DNA from: Alteromonas sp. KC3
Lineage (GTDB): Bacteria > Pseudomonadota > Gammaproteobacteria > Enterobacterales > Alteromonadaceae
Reading direction: 5' to 3'
DNA: 64,000 bases
NCBI RefSeq assembly: GCF_016756315.1
Contig: NZ_AP024235.1
Span: 2,108,001-2,172,000, forward strand
Shown piece after piece: positions 1 to 64,000 of the stretch (within the stretch, counting starts at the first letter, position 1; every line of letters starts with the position of its first letter). A program made the translations under genes and the position numbers. The notes under the pieces are model-generated. The model had not been told where the DNA came from and searched no databases. It saw nothing but the letters and a program-made list of their open reading frames with translations.

Positions 1-439
1 TTACTGATAAAGAAACACGGCCGCCTTCAGTGGCTTCATGACCTAGGCGTAACACCGCCATAGGTTCATTCGAATTGGTTACTGATAATGTAAGTACATC
101 ATCTAACCGGCGTCCATCGTCTAAGGTTAATTCAACACTTACTACGTAGTCGCCTGCACGTTGTGCGTCAAAACCCACAGCTTGGGTATGTGCACCGAGC
201 GGCGGTGAATCTAGGTTTGTTACTTGCCAGGCAATAGCAGTAATCTGTCGCCCTGATGGGGCTACTACAGCAAAATCGACACTATCACCGACGCGAGCAT
301 CAGTTGGGCCATCTATAGTAATGCCTGTCGGTGAGTCTGTTACAGGTGGAGAAGCTGGCGAATCTGAACCCGAGCCACCACATGCGGCGATAAAAACAAG
401 TCCAAACCCCGCAGCAAGGTAAAAACGCCAGCTTTTCAT
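1..439 (-). CDS. Lipoprotein with Ig/PKD-like domain (partial)
   Basis: The N-terminal 146 codons of a gene that continues beyond the left edge of the window. The protein begins MKSWRFYLAAG and has a lipoprotein signal peptide with lipobox IAAC, the cysteine being residue 20. A short low-complexity linker rich in Ser, Gly, Pro and Asp follows. The rest alternates hydrophobic and polar residues with phrases such as DARVGDSVDF, ITAIAWQVT and GDYVVSVELTL, which are typical of a beta-sandwich PKD, cadherin or Ig-like fold. It is probably anchored to the outer membrane or cell surface and may carry further domains downstream. Function is unknown. The lipobox is seen; the fold is inferred from pattern only. 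Confidence 0.7.
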   Translation of the reverse strand, partial: MKSWRFYLAAGFGLVFIAACGGSGSDSPASPPVTDSPTGITIDGPTDARVGDSVDFAVVAPSGRQITAIAWQVTNLDSPPLGAHTQAVGFDAQRAGDYVVSVELTLDDGRRLDDVLTLSVTNSNEPMAVLRLGHEATEGGRVSLSV

Positions 440-449
440 AACTCTACCT

Positions 450-869
450 CTATTGTTGGCCCTCAAAGTAGGCTTTCTCTTCTTTCATTTCTTCTTTGAG
501 TTTCTTGAGTCCTAAACCAAGTTCTCTACCGCGCTTACGTGCAAAAGCGCTACAGCCCACAAACATACCAGTACACAAAACAATCTCTATGATCGCATAC
601 CAAAATTCGGCGGGAACAGCGTAGGCAACAGTGCACCCGTGAATAAGATAAAACAAAACGACAAAGTTTGCCCATGCGTGTGTGTAGGGTTTACCTTTAA
701 GCACGCCCCAATATGGAAGCAGTAGCGGTAGTATGTAAAACAGAGCAATAAAAATAGGTGAGTAGGTGTGCTCCTTAGTAAAAGTAAATTGCCACAATGT
801 TATCCAAACGATAAGTAATGTGTGACTAACTAATGCGAGATAGCGAAAGAAACGCGTATCGGGTGCCAT
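450..869 (-). CDS. DUF2069 inner-membrane protein
   Basis: A 139-residue integral membrane protein with about four hydrophobic segments and a charged C-terminal tail (KKLKEEMKEEKAYFEG). The pattern fits the DUF2069 family of short proteobacterial membrane proteins of unknown function. An upstream ATG at 911 exists, but the ATG at 869 (protein start MAPDTRFFRY) is preferred: it has GGAGA at good spacing and sits just after the wrbA stop, whereas the longer form would overlap wrbA by about 40 bases. It is the last gene of an arsC-wrbA-DUF2069 operon on the minus strand. No function can be assigned. Confidence 0.8.
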   Translation of the reverse strand: MAPDTRFFRYLALVSHTLLIVWITLWQFTFTKEHTYSPIFIALFYILPLLLPYWGVLKGKPYTHAWANFVVLFYLIHGCTVAYAVPAEFWYAIIEIVLCTGMFVGCSAFARKRGRELGLGLKKLKEEMKEEKAYFEGQQ

Positions 870-870
870 A

Positions 871-1470
871 TTATTTCTCCGAGGGTGCTTGTTGGCTAAG
901 TGCTTTTGCAAAGCGCGCTAGCCGTTTACCTTGTGCCATACACAACGCTTTTTCGTCGTCGCTCAATTGTTGCGGGTTGGCAAAATCATGGTGTGCCACA
1001 TGACTAACGCCGTAAGGGCTGCCACCTGTCGTTGTACTATGTAGCTCGGGTTCACTATAAGGTAAACCACACACTACCATGCCATGGTGAATTAGCGGTA
1101 GCATCATAGATAACAGCGTAGATTCTTGACCACCGTGCATCGATGATGATGACGTAAATACACATGCTGGCTTATCAATTAGCGCGCCTTTAAGCCACAA
1201 ACTGCTTGTTGAGTCGAGAAAGTGCTTCATTGGCGCGGCCATATTACCAAACCGAGTTGGACTCCCTAATGCCAATGCGCTGCATTGTTCCAGCTCTTGT
1301 AATGTCACTGTTGCAACGGGTGAGCGATCATCGTCTTCGCTTGGGTTTAAGCTTGGCACAGTACGTACAATAACAGGCACATCAAGCGCGCTCACGCCTT
1401 GTGCTATGGCGTCGGCAAGGCGCTTTGTACTGCCATTTCGGCTGTAGTAAAGCACGAGAACAGGTGACAT
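871..1470 (-). CDS. wrbA: WrbA-like NAD(P)H:quinone oxidoreductase
   Basis: A 199-residue flavodoxin-fold protein. The N-terminal loop LYYSRNGSTKRLA is the FMN phosphate-binding motif, and GSPTRFGNMAAPMKHFLD is the family segment near the flavin ring. WrbA proteins are FMN-dependent quinone reductases that carry out two-electron reduction and so avoid semiquinone radicals; they act in the cytoplasm. The start codon overlaps the stop of the upstream arsC-like gene by one base (TAATG), so the two are probably translationally coupled. The length matches the family. Close relatives are annotated either WrbA or NQO type IV; the exact substrate cannot be read from sequence. Confidence 0.88.
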   Translation of the reverse strand: MSPVLVLYYSRNGSTKRLADAIAQGVSALDVPVIVRTVPSLNPSEDDDRSPVATVTLQELEQCSALALGSPTRFGNMAAPMKHFLDSTSSLWLKGALIDKPACVFTSSSSMHGGQESTLLSMMLPLIHHGMVVCGLPYSEPELHSTTTGGSPYGVSHVAHHDFANPQQLSDDEKALCMAQGKRLARFAKALSQQAPSEK

Positions 1471-1823
1471 TATAAAATATCCAGTACTGATTCTGGTGGG
1501 CGGCCAATTCTGGCGGCATCGCCATTAATTACAATAGGTCGTTCGATGAGCTTTGGTGTTGTCGCCATCGCCGCAAACAGCTGCTGGTCAGTCACGTTAC
1601 TATCACCTAAATTGGCCGCTTTGTACTCGTCTTCTTTGGTACGCATCATCTGGCGAACTGATTCAAGATTAAGTTTTTTAAATATGTCCTTAATTTCCGA
1701 CTCCGATAAGGGGGCTTTGAGGTACTCAACGATAACGGGCGTGACGCCTTTTTCTTCTAGTAGCGCAAGGGTTTGTCTGCTTTTAGAGCATCGCGGGTTA
1801 TGAATAATAGAAACATCTGTCAT
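1470..1823 (-). CDS. arsC: ArsC/YfgD-family glutaredoxin-like reductase
   Basis: A 117-residue protein of the ArsC/Spx fold. The active-site loop HNPRCSKSRQTL has the single nucleophilic cysteine, and the C-terminus has IERPIVI and RIGRPPE, both hallmark segments of ArsC and its paralogue YfgD. Arsenate reductases use glutathione and glutaredoxin to reduce arsenate. No ars efflux or regulator genes are nearby, and the neighbourhood (bepA/yfgC, perM/yfgO) resembles the E. coli yfgD region, so the YfgD subgroup of uncertain substrate is at least as likely. The ATG at 1823 is used; an ATG 12 bases upstream is possible. Confidence 0.82.
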   Translation of the reverse strand: MTDVSIIHNPRCSKSRQTLALLEEKGVTPVIVEYLKAPLSESEIKDIFKKLNLESVRQMMRTKEDEYKAANLGDSNVTDQQLFAAMATTPKLIERPIVINGDAARIGRPPESVLDIL

Positions 1824-2006
1824 GGTTATTCTCATCGTTAGTCTTGTTTAACACGTTGATTTGTTAAGTTGTTGATTTAGTCAACCTTGATGCCACATAG
1901 TATACCTATATTTAAATAGTTGTTTTTAACTAAATGCATCTGGCAATATGAATGAAATGAGTGATGCGATGTGTCGTCATCACGAAATGAATACAAGGGT
2001 GTATGT

Positions 2007-2531
2007 GTGAACAAATTGGTTAAAAAGCTCGGTGTGTTGGCGCTTTTACTATGTGCTGGCGTTGCTGGAGTAATGAGCTATCAGCTCTTAATCGCGCCGC
2101 AACAAAATAAAATACAGCATGACTTTCGTATTCTAAGTGGTCAAAAATACACATGGGGCGATTTAACCGAACACTGGGTTGTTATTAATTACTTTGCCCC
2201 TTGGTGCGCACCATGTTTACGAGAAATGCCGGAATTAAACGCGTTTAATAGACAATTGCCAGAGAATACGCTTTTGTTCGCAATTAATTACGATAGAAAG
2301 AGTGAGAGCGACCTTAACGAGATGGCAGAGAAGTTCAATATTCATATCCCCATTATCGTTGCAGAGGATAGTACCGTTTTACCTATGCAAAAGCCTTCTT
2401 ACCTGCCAGCAACATTTATTATTGGGCCTGATGGAAAAGTAGCAGACACGATAATGGGAGAGGTAACATCCAAGGAAATAAAACGCCGCCTTACAGAAAT
2501 GCAGAGCGGCGTTGTCACCATAAGCAAGTAA
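2007..2531 (+). CDS. Membrane-anchored thioredoxin-like (TlpA/ResA-type) protein
   Basis: A 174-residue protein with one N-terminal hydrophobic segment (residues about 6-27) followed by a thioredoxin fold facing the periplasm. The redox motif is WCAPC and the cis-proline loop is seen in SYLPATFII. Such proteins reduce or shuffle disulfides in periplasmic or c-type cytochrome substrates. GTG at 2007 is chosen because AAGGG lies 7 bases upstream and the signal anchor then starts the protein; a longer frame from GTG at 1971 adds 12 polar residues and has no ribosome binding site. It converges with bepA, whose stop is 8 bases away on the other strand. The partner protein is unknown. Confidence 0.8.
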   Translation: MNKLVKKLGVLALLLCAGVAGVMSYQLLIAPQQNKIQHDFRILSGQKYTWGDLTEHWVVINYFAPWCAPCLREMPELNAFNRQLPENTLLFAINYDRKSESDLNEMAEKFNIHIPIIVAEDSTVLPMQKPSYLPATFIIGPDGKVADTIMGEVTSKEIKRRLTEMQSGVVTISK

Positions 2532-2539
2532 CGCGCATA

Positions 2540-4003
2540 TTACAGACGTTGTAAGCGTTCTTCTTGATCCCTAAATTGCTTTATGCGCGCTCGAATGCGT
2601 TGTTTTTGTAGGTGGTCATCACCGGCAAAGTTATAGGCATACTGCAATTCGTCTACCGCACGATTATAGGCACCGTAAAGGGCGTAGACCTCCGCTTTGC
2701 TTTGATGCATCTGAGAAAAGCGTTTGGCTTTTTGATACGCTTCACTCATTAATTGATGGGCAATTTGATAGTCTTTTTTCACTAATAGAAAATCTTTAAG
2801 TAACTCTATTGCGGCATCATATTTCTGAGCGCTAATAAGTGCATTAGCCTGATTTAACGCCAGTACTTGATTTCGAGGGTTATGCGTAACATGGGGTTCA
2901 AGCATTTGCACGGCTTTAAGCGGCTCGCCGAGTGAGATATAGATATCGGTCATCGCGTCTAGATAAAACAAATTACTTGAATCATTGGCGAGTAGTTTCA
3001 CCATAATGTCTTGCGCTTTTTCGGTTTCTTCAGCACGCAGGTAGGCAAGCGCCAGGCCATACAAACTGGCTTCTTTGCTGCGCTGAACCTTTTGTTCAAC
3101 GGATGCTTGAAAATATTCAACGGCGTAATCGGCATCAAATGAATAGCGTGCTTTGATACGTGCTTTCGCTAGCTCAAACTGCTTATTTATCGGTAAGTTG
3201 CGGCGCGGATAATCGTCTGCACGATTTCTTGCATCAGCAATACGCGTTTCGGTTAATGGGTGAGTGAGCAGGCGTGCAGGTGGTCTTGACACCATGCGGT
3301 ACTCTTCCGCCATTGTCGAGAAAAAGCTTGCTGCGGCTCTTGGATCAAATCCCGCCCGTGCCAGCATGGTAATTCCAATTCTATCGGCCTCTTGTTCGTT
3401 GGTGCGCGTATAGTCAATCTGCAGTTGAGCAGACGCCGCTGAGCCAGCTTGCATTGCGGCAATACCCGCTTCTGGGTTTGCCATTGCTATCAAGATACCG
3501 CCAATCATAGACGCAATAGCCAAAGGTGATGAGCGTTGTTGCGCTTGCATTCGTCGCGCAATATGGCGCTGGGTTACGTGTGAAATTTCGTGAGCAAGTA
3601 CAGATGCCAGCTCGCTTTCATTTTCCGCTCGACGCATTAAACCCGTGTGCACGCCAATGTGACCACCAAAAAATGCAAACGCATTAATAGCATCATTGTT
3701 TACCCAAAAAAACTCAAAGGGAAATTTAGCATTCTCGGCATGCACTACAAGGCGGTTGCCCAAGTCTTGCAAATACTCATCAAGTACAGGGTCTGAAATA
3801 AGGGGGCTTTGACCGCGCATTTGACGCATTACCGCATCTCCAACGATCATTTCCTTATCAAGCGATATAGCATCAGATGCTACAACACCTATTTCTGGGA
3901 GTGCATTTTTATTGCTGTAATTGGCGTCTTGCGCTATGGCCGTTAGGCTTGCAGTAAGCGCAAAAGAAAGAGCAACCAGAGATGTTGAAATCTTTTTTAT
4001 CAT
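2540..4003 (-). CDS. bepA: Beta-barrel assembly-enhancing protease BepA (M48 + TPR)
   Basis: A 487-residue periplasmic metalloprotease and chaperone that helps LptD and other outer-membrane proteins assemble and degrades those that stall. Residues 1-25 are a signal peptide. The zinc site is HEISH at residues 138-142, with the third ligand in the downstream NEQEADRIG segment. The C-terminal part, from about residue 290, is a series of TPR-like helix pairs. Length and order match E. coli BepA (YfgC). The start at 4003 puts the signal peptide first and has GTAGG upstream; an in-frame ATG seven codons earlier lacks support. In E. coli the neighbours are likewise yfgD and perM. Confidence 0.92.
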   Translation of the reverse strand: MIKKISTSLVALSFALTASLTAIAQDANYSNKNALPEIGVVASDAISLDKEMIVGDAVMRQMRGQSPLISDPVLDEYLQDLGNRLVVHAENAKFPFEFFWVNNDAINAFAFFGGHIGVHTGLMRRAENESELASVLAHEISHVTQRHIARRMQAQQRSSPLAIASMIGGILIAMANPEAGIAAMQAGSAASAQLQIDYTRTNEQEADRIGITMLARAGFDPRAAASFFSTMAEEYRMVSRPPARLLTHPLTETRIADARNRADDYPRRNLPINKQFELAKARIKARYSFDADYAVEYFQASVEQKVQRSKEASLYGLALAYLRAEETEKAQDIMVKLLANDSSNLFYLDAMTDIYISLGEPLKAVQMLEPHVTHNPRNQVLALNQANALISAQKYDAAIELLKDFLLVKKDYQIAHQLMSEAYQKAKRFSQMHQSKAEVYALYGAYNRAVDELQYAYNFAGDDHLQKQRIRARIKQFRDQEERLQRL

Positions 4004-4304
4004 GAACCTACAAATTCTGAACACGTTATATTGCTAACTACTTAGAGCGCTAAGTTGTTAAACAGTTTCAATTTTTATCGTTTCTTTTGTACATTTACTC
4101 GTGATTAACACAGTTATACCACTATCAGACCTATTTAGTAACACGCTCATCGACAATTTACGTGAGATTTACCGCGTTAAAACAGACTTTGAATAACATC
4201 ATACCAGTTTGATTTTCAAAGATTCTTACACTCTTCGTATTGCTAACAACTAGCGCAATAAACTATGATGCCTGTCCTATTCTTTGGTTTATCTAGGCGA
4301 CATT

Positions 4305-5381
4305 ATGATTAGCGTTTTTGGTCGATGGTACCGACGCAAATTTTCCGATCCTGATGCAGCAATGCTGCTAATACTGATCCTTTTCACCACTGCAATTTTA
4401 TTGCTGTGGGGCGAACTAATCATGCCAGTACTGGTAGCGGCAGTCATTGCCTATCTGCTCGACTGGCCGGTGACACGACTGGTCAATATAGGTGTAAGCC
4501 GCACTTTATCTTGTGCCGTTGTTTTGATGGGCTTTATCACCCTAACGATATTCACCCTCATAGGTCTAGTGCCGATTATTTCAAAGCAAAGCGTAAATCT
4601 TATTCAGGAAACACCATTAATATGGCAAAAAGCACAGGAATGGATCTTAACCTTACCTGATAAATATCCTGACTATGTGCAGGTGTATCAAATTCATCAA
4701 ATGATGGAAGGTCTGAATGATAAATTGGTAGAGGTGGGTGAGACATTGATCTCTGCGTCTTTTAGCAATATCGCAAATTTGGCAGCGCTATTGGTATACG
4801 TGATTTTAGTGCCTCTCATGGTTTTCTTTATGCTGAAGGATAAACTGTTTTTCCTCGACAGTATTTCACGCCTTCTACCCAAAGAACGTCGCCTTATTAC
4901 GCAAGTTGGCCATGAGATGAATTCTCAGATTGCCAATTATATCCGTGGAAAGGTTATTGAAATCATCATTGTAGGCGTGGTGAGTTGTGTCACCTTTGTC
5001 TTAATGGACTTACGATACGCCATATTGCTGGGTGTGTTGGTAGGGTTTTCGGTATTAATTCCCTATATCGGCGCCGCGGTTGTCACCATTCCTGTAGCGG
5101 TAGTGGCTATGTTTCAGTGGGGGATAACCCCAGAGTTTTGGTATTTGATGATAGCCTACGGCATCATTCAGGCCCTTGATGGTAATTTATTGGTACCATT
5201 ATTATTTTCAGAAGCGGTAAGCTTACACCCGCTTTACATCATCATCGCCGTTTTGGTATTTGGTGGGTTGTGGGGGTTCTGGGGTGTATTTTTTGCCATT
5301 CCATTGGCAACGCTTGTTAAAGCCGTGGTCACTGCTTGGTCGAGTAACCCTGTTGTGGTCACTGAACCGGTAGAATCATAA
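4305..5381 (+). CDS. perM: AI-2E family transporter PerM
   Basis: A 358-residue polytopic inner-membrane protein of the AI-2E exporter/permease family. An N-terminal pair of membrane helices follows a short basic stretch (WYRRKFSD), then comes a soluble segment, then five or six more helices that include the conserved GFSVLIPYIGA and EAVSLHPLYI motifs. E. coli PerM is a putative permease next to bepA; here the two are divergent. The ATG at 4305 is preferred over an in-frame TTG at 4284 because of codon type and the upstream AGGCG. The transported substrate is unknown; transport of autoinducer-2 has been shown only for some family members. Confidence 0.88.
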   Translation: MISVFGRWYRRKFSDPDAAMLLILILFTTAILLLWGELIMPVLVAAVIAYLLDWPVTRLVNIGVSRTLSCAVVLMGFITLTIFTLIGLVPIISKQSVNLIQETPLIWQKAQEWILTLPDKYPDYVQVYQIHQMMEGLNDKLVEVGETLISASFSNIANLAALLVYVILVPLMVFFMLKDKLFFLDSISRLLPKERRLITQVGHEMNSQIANYIRGKVIEIIIVGVVSCVTFVLMDLRYAILLGVLVGFSVLIPYIGAAVVTIPVAVVAMFQWGITPEFWYLMIAYGIIQALDGNLLVPLLFSEAVSLHPLYIIIAVLVFGGLWGFWGVFFAIPLATLVKAVVTAWSSNPVVVTEPVES

Positions 5382-5393
5382 CGGCAACGGAAT

Positions 5394-5420
5394 AAAAAAG
5401 GGGCAATGAGCCCCTTTTTT
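5394..5420. terminator. Bidirectional intrinsic terminator
   Basis: The stem GGGGC/GCCCC with loop AATGA is flanked by A-rich and T-rich tracts on both sides, so it can end perM on the plus strand and the convergent LysR gene on the minus strand. Confidence 0.85.
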
Positions 5421-5427
5421 AGTGGTG

Positions 5428-6336
5428 TTAAGCGTTTGCCCATATATCCCGCTTAGCTAAGAAAAAGTCAATGAATGCTTTCACTTTTGGCTGATGGTGC
5501 CTTACGTTGTGATAATAAATAAAGACTTTCGCTTCTTGCCACCAATAATCCTCTAGTACTGGAATAAGTTGCTTTGCCTTAACGGCATCGTCGATTTGTT
5601 TAACATCGTCACCGGCATTAACTAAACCAAGCCCTGCTATGGCTAACTCTACCATTCCAGTTACGCTGGCAACGCGTTGGTTCAGCGTACGGTAAATAGG
5701 GCTCCCACGCTCTTGCAGCACTAATACGTTTGATGGCTGATTATGAAGGTAACCTACAATGTCGTGTGAGTCTAAATCATCAGGGTGAGACGGTAGGCCA
5801 CGTTTTGCAATGTAATGTGGTGAGGCATAAACGCCATAGCGTGAAGTCCACAAATCTCTGCGTTTTAGGTTAGGGCATTGCTCGCCTAAATACTCGCCTA
5901 TCCCCCAAAAAATATCGTAATCGTCTTCTGCAATATCAATAAGCGATTCTTTGACATCAAGCTCGACATTTATATTGGGGTATGTATCGAGGAATAGTGG
6001 TAACCAAGGAACGATTGTCTCGTCACACAACATCGGTGATTGAAACAATACCCGAAGTGTTCCACTTACAGTGCCTGATACTTCGTCAAGCCAGTTAAGC
6101 AATGATGCTTGGCTTTGCGCTAGTTTCTCTGCTTCATTTTTAAACTTGTAGCCAAACTCTGTTAGCGCTATACGTCGTCCAGTGCGGATAAACAAAGGAT
6201 GCCTGACGCGTTCTTCTAACGATCGCATTTGTTTACTTAGGGCCATTGCGGATAAGGATTTTTTGTCCGCGGCCTTTGATATTCCACCCAGTTTAGCTAC
6301 CAGCAAAAAAGAATCGATGAGCTCAATCTTTATCAT
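5428..6336 (-). CDS. LysR-family transcriptional regulator
   Basis: A 302-residue protein with an N-terminal winged helix-turn-helix (residues about 5-62, phrases GGISKAADKKSLS and LSKQMRSLEERV) and a periplasmic-binding-protein-like effector domain after residue 90. The C-terminal extension is rich in His and aromatic residues (YYHNVRHHQPKVKAF). It is transcribed away from the CPBP protease gene, with an AT-rich 100-base spacer containing ATGATTGG and CAATATCAT as an imperfect inverted pair. LysR regulators often control the divergent neighbour, so the CPBP gene is a possible target; this is inference. Confidence 0.88.
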   Translation of the reverse strand: MIKIELIDSFLLVAKLGGISKAADKKSLSAMALSKQMRSLEERVRHPLFIRTGRRIALTEFGYKFKNEAEKLAQSQASLLNWLDEVSGTVSGTLRVLFQSPMLCDETIVPWLPLFLDTYPNINVELDVKESLIDIAEDDYDIFWGIGEYLGEQCPNLKRRDLWTSRYGVYASPHYIAKRGLPSHPDDLDSHDIVGYLHNQPSNVLVLQERGSPIYRTLNQRVASVTGMVELAIAGLGLVNAGDDVKQIDDAVKAKQLIPVLEDYWWQEAKVFIYYHNVRHHQPKVKAFIDFFLAKRDIWANA

Positions 6337-6436
6337 AGTAAACTTTTAGTTTAGTTATCATAAAATAGAATATTATTTATTTAATATGATTGGTCAATAT
6401 CATAGGCAACGATTACCCATTTAGGCGAACTACACT

Positions 6437-7159
6437 ATGATGTTTATCGAAGTACTCTTGTTATTGTGTTTTGCATTATTACCAGCCATTGAACTTATTG
6501 ATTCAGGGAGCACGAAGCAAAGAATAACAACCGGCAAAATAACCAAGGTGCGGGCTTATCAAGAAACGATATTACTATTGCTTGTGCCCACCTCGTTGCT
6601 TTTCACTTTAATGGCTCTGGGTGACGTATCGGCGCATGAGTTGGGATTGGTCATAGATTTTAACGTATCACAATGCCTTGCTTTTTTAGGGGTAGTTGTG
6701 ATCGTTGGTTATCTATTAATAAGTTTTCGTAGCGTGGTTGATAATGAGAGGGAACTAGCCAAAATTGCGAAACAACTCAACGGGTTCCACTATTTACTTC
6801 CAAGTAATGTAAATGAAGCAAGATGGTTTATCGGTGGTGTCTCTGTGTGTGCAGGTGTTTGTGAGGAACTACTTTTTAGAGGCTATCTATTGCACGCGTT
6901 GGATGAATATATTGGTTTACCTTTATCAGTCGTAGTATCGAGTGCTTTATTTGGCTTGTGCCATGTCTATCAAGGTTGGAACAATGTATTGCGGACAGCG
7001 CTTGTCGGCGCGGTATTGTCGATAATTTACGTTTTAAGTGGCTCTCTTTATGTGGTTATTATCCTGCATTTCTTACAAGATGCGTACGTAGGGCTCTTAT
7101 ATTTTATTACGCAAAGAAAACACGCTGATAATTACAGTTCGAGTTATTCTAGCCGGTAA
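6437..7159 (+). CDS. CPBP family intramembrane metalloprotease
   Basis: A 240-residue polytopic membrane protein with about six to seven hydrophobic segments. The C-terminal half holds the three CPBP (Abi/CAAX protease and bacteriocin-processing) motifs: EELLFRG near residue 148, FGLCH near 174 and HFLQD near 215, which form the metal site in the membrane. Family members process prenylated proteins in eukaryotes; bacterial substrates are mostly unknown, with some linked to bacteriocin self-immunity. No peptide or bacteriocin gene is seen next to it. The only close neighbour is the divergent LysR regulator. Confidence 0.85.
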   Translation: MMFIEVLLLLCFALLPAIELIDSGSTKQRITTGKITKVRAYQETILLLLVPTSLLFTLMALGDVSAHELGLVIDFNVSQCLAFLGVVVIVGYLLISFRSVVDNERELAKIAKQLNGFHYLLPSNVNEARWFIGGVSVCAGVCEELLFRGYLLHALDEYIGLPLSVVVSSALFGLCHVYQGWNNVLRTALVGAVLSIIYVLSGSLYVVIILHFLQDAYVGLLYFITQRKHADNYSSSYSSR

Positions 7160-7201
7160 AAAAAGCGGTAAAATAGAGCGCCGATATCACTGCGCGTCGC
7201 A

Positions 7202-7483
7202 CTATCTACATGTTTCCTTGATGATGCGTTTTTGTGTTTCCATGTCTTCCTTATTTTCTTTCGATTGCGCTACAACAAGGTCGACTTTCGCGTTATTACA
7301 TTTTTCAGATAGTGTTTTGCTCATCAGATAGTTTTGGTCGCGTTGTTGCTGTACAACACCGCGCAGGCCGTTATATTCGGTTCTATTCTCTGGCGCTCTG
7401 TCTTCTTGGTAAGCGGGAGCCTGAGCACTAGTGCAGCCAGTAATAGCAAGAACTAAAAAATAGAGATAATGGGGTTTGAACAT
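7202..7483 (-). CDS. Small lipoprotein of unknown function
   Basis: A 93-residue predicted lipoprotein. The signal peptide has lipobox ITGC with the cysteine at residue 17. The mature part is hydrophilic and probably helical, with a QQQRDQ segment and two further cysteines (EKCNNAK and the terminal KETCR) that could form a disulfide in the periplasm. The ATG at 7483 is chosen over a TTG ten codons earlier because it starts directly at the signal peptide. No family is recognised. It converges with the CPBP protease gene and stands alone on its strand. Confidence 0.65.
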   Translation of the reverse strand: MFKPHYLYFLVLAITGCTSAQAPAYQEDRAPENRTEYNGLRGVVQQQRDQNYLMSKTLSEKCNNAKVDLVVAQSKENKEDMETQKRIIKETCR

Positions 7484-7610
7484 AGCTTTCAAATGCAACA
7501 ATTGTTGTTTCAAAAATTGAATCGAATAGCAATGTTAACCAAGTTGTTTTGATTAAATAAACCGATAGTACAAAAGGTGAAACGAAAACGTGAGCTTTGG
7601 AGCGTAGCTA

Positions 7611-7640
7611 AAAAAAAGCCCCTTTAAACGAGGGGCTTTT
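7611..7640 (-). terminator. Intrinsic terminator of bcp
   Basis: The stem AGCCCCT/AGGGGCT followed on the minus strand by a run of T lies just past the bcp stop codon. Confidence 0.85.
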
Positions 7641-7662
7641 AATACACAGTGCTTAGAATTAT

Positions 7663-8127
7663 TTAGTTATTCAAGTAGTCCAAAACAACAATGTGGTGTT
7701 CTTTCGTTTTAAATTTATTAAACACATGTTCAATGTCACCGTTCTCGTCAATCAAAAACGTTAAACGGTGAATCCCGTCATATTCCTTACCCATGAACTT
7801 TTTAGGGCCCCATACGCCAAACGCATCTGCAACAGCATGGTCTTCATCGGAAAGCAGCGTAAAGTTTAAGCTCTCTTTTTCGATAAATTTAGGCAGTCGT
7901 TTTACGGCATCAGGGCTTATCCCTAAAACCACGACATTTTTCGAAGTCAACTCATTGTTGATATCGCGTAAGCCCTGCGCTTGGACTGTGCATCCTGGTG
8001 TCATTGCTTTTGGATAAAAATAAACAAGTACTTTTTTTCCAGCAAAATCTGCTAACGAGACCGTTTCGTCATTTTGGTTTTGCAATGAGAATTGTGGTGC
8101 TTTATCACCAGCCTGTAACGTTTTCAT
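7663..8127 (-). CDS. bcp: Thioredoxin-dependent thiol peroxidase (Bcp/PrxQ family), 1-Cys form
   Basis: A 154-residue peroxiredoxin that reduces hydrogen peroxide and organic hydroperoxides in the cytoplasm. The peroxidatic cysteine is C46 in AMTPGCTVQAQGLRD. Bcp/PrxQ enzymes such as E. coli Bcp have a resolving cysteine five residues later; here that position is Gln, and the protein has no other cysteine, so it must be recycled as a 1-Cys enzyme. The start at 8127 is chosen for the AAGGA ahead of it and agreement with the family N-terminus (MKTLQAGDKAPQF). It overlaps the end of gcvR by about 20 bases, and the gcvR-bcp pairing is the same as in E. coli. Confidence 0.92.
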   Translation of the reverse strand: MKTLQAGDKAPQFSLQNQNDETVSLADFAGKKVLVYFYPKAMTPGCTVQAQGLRDINNELTSKNVVVLGISPDAVKRLPKFIEKESLNFTLLSDEDHAVADAFGVWGPKKFMGKEYDGIHRLTFLIDENGDIEHVFNKFKTKEHHIVVLDYLNN

Positions 8128-8668
8128 TAGGATCCTTTTTCTGTTTATCGACAACTTTACCTGTGACATTTAACGTAGCAAACAGGGCCATTAGATCAGA
8201 TTCTAAGGCATCTAAGTTATCCGATGCGGGTAAAGACACCACAAATTTGCATCGCATGTTGTCTTTGCCGGTCAATTTATCTTTAAATGTGCGCTGTCTA
8301 AACGCGCTAATCATGGCATGGCGCTCGGCAAAAAAGCCCGTAACAGACTTAATCAAGCCTGCTGCATCTTCGCCGCTAAACTCTACATTAAATAAGTGTT
8401 CTAAATTTTGTTTTTCGTGGTGGCTCGTGCGCTTCATCATCGACAATAGATCAAGGCGCTGAAACAACGCTGGCAGTATACACTCTGCCTTTGTAATTGC
8501 ACTTTGTGTTCCCTCGATTATCATTGTAAGCGAGAACTCGCGTCCGTAAATTGCCTGTCGGCTATCGAGAATATTACATTGCGCCTCAGAAACCGTGCTG
8601 GCTATTTCGCTGAGAATGCCACTCTTGTCTGTTCCCAGAATAGTGACAATAAGTTGGTGTTTTGACAT
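8105..8668 (-). CDS. gcvR: Glycine cleavage system transcriptional repressor-like ACT protein GcvR
   Basis: A 187-residue protein with two ACT domains. The first opens with LIVTILGTDKSGILSEIA, the second lies around FNVEFSGEDAAGLIKSVTGFF. E. coli GcvR binds glycine and blocks activation of the gcv operon by GcvA through protein-protein contact. The position directly upstream of bcp and divergent from dapA matches the E. coli arrangement, which supports the name. No gcvTHP or gcvA is in this window. The C-terminus extends past the second ACT domain with a short charged tail (VVDKQKKDPNE) that overlaps the bcp start. Confidence 0.85.
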   Translation of the reverse strand: MSKHQLIVTILGTDKSGILSEIASTVSEAQCNILDSRQAIYGREFSLTMIIEGTQSAITKAECILPALFQRLDLLSMMKRTSHHEKQNLEHLFNVEFSGEDAAGLIKSVTGFFAERHAMISAFRQRTFKDKLTGKDNMRCKFVVSLPASDNLDALESDLMALFATLNVTGKVVDKQKKDPNENVTGW

Positions 8669-9117
8669 CTAGTATTCTTCAAGCTCTAAGGCACAATGGC
8701 CGCTGCTGTTTTAAAAGCGTGTAAATTGTCAGATATCCACCTAACATCGGCGACTGGCAAAGTCTGTGTTTTTTATGTAAAAGCACGGTGTAGCGCCAAT
8801 CGTTTTTTGACAAATTGCACACGTAAAATTTTATACGTTGGTTGGTTTAACCAGCTGCCGATAGCAAATTCGCTATAAAATCCCCCGACTTGTTATATCT
8901 GCCAAATGGGCTGCAGTTAACAAGGGGATGAATTTTAAACAACACCCGTTAAATTCCCTAACTAGCAAGATGTTAGCACAGAGTTTTTTTATAAGTCAGT
9001 GCCTTTTTCAACGCTTTGAATAAGATATTGTCAAATACTTGTCATTTTACGCACGCTATCACTTGTGTTTAAGCACTGACGTATTTAACATGTGCGCTCA
9101 CATTTTGCGGAGAGATT
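8669..9117. other. Intergenic region gcvR/dapA
   Basis: This 449-base AT-rich divergent spacer should hold the promoters of gcvR-bcp and dapA. A 60-codon open frame inside it (8696-8878) has no ribosome binding site and no protein-like character. I see no lysine riboswitch and no convincing repeat. The dapA ribosome binding site GGAGAG lies at its right end. Confidence 0.5.
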
Positions 9118-10002
9118 ATGTTTACTGGTAGTTACGTAGCACTCGTCACGCCGATGTTTCAAAACGGCGATATTGATTACAAGTCTCTAGAGAAACTTGT
9201 AAAGTTTCATGTTGAGCAGGGTACCCACGGCATTGTATCTGTTGGGACAACTGGCGAATCTGCGACACTTCCTTTTGATGAACACGTAAATGTGGTTAAA
9301 GAAACGGTGGCGATGGCCTCTGGTGCAATTCCGGTAATTGCAGGAAGTGGTGCTAATTCTACCGCTGAAGCGATTTTTCTTACTGAACAGTTAGGTTCGG
9401 TAGGTATTGATGGCTTTCTAAGTGTAGTGCCATATTACAACAAGCCACAACAAGCCGGAATGATAGCGCACTTTAACGCTATTGCAGATGCAAGCGATCT
9501 TCCCGTTCTTCTATATAACGTCCCAGGCAGAACCGTTGCCGATATGCTGCCAGAAACTGTTGCAGAACTGGCAAACCACAAAAATATAGTGGGCCTTAAA
9601 GACGCAACAGGCAGTATTGCTCGCCTTAAAGAAACACAACCTCTTGTTCCCGATGATTTCGTGCTACTAAGTGGCGACGATGGCACAAGCGCAGAATTTA
9701 TGTGTGAAGGTGGACATGGGGTCATTTCCGTTACGGCTAATATAGTGCCGAAGGCGATTGCACAAATGTGTGAAGCTGCACTTAATAAAGATTTTGATAA
9801 ATGCCGCGATATTGACAGCACGATTTCGTTGCTTCATAGCGAGCTATTTATCGAGCCAAATCCAGTAATGCCCAAATGGGCATTATATAAAATGGGCATG
9901 ATGGAAAGCGCAGTTATGCGATTACCTATGGTTTTACCGGAACTATCAAGCCAAAAACGTATCGAAAAACTACTAAAAAAATACGCATTGATTTCTGGTT
10001 AA
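9118..10002 (+). CDS. dapA: 4-hydroxy-tetrahydrodipicolinate synthase
   Basis: A 294-residue (beta/alpha)8-barrel enzyme that condenses pyruvate with aspartate semialdehyde in the first committed step of lysine and diaminopimelate synthesis. GTTGESATL is the family substrate loop, YNVPGRTV carries the proton-relay tyrosine, and the Schiff-base lysine lies in GLKDATGS. The length equals the E. coli enzyme. The ATG has GGAGAG at good spacing. It is followed after 12 bases by bamC, as in E. coli, and the two are likely co-transcribed with purC. Confidence 0.97.
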   Translation: MFTGSYVALVTPMFQNGDIDYKSLEKLVKFHVEQGTHGIVSVGTTGESATLPFDEHVNVVKETVAMASGAIPVIAGSGANSTAEAIFLTEQLGSVGIDGFLSVVPYYNKPQQAGMIAHFNAIADASDLPVLLYNVPGRTVADMLPETVAELANHKNIVGLKDATGSIARLKETQPLVPDDFVLLSGDDGTSAEFMCEGGHGVISVTANIVPKAIAQMCEAALNKDFDKCRDIDSTISLLHSELFIEPNPVMPKWALYKMGMMESAVMRLPMVLPELSSQKRIEKLLKKYALISG

Positions 10003-10014
10003 TAAGGAACACAG

Positions 10015-11118
10015 ATGAATAGAACGCTGGCTATAGCAAGTTCAGTGGCGATGGTTGCACTTGCAGGTTGTTCAAGCCAAACAGATAGAAAGACCGCGTC
10101 GGGTAGCTATGAATATTTAAAAACTCAAGAACAAAAAGTTTTACAGGTACCTGCCGATTTAGATTCTCCTAATTTTTCTGATGAATTCGCTTTACCACCT
10201 TTAGGTAAAGACGCTGATGCCACGCTTGTTGGTAAAACACTAGCAGTACAGTCTCCTGCTTTGGTGTTGCCATTAGTGACAGGCTCTCATGTCGAAGAAG
10301 GTAAGAACTCTGCAACAATTTGGTTCGACCAAGTTGATGACAGCCAGCCGCTAAGTCAGGCTATTTGGAATTCACTTTTAAGTTTTCTCGACGAAGAAGG
10401 CATTGGTGTTGACAGCTTCAGCCCAGAAGAAAAACTACTGATCACAGACTGGATGATCATTACCAAAGAAATAGATGGTCCTTGGTATAGTTTTATTGAC
10501 GAAGAAAGTGAAATTGGACGTCGATTCGAGTTTAGTCTAGACGTTAAACCACATGGGCGCAGTGCTGCACTAACGGTAAAGCTTAAAGACTATATGCAAA
10601 CACTAGGCAACGACGTAGTTGCAGATGTGTCTTCAATGCAAGAGCGTCGTGAAGAAGTTGAAGTACTAAACCAAGTTATCGGTCACTACGAGTATCAAAT
10701 CCAGTTGGCTGAAACTCGCCGAATTGCAAGAATTCGTCAGGGTATCAACACCGAAATGGGCTTTAACGCCGATGGTGATGCAGCGTATGTCGTTGACGCC
10801 AAATACGATGTTGTATGGCCTAGAATGCTGTTGGTGCTAAGAAAGCTCGGTTTTGACGTTAAAGATTTAGATAAATCGAACGGCCTGTTGTTTGTGACCT
10901 ATAATGGTGATCAAGGCAGCTGGTGGGACGGTTTATTTTCAGGCGATAAAAAGCTACTTAAGAAAGGCGATTATCGTTTGAAAGTTGCTCAAGCAGGTGC
11001 AGAGCGCACTTCAGTAACTTTCATGAACAATGAAAGTGTACCGTTTGAAGCAAATCAGGTTTCCGACCTTTACAGTGCATTTGCTGAGGTCATGTCAGAA
11101 GATAACCTTGATATATAA
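10015..11118 (+). CDS. bamC: Outer-membrane assembly lipoprotein BamC
   Basis: A 367-residue lipoprotein of the BAM complex, which inserts beta-barrel proteins into the outer membrane. The signal peptide ends in lipobox LAGC with cysteine 19. An unstructured N-terminal stretch follows (the E. coli equivalent binds BamD), then two helix-grip domains, the second around YDVVWPRMLLVLRKLGFDVKD. It lies between dapA and purC, where E. coli bamC (nlpB) lies, and is slightly longer than the E. coli protein (344). AAGGA precedes the ATG. Confidence 0.92.
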   Translation: MNRTLAIASSVAMVALAGCSSQTDRKTASGSYEYLKTQEQKVLQVPADLDSPNFSDEFALPPLGKDADATLVGKTLAVQSPALVLPLVTGSHVEEGKNSATIWFDQVDDSQPLSQAIWNSLLSFLDEEGIGVDSFSPEEKLLITDWMIITKEIDGPWYSFIDEESEIGRRFEFSLDVKPHGRSAALTVKLKDYMQTLGNDVVADVSSMQERREEVEVLNQVIGHYEYQIQLAETRRIARIRQGINTEMGFNADGDAAYVVDAKYDVVWPRMLLVLRKLGFDVKDLDKSNGLLFVTYNGDQGSWWDGLFSGDKKLLKKGDYRLKVAQAGAERTSVTFMNNESVPFEANQVSDLYSAFAEVMSEDNLDI

Positions 11119-11130
11119 CTGAGACTGAGA

Positions 11131-11844
11131 ATGGAAAAACGCGATGAGCTTTACCGCGGTAAAGCAAAAACTGTTTATTACACTGATGATAGCGACAAGC
11201 TAATTCTTCACTTTCGCAACGATACGTCGGCGTTTGATGGTGAGAAAATTGAGCAGCTTGAGCGTAAGGGTGAAGTAAACAACAAGTTTAATCACTTTAT
11301 TATGACTAAGCTTGAAGAGGCTGGCATTGCAACGCAAGTTGAAGCGCTTGTTTCTGATACTGAGTCTTTGGTTAAGAAGCTCGACATGATCCCAGTTGAG
11401 TGTGTAGTGAGAAACTTGTCTGCTGGTTCACTTGTCCGCAGACTTGGTGTGGAAGAAGGCAAAGAGCTTAACCCACCTATTTTCGAGTTTTTCCTCAAAA
11501 ACGATGCACTTCATGATCCTATGGTCAATGACTATCATATTTTGTCATTTGGTTGGGCAACTGAAGCACAAATTGCTGAAATGAAGGCATTAACCTTTAA
11601 AGTAAACAGTGTACTTAAGCAGTTGTTTGATGATGCAGGTATGCTTCTTGTTGACTATAAACTTGAGTTTGGCGTTGATAAAGATGGCAATATTGTACTC
11701 GGCGATGAATTCACGCCAGACGGCTGTCGTTTGTGGGACAAAGAAACCCGTAAGAAAATGGATAAAGACCGTTTCAGACAGGGGTTAGGTTCAGTCGTTG
11801 AAACCTACATTGAAGTGGCAGAACGCTTAGGGCTTTCGCTTTAA
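11131..11844 (+). CDS. purC: SAICAR synthetase
   Basis: A 237-residue enzyme that joins aspartate to CAIR using ATP in purine synthesis. The N-terminus [20 protein letters not shown] contains the glycine-rich ATP loop, [15 protein letters not shown] is a family signature, and [14 protein letters not shown] holds the metal-binding acidic residues. Length and sequence pattern are those of the short bacterial form. It sits 12 bases after bamC and is followed by a strong terminator, so dapA-bamC-purC probably form one transcript. No PurR operator is evident. Confidence 0.97.
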
Positions 11845-11867
11845 CGGCTGCACAAATAATCGAATTG

Positions 11868-11895
11868 AAAAGAGGACCATAGCGGTCCTCTTTTT
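11868..11895 (+). terminator. Intrinsic terminator of dapA-bamC-purC
   Basis: The stem AGAGGACC/GGTCCTCT with loop ATAGC is followed by TTTTTG. Confidence 0.9.
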
Positions 11896-11956
11896 GTTTC
11901 TATAATTATTTCCATTTAATGATGTGTGACATCAAATCGTGATTTAAGGCTTAATT

Positions 11957-12844
11957 TTGTATAAAACATTGTTGCTGGTTTCGTTAGCGATGTTGGCCTT
12001 TGCGGCTAACTCACTTTTGTGCCGAATGGCATTGAGTAATACGACTATTGATCCAACCTTATTCACTGTGATCAGGCTAACCAGTGGTGCAATATCGCTT
12101 CTACTATTGTCACTGCTAACGCTAACTGGCGATCCTAGTAAAAATAAAATCAGCACGCTTTTTAGTGCACTTAAAAAAAACGCCAGTTTTCGAGGCGGTA
12201 TCGCGCTATTTTTATATGCAGTCTGTTTTTCATTTGCCTATATCGGTATGTCTACAGGCAGTGGTGCTTTGTTACTTTTCGGTTCTGTACAAATTACCAT
12301 GATAGGTTTCGGATTTATTAACGGCGAGCGGTTTTCCTTTGTTCAGTGGGGAGGGTTTTTACTGGCTTTCTCGGGGTTGATAGTATTGATGTTGCCCTCG
12401 TCAGTGGCACCTTCCATATTTTCTGGTGCGCTAATGATTATCTCCGGCATAGCCTGGGGCATGTATTCGATTAAGGGTAGACAAAGCCATTCAGCACTCT
12501 TAAGCACAAGTGGAAATTTTGTATATGCCAGCATTCTTTGCCTACCATTTGCACTGAGCGTTGTCGTTTTTTATCCGAATAGTTTTACATGGGATGAGAC
12601 AGGCGTTGTGTTGGCTATAATGTCTGGTGTTATTGCATCAGCATGTGGTTACGCTATTTGGTATAGCGCATTGCCACTGCTCAAAGCGACCACTGCTGCA
12701 ACAGTACAATTGAGTGTGCCGATCATAGCCACAGCGATGGGCTGGTTATTCCTCGCAGAGTTATTAACCATTCAAATTGTGATCGCTTCAACCATGACAT
12801 TGTTAGGCATTTATCTGGTGATAAAGCGTCAGAATCGTCATTGA
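11957..12844 (+). CDS. DMT/EamA-family permease
   Basis: A 295-residue inner-membrane protein with about ten hydrophobic helices arranged as two EamA repeats. The helix just before the C-terminus contains LSVPIIATAMGWLFLAE, the typical second-repeat signature. Such permeases export metabolites, often amino acids, purines or drugs; the substrate cannot be told from sequence. Translation appears to start at TTG 11957 with AAGGC six bases upstream; no nearby ATG gives a full first helix. It follows the purC terminator and stands alone. Confidence 0.82.
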   Translation: MYKTLLLVSLAMLAFAANSLLCRMALSNTTIDPTLFTVIRLTSGAISLLLLSLLTLTGDPSKNKISTLFSALKKNASFRGGIALFLYAVCFSFAYIGMSTGSGALLLFGSVQITMIGFGFINGERFSFVQWGGFLLAFSGLIVLMLPSSVAPSIFSGALMIISGIAWGMYSIKGRQSHSALLSTSGNFVYASILCLPFALSVVVFYPNSFTWDETGVVLAIMSGVIASACGYAIWYSALPLLKATTAATVQLSVPIIATAMGWLFLAELLTIQIVIASTMTLLGIYLVIKRQNRH

Positions 12845-12969
12845 TACTGCGTTTCAGGTTAGTTAAATATTGAACTTTTTTTGTAATATGGCGTAAAGTT
12901 TATATAGTTACACAGTGTGTTTTAAAAGCGGTACGCGTTGTACTCGTTGAGACAGCTTGAGGTACAACC

Positions 12970-15315
12970 TTGATCATTCCCCCTAAACTTGCCAATGAGT
13001 TGGAAAGGCTAGAAGCGCTGAATCGTCTTAACGTGCTTGATACTGAGCGTGAAGAGCGATTTGATAGAATAACACGCCTTACGACACAATTACTTCAGTG
13101 CAAGTTTTCAACTATATCCTTAATAGATGCGGATCGTCAGTGGTTTAAGTCGACGGTAAACGTCGACATGGAAGAAACGCCTAGAGATCAGGCATTTTGT
13201 GCGCACACAATTGCAGAATCACACTATCTCGTAGTATCAGATACATTAAAAGATAAACGTTTTGCTAATAACCCCTTTGTAACTGACGAACCAAAAGTTC
13301 GTTTCTACGCAGGGGTGAATATCATGATTGAAGGTTTGCCTGTCGGAACCCTATGTGTTTTTGATAGTACGCCCAAGACTTTTAATAAAGACCAAATCAA
13401 ACAACTTGCTGATTTAGGCAAAATAGTAGAAACCGAATTACTGCGAGAAAATCAGCAAAAGCTCTTAAAGCAAGTAAAGCAATATCAAGCCACCGCCGAG
13501 GAGTCTCAAAAGCTTGCTAGGGTAAGAAGTACCATATTAGAAAAGGTCGTTACCTCTAAATCGCTTGAATCTGTCTTAGCGGAAATTGTGGCTGCAATCG
13601 AAAAAGAATACAAAGGCCAGATGTGCAGTATTCTTCTTCTGGAAGGTAATCGTTTAGTTATGGGGGCTGCACCCTCATTACCCGATTTCTACAACGACGC
13701 CATTGATGGGGTTGAGATAGGGCCTGGGGTTTGTTCGTGCGGCAATACGGCATTTACTAACGCACTGACCGTTGTTGAAGATATTGCGACACATCCTTAC
13801 TGGTCGGCATGGTCAGAACTGGCTAAACAGGCAAATCTCGGGTCCTGTTGGTCTCAGCCAATTCGAGGGGCCGACAACAGTGTTTTAGGCACGTTTGCGA
13901 TATACCATCGTTCATCATCCAAACCAAGCGCTGATGCACTTGTTCTTATTGAACAATTTGCACATATAGCCAGTATTGCAATTGAAAGAGAAAGAGCTAA
14001 CCAATTAATTTGGCGCCAAGCCAACTTTGATGTGCTTACATCTCTGCCAAATCGCAATTTGATGGAAGAACAATTAAAGCATCTGCTCTCACAAGCTAAA
14101 CGAGACAAAACGAAAGTTGCGGTACTTTTCCTAGATTTAGACAATTTCAAGGACGTAAATGACACCCTCGGCCACGATGTGGGCGATATGTTACTGATTG
14201 AGTGTGCTGCACGTATTCAAAAGTGCATACGACAAGAGGATACAGCCTCGAGGTTAGGCGGCGACGAATTTGTAATCTTACTCGGTGGCATAACCCGTTC
14301 GCGTGATTTAGATAACATTATCCAAAAACTGCTTAAAGACATATCCGAACCTTATGTTCTGCAACAACGGCATATTCATACTAGTGTGAGTATTGGTGTT
14401 ACTTTGTATCCAGATGATGGTGACGATGTGACAGCGTTACTCAAAAACGCTGATCAAGCCATGTATGGCGCTAAGGCTCAGGGAAAAAACAGTCATCAAT
14501 TTTACTCAAAGGAAATGCAAGAGTCGGCATTGAAACGGTTGTCGTATAAAAATGATTTACGCAATGCACTAAATAACTGTGAGTTTTATATTGAGTACCA
14601 ACCTATTATCGATATTCAATCAAATCGACTGTCTAAAGCAGAGGCATTATTAAGATGGCAGCACCCAGATAGAGGTTTGATAAGACCTGATGAATTTATA
14701 CCGGTTGCAGAAGAGTCAGGCACTATTATTGAAATTAGCAATTGGGTATTTGATCAAGTTTGCCAAGATGCCATTAAGTGGCGGGAATCGCTGTGCCCTG
14801 ATTTACAATTAAGTATTAATACCTCACCAAATCACTATTTTCATCGTGACCCCAATATTATGGAATGGTTGCTGAAGCTTTTGGACAATGAGTTATCACC
14901 CAATGCTGTATCGCTTGAAATCACCGAAAACTTGCTCATGGATGCTAACTCTCAGGTCACCAAAAAATTGTTCCAATTCCGACAAGCAGGCGTCAGCATT
15001 GCGCTAGACGACTTCGGTACTGGCTTTTCTTCAATATCGTACCTTAAAAAATTTCCAACTGATTATATAAAGATTGATCGAAGCTTTGTGCATTCTATGA
15101 CAGAGGTAAGTAACGACAAAGTGTTGTGTGAAGCTATCATCGTTATGGCGAAAAAACTGGGGATACAGGTGGTCGCTGAAGGAATAGAAACGCAAGAGCA
15201 ATTAGAGATCTTAAAATCGATGGGTTGTGACTATGGTCAAGGATACTTTTTCGCAAAGCCATTATCTAAGTCCGATTTTGAAGCACTGTTAATCAAGCGC
15301 CACGAAAAAGGCTAA
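12970..15315 (+). CDS. GAF-GAF-GGDEF-EAL cyclic-di-GMP protein
   Basis: A 781-residue soluble signalling protein. An N-terminal GAF domain covers about residues 10-160 (FSTISLIDADRQWFKS), a second GAF about 185-345 (GPGVCSCGNTAF, WSQPIRG), a GGDEF domain about 350-510 with intact GGDEF at 430-434, and an EAL domain about 525-775 with EAL at 558-560, ENLL near 653 and DDFGTG at 680-685. Both catalytic sites look complete, so it could make and break cyclic-di-GMP or act in one direction under GAF control. No membrane helix is present. The start is TTG with GAGG seven bases upstream. It is transcribed alone. Confidence 0.92.
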   Translation: MIIPPKLANELERLEALNRLNVLDTEREERFDRITRLTTQLLQCKFSTISLIDADRQWFKSTVNVDMEETPRDQAFCAHTIAESHYLVVSDTLKDKRFANNPFVTDEPKVRFYAGVNIMIEGLPVGTLCVFDSTPKTFNKDQIKQLADLGKIVETELLRENQQKLLKQVKQYQATAEESQKLARVRSTILEKVVTSKSLESVLAEIVAAIEKEYKGQMCSILLLEGNRLVMGAAPSLPDFYNDAIDGVEIGPGVCSCGNTAFTNALTVVEDIATHPYWSAWSELAKQANLGSCWSQPIRGADNSVLGTFAIYHRSSSKPSADALVLIEQFAHIASIAIERERANQLIWRQANFDVLTSLPNRNLMEEQLKHLLSQAKRDKTKVAVLFLDLDNFKDVNDTLGHDVGDMLLIECAARIQKCIRQEDTASRLGGDEFVILLGGITRSRDLDNIIQKLLKDISEPYVLQQRHIHTSVSIGVTLYPDDGDDVTALLKNADQAMYGAKAQGKNSHQFYSKEMQESALKRLSYKNDLRNALNNCEFYIEYQPIIDIQSNRLSKAEALLRWQHPDRGLIRPDEFIPVAEESGTIIEISNWVFDQVCQDAIKWRESLCPDLQLSINTSPNHYFHRDPNIMEWLLKLLDNELSPNAVSLEITENLLMDANSQVTKKLFQFRQAGVSIALDDFGTGFSSISYLKKFPTDYIKIDRSFVHSMTEVSNDKVLCEAIIVMAKKLGIQVVAEGIETQEQLEILKSMGCDYGQGYFFAKPLSKSDFEALLIKRHEKG

Positions 15316-15336
15316 GAGAATAAGGGCTCAGAATAA

Positions 15337-15382
15337 AGCGGGGTTAATGGATAACTTCCATAAGCCCCGCTGAACGTTTTTT
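15337..15382 (+). terminator. Intrinsic terminator after GGDEF-EAL gene
   Basis: A long hairpin with AGCGGGG paired to CCCCGCT and an inner ATGGA/TCCAT extension, followed five bases later by a T run. Confidence 0.7.
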
Positions 15383-15427
15383 ATCAAAATAACCGTATGG
15401 TAATAAGGCAATCCATACGATCTTACA

Positions 15428-16522
15428 CTAGGATAGTGACGCTAAGGCCTTTCCAGAATATTGCTCTAGTTCATCCATACGATTTTCTTTTATTTTGTTG
15501 GCCCAGTTAGGATCTTGAAGCAACGCTCTGCCAACCGCGACTAAATCAAACTCACCAGCGCCAAGTCGTTCCAGTAAGTCATCAACAGAGCGCGTGCTGG
15601 AATCTTGGCCCTTAAATGCACCGAAGAAGTCATCATTAAGACCAACCGAACCGACGGTTATTGTCGGTTTGCCTGTGAGTTTTTTAGTCCAGCCCGCAAG
15701 GTTTAACTCACTGCCTTCAAATTCATTTTCCCAATAACGGCGCTGCGAGCAATGGAAAATGTCCACGCCTGCGTCACTTAGTGGGAGCAAGAATTGCTCA
15801 AGTTCTTGTGGCGTGTGGGCAAGACGTGCGGTGTAGTCTTGTTGCTTCCACTGTGAATAGCGAAGAATAATTGGGAAGTCGGGAGACGTAGCTGCACGAA
15901 TGGCTTTAATGATTTCAACGGCAAAACGACTACGGTTTTCCATGTTACCGCCCCAACTATCAGAGCGCTGATTAGTGCCTTCCCAAAAAAACTGGTCAAT
16001 CAGGTAACCATGCGCGCCGTGTATTTCAACGCCATCCATTCCTATAGTTTGAGCATCAGAGGCCGCTTGTGCAAACGCCTCTATGACCGCTTCAATATGC
16101 GCAACAGTCATCGGTTCTGCACCTTGCTTTCCGGGCTTAAATAGTCCCGAAGGTCCTGCACTGGGTAGTTCAGGAAAAGGCGCCTTTTCTGCTACTCGTG
16201 CCATTCCCACATGCCATAGTTGAGGCATGATCTTCCCATTTTCACTGTGTACCTTTTCAACCACACGTTTCCAACCAGCGAGAGCTTGTTCACCGTGAAA
16301 TTGTGGAATGTTAGCGTCCATTGTCGCGACGTTGTCATTTACCGTAGTACCTTCGGTAATAATTAGTCCGGTACCACCTTGTGCGCGTCTTTGATAGTAA
16401 TCAGCAACGTCGTTAGTTGGAATACCATTAGGTGAAAATTGGCGGGTCATCGGCGCCATTACAATGCGATTACTTAAGGTTAATTTTTCGCTTGTATAGG
16501 GTGTAAAAAGGGGAGTGGTCAT
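15428..16522 (-). CDS. Old Yellow Enzyme family NADH:flavin oxidoreductase
   Basis: A 364-residue FMN enzyme of the OYE/NemA family that reduces activated alkenes, nitro compounds or N-ethylmaleimide-like electrophiles. Visible signatures are NRIVMAPMTRQFSPNG at the N-terminus, the active-site stretch IHGAHGYLIDQFFW (about residues 167-180), GGNMENRSRF, and the C-terminal phosphate-binding VGRALLQDPNW. AAGGA precedes the ATG. The neighbours are unrelated by strand. The exact subclass (NemA, xenobiotic reductase or OPR-like) and substrate are not certain. Confidence 0.9.
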   Translation of the reverse strand: MTTPLFTPYTSEKLTLSNRIVMAPMTRQFSPNGIPTNDVADYYQRRAQGGTGLIITEGTTVNDNVATMDANIPQFHGEQALAGWKRVVEKVHSENGKIMPQLWHVGMARVAEKAPFPELPSAGPSGLFKPGKQGAEPMTVAHIEAVIEAFAQAASDAQTIGMDGVEIHGAHGYLIDQFFWEGTNQRSDSWGGNMENRSRFAVEIIKAIRAATSPDFPIILRYSQWKQQDYTARLAHTPQELEQFLLPLSDAGVDIFHCSQRRYWENEFEGSELNLAGWTKKLTGKPTITVGSVGLNDDFFGAFKGQDSSTRSVDDLLERLGAGEFDLVAVGRALLQDPNWANKIKENRMDELEQYSGKALASLS

Positions 16523-16625
16523 TACTATTCCTTAAAACAGTCAGTTGCTTAGTTGCAAGAAATAGTAATCTCACCCAATAGTAAGTCAATTTCGTATTAG
16601 TGATAGTGCCTTATAAGCGAATGGT

Positions 16626-16940
16626 TTAGTCGAGTATTTCAACTATTTCACGGGTCGCCTGAATAAGCCTGACAACACGATCTTCTACTTGAACGGTTAT
16701 CACGCCTTTTCTATCAACAGGCACGACGACGCGAGAATGTTCATAAACTCTGGTTTCCATTACATTACCGACAGCGAGCTTCTTTTGCCATCCAGGGGGT
16801 AATTCACCGGTACGTTGAAGCTTTTTCTCCAAACCCGGTGGAAGTGATTTATCCTTGTCACCATTTTTGGCAAAAACTGAAGGAGAAATCACAAGTACGC
16901 TGCTCACTGTTACAGAGGCAATTAAATTTCGGTATTTCAT
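16626..16940 (-). CDS. Periplasmic CigR/RcnB-like small protein
   Basis: A 104-residue secreted protein. Residues 1-24 are a signal peptide ending SVFA. The mature protein has LPPGLEKKLQRTGELPPGWQKKL, the doubled LPPG motif seen in the CigR anti-virulence regulator and RcnB-type periplasmic families, followed by a small beta-rich domain (VVVPVDRKGVITVQVEDRVVR). Salmonella CigR is membrane-associated and negatively affects virulence; this shorter form should be freely periplasmic. GAGGA lies upstream of the ATG. The function here is unknown. Confidence 0.7.
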   Translation of the reverse strand: MKYRNLIASVTVSSVLVISPSVFAKNGDKDKSLPPGLEKKLQRTGELPPGWQKKLAVGNVMETRVYEHSRVVVPVDRKGVITVQVEDRVVRLIQATREIVEILD

Positions 16941-17020
16941 AGAGTACTTCCTCGTTTTTTGTCTCTATAACCTTATGCCATATCCAGGCCAACACTATTT
17001 CATGACCTTCTGTATTGAAA

Positions 17021-18142
17021 TCATTTAAATTGCTTAGCAATAATTTCTTTCTCTCTATCACTTGCAAAGTGTTCATCCCAATGGGCCAATTTCTTTTCCA
17101 TTATTCGAAACCAAAGCGGGGGAATAAGTGCGAGCACCATAGTTGATATGTACCCGCTTACCATTTGGGGAGAGTCTTGCAGGGCTTTTAGTTTCTCAAA
17201 TGGCACTGCGCCTTGTGCATGATGATGACTGTGTCTCGGCAGATTAAACATAGTCCAACAACTGATGCGTCGATTTGAATTCCATGAGTGCCTTGGTCTA
17301 ACAGGCTGGCGCGGGCAACGGACGAGTCCGTAATGTTCCATATAATTTACAATTTCAAGTGTAAATTTTGTACTAATACCAAGGGCAACAAACATTGCGA
17401 TGCCATTAATACCTGCGATGCTAAATGCCACCATGGCTAGAAAGGCGCTCATTAACCAACCCCTTATACATTTATTATGTAGACTGATTTTGGGCAACTT
17501 ATTTCGATCTAGCCGTTTACATTCGATGTGCCAGCCAGCTTGTTGGGTACCCATAAAGGCAATGACAAAATGGGTATAAACATCACGCCCACGAGGTGCA
17601 GTAGCAGGATCATCTTGCGTTGCAACTTTTACATGGTGGTTATAGACATGCTCAATTGAAAAGTTAGCGTCGAAACTAAAAGCAAGCAGCCATCGTCCAA
17701 TGCACACCGCCACAGGATTGCCAACACGGTGAACTAACTCATGGGCGACAACTGTTGCTACTCCACCTAGCATAAGTGCTAAAAAAGGAATTGCTACGAT
17801 AGTTTGCATTGTGGTTGCATGCGGCGTGAAAGCGTTGATGTCGATATTGAACTGCGCATATAGTAAATGGGGAAGTGGGGCGCTAGGCGTTGATACAAGC
17901 GCTAGTGCTGTAGCTAAAATGCAACAAGATAGAGGAAGGGCACTATAAAGCATGACTTTCAGTAACCCCGCATTAAGCAATGGGGGCTCAGATAAGTCAT
18001 CGCCCAACAACGCATCGCCTAATACATAAAATGCAATATATACAACAAAGCCTAGGTAAATAGTGTTGCCACCAAACCAAATAGCAATCAGGCCAAACAG
18101 CACAGCGAAGTAAAAGTTAAAGAATTTAAAATAATGCAGCAT
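17021..18142 (-). CDS. AlkB/XylM-type membrane diiron hydroxylase
   Basis: A 373-residue integral membrane protein with about six membrane helices and the histidine motifs of non-heme diiron alkane and xylene hydroxylases: HELVH at 134-138, EHVYNHH at 164-170, NYMEHYG at 266-272 and LPRHSHHHA at 301-309, with PRHSWNSN just before the last box. Known AlkB enzymes insert oxygen into terminal C-H bonds of n-alkanes using rubredoxin and rubredoxin reductase. Neither partner gene is in the window. The last box has His where AlkB usually has Asp (RHSDHH). The start ATG at 18142 has GGTGG upstream; GTG nine bases earlier is possible. A divergent AraC-type gene is a likely regulator. Confidence 0.85.
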   Translation of the reverse strand: MLHYFKFFNFYFAVLFGLIAIWFGGNTIYLGFVVYIAFYVLGDALLGDDLSEPPLLNAGLLKVMLYSALPLSCCILATALALVSTPSAPLPHLLYAQFNIDINAFTPHATTMQTIVAIPFLALMLGGVATVVAHELVHRVGNPVAVCIGRWLLAFSFDANFSIEHVYNHHVKVATQDDPATAPRGRDVYTHFVIAFMGTQQAGWHIECKRLDRNKLPKISLHNKCIRGWLMSAFLAMVAFSIAGINGIAMFVALGISTKFTLEIVNYMEHYGLVRCPRQPVRPRHSWNSNRRISCWTMFNLPRHSHHHAQGAVPFEKLKALQDSPQMVSGYISTMVLALIPPLWFRIMEKKLAHWDEHFASDREKEIIAKQFK

Positions 18143-18296
18143 GATAACCACCCATACATTAACAATGTCTAGAAGTTTGCCTTAGATTAGCTGTGCCAAA
18201 GAGTGCGTAAATTGACAAAGGGGAATCATTTATTGCCAAGGTGCTTACAGTAATTTAACATTTTCGCGTGATCCACTGTGACGACAATGTGTAAGC

Positions 18297-19340
18297 ATGG
18301 GCAGCAACCAAGAAATTACAGGTAATGATGTAAGCAGCGTGCCTACATTTTATATTATGCAACTTGAAAAAGTGCTCGCGCGAGAGGGCGTGGCATTGGC
18401 ATCTTGTTTAAATGAGCAGGGACTTCACTATGAACAGTTCAAGCAAGCCGGTGCAAAGATGGCTGCTGAACACTTTATCATACTGGTTAATACTCTTGTT
18501 GAAGGCCACGGCATAAAAAGACCAGGTGTACTATTAGGAGAAGCGTTACAGTTAATCCATCACGGCCCCTTTGGGCTTGCCATAATGAATAGCCCAACTG
18601 TAATCGATATTATTTCGCTGTTTGAACGTTTTATTGCAATGCGAGTGCCCGGACTGGAGCTACACATTATTGAGAAGCATAACGATATAGTCGTAACCGT
18701 GCACGACCTATATTGGCGAGAACATGTACATCAATTTTTTATAGATGCACTTACCTCAGCATTGCTCAATTTACATAGTAGCCTTGTTAGCGAGGGAAAC
18801 AGCCCAGTAATATCCCGAGTAGTTTTTGATTATTCAATGGATAAGCATGGTTGTAAGAGCCATCGTCAACATCTTCACTCAGAGTGTAGTGAACCAGACA
18901 TTGAAAGGCTGTATGACCAACCGTATTGTGCGATTGTATTGGACAAATCAAAGGCCCATCAACCACTCGTTAATAGTGACAAAGTAAGTTTTGATTATGC
19001 CGTAAAGCTTTGTGAAATGGAGTACGAAGCGCTGGTAGTAAACAATGCTACTGAAAAACTTAGGCATTTCTTACGGCAGCATAATGCAACGATACCTTCA
19101 CTTGAGAACGCTGCCGACGCGCTGTGTATAAGCAAAAGAACCTTGCATAGGCAATTGGAAAAAGAGAACACAAGCTTTCGAAAAGAACGGGAAAAAACGC
19201 TGATGCGCAAAGCTTTGGACTTGTTGTTTGTAAAGCGGCTAAGTGTGAAACAAACTGCGTATCAATTGGGCTATACTGAGCCTACAAATTTTCGTCGCGC
19301 ATTTGTCAATTACTACGGGCGACCGCCATCTGCTTTTTGA
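18297..19340 (+). CDS. AraC-family regulator with arabinose-binding-type N-terminal domain
   Basis: A 347-residue regulator. The N-terminal two thirds resemble the effector domain found in OruR/AlkR-type AraC proteins (phrases HHGPFGLAIMNSPTV and FFIDALTSALLNL). The C-terminal 100 residues are the double helix-turn-helix, with LENAADALCISKRTLHRQL and VKQTAYQLGYTEPTNFRRAF, ending GRPPSAF. It is transcribed away from the AlkB-like gene across a spacer of about 150 bases. AraC-type AlkR of Acinetobacter controls alkane hydroxylase, so control of the neighbour is a fair inference but unproven. Confidence 0.88.
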   Translation: MGSNQEITGNDVSSVPTFYIMQLEKVLAREGVALASCLNEQGLHYEQFKQAGAKMAAEHFIILVNTLVEGHGIKRPGVLLGEALQLIHHGPFGLAIMNSPTVIDIISLFERFIAMRVPGLELHIIEKHNDIVVTVHDLYWREHVHQFFIDALTSALLNLHSSLVSEGNSPVISRVVFDYSMDKHGCKSHRQHLHSECSEPDIERLYDQPYCAIVLDKSKAHQPLVNSDKVSFDYAVKLCEMEYEALVVNNATEKLRHFLRQHNATIPSLENAADALCISKRTLHRQLEKENTSFRKEREKTLMRKALDLLFVKRLSVKQTAYQLGYTEPTNFRRAFVNYYGRPPSAF

Positions 19341-19441
19341 ATGTAAGGGTCTAAAATAGTATGCGAGATAAGCGTTTCTGGCCTTCAAACGACATGATCT
19401 TATAAACCAATATTGAAGACCAGAAAATGGGCATCGCTATC

Positions 19442-20191
19442 CTATACGTTCATCCAACCACCGTCGACAACGAGATCTGCGGCGGTCATATAGGACGACT
19501 CATCACTTGCTAAGAAACGTGCGGCATTCGCAATTTCTTGCATAGTGCCTGGTCTTTGTAACGGCGCTTGTGAAGCCACCATACCTACAAAGCCCTCAAA
19601 ATCGTCAGACGCGATGTTAGTGTTTTCTGCAAAGTTTGTTCTAACGATACCTGGACTTAACGTGTTAACACGAATGCCTTTTGGCGCGAGTTCGGACGCA
19701 AGTGTACGGCTAAGCGAACGCACTGCCGCTTTTGTTGCGAAGTATAAGCTGCCCGTTGCTACACCTTTCTCATGCACGGCTGACCCAGTAAGTATGACAC
19801 TGCTGCCATTTTTTAATAGCGGTAGCATTTTCTGCACGGTAAAAAATGCGCCTTTTACATTAATATCAAACTGTTTGTCGTAGCTAGCTTCGTCAATATT
19901 TTCGATAGGTGAAAAAACACCAAGCCCAGCGTTTGCAAAAAGAATATCTATTTGCCCGAATCGCATGGTGGTTTCATTCTTAAGGGTTTCAAGGTCGTCT
20001 AAATTCGTGACGTCACCTTGAACGCCAACAGCGCGAGGGCCAAGTTTTGACACTGCTTCATCTAACGAAGTTTGATTTCTTCCGAACAAGACCACACGTG
20101 CGCCTTGCTCAATAAAAAGTGTTGCTGCGGCTAGTCCAATACCACTATTACCACCTGTAATTACTGCTACTTTGTCGTTTAGTGTTGTCAT
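19442..20191 (-). CDS. Short-chain dehydrogenase/reductase
   Basis: A 249-residue classical SDR. The nucleotide-binding motif is TGGNSGIG at about 12-19, NAG at about 88-90, the catalytic serine in LTGSAV, and YFATK as the YxxxK catalytic pair. The C-terminal phrase DLVVDGGW is standard. R in LFGRNQTS after the second strand suggests NADP preference. GGAG precedes the ATG. It is divergent from a LysR gene 94 bases away, which is a common regulator-target arrangement. The substrate is unknown. Confidence 0.9.
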   Translation of the reverse strand: MTTLNDKVAVITGGNSGIGLAAATLFIEQGARVVLFGRNQTSLDEAVSKLGPRAVGVQGDVTNLDDLETLKNETTMRFGQIDILFANAGLGVFSPIENIDEASYDKQFDINVKGAFFTVQKMLPLLKNGSSVILTGSAVHEKGVATGSLYFATKAAVRSLSRTLASELAPKGIRVNTLSPGIVRTNFAENTNIASDDFEGFVGMVASQAPLQRPGTMQEIANAARFLASDESSYMTAADLVVDGGWMNV

Positions 20192-20284
20192 TTCAAATCT
20201 CCAATTGATGTTAAATACCTAAGCGGTATTGATATCCTAGTAACTCCCGGTTAATGTTTGAAATGAATTAACAGTATAAGTGTT

Positions 20285-21217
20285 ATGCACAATATGAATT
20301 TAAATGCATTTGACCTAAACTTGCTACGTGTCTTTGACGCAGTGATGCGTTACAGAAACGTCTCGAAAGCAGCTGATGCACTGTACCTTTCCCAACCTGC
20401 AGCAAGTCATGCGCTAAGCAGGTTAAGGCATGCATTGAATGATGAATTGTTCGTGAAAAGCCCAAATGGTATGAAGCCAACGTCTAGAGCGTTGGACATC
20501 GCACCTGCGGTGAGCAAAGCGTTAGCTGAGCTCTCGCAAGCATTAGCGCCTGCGACATTCGATCCAAGCACATCTGAGGTTACGATTCGTTTAGCAACGC
20601 ACGATTATTTTGTTGCACTTGCAATGCCTAAGCTTGCCCATTACCTCAGTTTACATGCGCCCAATATGTCTATAACAACAAGACCTATGGAAGGAAGAGC
20701 GATAGAACTGCTTGATGATCAGCAAATTGATATAGCCATTAGTGCATTTGGTGATTTGCCTGAGCGAATTGAAAAAGTCACCTTAATAGAAGACGATTAT
20801 GTGTGTGTAATGAGGGGAGGCCACCCACTTTCACACTATGATGAGTTAACGCTACAACGTTACGTGGAAGGTCGTCATTTGTTAATCAGTCCAAAAGGAG
20901 ACGTACGTGGCTTTGTAGACGATATGTTAATGCCACTGGGACTTAAAAGGCACGTAGCATTAATTATTAACCAGTTTTCGCCTGCACCAGATATTATTTC
21001 TACATCTGATTTACTCGTTACTTTACCTCGGCATATTGCAAACAAGTATAAAAGCAAGTACGACTTGGCTATCGTCGAGCTTCCTTTTGAATCAAATGTC
21101 GATTACACAAAAACTCACGCGATTTTTAATAGAAAGCTTGGCCAATCTGCGTCCATGAAGTGGTTTGTTGATACGCTAGGGAAATTATGTGAAGGGCTAT
21201 TTCTCGACAATGGTTAG
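20285..21217 (+). CDS. LysR-family transcriptional regulator
   Basis: A 310-residue LysR protein of the NodD/SyrM-like branch, judged by the N-terminus LNAFDLNLLRVFDAVMRYRN and AADALYLSQPAASHALSRL. The effector domain follows from about residue 95. Divergence from the SDR gene suggests it regulates that gene and itself; this is inference. ATG at 20285 is used; a second ATG three codons later is equally plausible, as neither has a strong ribosome binding site. Confidence 0.88.
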   Translation: MHNMNLNAFDLNLLRVFDAVMRYRNVSKAADALYLSQPAASHALSRLRHALNDELFVKSPNGMKPTSRALDIAPAVSKALAELSQALAPATFDPSTSEVTIRLATHDYFVALAMPKLAHYLSLHAPNMSITTRPMEGRAIELLDDQQIDIAISAFGDLPERIEKVTLIEDDYVCVMRGGHPLSHYDELTLQRYVEGRHLLISPKGDVRGFVDDMLMPLGLKRHVALIINQFSPAPDIISTSDLLVTLPRHIANKYKSKYDLAIVELPFESNVDYTKTHAIFNRKLGQSASMKWFVDTLGKLCEGLFLDNG

Positions 21218-21292
21218 CATGAATACACTAATACAAAAATGCTGTTGAACCCAAGAAGTCAGCAGAAAACGTTTAATTTTTAAGGATAGAAT

Positions 21293-21535
21293 ATGAGCGA
21301 CATTACATTTAGTAGCGAAGAAAAATCTGCGTTAGTTGATAAATTACAACGGTATTTTAACAATGAACTGGGGGTTGAGCTTGGTCAATTTGATGGTGAA
21401 TTTCTTCTTGAATTTATAGCAAAAGAAATGGGCGGCGTGTTTTACAACTGTGGGTTGCGCGATGCCAGAGCGGTGTTTGAAGCGCGTCTCGAATCGATAG
21501 ATGAAGATTTGTATGCCATAGAAAAAGAGGTGTAG
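21293..21535 (+). CDS. DUF2164 family protein
   Basis: An 80-residue acidic, helical protein with the DUF2164 signature (ELGQFDGEFLLEFIAKEMG and YNCGLRDA). The function of the family is unknown. AAGGA precedes the ATG at good spacing. It converges with yfaE, with only 4 bases between the two stop codons. Confidence 0.8.
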   Translation: MSDITFSSEEKSALVDKLQRYFNNELGVELGQFDGEFLLEFIAKEMGGVFYNCGLRDARAVFEARLESIDEDLYAIEKEV

Positions 21536-21539
21536 TTGC

Positions 21540-21812
21540 TTACAAAGGCACTTTTATTTTAAGGGGCGATTTGGCTATGCAACAGCAGGGAAGTATTTCG
21601 TCGTCATCAATAAACGCAAGCGGGTCTGTAGTATATTCTACTTCTCCCTCCAAAAGCTTTGTTCTACAAGCACCACAAAAGCCCTCACGGCAATGGTAGT
21701 GAATATGAACATCACTTGCTTCTAAAGCACTTAAAATTGTTTTATCGACAGGGGCGTCAATAGGCCCCACATCGACTACATCGATGCGAAGCCTCGTTTT
21801 TTCACTGCTCAT
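21540..21812 (-). CDS. yfaE: 2Fe-2S ferredoxin YfaE (ribonucleotide reductase maintenance)
   Basis: A 90-residue plant-type ferredoxin. Cluster ligands are visible as the CREGFCGACR block and a later CCC near ILPCCCIAKS. In E. coli YfaE supplies electrons to rebuild the diferric-tyrosyl radical cofactor of NrdB. The start codon is 12 bases after the nrdB stop, so it belongs to the nrdA-nrdB-yfaE operon as in E. coli. Confidence 0.93.
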   Translation of the reverse strand: MSSEKTRLRIDVVDVGPIDAPVDKTILSALEASDVHIHYHCREGFCGACRTKLLEGEVEYTTDPLAFIDDDEILPCCCIAKSPLKIKVPL

Positions 21813-21824
21813 TAAGCTGTAAGA

Positions 21825-22955
21825 TTACAGCTCAAAATCAGCGAAATCGTCTTCGCTTACTGCAGAGTCTATTTGACCAACTAAGTAGGAACTAATCTCA
21901 GACTCTTGAGGAGCAACTTGCACATTGTCTGAGTTCAGATAGTTATTCATCCACGGGAGTGGGTTACTGCTAATGTCAAACGGTGCATCAAGGCCAATTG
22001 CTGTCATGCGCTGGTTGGCAATGTATTCTACGTACTGACACAGAATTTCTTTGTTTAACCCTATCATTGAGCCGTTTTGGAACAAATAATCAGCCCATTG
22101 CTTTTCTTGTTCTACCGCGTTCATAAAGATTGCGCGCGCTTCGTCTTTACACTCTTCGGCGATTTGTGCCATTTCTGGATCATCTTTACCTTTCGCCCAT
22201 AAATTAAGAATGTGCTGGGTAGATGAAAGGTGAAGGTTCTCGTCTCGTGCAATCAAACGAATGATCTTTGAGTTGCCTTCCATTAGCTTACGTTCCGCAA
22301 ATGCAAAGGTACAGGCAAACGAAACATAGAAACGAATGGCTTCTAGTGCGTTTACTGAGTTCATGCACAAATAAAGCTTTTTCTTTAATTCGTACATATT
22401 AACGGTGTAAGCAGTGCCGTTTACAGTGTGAACACCTTCGCCTTGTGTTTGCCAAAGCTGCGTAGCAAAAATAAGGTCGTCGTAGTATTTCGAAATATCA
22501 GCCGCGCGGCGTTTAATTTCTTCGTTAACAACGATATCTTCAAAAATCTCACTAGGATCAGAGAACAGGTTGCGCAGAATGTGTGTGTACGAACGAGAGT
22601 GAATTGTCTCGAAGAACGACCATGTTTCTACCCATGTCTCTAATTCTGGTAATGAGATGATAGGTAGAAAAGCAATGTTAGGACTGCGACCTTGTACAGA
22701 ATCTAGCAGCGTTTGGTATTTCAAATTTGAAATGAAGATATGCTTCTCTGGGTCGGTTAACTTTTGAAAGTCAACGCGATCGCGCGAAACGTCTACTTCT
22801 TCTGGACGCCAAAAGAAGCTTATTTGTTTCTCAATAAGTTTCTCGAAAATGGCATGCTTTTGCTGGTCGTAGCGCGCAACGTTTACGGGGTTACCGAAAA
22901 ACATTGGCTCAACCAATGGATTTGTACTTTGCTGATTAAACGTAGTGTATTTCAT
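21825..22955 (-). CDS. nrdB: Class Ia ribonucleotide reductase beta subunit
   Basis: A 376-residue small subunit, the same length as E. coli NrdB, holding the diferric centre and the stable tyrosyl radical. Iron ligands lie in the helices with phrases [15 protein letters not shown] (ligand His and radical Tyr) and [13 protein letters not shown]. The C-terminal tail ends in EDDFADFEL, which docks to NrdA. It lies between nrdA and yfaE on the minus strand. Confidence 0.97.
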
Positions 22956-23077
22956 GATGGCCTAACTAAAAACTTAATGATTAACGCGTATTATTATTTG
23001 TGTTCTTGCTGCGAAACTATAGATGGCAAGTTGGCATTATTGCCGCGCTTGCCATCTAACAGGTGGTGCATTGTTAT

Positions 23078-25399
23078 TTATATTTTACACGCACCGCCTG
23101 CACAATCATCGTCTTCCTCTACGACCACTTCTTCTTGACGTGGCATAGGTACATTGGCTTTAGCATCAAGTGCTGAAGTGTCTGACGCACCGTCACGAGT
23201 GTTATGGTAGTAAAGCGTTTTAACACCCAGTTTATACGTTGTAAGAAGGTCTTTAAGAAGGAGCTTCATTGGCACCTTGTTACCTTCATAACGGCTTGGG
23301 TCGTAGTTTGTATTAGCAGAGATAGTTTGGTCGATAAACTTCTGCATAATACCTACAAGCTGTAGGTAACCATCGTTCGATGGAATGTCCCAAAGCAGTT
23401 CGTACTGATCCTTAAGCGTTTCGTACTCAGGTACAACTTGCTTAAGTACACCGTCTTTACTTGACTTAATGCTGATGAAACCACGTGGTGGCTCAATACC
23501 GTTTGTTGCATTAGAAATTTGAGACGATGTTTCAGACGGCATAAGCGCAGACAACGTAGAGTTACGTAAGCCATGTGTCTTAACGTCTTCACGAAGCGCG
23601 TCCCAATCGTAATGAAGTGGCTCATTACACACGCTATCAAGGTCTTTCTTGTAGCTGTCGATTGGCATAATGCCTTGCGAGTACGTTGTTTCATTAAACT
23701 TAGGACACGCACCTTTTTCTTTCGCAAGATTGTTTGATGCTTTGAGTAGGTAATACTGCATTGCTTCAAACGTGCGGTGAACCAGACCATTAGCACTGTG
23801 ATCAGAGTATTTAACACCGTTTTTAGCTAGGTAGTACGCGAAGTTAATTACACCTACGCCTAATGTACGTCTTCCCATTGTTGCATTATATGCAGCTGGT
23901 ACAGGATAGTCTTGGTAATCTAATAAGTTATCAAGTGCACGTACCGCCAGGTCTGCTAGTTCTTCGAATTCGTCTAACGATTCGATAGCACCTAAGTTAA
24001 ATGCTGATAGCGTACACAGTGCAATTTCACCGTTTTCATCGTTAACATGCTGAAGCGGCTTAGTAGGTAGTGCAATTTCAAGACAAAGGTTACTTTGACG
24101 AACAGGGGCAACTTCTGGGTTGAACGGGCTGTGTGTATTACAGTGGTCAACGTTTTGAAGATAAATGCGACCTGTGCTAGCACGCTCTTGCATGAACAAG
24201 CTAAACAGTTCCATTGCTTTAATTTGCTTTTTACGAATGCTGTCGTCGTTTTCGTATTTAACGTAAAGCTCTTCGAACTTGTCTTGGTCAGCGAAGAACG
24301 CATCGTACAGGCCTGGTACGTCTGATGGGCTAAACAATGAAATGTAGCCGTCTTTCATCATGCGCTGATACATGAGTTTGTTGAACTGAACACCATAATC
24401 TAGGTGACGCACACGGTTTTCTTCAACACCGCGGTTGTTCTTAAGTACCAATAGTGATTCAACTTCCATATGCCAAATAGGGTAGAACAAGGTAGCAGCG
24501 CCACCACGAACACCGCCTTGAGAGCAGCTTTTAACCGCTGTTTGGAAGTACTTATAAAAAGGAATACAGCCAGTATGGAAGGCTTCACCACCACGGATAG
24601 GGCTGCCTAGCGCACGAATGCGACCTGCGTTAACACCGATACCTGCGCGCTGGCTCACGTATTTTACAATAGCACTTGCTGTTGCATTAATTGAGTCAAG
24701 GCTGTCACCTGTCTCAATCAATACGCATGAGCTGAACTGACGAGTAGGGGTACGAACACCCGCCATAATAGGCGTTGGTAGTGACAATTTGAATGTTGAT
24801 GCGGCATCGTAAAAACGGCGAATGTAGTCCATACGTACGTCTTTATCATAATTTGCAAACAAACATGCCGCTACAAGAATGTACAGGAACTGAGCACTCT
24901 CATAGATCTCGCCAGTAACGCGGTTTTGAACGAGGTATTTACCTTCCAGCTGTTTTACGGCTGCATAGCTGAAGTTCATATCACGCCAATGATCGATATA
25001 CGTATCCATCTCAGCAAACTCTTCAGCAGTGTAATCTTCTAACAAGTGTTTGTCGTATTTGCCGGCATCAACCATTTTGGCAACATGATCGAAAAGCGCT
25101 GGTGGCTCGAACTGTCCATAAGCTTTTTTACGTAGATGGAAAATCGCTAGGCGAGCCGCTAAATATTGGTAATCAGGCGCATCAGTAGAGATAAGATCTG
25201 CGGCAGACTTAATTAGCGTTTCGTGGATTTCACTGGTGTTGATACCGTCAAAGAACTGAATTTGTGCTTTTATTTCAACTTGTGAAACAGAAACATTATT
25301 TAGTCCTTTTGCCGCCCATGTGACGACTTTGTGGATTTTCTCTAAGTCGATGGACTCTTTTTCACCATTTCGTTTGGTGACAAATAAGTTGTTGTTCAT
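23078..25399 (-). CDS. nrdA: Class Ia ribonucleotide reductase alpha subunit
   Basis: A 773-residue large subunit that reduces ribonucleoside diphosphates. The N-terminus FVTKRNGEKESIDLEKIHKV is the start of the ATP-cone that senses ATP/dATP. The active site includes the NLCLEI segment, and the C-terminal redox pair is in DDCAGGACKI. The start at 25399 gives an N-terminus colinear with E. coli NrdA (761). An in-frame ATG at 25456 would add 19 residues (MIMGSIAHASS) without a ribosome binding site. Two NrdR-box candidates lie about 480-560 bases upstream. Confidence 0.96.
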   Translation of the reverse strand: MNNNLFVTKRNGEKESIDLEKIHKVVTWAAKGLNNVSVSQVEIKAQIQFFDGINTSEIHETLIKSAADLISTDAPDYQYLAARLAIFHLRKKAYGQFEPPALFDHVAKMVDAGKYDKHLLEDYTAEEFAEMDTYIDHWRDMNFSYAAVKQLEGKYLVQNRVTGEIYESAQFLYILVAACLFANYDKDVRMDYIRRFYDAASTFKLSLPTPIMAGVRTPTRQFSSCVLIETGDSLDSINATASAIVKYVSQRAGIGVNAGRIRALGSPIRGGEAFHTGCIPFYKYFQTAVKSCSQGGVRGGAATLFYPIWHMEVESLLVLKNNRGVEENRVRHLDYGVQFNKLMYQRMMKDGYISLFSPSDVPGLYDAFFADQDKFEELYVKYENDDSIRKKQIKAMELFSLFMQERASTGRIYLQNVDHCNTHSPFNPEVAPVRQSNLCLEIALPTKPLQHVNDENGEIALCTLSAFNLGAIESLDEFEELADLAVRALDNLLDYQDYPVPAAYNATMGRRTLGVGVINFAYYLAKNGVKYSDHSANGLVHRTFEAMQYYLLKASNNLAKEKGACPKFNETTYSQGIMPIDSYKKDLDSVCNEPLHYDWDALREDVKTHGLRNSTLSALMPSETSSQISNATNGIEPPRGFISIKSSKDGVLKQVVPEYETLKDQYELLWDIPSNDGYLQLVGIMQKFIDQTISANTNYDPSRYEGNKVPMKLLLKDLLTTYKLGVKTLYYHNTRDGASDTSALDAKANVPMPRQEEVVVEEDDDCAGGACKI

Positions 25400-25877
25400 G
25401 TTACTGGCCGTATGTCTGTTAGCGCTTGATGCGTGGGCTATGCTGCCCATTATCATTTATAATTAATTTTTTAATGCGCATGCTGTTGGTCTGGTTTTTA
25501 CAGATCTAACAAAAGCACACACAAAAGCGGCCTAGACTAATACCGAATAAAGATATGAAGTAGAGACTGCTTATATATTTCTTGTATTGCTTGTTTATTT
25601 CAGCGGAGTCGAATGGCGCATCTCTGCGCGATCTGTTTTGATCCCGTTAATTGATCTTGGGATCACGTGCTGAATTAAACACAAGATAGTGAGGTTTTGC
25701 CTCGATTGCAACCCAATATCTGGTGGTATTTCAAGCACTCAAACTGGCATGAAATTTACGTTAGTAACAACTAACTTTTTAGCGTTCTACAAGCGTAAAA
25801 TATCGGGAATGCAAGCGTTTTTGCTAAATTGATTTCGAAAAAAATTAATTTATTCTTAGAAACTCGTTTTTATAAAA

Positions 25878-25893
25878 ACACGATATATGGTGT
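25878..25893. promoter_or_regulatory. NrdR-box candidate 1
   Basis: ACACGATATATGGTGT closely matches the known NrdR consensus (acaCwATATATwGtgt) and is a palindrome apart from the two G positions flanking the core. NrdR represses ribonucleotide reductase operons. Confidence 0.8.
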
Positions 25894-25940
25894 TTAAAAT
25901 ATCGCCACGACCCAATATGTTGTGTTAATTTATTTTAAAT

Positions 25941-25956
25941 ACACTGTATATAGTAG
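25941..25956. promoter_or_regulatory. NrdR-box candidate 2
   Basis: ACACTGTATATAGTAG matches the NrdR consensus except near one end. Its centre is 63 bases from the centre of the first box, which is six helical turns, so both would face the same side of the DNA, as paired NrdR boxes usually do. Confidence 0.75.
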
Positions 25957-26002
25957 GTGCACAACGATGTGCATCTACTATTATTTGTACCCTTGCATAC
26001 GT

Positions 26003-26707
26003 CTAATCTTGTGCAACGGTATACAGTAAGTAGTTTACGTCTACATTGTTGGCAGAAAGATAAAAACCTTGAGAGATCGGATCCATATGAAGCCCTGTCA
26101 TATCGCGAGGCAAAAGGCCTGCCTGATCTGTCATCGCCATAAGCTCTGATGGTTTAATAAATTTGCTGTGTTCGTGGGTGCCTTTAGGGACGAGTTTAAG
26201 AATATATTCTGCACCAAGGATCCCCATTAAATAAGACTTCAGGTTTCTATTGAGTGTAGAAAAGAACACATGACCACCTGGCTTAACTAACTTTGCGCAT
26301 GCCATAACAACTGAAGCGGGGTCGGGTACGTGTTCTAGCATTTCCATACAAGTGACAACATCAAATTTACCAGCATTATCCTGCGCGAACTGTTCAGCGG
26401 TTGAACAAACGTAATCTACTTTTATTCCCGATTCTAAACCATGAAGCTTAGCGACTTCTAATGACGCCTCAGCCATATCAAGACCTGTTACGGTAGCACC
26501 CGCTTTAGCCATTGATTCGGCAAGGATACCGCCACCGCAACCAATATCGATAACCTGTTTACCAAACAAACCCTCACTGTGTTGATTGATGAAATCAAGT
26601 CGAAGCGGGTTAATTAAATGAAGCGGTTTAAATTCGCCTTCGGGATCCCACCAGCGAGAGGCGAGCTCAGAAAATTTATTAATCTCTTGTTGGTCGACGT
26701 TTGTCAT
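26003..26707 (-). CDS. ubiG: Ubiquinone biosynthesis O-methyltransferase
   Basis: A 234-residue class I SAM-dependent methyltransferase that performs both O-methylations of ubiquinone synthesis. The SAM motif is [13 protein letters not shown], and [19 protein letters not shown] is a UbiG signature at the N-terminus. The ATG at 26707 gives the family-typical start ([12 protein letters not shown]); an upstream ATG adds a hydrophobic stretch not found in UbiG. It lies between nrdA and the divergent gyrA, as in E. coli. Confidence 0.95.
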
Positions 26708-27011
26708 AGGTAAAACAATCCTTAACTTCTCTCTTATTAACATATCGCAATTTGGCGGCGTGTTTTACTGTTTTTAGTTATAAAACTGCTTTTTCTGTAT
26801 CTGGCTGAACGAAAAATAATCGCTTGCCTTTTTGTTGATTAATAAGCGTAATTAAGCGCTACATAATTCTGTCATCAAGTGGTACACTCGAAGCAACATT
26901 ATGACCCACATAATAATAACCATGCGCGCCCAAGAGCCGCTTTCACAATTGCTGTAAAGTGGCTGCAATGGATAACGCAGAACAAACTAAGATAAAGGGA
27001 TTAAGCAGTTT
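26708..27011. promoter_or_regulatory. ubiG/gyrA divergent promoter region
   Basis: A 304-base AT-rich spacer between divergently transcribed ubiG and gyrA. It must hold both promoters. I could not fix a convincing -35/-10 pair; a TTGATT with TACATAAT about 19 bases later (near 26836-26865) is one weak candidate for gyrA. Confidence 0.4.
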
Positions 27012-29726
27012 ATGTCTGATAACGCTAAAGAAATCCTCCCCGTTAATATTGAGGAAGAGTTAAAAAACTCGTACCTCGATTACGCGATGAGCGTTATTGT
27101 CGGGCGAGCATTGCCTGATGTAAGAGATGGCTTGAAGCCAGTGCACCGTCGTGTGCTGTTCGCTATGAACGAACTGAAAAACGACTTTAACAAGCCGTAT
27201 AAAAAATCTGCCCGTGTGGTAGGTGATGTTATCGGTAAATACCACCCTCATGGTGATTCTGCTGTATACGACACTATTGTTCGTATGGCGCAGCCTTTCT
27301 CACTGCGCTACATGCTTGTAGACGGTCAGGGTAACTTTGGTTCAGTTGATGGTGACTCGGCAGCTGCAATGCGTTACACCGAAGTACGCATGGCAAAAAT
27401 CGCTCATGAACTGCTAGCCGATCTCGACAAAGAAACTGTTGATTTTGTGCCAAACTATGACGGCACAGAACATATCCCAGAAGTATTGCCTACTAAGGTA
27501 CCAAACCTGTTAGTAAATGGTTCATCTGGTATTGCGGTTGGTATGGCGACAAATATTCCGCCTCACAACCTGACTGAAGTTATCAATGGCTGTGTTGCGC
27601 TTATCCAAGACCCATCAATTACCATTGATGATTTGATGACGTATATTCCAGGTCCAGATTTCCCAACAGCTGCGATGATCAGCGGCCGTAAAGGTATTGA
27701 AGATGCATACCGCACCGGTCGTGGTAAAATCTATCTACGTGCTAAAGCAGAAATTGAGACTGACAATAATGGAAAAGAAACCATTGTTGTAAACGAAATT
27801 CCTTACCAAGTTAACAAAGCGCGTCTTATTGAAAAAATTGCTGAACTGGTAAAAGAAAAGCGTATCGAAGGCGTTTCTGCACTGCGCGACGAGTCTGATA
27901 AAGACGGTATGCGCATTGTTATTGAAGTCAAACGCAACGAATCTGCTGAAGTACTGCTTAACCATTTATATGCCAATACACAGTTGCAAACAGTATTCGG
28001 CATCAACATGGTTGCGCTAGATAACGGTCAGCCCAAGGTATTTAACCTTAAAGAAACACTTGAAGCGTTTATCCTTCACCGTCGTGAAGTGGTTACTCGC
28101 CGTACTGTGTTTGAACTGCGTAAAGCCCGTGACCGTGCACACATCTTAGAAGGTCTTGCAATCGCACTTGCTAATATCGACCCAATTATTGAGTTGATTA
28201 AAGCATCGCAAAGTCCAGCAGATGCGAAGAAATCACTTGTTGCACAGGGTTGGGATTTAGGCGACGTAGCGCAAATGCTAGAGCGTGCTGGCGATGATGC
28301 AGCCCGTCCTGATTGGCTAATGCCTGAATTTGGTATTCGCGACGGCAAGTACTACCTTACTGAGCAACAAGCACAAGCTATTCTTGATCTACGCCTGCAC
28401 AAATTAACTGGCCTTGAACATGAAAAGATCCTAGAAGAATATAAGCAACTTCTAGAAATCATCGCTGAACTACTTCATATCCTAAACAGCCCTGAGCGTT
28501 TGATGGAAGTAATTCAAGAAGAACTTGAAAAAGTTCGCGATGAATTTGGTGATGAACGCCGCACAGAAATTACTGCTGCAAGCCACGATATTGATATTGA
28601 AGATCTTATCGAACAAGAAGATGTAGTGGTTACACTGTCTCGCGAAGGCTATGTTAAGTATCAGAAATTAACTGATTACGAAGCGCAGCGTCGCGGTGGT
28701 CGTGGTAAGTCGGCGACGAAGATGAAAGATGAAGATTTCATCGAGCGATTACTTGTTGCAAATACGCACGACCACATTTTGTGTTTCTCTACACGCGGTC
28801 GTTTGTATTGGTTAAAAGTGTATCAGTTGCCGTTTGCAAGCAGAAATGCGCGCGGACGCCCAATCGTGAACATTCTTCCACTTGAAGAAAACGAACGTAT
28901 TACTGCTATTCTTCCAATCAAAGAGTTTGAAGAAGGTAAGTTTGTACTGATGGCTACGGCTAACGGTACCGTGAAGAAAACAGATCTAAGCCTATATTCT
29001 CGCCCACGTTCAAGCGGTATCATTGCAGTTAACCTTAATGAAGGCGATGAGCTAATTGGTGTAGACATCACCCACGGTGACGACGACATTATGTTGTTCT
29101 CTGACGCGGGTAAAGTGGTTCGCTTCAACGAAAAGCTTCGCGATAGCGAAACTGGCGAAGTGAAGCGCGATCCTGAAACAGGTGAAGAGCTTCAAGCGCT
29201 ACGCCCAATGGGCAGAACGGCAACCGGTGTGCGTGGTATTAAGCTTCAAGACGGTCAGAAAGTGGTTTCTCTTATCGTGCCGAAAGGCGATGGTCCAATC
29301 TTAACGGCCACTGAAAACGGTTTTGGTAAGCGTACGCCGCTAGAAGATTACCCAGCGAAGAGTCGTGCGACACAAGGTGTAGTATCGATTAAAGTCTCTG
29401 AGCGTAATGGTAAAGTTGTTGGCGCTGTGCAAGTGGACGAAAGCAACGAAATTATGCTTATCAGTGACCAGGGTACACTAGTGCGTACCCGCGTAAGCGA
29501 AGTATCGGTTGTAGGCCGTAATACACAAGGTGTTCGTCTAATACGTACCGTAGAAGGTGAGCATGTGGTTGGTCTACAGCGCATTGAAGAGGTTGAGGAG
29601 TTACAAGAGTTTGATGAAGACGGTAACCCGATAATTTCTGAAGATGCATCTGAACAAGCAGAAACTGCTGTTCAAGAGCAAGAAAACGCCGCACAAGACG
29701 GCGATAGCTCAACGACAGAAGAGTAG
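27012..29726 (+). CDS. gyrA: DNA gyrase subunit A
   Basis: A 904-residue type IIA topoisomerase subunit that breaks and rejoins DNA during negative supercoiling. The catalytic tyrosine is Y122 in AAMRYTE. The quinolone-resistance region reads [11 protein letters not shown] with Ser83 and Asp87 as in susceptible E. coli. The C-terminal beta-pinwheel includes the GyrA box QRRGGRGK near residue 560. The last 45 residues are a very acidic tail rich in Glu, Asp and Gln. A terminator follows. Confidence 0.98.
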
Positions 29727-29772
29727 GGGTAGCGCGCGACATTAACGTACGCGCATTATCAGTGTTCTTTCA

Positions 29773-29802
29773 AACAAGCGGCTTAAGCCGCTTGTTATTT
29801 TT
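29773..29802 (+). terminator. Intrinsic terminator of gyrA
   Basis: AACAAGCGGC/GCCGCTTGTT with loop TTAA followed by ATTTTT. It lies between gyrA and the serC start codon. Confidence 0.85.
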
Positions 29803-29821
29803 ACAGGTGTTGAAAAACGCA

Positions 29822-30907
29822 ATGAAAGAGGTTTTTAACTTTTGCGCAGGCCCTGCAATGCTTCCAAAGGAAGTGATGCAAAAAGCCCAAGCTGAATTCA
29901 CAAACTGGCGCGACTTAGGCTGCTCTGTAATGGAAGTAAGCCACCGTGGCAAAGACTTCATTGAAATAGCGGCAAAGGCGGAGCAAGATCTTCGTGACCT
30001 ATTGTCAGTGCCATCTAATTATCACGTACTGTTCACGCATGGTGGCGGTCGTGGTCAATTTGCTGCTGTGCCGCTAAACCTTTCCAGTACAAGCGACACT
30101 AGCTTACATTTAGTAAGTGGCTCTTGGTCAAAAGGCGCAGTTGAAGAAGCTGAGAAGTACAACAATGCAGTGGTGGTAGGTAATGTTACCGACAAAGATG
30201 GCCTACAGTACGTTGCTAACCCTTCACTAAGTGATATTGACCAAACCGCAGCCTATTATCATTTTTGCCCTAATGAAACTGTAGACGGTATTGCCTTTGA
30301 TTGGCTACCTGAAGCAGGCGATGTACCGTTAGTGTCTGATATGTCATCTACTATACTATCGCAACCTATTGATGTGGCGAAACACGGTGTTATTTACGCA
30401 GGTGCGCAAAAAAACATTGGGCCTAGTGGTTTATCTGTGGTTATTGTTCGCGACGATCTGGTAGGCAAAGCACGTAAGGAAACACCGTCTATTTTCGATT
30501 ATGCGCTAGCTGCAAAATCAGACTCCATGTACAACACACCACCGACATTTTCGTGGTATTTGGCAGGCCTTGTATTTGAATGGCTAAAAGACATGGGCGG
30601 TGTAGACGCAATGGCCAAACGCAACAGCGAAAAAGCGGCGTTGCTGTATTCAGCCATTGATAGCTCTGATTTTTATTCAAGTAAAGTTCACCCAGACAAT
30701 CGTTCGAAGATGAATGTGCCTTTCCATTTGGCAGATCCTGAGCTCGATAAGCTATTTTTAGCGCAATCTCAAGACGCTGGGCTGCTCGCGCTTAAAGGGC
30801 ACCGTTCGGTAGGGGGCATGCGTGCCAGTATTTATAATGCAATGCCGGTTGAAGGCATTGTGGCGCTAGTTGAATTTATGCGCGAATTTGAAAGAGTGAA
30901 TGGATAA
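29822..30907 (+). CDS. serC: Phosphoserine aminotransferase
   Basis: A 361-residue PLP enzyme that makes phosphoserine for serine synthesis and 4-phosphohydroxythreonine for vitamin B6. [12 protein letters not shown] is the family N-terminus, [12 protein letters not shown] lies near the cofactor, and the PLP lysine is in [11 protein letters not shown]. The ATG at 29822 is chosen because the longer frame from 29762 would run through the gyrA terminator. Its stop overlaps the aroA start, so the two are translationally coupled, as in the E. coli serC-aroA operon. Confidence 0.97.
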
Positions 30908-32192
30908 AATGGAGCAGTTAACATTAGACCCGATTGCAAAGGTATCGGGAGAGGTCAATGTACCTGGCTCAAAAAGCTTGTCTAATCGTGCATTGTTACT
31001 TGCGGCATTGGCGGAAGGACAAACTGAACTAACGAACCTGTTAGACAGTGATGACATTTCACATATGCTGAATGCCCTGACCAAGCTTGGTGTAAGCTAT
31101 GAGCTGAATGAAGACAAAACACGTTGTGTCGTACAAGGTAACAATGGGGCTTTTGACGTTGCAGAACCCCTTGAGTTATTTTTGGGCAATGCGGGTACAG
31201 CAATGCGCCCCCTATGTGCGGCACTCGCGGCAAGTAATGTTGATACTGTGCTTACTGGTGAGCCTCGCATGGAAGAACGCCCGATTGGTGATTTGGTTGA
31301 TGCACTACGCGAGGCCAATGCCGATATTACTTATTTGAAAAATGATGGTTTTCCGCCACTTCAAATAAAAGGTAAAACACTAAGCGGCGGCGAAATGTCA
31401 GTTGACGGAAGTGTTTCAAGCCAGTTTTTGACAGCACTGTTGATGGCTGCGCCACTTTTCACTGGTGACGTGGTTATTCGTATCAAAGGTGAACTTGTCT
31501 CTAAGCCTTATATTGATATCACATTAGATACGATGGCCAAATTCGGTGTGTCGGTAGATAACGATAATTACCAGACATTTACCATATCGGGCGATGCAAA
31601 GTACGTTGCGCCCGGTAAATTTATGGTTGAAGGTGATGCATCATCAGCGTCTTATTTTCTAGCCGCTGGCGCAATTAAAGGTGGCACGGTACGCGTAACT
31701 GGTATAGGCCAAAATAGCATACAAGGTGACATTCGTTTCGCTGATGTGCTTGAAGCGATGGGCGCAAAGGTAGTGTGGCACGATGAATACGTTGAAGTGA
31801 CGGGCGCACCACTTAAAGGGGTTAATATGGACATGAACCATATTCCAGATGCGGCCATGACCATTGCTACAACAGCTTTGTTTGCAGAAGGTCCAACGAC
31901 CATGACAAACATCTACAACTGGCGCGTTAAAGAAACAGACCGACTAAATGCCATGGCGACAGAACTTCAAAAGTTAGGTGCCAAGGTTGAAGAAGGGCAC
32001 GATTACATAACAGTATGGCCAACTGACCAACTTAAGCATGCAGAAATCGATACGTATAATGACCATCGCATTGCAATGTGCTTCTCGTTAGTGGCACTAA
32101 GTGATACGCCGGTGACTATTAACGACCCAGGCTGCACGCGCAAGACGTTCCCTGACTACTTCACTCGATTTAAGACGCTTTACAGTGCGTAA
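30900..32192 (+). CDS. aroA: EPSP synthase (3-phosphoshikimate 1-carboxyvinyltransferase)
   Basis: A 430-residue shikimate-pathway enzyme that transfers enolpyruvyl from PEP to shikimate 3-phosphate; it is the glyphosate target. Signatures seen are [28 protein letters not shown] and RVKETDRL. The GNAGTAMRP loop has the class I form with Gly, Thr and Pro as in E. coli, implying glyphosate sensitivity. The ATG overlaps the last codons of serC by 8 bases. Confidence 0.98.
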
Positions 32193-32270
32193 CGTCGCTA
32201 CTAGGGCACCCGAATAGCGCTAATATAAGCGCATTTCAGTGTGACTCTGTATCAAAATTAGTCAAATGTA

Positions 32271-32297
32271 CAATGCCACCTTGTTCAGGTGGCATTG
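32271..32297 (+). terminator. Hairpin after aroA
   Basis: A perfect 10-bp stem CAATGCCACC/GGTGGCATTG with loop TTGTTCA, but no T run follows. It may be a processing or stability hairpin between aroA and cmk rather than a full terminator. Confidence 0.55.
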
Positions 32298-32358
32298 CTT
32301 ATCTTGAAGTAAAGCGTATAATTGCGCGCGATTTTTGTAATTAGATGATGGAGCAGGT

Positions 32359-33030
32359 ATGCATTCCACACCCGTAGTCACGGTTGACGGTCCTAGTGGT
32401 GCTGGTAAGGGTACGTTAAGTAGCTTATTAGCAAAGAAATTAGGGTGGCACTTTTTAGATAGCGGAGCAATATACCGCGTACTAGCAGTTGCCGCACTAC
32501 ACCACGACCTTCCGTGTGATGATGAAGAATGTGTTGTTCCTCTTGCAACCGGTCTCGACGTAAGTTTTGAGACGAATGAAGAAGCAACGCGCATCATTTT
32601 AGAAGGCGAAGATGTCACTGACGATATTCGCACTGAAGATGTAGGCGCAGTGGCTTCAAAAGTAGCAGCACTACCAAGAGTGCGTGAAGCACTGCTTCGT
32701 AGGCAGCGTGCATTCCAACAAGACCCTGGTTTGGTGGCAGATGGTCGCGACATGGGTACGGTGGTTTTCCCAGATGCGCCGGTTAAGATTTTTCTTACCG
32801 CAAGCGCTGAAGCCCGTGCTGAGCGTCGCTATAGCCAGTTGAAAGCTAAGGGCATGGATGTTAATATTGCGCGCCTTTTAACCGATATCAAGGCAAGAGA
32901 CGAGCGTGATACACAACGCGCGGTTGCCCCTTTGGTACCGGCACAAGATGCTGTAATTATTGATTCAACGGACTTGGATATTGACCAAGTCTTTGAAAAA
33001 GCGATGGATATTATTTCCTCACGCCTTTAA
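32359..33030 (+). CDS. cmk: Cytidylate kinase
   Basis: A 223-residue kinase that phosphorylates CMP and dCMP. The P-loop is GPSGAGKGT, and the substrate loops include LDSGAIYRV and [12 protein letters not shown]. Length matches bacterial CMP kinase. GGAG precedes the ATG. It is the first gene of the cmk-rpsA-ihfB block conserved in gammaproteobacteria. Confidence 0.97.
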
Positions 33031-33095
33031 CAGACGAGAGCTGATCGCATCCAAAGCAGTGTTGCTACAGGAAGTGGCGACTAATTTTAATAACC

Positions 33096-33121
33096 CCACG
33101 TTATCCGGATTAGAAGCGTGG
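33096..33121 (+). promoter_or_regulatory. rpsA leader hairpin
   Basis: CCACG pairs with CGTGG around a region containing ATCCGGAT, about 30 bases before the rpsA start, which itself lacks a strong Shine-Dalgarno sequence. In E. coli the rpsA leader uses hairpins with GGA loops for S1 autoregulation; an equivalent role here is inference. Confidence 0.4.
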
Positions 33122-33150
33122 ATATCAACTTAAAAGTTTATTTGAGACTT

Positions 33151-34821
33151 ATGACTGAAAATTTTGCACAACTTTTTGAAGAAAGCTTACAAGAACTAGA
33201 AACACGTCCTGGTTCAATTGTAAAAGGTACTGTTGTTTCTATCGACAAAGACATCGTTCTTGTTGACGCGGGCTTGAAATCAGAAAGTGCTATCCCAGCA
33301 GACCAATTTAAGAACGCTGAAGGCGAACTAGAAATCGCTATCGGTGACGAAGTAGACGTAGCACTAGATGCAGTTGAAGATGGTTTCGGTGAAACTATCC
33401 TATCTCGCGAAAAAGCGAAGCGTCACGAAGCGTGGGTTGAGCTGGAAAAAGCTTACGAAGATAAAGTTACTATCAAGGGCGTTATCAACGGTAAAGTTAA
33501 AGGCGGTTTCACTGTTGAAGTTAACAGTGTACGCGCGTTCCTTCCTGGTTCACTAGTAGACGTACGCCCTGTACGTGACACTACTCACCTAGAAGGCAAA
33601 GAGCTTGAATTTAAAGTTATCAAGCTTGACGCTAAGCGTAACAACGTTGTTGTTTCTCGTCGTGCAGTTATCGAAGCTGAAAGCAGCCAAGAGCGTGAAT
33701 CACTTCTTGCTAACCTTGAAGAAGGTCACGAAATCAAGGGTATCGTTAAGAACCTTACTGACTACGGTGCGTTCGTTGACCTTGGTGGCGTAGACGGTCT
33801 ACTACACATCACTGATATGGCTTGGAAGCGCGTTAAGCACCCAAGTGAAATCGTGAATGTTGGTGACGAAATCAACGTTAAAGTACTTAAGTTCGACAAA
33901 GAGAAGCAACGTGTTTCTCTTGGTATGAAGCAAATGGGCAACGATCCATGGCAAGAAATTGCTTCTCGTTACCCAGAAGGTACTAAGATCAACGGTCAGG
34001 TTACTAACCTTACTGACTACGGCTGCTTCGTTGAAATCGAAGACGGCGTTGAAGGTCTTGTACACGTTTCTGAAATGGATTGGACTAACAAGAACATCCA
34101 CCCATCTAAAGTTGTTAACCTAGGTGACACTGTAGATGTAATGGTTCTTGAAATCGACGAAGAGCGTCGTCGTATTTCTCTAGGTCTTAAGCAGTGCATT
34201 GCTAACCCTTGGGAAACTTTTGCTGAGTCACACGAAAAAGGTGACAAAGTGTCTGGTAAGATCAAGTCAATCACTGACTTCGGTATCTTCATCGGCCTTG
34301 ACGGCGGCATCGACGGTCTAGTTCACCTTTCTGACATCAGCTGGAACAAGTCTGGTGAAGACGCGGTTCGCGACTACAAGAAAGGCGATGAAATCTCTGC
34401 AGTCGTACTACAAGTCGACCCAGAGCGTGAGCGTATCTCTCTTGGCGTTAAGCAAATCGAAGAAGATCCTTTCAACAAGTATCTGACAGATAACAAGAAA
34501 GGTGCTATCGTTACTGGTACAGTAACAGCAGTTGATGCGAAAGGCGTTACTGTAAACCTAGCTGAAGAAGTTGACGGCTACATCCGCGTTGCAGATCTTG
34601 CTGTAGAGCGTGTTGAAGACGCAACAGAAGTAGCAAGCGTTGGTGATAGCATTGAAGCGAAGTTCATGGGCGTTGACCGTAAGAACCGCACTGTTAACCT
34701 ATCTGTTAAAGCGAAAGATCAGGCTGACGAAAAAGAAGCTATCGATAAAGTTAACCAACAAGAAGATGTTGGTTTCGCTAACGCGATGGCAGAAGCATTT
34801 AAAGCTGCTAAAGGCGAATAA
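33151..34821 (+). CDS. rpsA: 30S ribosomal protein S1
   Basis: A 556-residue protein with six S1/OB-fold RNA-binding repeats, roughly residues 21-87, 105-170, 192-260, 277-347, 364-434 and 451-520; repeats 3-6 share phrases such as [19 protein letters not shown]. It binds mRNA and delivers it to the 30S subunit. The start at 33151 ([13 protein letters not shown]) agrees with E. coli S1; the longer frame adds 11 unrelated residues. Codon use is visibly biased (CGT, GGT, AAC, CTT/CTA pattern), as expected of a very highly expressed gene. Confidence 0.98.
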
Positions 34822-34897
34822 TGCTTTTGTGGGTGTGCAAATGCACACCCAGTTCGCGATAGCTGTTTAAACAATAATATTGACAATGAGGTTAAGC

Positions 34898-35185
34898 ATG
34901 ACCAAGTCTGAATTAATTGAACGGCTCGCGGATCAAGCGCGTCATATTCCTGCGAAGGAACTTGAACTGGCCATTAAAGAACTTTTAGAGCAGATGGCGC
35001 AAACTTTACAAAAAGGTGAGCGTATCGAAATTAGAGGTTTTGGCAGCTTTTCTCTTCACTACCGTGCGCCACGCGTAGGTAGAAACCCGAAAACGGGTGA
35101 AACAGTAAAGCTTGACGGTAAATATGTACCGCACTTTAAGCCAGGGAAAGAGCTTCGTGAAAGAGTAGATGCGTCAATTGCATAA
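34898..35185 (+). CDS. ihfB: Integration host factor subunit beta
   Basis: A 95-residue HU/IHF-family DNA-bending protein. [20 protein letters not shown] is the beta-arm with the intercalating proline. The ATG at 34898 is chosen because GAGG lies six bases upstream and the protein then begins [11 protein letters not shown] like other IHF-beta proteins. It follows rpsA by 76 bases, as is standard, and is closed by a terminator. Confidence 0.97.
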
Positions 35186-35193
35186 AAAATTTG

Positions 35194-35218
35194 AAAGCCG
35201 CTGAAAAGCGGCTTTTTT
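35194..35218 (+). terminator. Intrinsic terminator of ihfB
   Basis: AAAGCCGC/GCGGCTTT with loop TGAAAA and a following T run. Confidence 0.9.
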
Positions 35219-35417
35219 AATACATCCAAGTCCAATCTAACATCCAATAGCAGCGTGAAAATAACGCGGCTTTATTATTTTATTAACATTAATTTTCCAT
35301 CAAAACATCATCTTGGTTGCTTTTTATACTTTTGTTTAGTTGACTTTGTCTATTGACGGGTAGATTAATACGGTTATATATTATCCAGATAATAATAAAA
35401 CGGTATTAGTAGAAGTA

Positions 35418-37760
35418 ATGTCAGCCGGCGACGAACAATCAATAATTAAGCAATATCAGCCGCTCATACGTGCTTTAATCCCCTATGAACAGCAAAACAG
35501 ACTGCTAGAGGGGATAAACAAATTCTCAAAAAGACTCCCAAGTAGCGTAAGGAAAGTTGTTAAAGAGGAAGTGGTACGGTTAACGTCACTTACTGATGCG
35601 CCTGCTGATAACTCTGCCTTTGCACAATTCCCTGTAATGAAGTTTAAGCACTTTGGTGTTCAGATGCGCTTAGACAAAGTAGGGGCTCAAATACTTAAAA
35701 ACGAAACATCACTTTATCAAGACAGATACACCGTAGGTGTTTTTGAATCGGTGATGAATTCTGACTTTTACCAGTCGCAGATAAAGAAAGAGCAATTCAA
35801 AAAGATTGTCGATGCATTTAATGTTGAAAGCCAATCATTCACCGATATTGATTTTGGTGATGATATCGCGATTCGTCCGAATTTTACGCTTGCGTCAGCT
35901 CAATTCGAAAAGGGCAGGCACTGTGCAATAAGCTCGCTGTCATACAAAGGGTTCTCCCTAGAGACCAAGCGCCCACCTAATGCAAGCACTGGCGATAAGC
36001 TTACCTTTACCTTGCCCGAAATAGCTGGACTTACAAAAGAACAAACAGACGTAACGCTTGAGTTAGAGTCGGTTAAATACAACAAGCATTTAGGTAAGTA
36101 TGAGTCGAGTTTTGTTTTTCCTGATGATCTTGACCCTTCGCTAGTTACCGCGTTAAAGCGCTACGTCAGTATTACGGCTTACAAGCAACCATTGCAGCGT
36201 GATTTAGAAATTGAGCGCGCCATGCAAGAACTAGAGCGCGATCGCATTTTAGAAAATAGCCCATGGCTTCCGGTTTTTCTAGCACCGAACAAAACATCGT
36301 TAAAGCCAGTTATTGCGCTTTATACTAAAGCTAACGTGGAACACAATAACTCGACCAAAGTGCTGGCAAGTCTGCAAGATAAGCCCATTTTTGCGACCTT
36401 GGTTGAAGAACTGAGAAAATACAACGAAGCGTATGTATTTCACGGTAATATCAAGACAAAAAGTGGCAATATTCAAATCACCGCCACGCATCGTCAACTA
36501 CTCGCGCTCGGTCAATTAAACGCGCTCGTGTATTTGTTGGCAAAAAGCGAGGATTTTATTTGTACTCATTGTCGATTAGATGAAGTGAGTAAACAGGATA
36601 AAATTAAAGCTTTCGCTATTCACGACATCTCAAGCAAGGAATTCGAGCATTTAGCACAAATTACTCACGTGCTTTATTGTAAAGATGTCACAAACTATCT
36701 CAGTAATTTATCATTGCTCGCTAAATGTGATTTTAAGCCTTTGTCCAAGACACTTAAAGCCAGTGGCAAGAACTGGCAAATTGATTATGTTATGGAGGAA
36801 GACTTAGATAGGCGCTGCGAAACGCGATATTTAATGGATAAGGCTGCGTCAATTAAAACAGGGTTGTTGTCATCAATCGATGCCCGTGTCTCTGACTTAA
36901 GTGCAAGTGGCATGAAGTTAAAAGTAGCGCCTAACAGCGATGTGCAGCAAGAAATTCGCGTAACAATACCAGACCTTAAGATCAAAGGTGAAAAGTATAA
37001 GGTAGTGCACTATGACGCTGATAATGGCGTTGTTCGTTTGTGCTTAACGGAAGACGCGCGCAAAGCCAAAGTGAGCTCCAGTGTTGATTCTATGGTCGAA
37101 GAGAACTCTGCCTATTTCAAGCTAAACGATATTGCGCGTACACAGCGCCTCACCCACCGTTTTATCTGGGAGCTGGCCGTTAGGCATATGCCTTCGCTAT
37201 CGGTATTGTGCGTAATGAACCGGTTTACTCTAGATAGATTAAAAACGGTTTATCAAAGCGACGCATCAGACGATTTATATCCGTTCTCTCGCACGCAAAA
37301 CATTATCCCGCTTCATGGTTTTTTCGCAGACAAAGGGCAAGCCAAACCAAAATCTCAAATATTAGAGGCAATGTTTAAAGAAACCTCTGAGCAAGCACTT
37401 GTTGTTCACTGCGTTAGAAAAAGTGATAGCAGACTAGTTTATATCAAAGAACGTGACTTCCTTTATTCAAAGCTGCGGACACAAATCAAAAATCAACTTG
37501 ATGAGAGTAAAATCCAACTCAGTGCCACGGATGTTACCGCAGTGCGCTGCCATGGCGCTACAACGCCATTGACGAAAAAGCGACTAGCACAACTTTCTAA
37601 ACTCGATAAAGCCATGTACGACAAACTTGAGACAATGCAAGCAGGTTATACTCATTGCATCTTTATCACTAATATGTCGGCATTACATCACGATTTGGTT
37701 GTTGATAACCTAATAGCAAAAGCGCAAAGACCAGACACCGAGAGAGAAGGGGCGGCATAG
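35418..37760 (+). CDS. Large PilZ-domain protein
   Basis: A 780-residue cytoplasmic protein with no membrane helix. A PilZ cyclic-di-GMP-binding motif is visible from about residue 464: RRCETRY (RxxxR) followed some 28 residues later by DARVSDLSASGMKLKV (D/NxSxxG). A second, weaker PilZ-like stretch (CAISSLSYKGFSLETKR) is near residue 170. The remaining 500 residues have no family I recognise. It sits between ihfB and lapA, which are usually adjacent, and has no partner gene. Probable role: a cyclic-di-GMP effector, target unknown. The GGDEF-EAL gene at 12970 is the only cyclic-di-GMP enzyme in the window. Confidence 0.8.
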   Translation: MSAGDEQSIIKQYQPLIRALIPYEQQNRLLEGINKFSKRLPSSVRKVVKEEVVRLTSLTDAPADNSAFAQFPVMKFKHFGVQMRLDKVGAQILKNETSLYQDRYTVGVFESVMNSDFYQSQIKKEQFKKIVDAFNVESQSFTDIDFGDDIAIRPNFTLASAQFEKGRHCAISSLSYKGFSLETKRPPNASTGDKLTFTLPEIAGLTKEQTDVTLELESVKYNKHLGKYESSFVFPDDLDPSLVTALKRYVSITAYKQPLQRDLEIERAMQELERDRILENSPWLPVFLAPNKTSLKPVIALYTKANVEHNNSTKVLASLQDKPIFATLVEELRKYNEAYVFHGNIKTKSGNIQITATHRQLLALGQLNALVYLLAKSEDFICTHCRLDEVSKQDKIKAFAIHDISSKEFEHLAQITHVLYCKDVTNYLSNLSLLAKCDFKPLSKTLKASGKNWQIDYVMEEDLDRRCETRYLMDKAASIKTGLLSSIDARVSDLSASGMKLKVAPNSDVQQEIRVTIPDLKIKGEKYKVVHYDADNGVVRLCLTEDARKAKVSSSVDSMVEENSAYFKLNDIARTQRLTHRFIWELAVRHMPSLSVLCVMNRFTLDRLKTVYQSDASDDLYPFSRTQNIIPLHGFFADKGQAKPKSQILEAMFKETSEQALVVHCVRKSDSRLVYIKERDFLYSKLRTQIKNQLDESKIQLSATDVTAVRCHGATTPLTKKRLAQLSKLDKAMYDKLETMQAGYTHCIFITNMSALHHDLVVDNLIAKAQRPDTEREGAA

Positions 37761-37876
37761 CTCGTGCTGGCTTGTTACGTATCTAGTGTAATGAGATGAA
37801 CCTTCACCCTCGCTTTTTCCTATTATCTCTTTGAGCAATTTGCTATTCTTATCAATAAATCAATAAAAAGGGTTTA

Positions 37877-38137
37877 GTGTTGAAAGGGATCCTGACATTC
37901 ATACTCATTTTAGTGCTATTGACGTTTGCATTTGTTATTGGCGCACTAAATGAATCTCAAGTAACCGTAAATTATCTTATCGCTCAAGCGAATTTACGTA
38001 TGTCTACGTTAATTGCTATCACCCTAGCGATTGGGGTGGCAATTGGTGTTCTGGTTATGCTGGTAGGTTGGCTGCGTTTGCGTGTACAACTTATGGCAGC
38101 ACAAAATAAAATTCAGCGATTGGAACAACAACACTAA
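37877..38137 (+). CDS. lapA: Lipopolysaccharide assembly protein A
   Basis: An 86-residue inner-membrane protein with two membrane helices and a basic, helical cytoplasmic tail (LRLRVQLMAAQNKIQRLEQQ), the DUF1049 pattern. With LapB it regulates LpxC proteolysis by FtsH and so lipopolysaccharide synthesis. The start is GTG at 37877 with AAGGG upstream; TTG three bases later is possible. The stop overlaps the lapB start by one base. Confidence 0.92.
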   Translation: MLKGILTFILILVLLTFAFVIGALNESQVTVNYLIAQANLRMSTLIAITLAIGVAIGVLVMLVGWLRLRVQLMAAQNKIQRLEQQH

Positions 38138-39306
38138 TGCTTGAACTGCTGTTTCTACTTTTGCCTGTTGCGGCTGGATACGGTTGGATAATGGGCCGAA
38201 ATAGTGTCCGCCAAGCGCAAAGAAAACAGTCAAGTATTCTCTCTAAACACTATTATAAAGGGCTGAATTTTCTTTTATCTGACCAGCCCGATAAAGCTGT
38301 TGATACACTCATTAAAATGATCAATGTCAATAGCGACACGGTCGAAACCCATATTGCGATGGGCAGTTTCTTTCGTCATCGAGGGGAAATAGACCGCGCG
38401 ATTAAAGTGCATCAAAATCTTGTGAGCCGCGATGAGCTTCAACCTGCACAACGTGAAAATGCATTAAGAGAATTGGGGCACGATTACACGCAAGCCGGAT
38501 TTCTCGAGCGCGCTGAAAATGCATTTCTACAATTACTTAATAGTGAAAAGCATTACCTTGTCGCACAGCAGCAACTATTCAGTATCTACCAAACCACCAA
38601 AGAATGGGAGCGCGCAATAGAGCTAGCTGAGCGTATGGTTCAATGTCATGGCGACAATGATGAGGTTTGTGAGCGTTTAGCTCATTTTTATTGTGAGCAG
38701 GCTGCGGTTGAGCTTAAAAATGAAAGCCAAGGCGCTGCATTGACCTTACTGCAAAAAGCCGTGAATGCAGACGAACATGCCGTAAGGCCGTGGCTTATGC
38801 TGGGCGAAATCTCACTTAACCAGAAACGCTATACCGATGCCAACGCGTATTTCACACAAGTGGCAGAAAGGGATATTAATTGGTTCAGCGAAGCAGTACC
38901 TAGTCTCGAAAAAATCGCTGAAGAAACTGGAGACTGGGAAGCGTTTCAACAAAACCTGGAAGCACACTGGCAAGAGTGCGCAACATCCTATTTGGCAATG
39001 GTTGATGTATTACTTAAACGTGGCGACACGGCACAAGCGGCAGAATATTTACTTGAACAGTTGCGCAAGCGTCCTACCATGCGTGGCTTCAAAACGCTAA
39101 TGGGCTTATACATCGATCAACTGTCAGATCAAACGACAGCAGACAGCTTGCGGTTGTTAAAAGAACTGGTTGAAAAACAAATGTTACAGCGCCCCAAGTA
39201 CCGTTGTAACAGCTGTGGCTTTTCCGGTCGTAAACTATACTGGCTATGCCCCAGTTGCAAAAAGTGGGGCGTAGTGAAACCAATTAAAGGGCTAGACGGA
39301 GAATAA
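38137..39306 (+). CDS. lapB: Lipopolysaccharide assembly protein B
   Basis: A 389-residue protein with one N-terminal membrane anchor, a cytoplasmic array of about nine TPR repeats, and a C-terminal rubredoxin-like zinc site (YRCNSCGFSG and LCPSCKKWG). LapB promotes degradation of LpxC by FtsH. Length equals E. coli LapB. It is coupled to lapA by an overlapping TAATG, and pyrF follows after 6 bases, as in E. coli. Confidence 0.95.
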   Translation: MLELLFLLLPVAAGYGWIMGRNSVRQAQRKQSSILSKHYYKGLNFLLSDQPDKAVDTLIKMINVNSDTVETHIAMGSFFRHRGEIDRAIKVHQNLVSRDELQPAQRENALRELGHDYTQAGFLERAENAFLQLLNSEKHYLVAQQQLFSIYQTTKEWERAIELAERMVQCHGDNDEVCERLAHFYCEQAAVELKNESQGAALTLLQKAVNADEHAVRPWLMLGEISLNQKRYTDANAYFTQVAERDINWFSEAVPSLEKIAEETGDWEAFQQNLEAHWQECATSYLAMVDVLLKRGDTAQAAEYLLEQLRKRPTMRGFKTLMGLYIDQLSDQTTADSLRLLKELVEKQMLQRPKYRCNSCGFSGRKLYWLCPSCKKWGVVKPIKGLDGE

Positions 39307-39312
39307 TTAAAC

Positions 39313-40011
39313 ATGCACGACCCACGCGTTATTGTTGCTTTAGACTATGACAACAAAGACTCTGCATTTGCTTTTGTAGATAAGCTAGATCCTAGCTTAT
39401 GCAAATTGAAAGTGGGCAAGGAAATGTTCACATTATTCGGTCCTGAATTTGTTAAAGCACTTATTGCTAAGGGCTTTGATGTTTTTCTCGATCTTAAATT
39501 TCACGACATCCCCAACACAGTGGCAAAAGCGTGTAAGGCAGCCGCAGAGTTGGGTGTTTGGATGGTGAATGTTCATGCATCTGGTGGTATTCCTATGATG
39601 CAAGCCGCTAAAGAAGCGATTGCTAATAGTAGTCACCCATCAACGAAGCTTATCGCTGTGACCGTACTTACCAGTATGGACGAGTCGCAATTAGCCGATG
39701 TAATAAGCAATGTGACACCAGAAGAGCAAGTACTGCGGTTAGCAAACTTAACTGCGCAAGCGGGCCTGGATGGTATTGTTTGTTCAGCGCAAGAAGCACA
39801 GGCATTGCGAACAAAACACAGCGACGACTTTCTGCTTGTTACGCCAGGTATTCGCCCACTTGGTGCTGATGTGGGCGATCAAAAAAGAGTAATGACGCCG
39901 CCTGACGCAATAAAAGCAGGCGTGAATTACCTAGTAATGGGAAGACCCATTACTAAAGCTGAAGATCCCATTGCCGTGTTAAAAGCAGTAAATGCCTCTA
40001 TAAGCGCATAG
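39313..40011 (+). CDS. pyrF: Orotidine 5'-phosphate decarboxylase
   Basis: A 232-residue TIM-barrel enzyme that makes UMP. The catalytic Asp-Lys array is in [13 protein letters not shown], and [20 protein letters not shown] carries the phosphate-gripping loop. The final gene of the lapA-lapB-pyrF operon, followed by a strong bidirectional terminator. Confidence 0.97.
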
Positions 40012-40029
40012 CAAATCTTTTAACCACAT

Positions 40030-40071
40030 AAAAAAAGCTCGGAATGTGAAAACATATCCGAGCTTTTTTTT
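40030..40071. terminator. Bidirectional terminator pyrF/ald
   Basis: AAGCTCGGA/TCCGAGCTT with A and T tracts on both sides lies between convergent pyrF and ald. Confidence 0.88.
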
Positions 40072-40114
40072 AGTTGAGTAACGTCTAGCTATGTTACATC
40101 ACGTTAAGCAGGCG

Positions 40115-41248
40115 TTATTCGCCTTTAAGTGCTGCTTCAGCTGGCGTATATGTAAGACCTAGTTCTGCGCCTAGTGCATCCACAACAGCTTTGTACGTCA
40201 CTTTACCTTCGTGAACGTTCAGACCATTAAGTAAATGCTTGTCTTCAAGCATTGCTTTAACTGGTCCCTTATTCGCAAGGGCTAGACCAAAGGGTAAGGT
40301 TGCATTGTTAAGCGCCATTGTTGATGTGCGTGCAACGCCACCTGGCATATTGGCAACACAGTAATGTACAACATCATCAACCATGTAAACTGGATCTTGG
40401 TGCGTAGTTGCTTTTGATGTTTCAAAGCAGCCACCTTGGTCAATAGCAACGTCGACCAATACAGAACCAGGCTTCATAGCTGCAATGTGTTCGCGCGTTA
40501 ATAGTTTCGGTGCTGCTGCACCAGGGATCAGTACCGCACCAACGACTAGGTCAGCTTTTGAAGAATAGTGCTCAATGGCGTCTACCGTTGAGTAAACTGT
40601 TTTAACCTGACCATTGAAAATATCGTCTAGTTGACGAAGTCTTGGTAGTGAACGGTCAAGTAGAGTTACATCAGCGCCTAGGCCAAGAGCCATTTTCGCT
40701 GCGTTAATACCTACAACACCACCACCAATAACCAATACTTTACCCGGAGCTACGCCCGGTACGCCTCCTAATAGTGTTCCGCTACCACCGTGCGCTTTTT
40801 CTAGGTAATGAGCTCCGGCTTGAACAGACATACGACCTGCTACTTCACTCATTGGAGCAAGTAGTGGAAGACCACCGCGATCGTCGGTTACCGTTTCATA
40901 AGCAATACACGTTGCACCCGATTCAACAAGCAACTTTGTTTGCGTTGGGTCTGGTGCTAAGTGTAGATAGGTATAAAGCGTTTGGCCTTTACGCAACATT
41001 TTACATTCGTTTGGCTGAGGCTCTTTCACTTTTACAATCATTTCAGCTTCAGCAAATACTTGCTCAGCAGTAGATGCAATTGCAGCGCCTGCTTCAACAT
41101 ACATTTCGTCAGTGAAACCAATTGCATCACCTGCCTTAGTTTCTACAAGTACATTGTGGCCGTGGCTAACAAATTCTTTTACGGCTGCAGGCGTTAAGCC
41201 AACACGATACTCGTGATTTTTAATCTCTTTTGGTACACCAACTAACAT
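40115..41248 (-). CDS. ald: Alanine dehydrogenase
   Basis: A 377-residue NAD-dependent enzyme that interconverts alanine with pyruvate and ammonia. [20 protein letters not shown] is the family N-terminus with the substrate-binding Arg, and [20 protein letters not shown] is the Rossmann motif. The ATG at 41248 has GAGGA at ideal spacing; the longer frame adds 19 unrelated residues. It is divergent from lrp, which often controls alanine metabolism. Confidence 0.96.
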
Positions 41249-41427
41249 GCGTAATCCTCTTTTATTGCGTGAGCTTCTTAATGGCTCGTATTGATTAAAT
41301 GTCATGTAAAGGCTAGTTGAGCTCTGGCCTTTAATCTATAAAGGACAAGAAACAACCGCATTAATAACAAGGGCGTTATGTCGGCGAGTATACGACAATA
41401 AAAAACGAACTATCTGCTGAAGAATGC

Positions 41428-41457
41428 CACTTATTAGAATATAATTTGGAATAAGTG
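41428..41457. promoter_or_regulatory. Inverted repeat around the lrp -10 box
   Basis: The perfect 8-bp arms CACTTATT and AATAAGTG flank 14 bases that contain TATAAT at 41440-41445. The position, 20-50 bases before the lrp start codon, suggests an operator that covers the lrp promoter, possibly for Lrp autoregulation. The binding protein is inference. Confidence 0.5.
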
Positions 41458-41476
41458 CTATTTAAGGAAATTTTAT

Positions 41477-41962
41477 ATGTTGGTGAAAACGCCAAAACAC
41501 CTTGACCGAATAGACAGAAATATCTTGGTTCAACTACAAAAAAACGGCCGCATTTCAAACGTAGAACTGGCAAAAGAAGTAGGATTGAGTCCTAGTCCTT
41601 GTCTTGAAAGGGTTAAGCGATTGGAAAGCCAAGGCTATATTAAGGGCTATCATGCTGTAGTTGACCCCGAAAAGCTTGGTGCTGCAATGCTGGTTTTTGT
41701 TGAAATTACGCTGACGAAAACATCTGTCGATATCTTTGCAGAATTTTCTGCTGCGGTTAAGTTACACGACGACATCCAAGAATGTCATCTTGTGTCTGGC
41801 GATTTCGACTTTTTATTGAAAGCACGTGTTGCTGACATGGGTAGCTATCGCAAGTTGCTAGGTGACACCTTGTTGCGCTTACCGGGAGTGAGCGAATCTA
41901 GAACCTATGTTGTAATGGAAGAAGTTAAGAGTACGTCGTCTTTGCGTATTAACTTGAAGTAA
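41477..41962 (+). CDS. lrp: Leucine-responsive regulatory protein
   Basis: A 161-residue Lrp/AsnC-family global regulator. An N-terminal helix-turn-helix (RIDRNILVQLQKNGRISNVE; LSPSPCLERVKRLESQG) is followed by the RAM ligand domain with VFVEITL, IQECHLVSGDFDFLLKARV and LRLPGVSESRTYVVMEEVK. These segments are almost the same as in E. coli Lrp, so this is the true Lrp and not just a family member. Its place between divergent ald and downstream ftsK matches Lrp loci in gammaproteobacteria. Confidence 0.96.
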   Translation: MLVKTPKHLDRIDRNILVQLQKNGRISNVELAKEVGLSPSPCLERVKRLESQGYIKGYHAVVDPEKLGAAMLVFVEITLTKTSVDIFAEFSAAVKLHDDIQECHLVSGDFDFLLKARVADMGSYRKLLGDTLLRLPGVSESRTYVVMEEVKSTSSLRINLK

Positions 41963-41998
41963 CGAAAGCATGGCTGAACTATTACGTTTTGTGGTAGG

Positions 41999-42014
41999 CT
42001 GTGCAAAAATACAG
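41999..42014. promoter_or_regulatory. LexA-box candidate upstream of ftsK
   Basis: CTGTGCAAAAATACAG matches the gammaproteobacterial SOS box form CTGT-N8-ACAG with an AT-rich core. It is about 185 bases before the ftsK start. E. coli ftsK (dinH) has an SOS-inducible promoter, so conservation of this control is plausible. Confidence 0.65.
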
Positions 42015-42100
42015 TGTTTGTATTTCGCCTAAGGATAAGGCCGGCTATACAAGACACATTAAAGCTTAATAAAAGAGCAATACGATAATAATAAGTAAGG

Positions 42101-42170
42101 AACACAGAAGGTTCGCTAAGCCTTTTGTCACTGTGTTTAGGTTACTTGTCTGGTTACCATATTGACAAGT
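42101..42170 (+). promoter_or_regulatory. Two hairpins in the ftsK leader
   Basis: AACACAG (42101) pairs with CTGTGTT (42131), with an inner AAGG/CCTT, and ACTTGTC (42144) pairs with GACAAGT (42164). The first could terminate or attenuate read-through from lrp, although there is no T run. Function unknown. Confidence 0.35.
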
Positions 42171-42198
42171 ACCCCGTTAATTGAAGGTTTTTAGGGTT

Positions 42199-44943
42199 AT
42201 GGCGCGATTAACAGGAGTTCAGCGAGTGTGGGAAGCAGGCATGATAATAGCCTGTGTTTTCGCTTTTTTCTTATTGCTGGCACTTGCATCTTTTCATCCA
42301 GGCGATCCAGGCTGGAGTCAGGCAGGATTACAACTCGATGTCCACAATTGGGTTGGTGCAACGGGAGCTTGGATAGCTGATTTACTATTGTTCACATTTG
42401 GCTATCTTGCGTATTTATTGCCATTCGGCGCAGCCTTTCTAGGCTGGTTCCTGTTTCAACACATCAAAGAGTTGGACGAATTTGATTATTTAACTATTGG
42501 CCTTCGTATTGTGGGCGGCTTGTTGATGGCGCTAGGCACAACAGGTATCGCGAGCATTAATTTTAACGATGTATTTAATTTCTCAGCAGGCGGTTTTGTT
42601 GGTGACGTAATTAGCTCTGCATTGGTCCCGTATTTCAACACGGCCGGCACTATTTTGCTCCTTTTGTGTTTCTTTTGCACTGGGTTTACGCTGTTAACCG
42701 GGATCAGTTGGTTAACAATAGTAGACAAGGTAGGAGAAGGAACACTTTGGGTATCGAAGAAACTCATTAGCGCCCCACAGAGCTTACTTGCGCTTGAGAT
42801 GCCAAAGTTAGCATTGGCGAACAAGAATGAAGAGCAACATTCGCCTAGCGAACTAGATATAACGTCAATGCGCGCCGAGCCGCCAGAAGAAGATGTGAGC
42901 GAAGCGCAGCAGCAACCCAAAAAGACAGAACGCAACGCTGTTCGAAGTGAGCCTACATTTTCAGTTGAAAGCGCTATTGAAGAACCACCGTTCTACGCAT
43001 TTGATGATGAAACAAATGCGTCTTCATCGACAAGCGATGAGGCTGATGATCACAACGAAGGTGATGCTCCAAAGAAAGCGAGCTTTTCGTTTGCAAGTAT
43101 GCGTGAAGCGGTAACAGGCGGCATCAAAGACAAGGTCGGTCTTGGTAAAACTAATGAACCAGTCCACGCGGATGAGGCGGAAAAAAATGTAAACGCGCAG
43201 CAAAGCCCTCATATCAATTTTGACGACTTGGCAGAATTTGATGAAGATATGCCGTACGAAACCGGAACAAAACCCGAAGTTTCAACGCAACCTGCCCAGC
43301 ATCATGACGATGCTAATTATGTGGAAAAAGAGATTAAGCCCACCGAGCAGCACGTTGCGCCAACCACGCCTGTTGAACAGAATTTTGCGCCTGCGGCGCT
43401 TGGTGCAAAACCGGTTAAAGCGAGGGCAGGGGAGATCGACCCTGATTTACCGCCAATGCCTTCATTTGACCTTCTAGAGCGAGCTGATAAACACGAAAAC
43501 CCGTTAACGCCTGAAGAAATTGAAGGTATTTCGCGACTAGTAGAAGAAAAGCTTGCTGACTTTAATATTGAAGCTACCGTTGTGGGCGTATTCCCGGGCC
43601 CAGTGATTACACGTTTTGAGCTTGACCTAGCACCGGGTGTTAAAGTGAGCAAAATAACAGGGCTGTCGAAGGATTTGGCGCGCGCCATGTCGGCGATATC
43701 CGTTCGCGTTGTAGAGGTCATTCCCGGTAAGTCGGTCATTGGGCTTGAACTTCCAAACAAGAAACGAGAAATGGTGCGTTTAAGCGAAGTCATTAGCTGT
43801 GACACATTCCAATCTAATAAGTCACCATTAACGATGGTCCTAGGCGCTGATATCTCCGGTAAACCAGTAGTAGTTGATTTAGCGAAAATGCCACACCTGT
43901 TAGTTGCAGGTACTACGGGGTCTGGTAAATCAGTGGGCGTGAACGTGATGATCCTGAGTTTGCTTTATAAGAGCACGCCAGAAGACGTTCGCATGATCAT
44001 GATTGACCCTAAAATGCTTGAGCTTTCTGTATATGAAGGTATTCCGCATTTGTTGGCCGAAGTTGTAACGGATATGAAAGAAGCGGCTAATGCGCTTCGT
44101 TGGTGTGTCGGAGAAATGGAACGACGCTACCGTTTGATGAGTGCCCTTGGTGTGCGAAATCTAAAAGGCTACAACGCCAAAGTGACCGAAGCCATTGCCA
44201 ACGGCACGCCAATTAAAGATCCGCTATGGAAGAGTGAAGAAAGTATGGACGCAGAGGCGCCCGACTTAGAGAAACTTCCAGCGATTGTCGTTGTGGTTGA
44301 TGAGTTTGCCGACATGATGATGATTGTGGGTAAAAAAGTAGAAGAACTTATTGCGCGTATTGCTCAAAAAGCGCGTGCAGCGGGTATTCACTTAATTCTT
44401 GCAACACAAAGACCGTCTGTTGACGTCATCACGGGCTTAATTAAAGCAAACATTCCAACTCGTATCGCGTTTCAGGTTTCAAGTAAAATAGACTCTCGAA
44501 CTATATTAGATCAGCAAGGCGCAGAGACCCTACTAGGAATGGGAGATATGCTTTATCTACCACCTGGAAGCCCAGTACCTACGCGTGTACATGGCGCGTT
44601 TGTTGACGATCATGAAGTACATGCTGTAGTAGCTGACTGGCAAAAGCGTGGAGAGCCAGAGTACATCGATGAGATTCTAAACGGCGAAGCCTCTGCAGAG
44701 GTGCTATTGCCGGGTGAGCAACCTGAAGGTGAAGATCAAGAGTTTGATGCGTTTTATGATGAAGCCGTGGCTTTTGTGACTGAAACAAGACGCGCTAGCG
44801 TCAGTAGCGTACAGCGTAAATTTAGAATTGGTTACAACAGAGCAGCGCGCTTAGTGGAACAAATGGAGATGAGTGGGGTCGTAAGTGCACAGGGACATAA
44901 CGGTAATCGCGAGGTACTCGCGCCACCTGTCCACAAAGAGTAG
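42199..44943 (+). CDS. ftsK: DNA translocase FtsK
   Basis: A 914-residue divisome protein and motor. The N-terminal 180 residues hold four membrane helices that anchor it at the septum. An acidic, Pro/Gln/Glu-rich linker runs to about residue 410. The C-terminal motor has Walker A GTTGSGKS near 570 and Walker [12 protein letters not shown] near 700. The last 65 residues form the winged-helix gamma domain that reads KOPS sites and activates XerD. The ATG at 42199 is used; the frame is open to a TTG at 42181. lolA follows 15 bases after the stop. Confidence 0.96.
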
Positions 44944-44958
44944 TCACGGAGTAGAACG

Positions 44959-45699
44959 ATGAAACAAGCCGTATCAGTGTATTTTGTAAGTGCTTTAGCA
45001 TTAGCGTGCTCGAATAACGCGTATAGCGCTTACGAGATTAGCGATGAACATGCAATTACTCCTTCAAGCGATGTTGAAGAACAGGTTAGTGCGGTAGCTA
45101 CAAGTAGCAGTCCAGACGGTGACAGCTTGCAAGTACTATTACGGGACATGAAACAATTCCGCGCAGGTTTTGAACAAACCGTTGTTGATGCTGAGCAGAA
45201 CATTGTTCATGAGGCGCAGGGCGTGCTGACTATGACTCGCCCTAATAAACTGCGTTGGGAAACCACATTTCCTGACGAAACTCTATTGATAGCTGATGGC
45301 AGTGCAGTATGGAATGTCGATTCATTTGTCGAGCAAGTTACGGTTATTTCACAAGATCAAGCAGTTAAAGATAATCCTATCGTGCTCTTAACAGCCAGTG
45401 ATGCAGAAACGTGGAATAAGTTTACAATTCGCAAAGTTGATACATCTAGTGTTGAGGGCGAAGCGGCTGCCCAGATGCTAAGTAGTTATCAAATAACGCC
45501 TAAAGAAGTAGGCGGGCAGATTGAAACACTGACCCTTACTTTTAACCAAGACAACAAACTGGCTGCGCTTAATATGTTGGACGCCCAACAGCAAATTAGT
45601 ACGTTAGTTTTCAATAATATTGAAACGCGTTTTCCACTAGCTGCAGACACGTTCTCAGTAAACATACCCGACAGTTATATTGTGGATGATCAACGGTAG
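44959..45699 (+). CDS. lolA: Outer-membrane lipoprotein carrier protein LolA
   Basis: A 246-residue periplasmic chaperone that ferries lipoproteins from LolCDE to LolB. A signal peptide of about 23 residues is followed by an unusual Ser/Glu/Val-rich stretch of some 30 residues before the LolA domain begins (MKQFRAGFEQTVVDAEQN, GVLTMTRPNKLRWET). The extension makes it about 40 residues longer than E. coli LolA. It lies between ftsK and rarA as in E. coli. Confidence 0.94.
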   Translation: MKQAVSVYFVSALALACSNNAYSAYEISDEHAITPSSDVEEQVSAVATSSSPDGDSLQVLLRDMKQFRAGFEQTVVDAEQNIVHEAQGVLTMTRPNKLRWETTFPDETLLIADGSAVWNVDSFVEQVTVISQDQAVKDNPIVLLTASDAETWNKFTIRKVDTSSVEGEAAAQMLSSYQITPKEVGGQIETLTLTFNQDNKLAALNMLDAQQQISTLVFNNIETRFPLAADTFSVNIPDSYIVDDQR

Positions 45700-45711
45700 T
45701 TCTCTTCGCTA

Positions 45712-47019
45712 ATGAATCAAGCTAATCAGGCATTTGCGCCGCTTGCAGCGCGAATGCGACCTACCTCAATCGAAGAATACAGCGGCCAAGCTCACCTTTT
45801 GGGCAAAGACAAGCCTTTGCGGAAGATGCTTGAAGCGGGTCATTGTCACTCAATGATTTTATGGGGGCCTCCGGGTACCGGTAAAACTACGCTTGCGGAA
45901 CTGATTGCACAATACACAAACGCATCAGTCTTGCGTATTTCGGCAGTGACCTCAGGTGTGAAAGACATTCGAGCGGCGATGGACACTGCTGAAGAAAATG
46001 CGAGGTACAATCGACGCACACTATTGTTCGTTGACGAAGTACACAGGTTCAATAAGAGCCAGCAAGATGCGTTTTTGCCGTTTGTGGAGTCGGGGGTAGT
46101 GACTTTCATTGGTGCTACTACTGAAAACCCGTCTTTTGAACTTAATAACGCATTGTTATCGCGTGTGAGGGTGTATGTGCTCAAGCCCCTTGAGCAAGAA
46201 GCTCTGGAAACATTAGTAGAACGGGCTTTAAAAGATGAAAACAAAGGGCTAGGACAGCGAGGTCTTAGTATTGAAGAGAATGCAAAAGCAGCGTTAATCG
46301 AGCTAAGTGGTGGTGACGCAAGGCGCTTATTGACCTATTTGGAGCTTTCTGCTGATTTTACTAATGGCGCAAGTATATCAATCGGTGATATTGAGCAGGC
46401 CGTTGGTCAAAAGGTGGCAAGCTACGACAATAAGGGCGACACCTTTTACGATTTGATCTCAGCTTTTCATAAGTCAGTGCGCGGTTCTGACCCTGATGCA
46501 GCGCTTTACTGGTACGCTAGGATCCTCGACGGTGGCGGTGATGCGTTATATGTTGGAAGGCGACTTCTTGCTATTGCGTCAGAAGACATTGGTAATGCTG
46601 ACCCTCGTGCTATGCAACTGTGTATCAATGCCTGGGACACGTTTCACCGCGTTGGACCTGCTGAGGGGGAGCGAGCTATTGCACAGGCTGCGGTATACTG
46701 TGCACTTGCAGCAAAAAGCAACGCCGTTTACATGGCGTTTAATGATGCTAAAGCACTGGCGAGAAAAACGTCAGATGCCCCAGTTCCTATGCATTTAAGA
46801 AATGCGCCTACGAAATTGATGAAAGAGCTAGGCCATGGCGATGGTTATCGCTACGCACACAATGAGCCTAATGCGTTTGCTGCAGGTGAAACCTACTTTC
46901 CTGAATCTATCGGTCCACAGCGCTTTTACACCCCCAACGAGCGCGGTTTAGAAAAAGCACTAAAAGCAAAACGTGACTATCTTGATTCACTTAATGCACA
47001 AAGTAGGAATAAACGGTAA
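45712..47019 (+). CDS. rarA: Replication-associated recombination protein A
   Basis: A 435-residue AAA+ ATPase of the MgsA/RarA/WRNIP1 family that acts at stalled replication forks. Walker A is [12 protein letters not shown], Walker [15 protein letters not shown], and sensor 1 [10 protein letters not shown]. The C-terminal domain has the tetramerisation segment ([15 protein letters not shown]). Its start is 12 bases after the lolA stop. Confidence 0.97.
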
Positions 47020-47101
47020 AGTGTTGTCAAAAGGCATTGCACGCTCGTGCACTTTAGTGCCTAATAAATAAACAAAAATTGAGAAGATTGGGAGTGACAT
47101 C

Positions 47102-47485
47102 GTGCCTCAAGGGATAGCGTTGTACTGTTTTATTGCCGCAGGCGGCGCAACAGGCGCTTGTTTGCGGTATTTTGTTACAACTACGGTAGATTCCTTATTT
47201 GGAAAACACCTGCCGTTTGGTACACTAACCGTGAATGTTGTAGGGTCATTCGCTTTGGCGATTTTGTACGGCTTTATAGAGCGCCATGATTTGGCCGATT
47301 CACCTTATAGAGCGTTAATTGGTGTTGGATTACTTGGCGCGTTTACCACATTCTCAACGTTTTCTGTAGAAACGTTAACTTTATTAGAAAATGGGCTATG
47401 GCAAAGAGCGATAGCAAATGTATTTCTTAACGTTGGTGCCTGCTTGTTAGCAGGGTGGCTAGCAATTGAATTAATGAAAGGATAA
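47102..47485 (+). CDS. crcB: Fluoride ion channel CrcB/Fluc
   Basis: A 127-residue membrane protein with four helices. GATGACLRYF and GTLTVNVVGSF carry the conserved Asn, and LGAFTTFSTFSVET the phenylalanine and threonine residues that line the fluoride pores. GTG start with GGGAG upstream. It lies between rarA and serS, where E. coli has no crcB. No fluoride riboswitch is seen in the 80 bases ahead of it, so it is likely expressed with the operon. Confidence 0.95.
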   Translation: MPQGIALYCFIAAGGATGACLRYFVTTTVDSLFGKHLPFGTLTVNVVGSFALAILYGFIERHDLADSPYRALIGVGLLGAFTTFSTFSVETLTLLENGLWQRAIANVFLNVGACLLAGWLAIELMKG

Positions 47486-47489
47486 TTAG

Positions 47490-48791
<1,302 letters not shown>

Positions 48792-48834
48792 CCTTGTTAC
48801 TGTTGCGTCAAGTTTCAATTTGATGCTAGATGTT

Positions 48835-48866
48835 AAAGGCTCAGCGGTTACACCGCTGGGCCTTTT
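48835..48866 (+). terminator. Intrinsic terminator of serS
   Basis: AAAGGC-CAGCGG pairs with CCGCTG-GCCTTT around TTACA, followed by a T run. Confidence 0.9.
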
Positions 48867-48993
48867 TTGTTTGCATCGCTAATTGCGTTACGCGCGTTAG
48901 AATTTTGTATGTTGATTAGTCGCTTCCATAGTGCAATGCTGGGTTTATTGCGCGGTAAAATAGATTGAATAGTTACCTTAGAAGGAATTAAAA

Positions 48994-49407
48994 ATGTTCG
49001 AGAATTTCAAACGAAAACGGAAGATAAAAAAATTTGCTAGAAAACTACCGAAAACGCTTGTGGCATTGTTTGGTAAAAACGAGTGCTATTCAAAAGGACA
49101 AGTAGATCGTGCGCTTAAGGACAGGTTTAGTAAATATCGCAACTCATCAATGTCGTCCAATGAATTTCTTTATGCTTATGCAATGTTTTGCAGCCCCTTA
49201 GCATTTTCTGACATTCAAAACGAATTAAATACGTCGTGTGATTACGCGTCGCTACGCGAAGAAATTGCGCTTGTGTGTTTTAACAACACAAACGATTTTA
49301 GCTTTACATCACTTGAAGCTATGGCAGCAAACGACAGTGGTGGGTTTTCAATGGGCAGTAGTGATGGCGGTAGTTTTTCTGATGGCGGCGGTGGTGGTGG
49401 AGAATAA
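48994..49407 (+). CDS. Unknown protein with glycine-rich C-terminus
   Basis: A 137-residue protein I do not recognise. It opens with a strongly basic stretch (FKRKRKIKKFARKLPK), continues with a helical domain containing YSKGQVDRALKDRF and EFLYAYAMFC, and ends in a low-complexity Gly/Ser/Asp tail (SDGGSFSDGGGGGGE). It has no signal peptide or membrane helix. AAGGA precedes the ATG. It stands alone after the serS terminator, first in a run of small accessory genes. The tail resembles flexible secretion or assembly tails but nothing more can be said. Confidence 0.6.
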   Translation: MFENFKRKRKIKKFARKLPKTLVALFGKNECYSKGQVDRALKDRFSKYRNSSMSSNEFLYAYAMFCSPLAFSDIQNELNTSCDYASLREEIALVCFNNTNDFSFTSLEAMAANDSGGFSMGSSDGGSFSDGGGGGGE

Positions 49408-49546
49408 ATCTCATATTTTCGGTATCGTCACGTTACTGTCGTGCTAATGTCATGACAATGGCATGGGCGTGTCGAGTTAATGTCAGGGGGCTGCTCGAAG
49501 TATTAGTTAAAATTACCTCACTTTTTACAATAAGTGGGTTTATAAA

Positions 49547-50032
49547 ATGAGTAACGAAGTGAAACTTAACACGAAAAAAATTTTAACGTTGAGAACGAGT
49601 AATTGCTGGAGTCAGGAGGAGCTGGCATCAGCTAGTGGCTTGAGCGTTAGAACTATACAGCGAGTTGAAAAAAGCGGGGTCGCCTCACTAGAAACGACAA
49701 AAGCACTATCTTCTGTGTTTGGCGTTACGCCCCTAGAATTACAAACCGTTAGTACATTTGAAAACATGAGTTTAGGCTTTATTATCAAATACGCTTGGCT
49801 GGTTGCTTTTGCGCTATCCAGTGTGTTTTTTGGACTATGGATTGTTGATATTCTTATCCCCACATTGAAAGGGGCAAACTTTGACCAACAGTATGAATTA
49901 CACGGAAACTTTCGCTATTTAGACTTTGGCGGATTGAGCTTTCTTGCTGGCTTTTTGTTGTTAGTAATCAATGTATCATGGGAGCACACGAGCAAAAAAA
50001 GACTAATCGGTGCCTCGCGTTCGCAAGCATAG
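49547..50032 (+). CDS. XRE-family HTH protein with two membrane segments
   Basis: A 161-residue protein. Residues about 8-62 form a Cro/CI-type helix-turn-helix (WSQEELASASGLSVRTIQRVEKSG). Two hydrophobic segments follow at about 78-100 and 125-145, with a polar loop between them and a basic tail. A DNA-binding domain tethered to the membrane would let it sense membrane or envelope state. It is followed by a 64-residue membrane protein that may be its partner; this is inference from spacing only. Confidence 0.7.
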   Translation: MSNEVKLNTKKILTLRTSNCWSQEELASASGLSVRTIQRVEKSGVASLETTKALSSVFGVTPLELQTVSTFENMSLGFIIKYAWLVAFALSSVFFGLWIVDILIPTLKGANFDQQYELHGNFRYLDFGGLSFLAGFLLLVINVSWEHTSKKRLIGASRSQA

Positions 50033-50114
50033 CTGTGTTGTGTAACAACAGTTTAGGCGCTACGGGCTTGTAATTAGCGTAGCGTCTATAGGAAACAACT
50101 TGTAAGGGATTTTC

Positions 50115-50309
50115 ATGACATTACAAATAGGAAATTTAATTAGTGTAGTATTGGTATGGGCACTGGTCGCGTATATCTTCGTATTCGGGTTTGCTCAAAT
50201 GAAATGGAGCGGTTGGGAAGGAGCCTTACCATGGTTATGTGGAGTAGTGGCGCTCTTTACCAGCGCGGGCTTTACCACAAAATGGTTGATGGCGAAGCCT
50301 GTGCTTTGA
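50115..50309 (+). CDS. Small membrane protein
   Basis: A 64-residue protein with two predicted membrane helices (about residues 8-28 and 36-56) and almost no charged residues. AAGGGA at good spacing before the ATG supports translation. No family recognised. It lies 82 bases after the XRE-membrane gene and could be co-transcribed. Confidence 0.5.
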   Translation: MTLQIGNLISVVLVWALVAYIFVFGFAQMKWSGWEGALPWLCGVVALFTSAGFTTKWLMAKPVL

Positions 50310-50364
50310 CACCCAAATATTCAATTGCTAAAGTCTGTGCGCAGTTAAACAAGGAATGTTACTT

Positions 50365-50673
50365 ATGAAAAAAGCACGATATCTCGCATTAATAGGCATC
50401 TTTTATCTTCCCTTTACCCTAGCATCTGATAGTGATCCCGAAATTGGTGACTCATTTATAGAATTAAGAGAAAAAATTGGTATGCCCAATAGTGTGTCTT
50501 TTTTAACAAGGCCTAAAGGAAAAAAGTGGGAAGTTGCTATTTATGATAGTCAAAACTATGCATACGTGTTTGACGGTACTAAAGGCAGCACTATGGATCT
50601 GAAGCCAAAATCAACTTTTACAATTTGTCGCATTGTGAAAAAGACTGAACTCGATTCTTACCGCTGCGACTAG
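50365..50673 (+). CDS. Small secreted protein of unknown function
   Basis: A 102-residue protein with an N-terminal signal peptide ending near LASDSD. The mature part has two cysteines (TICRIV and the C-terminal YRCD) that could form a disulfide, and a compact alpha/beta pattern (VSFLTRPKGKKWEVAIYDS). The ATG at 50365 is chosen because AAGGA lies nine bases upstream; an ATG at 50356 touches that site. No family recognised. Confidence 0.55.
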   Translation: MKKARYLALIGIFYLPFTLASDSDPEIGDSFIELREKIGMPNSVSFLTRPKGKKWEVAIYDSQNYAYVFDGTKGSTMDLKPKSTFTICRIVKKTELDSYRCD

Positions 50674-50698
50674 TATTTATAAACACGATCATAAGGAT

Positions 50699-50728
50699 AG
50701 CGAAGTAACCTGAGTGCGATACTTCGCT
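50699..50728. repeat. Perfect 9-bp inverted repeat
   Basis: AGCGAAGTA and TACTTCGCT are separated by 12 bases, 25 bases after the preceding stop codon. There is no T run, so it may be a weak terminator or an operator. Confidence 0.45.
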
Positions 50729-50875
50729 TACCCGTCGGTTTCACTTTTAACCTCGGGTTGTAAATACTCAGTACGTCATACTTCTGACATATAATTCTTA
50801 TTATGTCTTTATGCAAAGTGTGTTTTAATCAGTCTATACAAAGTCCGAACAATCAAATTAGGTGCACACAGGTTT

Positions 50876-51211
50876 ATGCGCAACGTGTTGAATACAGAAG
50901 ATGTTCTATCAAAAGTATCTCTTCTGGCAGATACTGGTGTCGATGTAAGCGCTTTTCACACTCTTGAATACGATATACATTTTGATGATGAGCATACGCT
51001 TTCTGCATTGACGTCCGACCTTTTGAAATCAGCGCCAAGCACGTATACAAAAATAAAACAAACAGACGGTCAAGAAACGCGTTCTTGTAGGCTTAGAGTA
51101 GGCAGTTATCTTTTTGAAAAAAATATGGATATCACCATTTTCTGGATCAACGATTTAGCGTCAAGACATCACGCATTTATTGCTAACTGGCGAGTGGTAC
51201 TAAAGGCTTAG
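50876..51211 (+). CDS. Unknown protein, possibly RraB-like
   Basis: A 111-residue soluble protein. The segment LADTGVDVSAFHTLEYDIHFDDEHTLSAL resembles the start of the RraB (ribonuclease E inhibitor B) fold, in which a residue block after a conserved Gly leads into a beta strand and an acidic helix. The second half (CRLRVGSYLFEKNMDITIFW) is less like RraB. The assignment is tentative. It is 21 bases ahead of the SRAP gene and may be co-transcribed with it. Confidence 0.5.
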   Translation: MRNVLNTEDVLSKVSLLADTGVDVSAFHTLEYDIHFDDEHTLSALTSDLLKSAPSTYTKIKQTDGQETRSCRLRVGSYLFEKNMDITIFWINDLASRHHAFIANWRVVLKA

Positions 51212-51232
51212 CTGTGAGCGTATGGGGGCAAT

Positions 51233-51931
51233 ATGTGTGGGTTTATTCAGCGTGTTACAGACTCTCCGGCCGTTATTGCGTTACTGGAAGAAGTAGGGTT
51301 ACAGCAAACTATTCCGTTTTTTGAGAATGAAAAGACAGACGGCAACGTCATCAACTTCTATCCGGCGTTTGGGAAAATCGCAAGCAAACGTATTACCAAC
51401 CTTATTGTAAGCCCATCAAAGACCATAGACGCTACATGGTGGTTTGACGCAAAGCCTCATGGGCAGGAATTAGAAATAGGTGAACGGACTACGTTTAACG
51501 CTAGGAATATCGATAGCCCATTTTGGAAAAAGGCAATAACGCATCGTAGAGGCGTTGTGGTTGCGACCGCTATTGGTGAATCTAACCCTAGTTCTTCGGG
51601 TAAAGGTAAATCCCACTATTTGATAGAACCTAAAAACGGCGCGTTTCTGCTTGGCGCAGTATATCGTATTTTCAGTAATGGTTTGTATTCATGTGCCGTA
51701 ATCACGCGCCCGCCTGTAGAAGGGTTTAGCCAGTTTCACGAGAAGTCTATCCCGTGCTTTCTACCACACAATAAAAGCGTAATAGAAGCATGGCTTCATG
51801 GGGATGCAAACTATGAGGTAGAGCAGCTTCTCGCAACCCCGAAAATTTATACTGACCTTAAAGTGACGAGAGTTAAAACCTTTAAAAGCGCTGAGCCATT
51901 AGGTGAGTCTTTTCCATTAAATGCGTCATAA
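51233..51931 (+). CDS. Divergent SRAP-domain protein (YedK/HMCES-like)
   Basis: A 232-residue protein of the SOS-response-associated peptidase family, which crosslinks to abasic sites in single-stranded DNA and shields them. The start MCG places catalytic Cys2 at the N-terminus after Met removal. TFNARNIDS gives the conserved Asn, TAIGES the Glu at the place of the usual GFYEW, and FHEKSIPCFL the active-site His of the usual HxRMP. The overall sequence is far from YedK and the GFYEW block is replaced, so this is a divergent branch. No LexA box is seen directly upstream. Confidence 0.78.
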   Translation: MCGFIQRVTDSPAVIALLEEVGLQQTIPFFENEKTDGNVINFYPAFGKIASKRITNLIVSPSKTIDATWWFDAKPHGQELEIGERTTFNARNIDSPFWKKAITHRRGVVVATAIGESNPSSSGKGKSHYLIEPKNGAFLLGAVYRIFSNGLYSCAVITRPPVEGFSQFHEKSIPCFLPHNKSVIEAWLHGDANYEVEQLLATPKIYTDLKVTRVKTFKSAEPLGESFPLNAS

Positions 51932-52031
51932 GCATTCGAGATACGAAAAAAGGTTATTCGTAACCAATTGGTTATGCGTAACCTTTTTCATGTTTACTAA
52001 TAAGATGTTTATCAACGAGAATATTATTCAA

Positions 52032-52379
52032 CTACAAGCACTTAGCTGGCTTCGGAAGTCCGGCAAGTTTAGTGGCTTGTTTGGCAGGACCGCGTTTGAA
52101 CAGTTTTTGTAGATAGCGGCTGTTACCTTTTTCAGGACCAAATTTGTTTGCCATTGCTTTAACTAATGCCCGAATAGCTGGGCTCGTTTCATACTCTTCG
52201 TAAAACGTACGTACAAACCGTACAACTTCCCAATGGGCTTCAGTAAGCTCAATATTCTCTTCTTGAGCTAATACTTCAACCATTCCTTCGTCCCACTGTG
52301 TGTAGTCCAATAGATAACCCGCTTTGTCCGTTGCGATATCTTTGCCATTGTAAGAAAAGCTAAAAGTTTCTTGCGTCAT
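52032..52379 (-). CDS. tusE: Sulfurtransferase TusE (DsrC family)
   Basis: A 115-residue DsrC-fold protein that takes persulfide sulfur from TusBCD and hands it to MnmA for 2-thiouridine in tRNA. The conserved penultimate cysteine is present in the C-terminal GLPKPAKCL. The ATG overlaps the tusB stop by one base. In E. coli tusE is beside yccA and away from tusDCB; here all four tus genes form one operon with yccA upstream. Confidence 0.93.
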
Positions 52380-52678
52380 TACAGTGTTACCCATTGTTGA
52401 TGTGCTGACGAAAGTACAGCGAAATCTTGATTTGAAATTGGTTTTATACCTTGTACTGAATTAGCGCCACGCGTCGCCATGTCATCTTTGAGCGCACACA
52501 ATTCAATATTGCCAGTGGTAGAGGTCAATAACGCTTCAAAAAGAGCATGGTTTAACATGGGGGCGTAAACACCGTCGCCAATACAAACTACAGCCACAAA
52601 CGTAGACTGTTTAATTGTGGCGCTCAAAAGTGACTTGTCTGCTGAAGAAAGGTGAGGATGAGTAATCAAAATAAGCAT
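52379..52678 (-). CDS. tusB: Sulfurtransferase complex subunit TusB
   Basis: A 99-residue DsrH-family protein, small and beta-alpha in pattern ([23 protein letters not shown]). It forms the hexameric TusBCD complex that relays sulfur from TusA to TusE. It is coupled to tusC and tusE by one-base overlaps. Confidence 0.9.
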
Positions 52679-53046
52679 TAAAATGTCACCACATGGTCCA
52701 CACTGTTTATCAGCGCTAGCTTGTCATCGGCTGAAATCCACTGACAGTCGAGTTCTTCAAACAATGCGACATTATTTAGCGTGTGATCAATATTCAGTGC
52801 AGTAGCACTGTCCTTACACACATAACAATCTTCAATATCAAAAAAAGGCATAGACGCTAAGCGCTTGCTATGATTTTTTAACCCTTTTATTGAATCGGCT
52901 TTAGTTAACTGAAGTACAGCGTTATTTTCAAAAAGCACCTTTACATCATGGCCATAATTAGTTGCGGCTAGCGCGAAGTCTAATCCATCTTGGCTTGTTG
53001 TGCTGCCGTAGGGGCTTTGTGTGAAGCGTATAAGTAACGTAGCCAT
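52678..53046 (-). CDS. tusC: Sulfurtransferase complex subunit TusC
   Basis: A 122-residue DsrF-family subunit of TusBCD. The N-terminus ATLLIRFTQSPYGSTTSQDGLDFALA is the usual DsrE/F-like first strand and helix. Start and stop overlap tusD and tusB by one base each. Confidence 0.9.
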   Translation of the reverse strand: MATLLIRFTQSPYGSTTSQDGLDFALAATNYGHDVKVLFENNAVLQLTKADSIKGLKNHSKRLASMPFFDIEDCYVCKDSATALNIDHTLNNVALFEELDCQWISADDKLALINSVDHVVTF

Positions 53047-53435
53047 TAAAACTGTACCAGTCGGTTACATTCGTGAAGGGCGGTAAAAAACTCGCCAAGA
53101 CCGGCCTGTTCAAACGGCGCGTGTAAATTGGCAAAGCCAATGCCATTTTCGTGTGCTTCTTGTTGGCTGACGATACCGCGTTTAACTGCGGCCGTTATGC
53201 AAACCAGTAATTGAATATCATGGTTGATGGCGAGTTGTTTCCAATCGCCATGTGCGAAATGTGAGTCGCCAGTTTGTAACATAAGGTTATTGGTGTGATA
53301 CACACCATCGCCATAAAAGAAAATATTGTTAATGGTATCACCATTGGCAATTACACCTTCTATGAAGGCGAGGGCGCGCATAGCGCTATCGCCATGAAAC
53401 GGTGATGTGGTAATAAGTACTGAATATTCTGCCAT
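53046..53435 (-). CDS. tusD: Sulfurtransferase complex subunit TusD
   Basis: A 129-residue DsrE-family subunit. The persulfide-carrying cysteine is the one in LLVCITAAVKRG, matching the active cysteine of E. coli TusD. NIFFYGDGVYHTN is the family's central strand and loop. First gene of the tusDCB-tusE operon, 11 bases after the yccA terminator hairpin. Confidence 0.92.
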   Translation of the reverse strand: MAEYSVLITTSPFHGDSAMRALAFIEGVIANGDTINNIFFYGDGVYHTNNLMLQTGDSHFAHGDWKQLAINHDIQLLVCITAAVKRGIVSQQEAHENGIGFANLHAPFEQAGLGEFFTALHECNRLVQF

Positions 53436-53441
53436 ACAAAC

Positions 53442-53467
53442 AAAAACACCCCGATTAAGGGGTGTTT
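53442..53467 (-). terminator. Intrinsic terminator of yccA
   Basis: AAACACCCC/GGGGTGTTT with a minus-strand T-rich tract separates yccA from the tus operon. Confidence 0.85.
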
Positions 53468-53490
53468 ATTATCAAACCTTAAACGTGCAA

Positions 53491-54156
53491 TTAATCGTCG
53501 CCGCCAAAAGCACCTAGTAGGTGAAGGATTGACGTGAACAAGTTGTAGATATTTAAGTATAACCCAACTGTCGCACGAATATAGTTAGTTTCACCACCGT
53601 GAATTATGCGGCTAGTGTCAAACAGAATGAATCCAGACATAATAAATACGATAGCAGCACTAATCGCTAGGCTAACTGCAGGAACAGCAAAGAAGATGTT
53701 TGCGATAGCAGCAACCAGAACAACTACAAGGCCAACTACTAAGAAGCCGCCCATAAACGAAAAGTCTTTCTTAGTGGTTAATGCATAGCCTGATAATGCA
53801 AAGAATACCAACGCTGTTGCACCTAGGGCTTCCATAATTAGTCCTGGACCAGCGAAAGCAAGATAATATTGCAGTGTATAGCCAAGAGAAGCGCCCATTA
53901 AGCCAGTAAAGGCGAATACCCAGTAAATACCAGATGCAGAATCTGCTTTCTTCTGCACTACGAAAAGCGTAATGAATGCGCCAATAGTCATAACAAGGGA
54001 CATCATAGGAGAAATGCCTACCGCCATCGCTATACCAGCACAAACCGCACTAAACGCTAGTGTCATCGCAAGCAGCATATAGGTATTGCGTAGAACCTTG
54101 TTCGTTTGCAATACCGATGGTTGAGATGCACTTGAATACATCGAACGTTGATCCAT
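53491..54156 (-). CDS. yccA: Bax inhibitor-1 family membrane protein YccA
   Basis: A 221-residue protein with seven membrane helices and the BI-1 pattern, including FILFDTSRIIHGG near the C-terminus with the conserved Asp pair region. E. coli YccA is a substrate and modulator of the FtsH protease. The ATG at 54156 has GGAGG five bases upstream. Next to tusE's operon, as tusE-yccA in E. coli. Confidence 0.93.
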   Translation of the reverse strand: MDQRSMYSSASQPSVLQTNKVLRNTYMLLAMTLAFSAVCAGIAMAVGISPMMSLVMTIGAFITLFVVQKKADSASGIYWVFAFTGLMGASLGYTLQYYLAFAGPGLIMEALGATALVFFALSGYALTTKKDFSFMGGFLVVGLVVVLVAAIANIFFAVPAVSLAISAAIVFIMSGFILFDTSRIIHGGETNYIRATVGLYLNIYNLFTSILHLLGAFGGDD

Positions 54157-54351
54157 TGTTTCCTCCAATAGGACTTATATGACCGAAATGGTACACAATT
54201 ATTTAGTGTATGTTGTATGGCTTTTAGTTCCCATTTTCAAGTGGTTTCATATGAATTTGATGTTAGATGATGATAAAACCAGCTTAAATGTGTAAGTTTT
54301 GATGTATTTGATTGAAATGTCAGCACTTAAACAACTTTTTTCATTTTTCAC

Positions 54352-54379
54352 TTTACAGTCATAAAAATATCATTAAGAT
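54352..54379 (+). promoter_or_regulatory. Promoter of tRNA-Ser copy 1
   Basis: TTTACA and TAAGAT are spaced by 16 bases. The same TTTACA-16-TATTAT layout precedes the other two tRNA-Ser copies, and the bases around it differ, which points to selection on the promoter. Confidence 0.65.
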
Positions 54380-54392
54380 ACGCAGCACTTCA

Positions 54393-54484
54393 GGAGAGTT
54401 GGCAGAGCCCGGTTTAATGCACCTGACTTGAAATCAGACGTGGGGTCAAACCCACCGGGGGTTCGAATCCCTCACTCTCCGCCA
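54393..54484 (+). tRNA. tRNA-Ser (anticodon UGA), copy 1
   Basis: A 92-base class II tRNA including the encoded CCA. The acceptor GGAGAGT pairs with ACTCTCC; the anticodon loop CTTGAAA gives TGA at 54429-54431; the variable arm is GTGGG/CCCAC; the T arm is GGGGG-TTCGAAT-CCCTC. It reads UCN serine codons. Identical copies are at 59939 and 60331. Confidence 0.97.
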
Positions 54485-54663
54485 TATCCTAAAAACCCGC
54501 ACACTGTTGCGGGTTTTTTTTATACTCTAAGAAAAGTATGAATGAGTGAGGGTGAGAAACCCCGTTGTTCGACAAAACGGCAGGAATGCCGTTTTGCACA
54601 ACCGAAGGTTGCCCGTAGGGCGAGCGCCATGGACGGCGCGAGTGAATCCCTCACTCTCCGCCA
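54485..54663 (+). repeat. tRNA-linked hairpin unit A, copy 1
   Basis: A 179-bp unit from the end of the tRNA to a second copy of the tRNA 3' end (GAATCCCTC...CCGCCA at 54644-54663). It opens with the tRNA terminator, then GAGTGAGGG (54544) which can pair with CCCTCACTC (54648) to close a multibranch structure. Inside are CAAAACGGCA-GGAA-TGCCGTTTTG (54573-54596), CAACC-GAA-GGTTG (54599-54611), a short CCC-GTA-GGG and GCGCC-ATGGAC-GGCGC (54624-54639). It is not a protein gene. Whether it is a stable RNA, a mobile repeat or a decayed tRNA copy is open. Confidence 0.8.
54491..54521 (+). terminator. Terminator of tRNA-Ser copy 1
   Basis: AAACCCGCA/TTGCGGGTTT with a long T run directly after the tRNA. 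Confidence 0.9.
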
Positions 54664-54833
54664 TATTAAACAAAAACGCCTCACAGTAATGTGGGGCGTT
54701 TTTGTTTTGTCTGAAGGAAAATGCGGACTTGATAAGAATCCCGCGGGTTCGACCAATCGTCGGGAACGATTGGTGCCGCCGAATGCGCCCGAAGGGTCGG
54801 GTACAGGATGTACCCGAGCACATCCCTCCGCCA
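54664..54833 (+). repeat. tRNA-linked hairpin unit B
   Basis: A 170-bp unit after unit A copy 1 with mostly different sequence but the same plan: a leading terminator hairpin, then ACCAATCG-TCGGGAA-CGATTGGT (54752-54774), a short CCC-GAA-GGG, TCGGGTAC-AGGAT-GTACCCGA (54797-54817), and an end ATCCCTCCGCCATAT that is the tRNA 3' end with six bases missing. GCGGA (54723) can pair with TCCGC (54827). It carries GGTTCGA, a T-loop-like string, ahead of the first hairpin. Confidence 0.7.
54671..54704 (+). terminator. Terminator hairpin at start of unit B
   Basis: CAAAAACGCC/GGCGTTTTTG with an inner CAC/GTG, followed by TTTTG. It would end a transcript of unit A copy 1. Confidence 0.8.
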
Positions 54834-54839
54834 TATCCT

Positions 54840-54870
54840 AAAAACCCGCACACTGTTGCGGTTTTTTTTT
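54840..54870 (+). terminator. Terminator after unit B
   Basis: The same CCGCA/TTGCGG hairpin as after the tRNAs with one G lost, followed by nine T. Confidence 0.8.
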
Positions 54871-54941
54871 GCTTTTTAGTATTTGAACTTTAAAGACTTT
54901 TATAATACGGTTTCGTTTGCGTTAGGTTCAAGGAAGACACC

Positions 54942-55370
54942 ATGCAAGACGACACGAATATTGTAAATAGCGCCAATTCAACTCAACGTGCCTTTGGTTT
55001 CTGGGTGCCTTTAGACACATCAGTGAGTCAAAACGATAAAGCCCTTCTGGCGTGCACATATCCCTTAGACACCCCTATCACGCATAGACAGTTAGCGGCG
55101 TGTATTCATGAAAAAATTATGACAGAAATCAAGTCGTCAAGGGTGACTCAAGAAGTACCTTCGTTTAGTGATCAAATAAAACAACTAGGCGTTGGCCAAT
55201 TTGCACATACTTTAACGACATCGGTCATGAAGATAGCGCTAAAGCTTGATATCGCGCACGAAAATAATTGCTGGCTAGCCGGCATTACGCCCGTTTCTAA
55301 AAGCCAAGTGAAAAAGTCGCTTGAAACGTTTACTACTATTGCTCGTCTTCATGATAGGGCGGGTAGTTGA
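54942..55370 (+). CDS. Hypothetical protein
   Basis: A 142-residue soluble protein with no recognised family. It begins after AAGGA at good spacing. The sequence looks like a normal folded protein (RAFGFWVPLDTSVSQNDKALL, CWLAGITPVSKSQVKKSLETF) without signal peptide or membrane helix. The stop codon overlaps the start of a tiny lipoprotein gene (TGATG), so the two are coupled. First gene inside the segment between tRNA-Ser copies 1 and 2. Confidence 0.55.
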   Translation: MQDDTNIVNSANSTQRAFGFWVPLDTSVSQNDKALLACTYPLDTPITHRQLAACIHEKIMTEIKSSRVTQEVPSFSDQIKQLGVGQFAHTLTTSVMKIALKLDIAHENNCWLAGITPVSKSQVKKSLETFTTIARLHDRAGS

Positions 55371-55495
55371 TGAATTGGACAAGTCACACCTTTTTACTCT
55401 CAGTAGTTCGTCTTGGAGTATTGGCTATAGCGCTCGCTGCACTTAGCGGTTGCGCGTCGTATATTGCCCATCGAATTGCAAATCCCAAAATCTAG
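55370..55495 (+). CDS. 41-residue lipoprotein, possibly truncated
   Basis: A very short frame: residues 1-27 are a signal peptide ending in lipobox LSGC (Cys28), followed by only 13 residues (ASYIAHRIANPKI). The ATG overlaps the preceding stop. The signal is convincing, but the mature part is so short that this may be the surviving 5' end of a longer lipoprotein gene. No matching remainder is seen downstream in the same frame beyond 18 codons. Confidence 0.45.
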   Translation: MNWTSHTFLLSVVRLGVLAIALAALSGCASYIAHRIANPKI

Positions 55496-55527
55496 CGCTT
55501 ACTAGAGCACACAAAACACGGATTTAC

Positions 55528-55770
55528 ATGTCATTTAAAGATGAGATTGTAGGCAGTAACATAGAGCTACCGGAATTGCTCAGGAAAGAAAGCGATATTG
55601 TTGTAAGGCAGTACTCGTCGCTGAGCCATATTCAGATGATGGCTATGATTAACGAAGCGTTATTGACAGATTTTATAAGTGATATGACAGATACAAAAGT
55701 TGATCAGAACGATACCAAGATAGTCGGCTTAATTTGCATCGAAGGGCAGCAAAACTGTGAGACCGATTGA
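55528..55770 (+). CDS. Hypothetical small protein
   Basis: An 80-residue acidic, mostly helical protein (MSFKDEIVGSNIELPELLRK; HIQMMAMINEALLTDFISDM). No family recognised. A longer frame from 55450 would overlap the small lipoprotein and has no ribosome binding site, so the ATG at 55528 is used. Confidence 0.45.
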   Translation: MSFKDEIVGSNIELPELLRKESDIVVRQYSSLSHIQMMAMINEALLTDFISDMTDTKVDQNDTKIVGLICIEGQQNCETD

Positions 55771-55865
55771 TGGCTTTATACTAAAGTATACGACCAGAGT
55801 CGCATTGTGACCTGTAGCCGACACCTTTAGGCTTTGCGTTTTTTCGCGCAGTACGAAGGTGTTAA

Positions 55866-57332
55866 GTGTCAAACGAACAACCCAGCTATCAATCTCTTCA
55901 CAAAGGCAGTTCAAGCTTCAATAATCGAGAAGATTACCTCAATCATGAACTGCAAGTATTATCACCGAAGCGGTGGCGTCCTAACTTACCCTTTAAAGAC
56001 TACGGTATTGAGTGGGAAGATCTCGTACCGGGTGTTGCCGCCACCATTGGTAAAATTGTTATGGTTGCCGCTGTCGTAGGGGCCTTTGCTGCGCCACTAG
56101 GCTTGTCCGCTGATTTTGTAATAGAAAATGTAAGATTTGAACTGCTTATTGCAGCGGTGCTTTTTGTAATCTTTGTCTCTGGTTTCCTCAACCCCTCTGC
56201 CAATTTGGCTGGTACACATGGTCCGCTACTACCGCTTATTCCAATCATTGTGGCCTCTGGCGGTCATCCAATGGCGCTTGGCCTTCTAATTGGTGTTTTT
56301 GGTTTATTGTTGGGTCTTACAAAAGGTGGAAGTGCGCTTGCTAAGCTAACCAGTAATGGTGTGTGCGGCGGTCTACTGCTGTATTTGGGGTTTATTGGAA
56401 TTACCGGCCAGGTTAAGAAGTTATTTGCATGGGCTGAATCTTTCGATATGGCATATCTTGCTTTTGTTGTGCTTATTGCCACCATATTAATGTATGCATG
56501 GTTAGAGCACATTCAAAAACGATGGCTAGCCATTCCTTTAGGCGCAGCCATGGCCGCAGTGCTAGCACTTGCATTAGGCGCACCTTTTGAATTCACTACA
56601 GCGCCAGGCATTCCTCATTTAAACCCTTCGTATTGGTGGGGTGAGTCAAGTGGGTGGCAACTTGGGCTTCCTAGTCTTTCACACTTTATCGCTGTGCTTC
56701 CTTTTGCAGTATTAGCCGTTGCTATGTGGTCACCCGATTTCCTAGGACACCAAGTCTTTCAAAAACTCAGTTATCCTAAAAAGAGTGAAAGAGCGTTAAT
56801 GGACATTGATGACACCATGATCGCAGCGTCTGGTAGGCAGGCGGTAGGAAGTATACTCGGTGGTGGAAATATTGCTTCGTCTTGGGGGACATACATAATT
56901 CCTGCATCCATTGCTCGCCGACCAATACCAGGTGGCGCATTGGTTACAGGTATACTATGCATCATTGCCGCATTGTGGGGATATCCAATGGATTTAGCGA
57001 TTTGGCCACCTGTGCTGTGTGTGGCTTTAATTGTAGGGGTTTTTCTCCCCCTTATGGAAGCTGGCATGCAGATGACACGTGAGGGCAAAACTACCCAGTC
57101 TGCGGCATTAGTCGTTATTTCGTCGGTACTTGTTAACCCTGTATTTGGTTGGTCATTTACCATGTTATTAGATAATTTAGGTTTGGTTGGATGTAAAGAC
57201 CGAGCCGAAGAACTAGGTAAACGAGGGCGGTGGCTAATACCCGGTGTTACCTTTGTTGTACTTTGTATGGTGATGGCACTTATTGGCATGTTTCCTGGGG
57301 TTCCAGCCATTATGGAGACATTCAGGACATAG
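55866..57332 (+). CDS. DUF3360 family multi-pass membrane protein
   Basis: A 488-residue protein with about eleven hydrophobic helices after a 60-residue polar N-terminus. It fits the DUF3360 family, seen mainly in marine gammaproteobacteria, which resembles SulP/xanthine-type permeases (GFLNPSANLAGTHGPLLPLIP, LGGGNIASSWGTYIIPASIA). Transport of an organic or inorganic anion is likely but untested. The start is GTG with GAAGG six bases upstream. Confidence 0.8.
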   Translation: MSNEQPSYQSLHKGSSSFNNREDYLNHELQVLSPKRWRPNLPFKDYGIEWEDLVPGVAATIGKIVMVAAVVGAFAAPLGLSADFVIENVRFELLIAAVLFVIFVSGFLNPSANLAGTHGPLLPLIPIIVASGGHPMALGLLIGVFGLLLGLTKGGSALAKLTSNGVCGGLLLYLGFIGITGQVKKLFAWAESFDMAYLAFVVLIATILMYAWLEHIQKRWLAIPLGAAMAAVLALALGAPFEFTTAPGIPHLNPSYWWGESSGWQLGLPSLSHFIAVLPFAVLAVAMWSPDFLGHQVFQKLSYPKKSERALMDIDDTMIAASGRQAVGSILGGGNIASSWGTYIIPASIARRPIPGGALVTGILCIIAALWGYPMDLAIWPPVLCVALIVGVFLPLMEAGMQMTREGKTTQSAALVVISSVLVNPVFGWSFTMLLDNLGLVGCKDRAEELGKRGRWLIPGVTFVVLCMVMALIGMFPGVPAIMETFRT

Positions 57333-57402
57333 TGACTACTTGATTTAACACAATGAATAGTGTGTTGTGGACAGTGATTTTCAATGCAGCTCTATTGAAT
57401 AA

Positions 57403-58308
57403 TCACTCGTCCCAATACGGCGTGTCTGCAAAATAAGCTTTTAAAAAGTCGATAAAAACACGCAGTTTATTGGAAACCAACTTTCTGTGGGGGTAAACGG
57501 CATAAAGCGCGATAGATTGTGGAACGAAGTCTTCTAATATTGGCACAAGCTCACCATTTTTTATGGCGTTGTATGCAATAAAGGTTGGCTGTAATACGTA
57601 ACAGAGCCCATGTTTTGCAACGTCGGTAAGTACCTCTCCATTATTTGCTGTTAAGCGTGGAGTACGTTTTTGCGCATTAGCTTTGAGCGCTTGTATTAAT
57701 TCAGAGTCGTCGTTGTCGTAATTAACAAAAGCGTATTCAAGGTAGTGATCTGGGTGTAGCTCAGATGGATGAGAAGGTGTACCGTACTGTTTCAAATAAG
57801 CCGGTGACGCGCAGAGAGTTAACTTTATTGTCGTTATTTTTATCGCCACCAGCGACGAGCTAGCTAGTTGTCCGGCTCTAAGCGCAACGTCAAAGCCTTC
57901 ATCTACTACATCGACCTTTCTATCGTTTAATTGAAGGTTTACCGATACCTGCGGATGTGCCTGTTGGAACGCCCCCAAACAAGATGACAAATGAAGTGTG
58001 GAAAATGATACAGGTGCACTAACGTGCAAAATGCCTTTTGCTTGGGTGTTGAGTAAGCCCAACTGACCCTGCATGTCATCCATACTTTCAACTATGTGCC
58101 TAGCGTGTTGTAAGCACTGTTGCCCAGCTTCAGTTAGGTGGATTTTTCGTGTGGTTCGGTTAAATAACCTTACATCTAATTGTTTCTCCAATTGGGCAAT
58201 GTATTTGCTGACTAACTGATTAGAGGTATTAAGTTTTATTGAAGCTCTCGTAAAACTACCTTCAGTCGCCACAACGAGAAATGTTTTTAAAAGATCAATT
58301 CTGTCCAT
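57403..58308 (-). CDS. LysR-family transcriptional regulator
   Basis: A 301-residue LysR protein of the CrgA/DsdC-like group, with helix-turn-helix residues about 5-62 (FTRASIKLNTSNQLVSKYIAQLE) and an effector domain that includes LHVSAPVSFSTLHLSSCLGAF. Divergent from doxX, which with the dioxygenase gene is the likely target. Confidence 0.9.
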   Translation of the reverse strand: MDRIDLLKTFLVVATEGSFTRASIKLNTSNQLVSKYIAQLEKQLDVRLFNRTTRKIHLTEAGQQCLQHARHIVESMDDMQGQLGLLNTQAKGILHVSAPVSFSTLHLSSCLGAFQQAHPQVSVNLQLNDRKVDVVDEGFDVALRAGQLASSSLVAIKITTIKLTLCASPAYLKQYGTPSHPSELHPDHYLEYAFVNYDNDDSELIQALKANAQKRTPRLTANNGEVLTDVAKHGLCYVLQPTFIAYNAIKNGELVPILEDFVPQSIALYAVYPHRKLVSNKLRVFIDFLKAYFADTPYWDE

Positions 58309-58456
58309 TGTATCTCACCCAATTGCAAACGTTTTGTTGGTAATCATTCAATATTTGGCGTCTTTATTCAAATCATATTGGAAACTATTCTATATCCATA
58401 CCGTTAGCCATCCCCGCTAACACGTGAAATGAAATCGAAATATTGAGGAAACGATC

Positions 58457-58903
58457 ATGAACAAGCAACTACTAAATAAACTATTTACAACTAACGACAG
58501 CCTAGCGAACCTTGTACTACGTGTACCTACGGGTATTATTTTAGCTGCGCACGGCGCGCAAAAATTATTCGCTTGGTTTGGTGGTTACGGTTTAGAAGGT
58601 ACTGGTCAATGGATGGAAAGCATTGGTTTGGCACCAGGCTTCTTGATGGCTTTGCTGGCGGGCAGTGCGGAATTCTTCGGAGGTATAGCGCTGATTTTAG
58701 GTTTACTCACTCGACCAGCCGCTATCGTTAGTGCTTTTACTATGGTAATCGCTATTTTCAGTGTTCACTTTAGCAATGGTTTGTTTATGAGTAACAACGG
58801 TTACGAGTTCGCGTTGTCGTTGCTTGCCATTACCGTTGCCCTTGCTATACAAGGCGGCGGAAGGTTCTCTGTCGATAAAGCTATCGCAAGTAAATTTGAA
58901 TAA
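58457..58903 (+). CDS. DoxX family membrane protein
   Basis: A 148-residue protein with four membrane helices and the DoxX signature (LVLRVPTGIILAAHGAQKLFAWFGG, AGSAEFFGGIALILGLLTRP). DoxX-type proteins are linked to thiosulfate:quinone reduction in Acidianus and to redox or antibiotic stress elsewhere. GAGGA precedes the ATG; a terminator follows. Confidence 0.88.
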   Translation: MNKQLLNKLFTTNDSLANLVLRVPTGIILAAHGAQKLFAWFGGYGLEGTGQWMESIGLAPGFLMALLAGSAEFFGGIALILGLLTRPAAIVSAFTMVIAIFSVHFSNGLFMSNNGYEFALSLLAITVALAIQGGGRFSVDKAIASKFE

Positions 58904-58917
58904 AGAGATCAGTGTGT

Positions 58918-58951
58918 AAAGCGGTAGAACGATTGTCTCTACCGCTTTTTT
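58918..58951 (+). terminator. Intrinsic terminator of doxX
   Basis: AAGCGGTAGA/TCTACCGCTT followed by TTTT. Confidence 0.88.
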
Positions 58952-58993
58952 GTATCTACGTTTGTAACAATAAGCGATAGTGGAGGGTGTGTT

Positions 58994-59806
58994 ATGACAA
59001 AATTAACAACCGCTTATATTTCTCATGGAGGGGGGCCATTGCCACTGCTAGGTGACAGCAGTCACACTGAAATGGTGACTACATTACAGCAGCTTGTTAG
59101 CGATATGGATAAGCCTGATTTGATTATTGTTGTTAGTGCGCATTGGGAAGCACCGTTTGTTTCTGTACAGTCAAATGCAACCCCCGAGTTGTATTACGAT
59201 TACTATGGTTTCCCTGATAAGGCATATAAAATTGCCTATCCTGCGAAAGGTAATACACATGTTGCTGAACACATTTGTGAGACGATTAGTCAAAATGGTA
59301 TTGCATCGCAGCTAGAAGGGGAGCGGGGCTACGATCATGGAATGTTTGTACCACTAAAAATAATGTATCCAAACGCTGATATCCCGTGTATTCAAGTTTC
59401 ACTTAAACAAACCCTTGAGCCTAAGTTTCATCTCACATTGGGTAATGTTTTACGTGAGGCCATACTAAAAAGCGGTATCGATACTGTTCTTTTATTGGGT
59501 TCAGGTTCATCGTTTCACAATATGAGTGCTTTCTTTATACGCGAGCAATCGCTTTATGAGCGCGCAGCGCAATTTGATTTGTGGCTGCAAGAAACCATGA
59601 CTACTAAGTTTTTAGAGAATGAACATCGCCTTGATGCATTAATTCATTGGCAAGATGCACCTGAGGCTACATTTGCCCATCCCAGAGAAGAGCATTTGTT
59701 ACCACTTCATGTGTGCTATGGGGCAAATCAACGCTCAGCAGATAAATTTTATCGTCTAACGTTATTAGACAAGCCTGCAAGCATGTTTCTGTGGCAACAT
59801 AGCTAG
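58994..59806 (+). CDS. DODA-type extradiol dioxygenase (YgiD-like)
   Basis: A 270-residue class III extradiol ring-cleavage dioxygenase. Metal and catalytic His are in ISHGGGPLPLL, VVSAHWEAP and YDHGMFVPLKIMYP. Relatives include E. coli YgiD and plant DOPA 4,5-dioxygenase. The substrate is probably a catechol. GGAGG precedes the ATG. A LysR-DoxX-DODA grouping recurs in proteobacteria, though the doxX terminator implies a separate promoter here. Confidence 0.9.
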   Translation: MTKLTTAYISHGGGPLPLLGDSSHTEMVTTLQQLVSDMDKPDLIIVVSAHWEAPFVSVQSNATPELYYDYYGFPDKAYKIAYPAKGNTHVAEHICETISQNGIASQLEGERGYDHGMFVPLKIMYPNADIPCIQVSLKQTLEPKFHLTLGNVLREAILKSGIDTVLLLGSGSSFHNMSAFFIREQSLYERAAQFDLWLQETMTTKFLENEHRLDALIHWQDAPEATFAHPREEHLLPLHVCYGANQRSADKFYRLTLLDKPASMFLWQHS

Positions 59807-59897
59807 CGTATACTGCGAATTTTAAGTGTTTTAAAGCCAAATATTGAGCATATTGTTTATCAAATCAGCACTTGATTAGATTTAAAGTAATTAGCGC

Positions 59898-59925
59898 TTT
59901 ACACACATATTTTTTTCATTATTAT
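59898..59925 (+). promoter_or_regulatory. Promoter of tRNA-Ser copy 2
   Basis: TTTACA, 16 bases, TATTAT, ending 13 bases before the tRNA. Confidence 0.7.
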
Positions 59926-59938
59926 ACGCAGCACTTCA

Positions 59939-60030
59939 GGAGAGTTGGCAGAGCCCGGTTTAATGCACCTGACTTGAAATCAGACGTGGGGTCAAACCCA
60001 CCGGGGGTTCGAATCCCTCACTCTCCGCCA
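59939..60030 (+). tRNA. tRNA-Ser (anticodon UGA), copy 2
   Basis: Identical over all 92 bases to copy 1, with CCA encoded. Confidence 0.97.
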
Positions 60031-60209
60031 TATCCTAAAAACCCGCACACTGTTGCGGGTTTTTTTTATACTCTAAGAAAAGTATGAATGAGTGAGGGTG
60101 AGAAACCCCGTTGTTCGACAAAACGGCAGGAATGCCGTTTTGCACAACCGAAGGTTGCCCGTAGGGCGAGCGCCATGGATGGCGCGAGTGAATCCCTCAC
60201 TCTCCGCCA
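60031..60209 (+). repeat. tRNA-linked hairpin unit A, copy 2
   Basis: Identical to copy 1 over 179 bp except for one base: the last hairpin reads GCGCCATGGATGGCGC instead of ATGGACGG, which adds one base pair (A-T) and tightens the loop to TGGA. Confidence 0.8.
60037..60067 (+). terminator. Terminator of tRNA-Ser copy 2
   Basis: Same hairpin and T run as after copy 1. Confidence 0.9.
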
Positions 60210-60216
60210 TATTTAA

Positions 60217-60245
60217 GAAACCCGCACAATGTTGCGGGTTTTTTT
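60217..60245 (+). terminator. Terminator after unit A copy 2
   Basis: AAACCCGCA-CAATG-TTGCGGGTTT plus T run; the loop differs by one base from the tRNA terminator. Confidence 0.88.
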
Positions 60246-60289
60246 ATGCTAAATTTTTAACCACTTGATTGATTTTATTGAATTTGTGC

Positions 60290-60317
60290 TTTACAGAGTG
60301 AATAAATTCATTATTAT
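60290..60317 (+). promoter_or_regulatory. Promoter of tRNA-Ser copy 3
   Basis: TTTACA, 16 bases, TATTAT, the same layout as for copy 2. Confidence 0.7.
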
Positions 60318-60330
60318 ACACACCACTTCA

Positions 60331-60422
60331 GGAGAGTTGGCAGAGCCCGGTTTAATGCACCTGACTTGAAATCAGACGTGGGGTCAAACCCACCGGGGGT
60401 TCGAATCCCTCACTCTCCGCCA
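60331..60422 (+). tRNA. tRNA-Ser (anticodon UGA), copy 3
   Basis: Identical over all 92 bases to copies 1 and 2, with CCA encoded. Confidence 0.97.
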
Positions 60423-60601
60423 TATCCTAAAAACCCGCACACTGTTGCGGGTTTTTTTTATACTCTAAGAAAAGTATGAATGAGTGAGGGTGAGAAACCC
60501 CGTTGTTCGACAAAACGGCAGGAATGCCGTTTTGCACAACCGAAGGTTGCCCGTAGGGCGAGCGCCATGGACGGCGCGAGTGAATCCCTCACTCTCCGCC
60601 A
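60423..60601 (+). repeat. tRNA-linked hairpin unit A, copy 3
   Basis: Identical to copy 1 over 179 bp, ending in the second tRNA 3' end with CCA. Confidence 0.8.
60429..60459 (+). terminator. Terminator of tRNA-Ser copy 3
   Basis: Same hairpin and T run as after copies 1 and 2. Confidence 0.9.
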
Positions 60602-60609
60602 TTTTCGAG

Positions 60610-60637
60610 AAACCCGCACATTGTTGCGGGTTTTTTT
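60610..60637 (+). terminator. Terminator after unit A copy 3
   Basis: AAACCCGCA-CATTG-TTGCGGG plus T run. Confidence 0.88.
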
Positions 60638-60675
60638 ATACGTTAAGAAAAGTATGAATGAGTGAGGGTGAGAAG
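60638..60675 (+). repeat. Truncated start of a further hairpin unit
   Basis: This stretch matches the first 38 bases after the terminator in unit A (through GAGTGAGGGTGAGAA) with a base or two changed, then similarity stops. It looks like the broken left part of another copy. Confidence 0.7.
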
Positions 60676-60940
60676 CCCATTGCTAGCCCACCAGACCTTA
60701 AGGTTTTAGCTTTCATGTGAAATAAAATTTGATCTCATCCTGTCTCTATTTTGTAACTAAACTGCATTTCATCATAAAGTCTATGTATATATAGTGTTTT
60801 ATTCACTGAAGCCTGATAAAAATAAATAGATTTGCTACTAGTTAAACCGTACTGCTGAGACTAATTCTTCCTATCCGCTGTTAATCTTTGGTTTTCGGCG
60901 TGATCAGCAGTAAGAAAATCAGAGAACCCGAGAGGATAGT
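60676..60940. other. Intergenic region before ovoA
   Basis: About 265 AT-rich bases between the repeat array and ovoA. It presumably holds the ovoA promoter; no clear operator or -35/-10 pair stands out. Confidence 0.4.
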
Positions 60941-63055
60941 ATGCAAGCAATGCCCACGCTCAACCTAAGGAAGGGAACCGTAGATCAAAAGCGCGCTGAA
61001 ATTAAAGCGTATTTTCTTGATTCATTCGATACCTACGAATCACTTTTTTCATGTTTGGCCAATGACGATGCCTTTTACGAGCGGCCAGAAAAGCTAAGGC
61101 ACCCACTTATTTTCTACTTTGGACATACCGCTACGTTTTTCATAAATAAATTAGTTTTGGCTAAAGCGATAAACGAGCGGATTAATCCAAAATTCGAATC
61201 ATTGTTCGCAATAGGCGTCGATGAAATGAGTTGGGACGACTTGAACGATGACAATTATGATTGGCCAAGTGTTGAAGCGGTACGTACATACCGAAGTCAA
61301 GTGAGAACACTGGTTTGCGACCTTATCGACACATTATCATTCAGTATGCCTATTAACTGGGAAAGCCCCATGTGGCCAGTAATTATGGGCATTGAACATG
61401 AGCGTATACACCTTGAAACCTCATCGGTGTTAATTAGACAACTTCCAGTTAGTTCGGTAAAGCAAAGTGAAAATTGGCCTAGGTGTATAACCTTTACAAC
61501 CAATAGCACGCCTGAAAATGGTTTGATAAACGTGCCCGCGACAACAGTCACAAGTTCGAAGTCGTGGGACAGTGAATACTATGGTTGGGACAACGAATAC
61601 GGTAATCAACAAGAAAAAGTAAAAGCGTTTAGTGCGGCAAAGTACCTTGTAAGCAATGGCGAGTTTCTCGCGTTCGTCGAGGACGGTGGTTATACCAATG
61701 CTGATTATTGGGAAGATGAGGGCAACAAATGGCGTGAGTACACGCAGGCCACTCATCCCGTCTTTTGGGTGAAAACAGCGTCAGGATACCGCTATCGCAG
61801 TATGCTAGAGGAACACGATCTGCCATTGGACTGGCCCGTAGACGTCAACTATCACGAAGCGAAAGCATTTTGTAATTACAAAAGTAAACAACTGGGTAAG
61901 ACTTTTCGTTTACCTACAGAAAATGAGTGGTTTGCTTTACGCGACTATGCTGGCGTTACCCAGTCGATATATGATAACGGATTTAATATTGCACTTCAGA
62001 AATACGCGTCCAGTGAACCGGTTAACGTTAATCAATCAGGGGATTTTTTTGATGTCGTAGGTAACGTTTGGCAGTGGACAGAAACCCCCATTTATCCTTT
62101 CGATGGCTTTAAAGTACACCCTCTATACGATGACTTCACTACACCGACTTATGACAATAAACACAATTTGTTTAAAGGGGGCAGTTGGATCTCAACGGGT
62201 AATGAGGCAATGAAAGACAGCCGTTATGCGTTTAGACGTCATTTTTTCCAACATGCAGGTTTTAGATATGTTCAAAGTGAGAGCGTAATTAACGTGAACG
62301 ATTTTGACTATGAAAGCGATACACAGGTTTCTCAATACAGCGAATTTCATTACGGAGACCAGTACTATGGTATCCCGAACTTTGCTAAGGCAAGTGCTGA
62401 GTTTTGTATCGCAAAAATGGTTGAAGTGGGCAAGGGCGGCAATGGAAAAGCGCTCGACCTTGGCTGTGCTGTTGGTCGCTCTTCATTTGAGTTGGCTACT
62501 TTCTTCGACCACGTAGACGGCGTCGATTTTTCTGCGCGCTTTATCAAAACGGCTTTTGATATGCAGGAACGTCAAGAAATTCGCTACCACCTTATCGAAG
62601 AGGGCGAGTTAACGTCCTTCCACTCACGCAAGTTATCATCTCTTGGACTGAGTGATGTAACGTCTAAAGTGGCCTTTGCGCAAGGCGATGCTTGTAACTT
62701 AAAACCCCAGTTTACTGGGTATGACCTTATTTTCCTTGGAAACTTAATTGATAGGGTGTACAGCCCACGCAAAGTACTTAGCGAAATGCAAAAGCGTTTA
62801 AATGCGGGTGGATTGCTTATAGTTGCAAGTCCGTTTACTTGGTTAGAGGAATACACAGAACGCAAAGAGTGGTTGGGTGGATATAAAGACGAGAACGGTG
62901 AAACGTTAAGTTCCACACAGGCACTTGAACAAAGTTTAGGTTCTGCTTTTGTTCGCATTGGCGAGCCGGAGTCAATTCCTTTTGTAATTAGGGAAACCAA
63001 GCGCAAATTCCAGCACACGCTATCTGAGTTTAATGTTTTTCAAAAAGTGAAGTGA
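60941..63055 (+). CDS. ovoA: Ovothiol synthase OvoA (5-histidylcysteine sulfoxide synthase / methyltransferase)
   Basis: A 704-residue bifunctional enzyme. The N-terminal DinB-like domain carries the non-heme iron ligands HX3HXE (H153, H157, E159 in EHERIHLE) with a further His near 62. An FGE-sulfatase-like domain follows at about 200-450 (GNVWQWTETP, FKGGSW, FRRHFFQHAGFRY). The C-terminal third is a SAM methyltransferase with ALDLGCAVGRSS near 503-513. OvoA joins cysteine to histidine with O2 and later methylates the mercaptohistidine. AGAGG precedes the ATG. ovoB starts 10 bases after the stop. Confidence 0.95.
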   Translation: MQAMPTLNLRKGTVDQKRAEIKAYFLDSFDTYESLFSCLANDDAFYERPEKLRHPLIFYFGHTATFFINKLVLAKAINERINPKFESLFAIGVDEMSWDDLNDDNYDWPSVEAVRTYRSQVRTLVCDLIDTLSFSMPINWESPMWPVIMGIEHERIHLETSSVLIRQLPVSSVKQSENWPRCITFTTNSTPENGLINVPATTVTSSKSWDSEYYGWDNEYGNQQEKVKAFSAAKYLVSNGEFLAFVEDGGYTNADYWEDEGNKWREYTQATHPVFWVKTASGYRYRSMLEEHDLPLDWPVDVNYHEAKAFCNYKSKQLGKTFRLPTENEWFALRDYAGVTQSIYDNGFNIALQKYASSEPVNVNQSGDFFDVVGNVWQWTETPIYPFDGFKVHPLYDDFTTPTYDNKHNLFKGGSWISTGNEAMKDSRYAFRRHFFQHAGFRYVQSESVINVNDFDYESDTQVSQYSEFHYGDQYYGIPNFAKASAEFCIAKMVEVGKGGNGKALDLGCAVGRSSFELATFFDHVDGVDFSARFIKTAFDMQERQEIRYHLIEEGELTSFHSRKLSSLGLSDVTSKVAFAQGDACNLKPQFTGYDLIFLGNLIDRVYSPRKVLSEMQKRLNAGGLLIVASPFTWLEEYTERKEWLGGYKDENGETLSSTQALEQSLGSAFVRIGEPESIPFVIRETKRKFQHTLSEFNVFQKVK

Positions 63056-63065
63056 CCTAAGGTAC

Positions 63066-64000
63066 ATGGAAGTTAATACAACCCCTGTTTTCAACGGCCT
63101 TGCGTCAGCGTTTTTGCCATACCAACATGTGTGGCAAAAACAACCTGCAGATAAGCGCGGCTCAACGCGCTTAAAATTTGCTGGCGTATCAGCGCGTTTC
63201 CCAAGTGCGCCTGACGACTATATTGCGATGTGGATTGCCGATATGGACGCAGAACCACCACAATGTGTTATTGACACCCTTGTGTCGCAGATTAGTGAGC
63301 AGTATGGATATCAGTCATTGCCATTTGCAGATGCAGTTGCTGATTGGCATAACCGGGTAGGGGACTCGTTAGGTGTTAACGGTGATGTCAAAGCGCACCA
63401 TGTAATTGAAGTGCCAAGTGTGATCAGTGCTGTTGATAGCGCATTAAGAGCGTTTTGTGATGTAGGCGATGAAGTGATGGTGTTATCGCCTACTTACGGA
63501 CCTTTAACTGACGTTATTACTCTTAATAATATGCGGCCCAGTCCTGTTTACGTGTCAGATAACCAAATACATGTAAATTCACTCAATGAAAACGCGAAAG
63601 CATTTGTATTATGTCACCCCAATAACCCTGATGGCACTGTACTGACGCACGTAAATCAGGTCGATATTATTCATTTTTGCGAACAACATAATATTGTTTT
63701 GATCATCGATGCGGTACACGCAGAACTAGGATTTGTTGAACAAGATAGCCCTAATGCTATTCCATTGTTTGGGGGCTCTGCGGGGTTAGCGCAGTCTCAA
63801 AACATAGTACATGTGAACAGCGTTAATAAAGCATTTAACTTATCAAGCATGCCGGGGGCGTCTTATGCCATCATTGCACATGAACAAAAAAGAGTTGCGC
63901 TTAAGCGCTCACTGAGTCAACGTCACTTAGAGGCTGGGTCAGTTGCTAAAGCTGCATTAATCAGTGCCTATCACTATGGGTCAGGTTGGCTTCAAACAAT
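63066..64000 (+). CDS. ovoB: Ovothiol sulfoxide lyase OvoB (PLP enzyme, partial)
   Basis: The first 311 residues of a fold-type I PLP enzyme running off the right edge with no stop. AMWIADMDAEPP is typical of the MalY/PatB cystathionine-lyase-like group, CHPNNPDGT is the family motif, IDAVHAE holds the Asp for the pyridine nitrogen, and NSVNKAFNLSSMPG carries the PLP lysine. In the known pathway OvoB cleaves the C-S bond of the OvoA sulfoxide product to give 5-thiohistidine. The position 10 bases after ovoA supports this over a generic aminotransferase. Confidence 0.88.
   Translation, partial: MEVNTTPVFNGLASAFLPYQHVWQKQPADKRGSTRLKFAGVSARFPSAPDDYIAMWIADMDAEPPQCVIDTLVSQISEQYGYQSLPFADAVADWHNRVGDSLGVNGDVKAHHVIEVPSVISAVDSALRAFCDVGDEVMVLSPTYGPLTDVITLNNMRPSPVYVSDNQIHVNSLNENAKAFVLCHPNNPDGTVLTHVNQVDIIHFCEQHNIVLIIDAVHAELGFVEQDSPNAIPLFGGSAGLAQSQNIVHVNSVNKAFNLSSMPGASYAIIAHEQKRVALKRSLSQRHLEAGSVAKAALISAYHYGSGWLQT

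Follow-up and report, generated by a model that had tools for sequence, protein, structure and literature searches.

A probable divergent RtT element behind tRNA-Ser(tga) genes of Alteromonas sp. KC3, with a closing stem that follows the host tRNA

RtT elements have reportedly been on record since 1991 from tRNA operons of Escherichia coli. In E. coli K-12, rttR is annotated behind tyrV in the tyrT operon (NC_000913, 1287066-1287236), where the core is followed by a copy of the tRNA-Tyr tail with one mismatch in 20 nt and the units measure 175-178 nt. As far as the accessible parts of these sources go, RtT RNA is reported to be released from tRNA operons, with Northern signals for relatives in Actinobacillus (PMC4986893), a tandem GA motif has been mentioned (PMC7657543), and Salmonella strains differ by 175 bp in repeat number at rtT (PMC2658671); RtT/rttR is also named in PMC12306157.

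The window analysed here is a stretch of 64,000 nt from Alteromonas sp. KC3 (contig NZ_AP024235.1, positions 2,108,001 to 2,172,000), and all features described below lie on its plus strand. A tRNA-Ser(tga) gene is located at 54393..54484 (ARAGORN; Rfam tRNA model, 52.9 bits). Its last 20 nt including CCA (GAATCCCTCACTCTCCGCCA, 54465..54484) recur without mismatch (20/20) at 54644..54663 and are followed by TAT, as after the tRNA itself, resulting in a period of 179 nt. The repeat unit between these ends (unit 1, 54485..54663), delimited by repeat comparison, consists of the trailer, an intrinsic terminator (54491..54521) in the interval between tRNA and core, the RtT-like element, and the copy of the tRNA 3' end. 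A further terminator follows at 54672..54703; both were recognized by eye as a hairpin with a T run. A unit of exactly this length, ending in a copied tRNA 3' end plus TAT and having a terminator of its own, had been proposed in the original prediction, and both observations hold.

Unit 2 is a tandem core of another core type at 54733..54822 (44.1 bits with the core model R1, see below), the nearest core to which in the whole set is that of locus L297, at 0.96. Its P1 is unpaired, so that the closing stem is broken, and its fold is little above chance (z -1.72). It is followed by a remnant of the tRNA 3' end that has lost its inner bases (TCCCTCCGCCA, 54823..54833, by eye) and by a terminator at 54840..54870 that is near-identical to the one at 54491..54521 (98% repeat). 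ARAGORN detects a second and a third tRNA-Ser(tga) at 59939..60030 and 60331..60422. The core at the second one (60099..60194, R1 54.7 bits, tail copy 60190-60209) and the core at the third one (60491..60586, R1 54.6 bits, tail copy 60582-60601) are each 99% identical to unit 1, and 31 nt of a further, truncated unit remain at 60648..60678 (97% match). The damaged tandem core, the two additional tRNA genes with their units, and the truncated unit go beyond what had been predicted. A 99-aa open frame (54542-54841) spans both units, probably by chance; an annotated tpr frame likewise lies within E. coli rttR. No recombinase gene of an att-type element was found between the repeats, the listed ORFs of at least 80 aa (99, 104, and 108 aa) running through the repeats.

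Among the Rfam matches, RtT (RF00391) is the one that spans the whole element and fits its context. It covers 54532-54663 (+) with model positions 1-130 at 27.0 bits (E 0.002-0.008). As the curated cut-off of this family is 45 bits, the window unit is filed as a divergent variant and not as a plain RtT member. In the same genome, five matches are found at E<=10, three of them behind tRNA-Ser(tga), one behind three tRNA-Lys genes (44.2 bits), and one behind tRNA-Arg(acg) (28.1 bits). Scores reach 55.1 bits within the same bacterial family and 64.9 bits at a locus in a Lysobacteraceae MAG, and relatives at other tRNAs exceed the cut-off. The window units are tied to RtT because such intermediate-scoring relatives bridge the gap. 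Unit 1 lies behind a same-strand tRNA, carries the host 3' end with CCA, has a tandem period of 179 nt close to the approximately 178 nt of RtT with a second core starting at 54733, and shows the multibranched fold and the conserved motifs, with a weak P2 and with P4 missing from the minimum free energy (MFE) fold. We regard the window unit as an RtT-like element with a probability of roughly 0.85. The earlier suggestion, a structured RNA whose 3' end resembles that of a tRNA, fits the predicted RNA, which can be aligned end to end with RtT RNA. The sX7 sRNA model (RF02226) also matches 54566-54642 at 28.1 bits, below its cut-off of 55, and was set aside as a look-alike hairpin. As a relative it was rejected as well: sX7 loci occur in two of 274 genomes, one above the cut-off (61.3 bits) and one below it (50.9 bits), without a tRNA and without an R1 match. 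By eye, both lie between coding frames; the frame adjoining the first resembles the end of recA.

The MFE fold of 54540-54663 reaches -53.5 kcal/mol, compared with a mean of -38.4 for 200 dinucleotide shuffles, none of which is as low (z -4.23). In this fold, the strand GAGTGAGGG near the start of the unit (54544..54552) pairs with CCCTCACTC (54648..54656) within the tRNA 3' end copy, just as anticipated, and this helix (P1) closes a multibranch fold. Its likening to the size of a tRNA-Ser was loose, since the fold comprises 124 nt versus 92 nt. The conserved core P2-P6 occupies 54553..54648 (alignment A2; R1 54.6 bits). Four compact hairpins had been described, three of which are part of the MFE fold: P3 (54573..54596; 8 of its 9 pairs have changed on both sides within the family), P5 (GCCC-GTA-GGGC, 54611..54621; included in the family covariation analysis), and P6 (54624..54639; both-side changes in 6 of 7 pairs). 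The fourth, P4 (AACC-GAA-GGTT, 54600..54610), is present in the sequence and its pairs covary in the family, but its arms pair elsewhere in the MFE fold of the window unit.

The RtT core has a conserved fold with strong compensatory change. In an alignment of 23 cores, 22 of which have a known host tRNA (Ser, Lys, Arg, Glu, Asp, Pro, or Trp), 85.9% of the cells are paired and 21 of 29 pairs have changed on both sides; the compensatory changes across homologues that had been named as a check are thus present. The covariation score of 0.422 was obtained with a structure drawn on the same alignment, partly from RNAalifold, and compares with 0.157 (sd 0.012) in shuffles that ignore relatedness and with at most 0.092 in a slid control that does not.

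The model R1 was built from the core alone, so that the tail and the tRNA neighborhood are independent of the search. A scan of named genomes with an exact pattern yielded at least 118 loci, which makes the spread a lower bound; their titles include Enterobacter, Escherichia, Serratia, and other enterobacteria, Thioalkalivibrio, Ectothiorhodospiraceae, Salinisphaera, Lysobacterales, Marinobacter, Bowmanella, and Zetaproteobacteria. Of these loci, 117 were searched with R1, while L130 from Streptomyces (L numbers designate loci) was left out because it looked like a chance match in coding DNA. Among the matches listed, 121 of 143 have a same-strand tRNA within 1500 nt upstream, and 6 of the 22 others have none despite at least 1500 nt of upstream sequence. 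In 102 of the 119 testable cases among these matches, the core is followed by a copy of the final 17 nt of the closest upstream tRNA with up to three mismatches, and in 90 of the 119 this copy is exact; among pairings with other isoacceptors, which in part have identical ends, the proportion is 5.7%.

Searching 221 sources with R1 gave 319 matches and 291 unique cores, a pooled set that includes the sequences from which R1 was built and leaves out 27 dispersed loci without a linked tRNA as well as L086 and L105, which duplicate stretches contained in other loci. In this set, 240 cores have a tRNA within 1500 nt upstream, belonging to 22 isoacceptor types, and 20 cores have 1500 nt of upstream sequence and no tRNA. 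A tail copy with up to three mismatches in 17 nt is present in 175 of 239 linked elements. Since the other 64 of the 239 have no close copy, and since the last unit of several arrays among the matches listed is devoid of CCA (by eye: L135, L136, L183, L198), the CCA end is not essential.

The closing stem of the element follows the host tRNA. When the 22 nt before the core are compared with C61-73 of the host tRNA, the longest Watson-Crick run has a mean length of 5.46 with the own host and of 3.75 with other tRNA types. At the level of types, the means are 4.58 and 3.66 (sd 0.12), the value for the own host being reached in none of 5000 permutations, and the run is longer with the own tRNA in 20 of the 22 isoacceptor types. 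P1 is short in many elements, with a run of four or less in 112 of 239. The run against the tail of the element itself has a mean, given without a control, of 5.9 in those 198 of 239 elements that show AT(C/T)C in this tail, and comprises 15 pairs in Gln L138 and 12 pairs in Glu L187. At two loci, Trp L098 and Ser(gga) L088, the upstream strand fits the host tRNA (12 and 13 pairs) better than the decayed tail of its own element (9 and 8 pairs). Within the genus, two sister genomes (L293, L300) have a tRNA-Ser(tga) end with CCCTCCCTC instead of CCCTCACTC, and the upstream strand of P1 carries the matching change.

A further link connects the core with the T-loop of tRNA genes. Both flanks resemble a T-arm in 163 of 240 tRNA-linked cores, with a 5' motif of the GGTTCGA kind on one side and AATCC or a close variant on the other, but in 0 of 45 cores from loci without a linked tRNA. 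For the 214 of 291 elements that have exact TTCGA and ATC motifs, the core was removed in a script, and in four of them (L163, L199, L230, L239) ARAGORN then recognized a tRNA gene. These tRNAs are interrupted after TTCGA in the T-loop and have decayed 3' ends; they may represent ancestors, or products of a deletion between two GGTTCGA copies. A description of the matching of the stem to the host tRNA or of an interruption of the T-loop was not found in the RtT/rttR literature outside subscription papers, as far as the accessible parts of these texts extend. RtT might be a propagating RNA or DNA element at home in the T-loop of tRNA genes that moves among the tRNA genes within a genome and acquires the 3' half and the trailer of each host with a refitted stem, a rather unlikely possibility. 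If so, it would give rise to a tRNA minihelix carrying a giant T-loop, the 15-bp acceptor/T-stem-like helix of Gln L138 would be the extreme case of a refitted stem, and the upstream strands of L098 and L088 would look like a record of the tail on which they were built.

The tRNA-Ser(tga) with its unit has a match in 39 of 40 genomes of the same genus. When 30 loci were read by eye, occupied sites (e.g., L292, L293) were found beside empty ones with the same downstream sequence (L301, L309), and relics resembling a decayed core were seen at the second tRNA of L299 and in L303. The tRNA itself served for comparing occupied with empty sites because the ORF adjoining the array (54942-55370) has no match in the 39 other genomes of the genus. 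The 12 nt following the tRNA match those following the RtT tail at a mean of 8.9 positions (n=136, 49 fully identical), whereas the trailers of different loci of the same tRNA type agree at 5.2 positions; in the window, only 7-8 of 12 positions agree. As the repeat extends past CCA into the trailer, local duplication or homogenization is pointed to, and not selection on CCA alone. The idea of an inserted element restoring the 3' end of the tRNA is partly supported by the occupied and empty sister loci and by a repeat made up of tRNA end and trailer, but local duplication explains the repeats equally well.

For each of 76 family-level cores, the nearest relative was sought among cores that do not share both its genome and its tRNA type, as a neighbor count of short cores and not as a tree. 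It belongs to the same tRNA in another genome in 30 cases, mostly Ser(tga) loci of the genus, to another tRNA in the same genome in 11 cases, and to neither in 35 cases, compared with 11.8, 2.4, and 61.9 in a shuffled control. These counts suggest that vertical descent and movement of cores between tRNA genes have both likely occurred. Two viral contigs (L248, L249) carry RtT-like cores, with four R1 matches in a row in one and one match in the other. In L071 (1634-2029), a tRNA-Lys with an RtT unit is followed by three more copies of the Lys 3' end (3/20 mismatches) at spacings of 96, 150, and 150 nt with differing content. A repeat at tRNA-Gly(gcc) of the own genome (L046, 1726-1834), in which the Gly 3' end recurs 109 nt behind the second tRNA-Gly with 3/22 mismatches, resembles a decayed tRNA-Gly copy; having neither an RtT core nor an R1 match, it was set aside as something else.

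Intrinsic terminators are frequent in the family. According to a home-made rule, 81 of 168 intervals between a tRNA and its first core contain one, versus 3 after a single mononucleotide shuffle per interval, and 52 of 137 tail copies are followed by one within 90 nt. How often one lies ahead of the first core depends on the tRNA: Ser(tga) has it in 18 of 19 intervals and Pro(cgg) in 13 of 15, but Tyr (0 of 24) and Gln(ttg) (0 of 11) in none. Because a terminator precedes the core in 18 of 19 first units at Ser(tga), little RNA may be made there, and the intervening terminator implies that the window units would need read-through or a promoter of their own.

Several other explanations were weighed. 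The strongest of them, held to be somewhat below even odds, is a palindromic DNA element of the BIME/REP kind that came to reside behind tRNA genes, its hairpins being kept as DNA or for its own spread without any RNA function and the duplication of tRNA end and trailer being a by-product. A connection between rtT and BIMEs was drawn by Naville and Gautheret in 2010 (PMC2965389, in its accessible part), and dispersal is real in parts of the order: in eight genomes selected for their large number of hits, 13 of 40 loci are linked to a tRNA and 27 have no same-strand tRNA within approximately 1500 nt upstream while sharing P3-P6. Such dispersed P3-P6 elements without T-arm flanks on both sides (L258-L262, L265-L269, L271-L279, L281-L284, L287-L289) partly occur in tandem or in longer repeated blocks. 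Since core-only relatives are scattered in some genomes, the order-wide tally of 123 of 295 genomes with a match, with 14 first-look candidates scored per genome, mixes RtT with dispersed relatives. The passage of the repeat into the trailer and the fact that the nearest neighbor core sits at another tRNA type in 46 of 76 cases also speak for such an element. Against it, many copies scattered between genes were not found in the own genome, where 150 of 738 first-look candidates were scored and all six R1 core matches at E<=1 lie behind tRNAs (four Ser(tga), one Lys, one Arg); the check for a plain, scattered REP member therefore turned out negative for this genome, with core-only relatives scattered in some other ones. 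The lack of paired T-arm flanks at unlinked loci and the strand before the core, which follows the host tRNA, also speak against a DNA element, as does the excess of G-U pairs over A-C mismatches on the tRNA strand (171 versus 58), although the alignment was fitted to the structure and favors G-U. Alternatively, the units could act as back-up terminators or attenuators where tRNA genes have strong promoters, with serial hairpins and terminators stopping read-through and an incidental copy of the tRNA end. The terminator counts given above and the attenuation of transcription by BIMEs, stated in the accessible part of PMC2965389, are in line with such a function, which we nevertheless consider improbable, given that the first units at Tyr and Gln(ttg) have no terminator and that the match of P1 to the host tRNA is left unexplained.

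Two further explanations have very little probability. CsrA prefers GGA loops, and GGA triplets occur in the hairpin loops of the core at 0.95 GGA-bearing loops per core versus 0.23 in shuffled sequences, although plain shuffles fold fewer loops (2.25 versus 3.98). Together with a weak RsmY match (15.3 bits, E 0.13-0.32), this would be compatible with a CsrA decoy; such a role is highly improbable, as there are few loops per unit and GGA loops are rare in Pro(cgg) elements (0.12 per core, n=25) and absent from Arg(tct) (n=6) and Thr(tgt) (n=2) elements. Slightly less probable still is a degenerate tandem tRNA copy, which had been among the readings originally offered. The flanks do look T-arm-like and tRNA-derived, and the few core-interrupted tRNA bodies mentioned above belong here as well, but ARAGORN finds no tRNA within the repeat unit of the window, and the core, with its conserved fold and compensatory changes, is not a decayed tRNA. 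Overall, the original interpretation is partly supported.

In the RtT-like element, the core hairpins P3-P6 occupy the position of the T-loop between a T-arm-like 5' half (GTTCGAC) and the copied 3' half of the host tRNA ending in CCA, and the upstream strand pairs with the copied end, thereby closing the fold. The following sequence of events may be envisaged. Transcription passing the first terminator would allow the RNA to fold, its CCA end could be trimmed by the ordinary enzymes of tRNA 3' maturation, and a stable RNA of approximately 120-180 nt might remain, as reported for E. coli rtT. The duplicated tRNA end would be kept mainly by recombination between the repeats and by selection on the closing stem. 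That RNA is made and used at the window locus is a tentative proposal to which we give slightly less than an even chance. Putative trimming at CCA, a possible role in the stress response, and presumed movement between tRNA genes are what we infer from the comparisons.

With this comparison, RtT becomes a testable family, whose core is found behind 22 isoacceptor types, usually with the local tRNA 3' end and a matched stem. The question of how one sequence reaches so many tRNA genes with the right tail is made concrete, as is the question of which effect a CCA-ending, tRNA-like RNA might have on tRNA maturation or the stress response. In this respect, the sister genomes in which Ser(tga) loci are either occupied or empty represent natural experiments.

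With regard to known systems, sX7 has one similar hairpin in common with the window. Islands and phages as a class integrate at tRNA 3' ends, and such integrated elements resemble the window unit in being flanked by a direct repeat of the tRNA 3' end; in contrast to them, the unit measures only 179 nt, which leaves no room for an integrase gene, and the repeat extends into the trailer. BIME/REP elements are, like RtT, multi-hairpin intergenic repeats, a similarity to rtT that is in print (PMC2965389, accessible part), and like them RtT has core-only relatives dispersed in other genomes of the order; the window differs in that the copies found in its own genome lie at tRNAs and in that unit 1 has T-arm flanks and a tRNA tail. 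Compared with RtT of E. coli, the window element has tRNA-Ser as its host, a score of 27.0 bits below the cut-off, a weak P2, GGA loops in place of the E. coli loops, and an intrinsic terminator before the core, which none of the 24 first units at tRNA-Tyr has. It shares with E. coli rttR the location behind a same-strand tRNA, tandem units of 175-179 nt that end in the 3' end of this very tRNA, and the same fold with the motifs TGAGAA, GTTCGA, the GCCC/GGGC hairpin, and AATCC.
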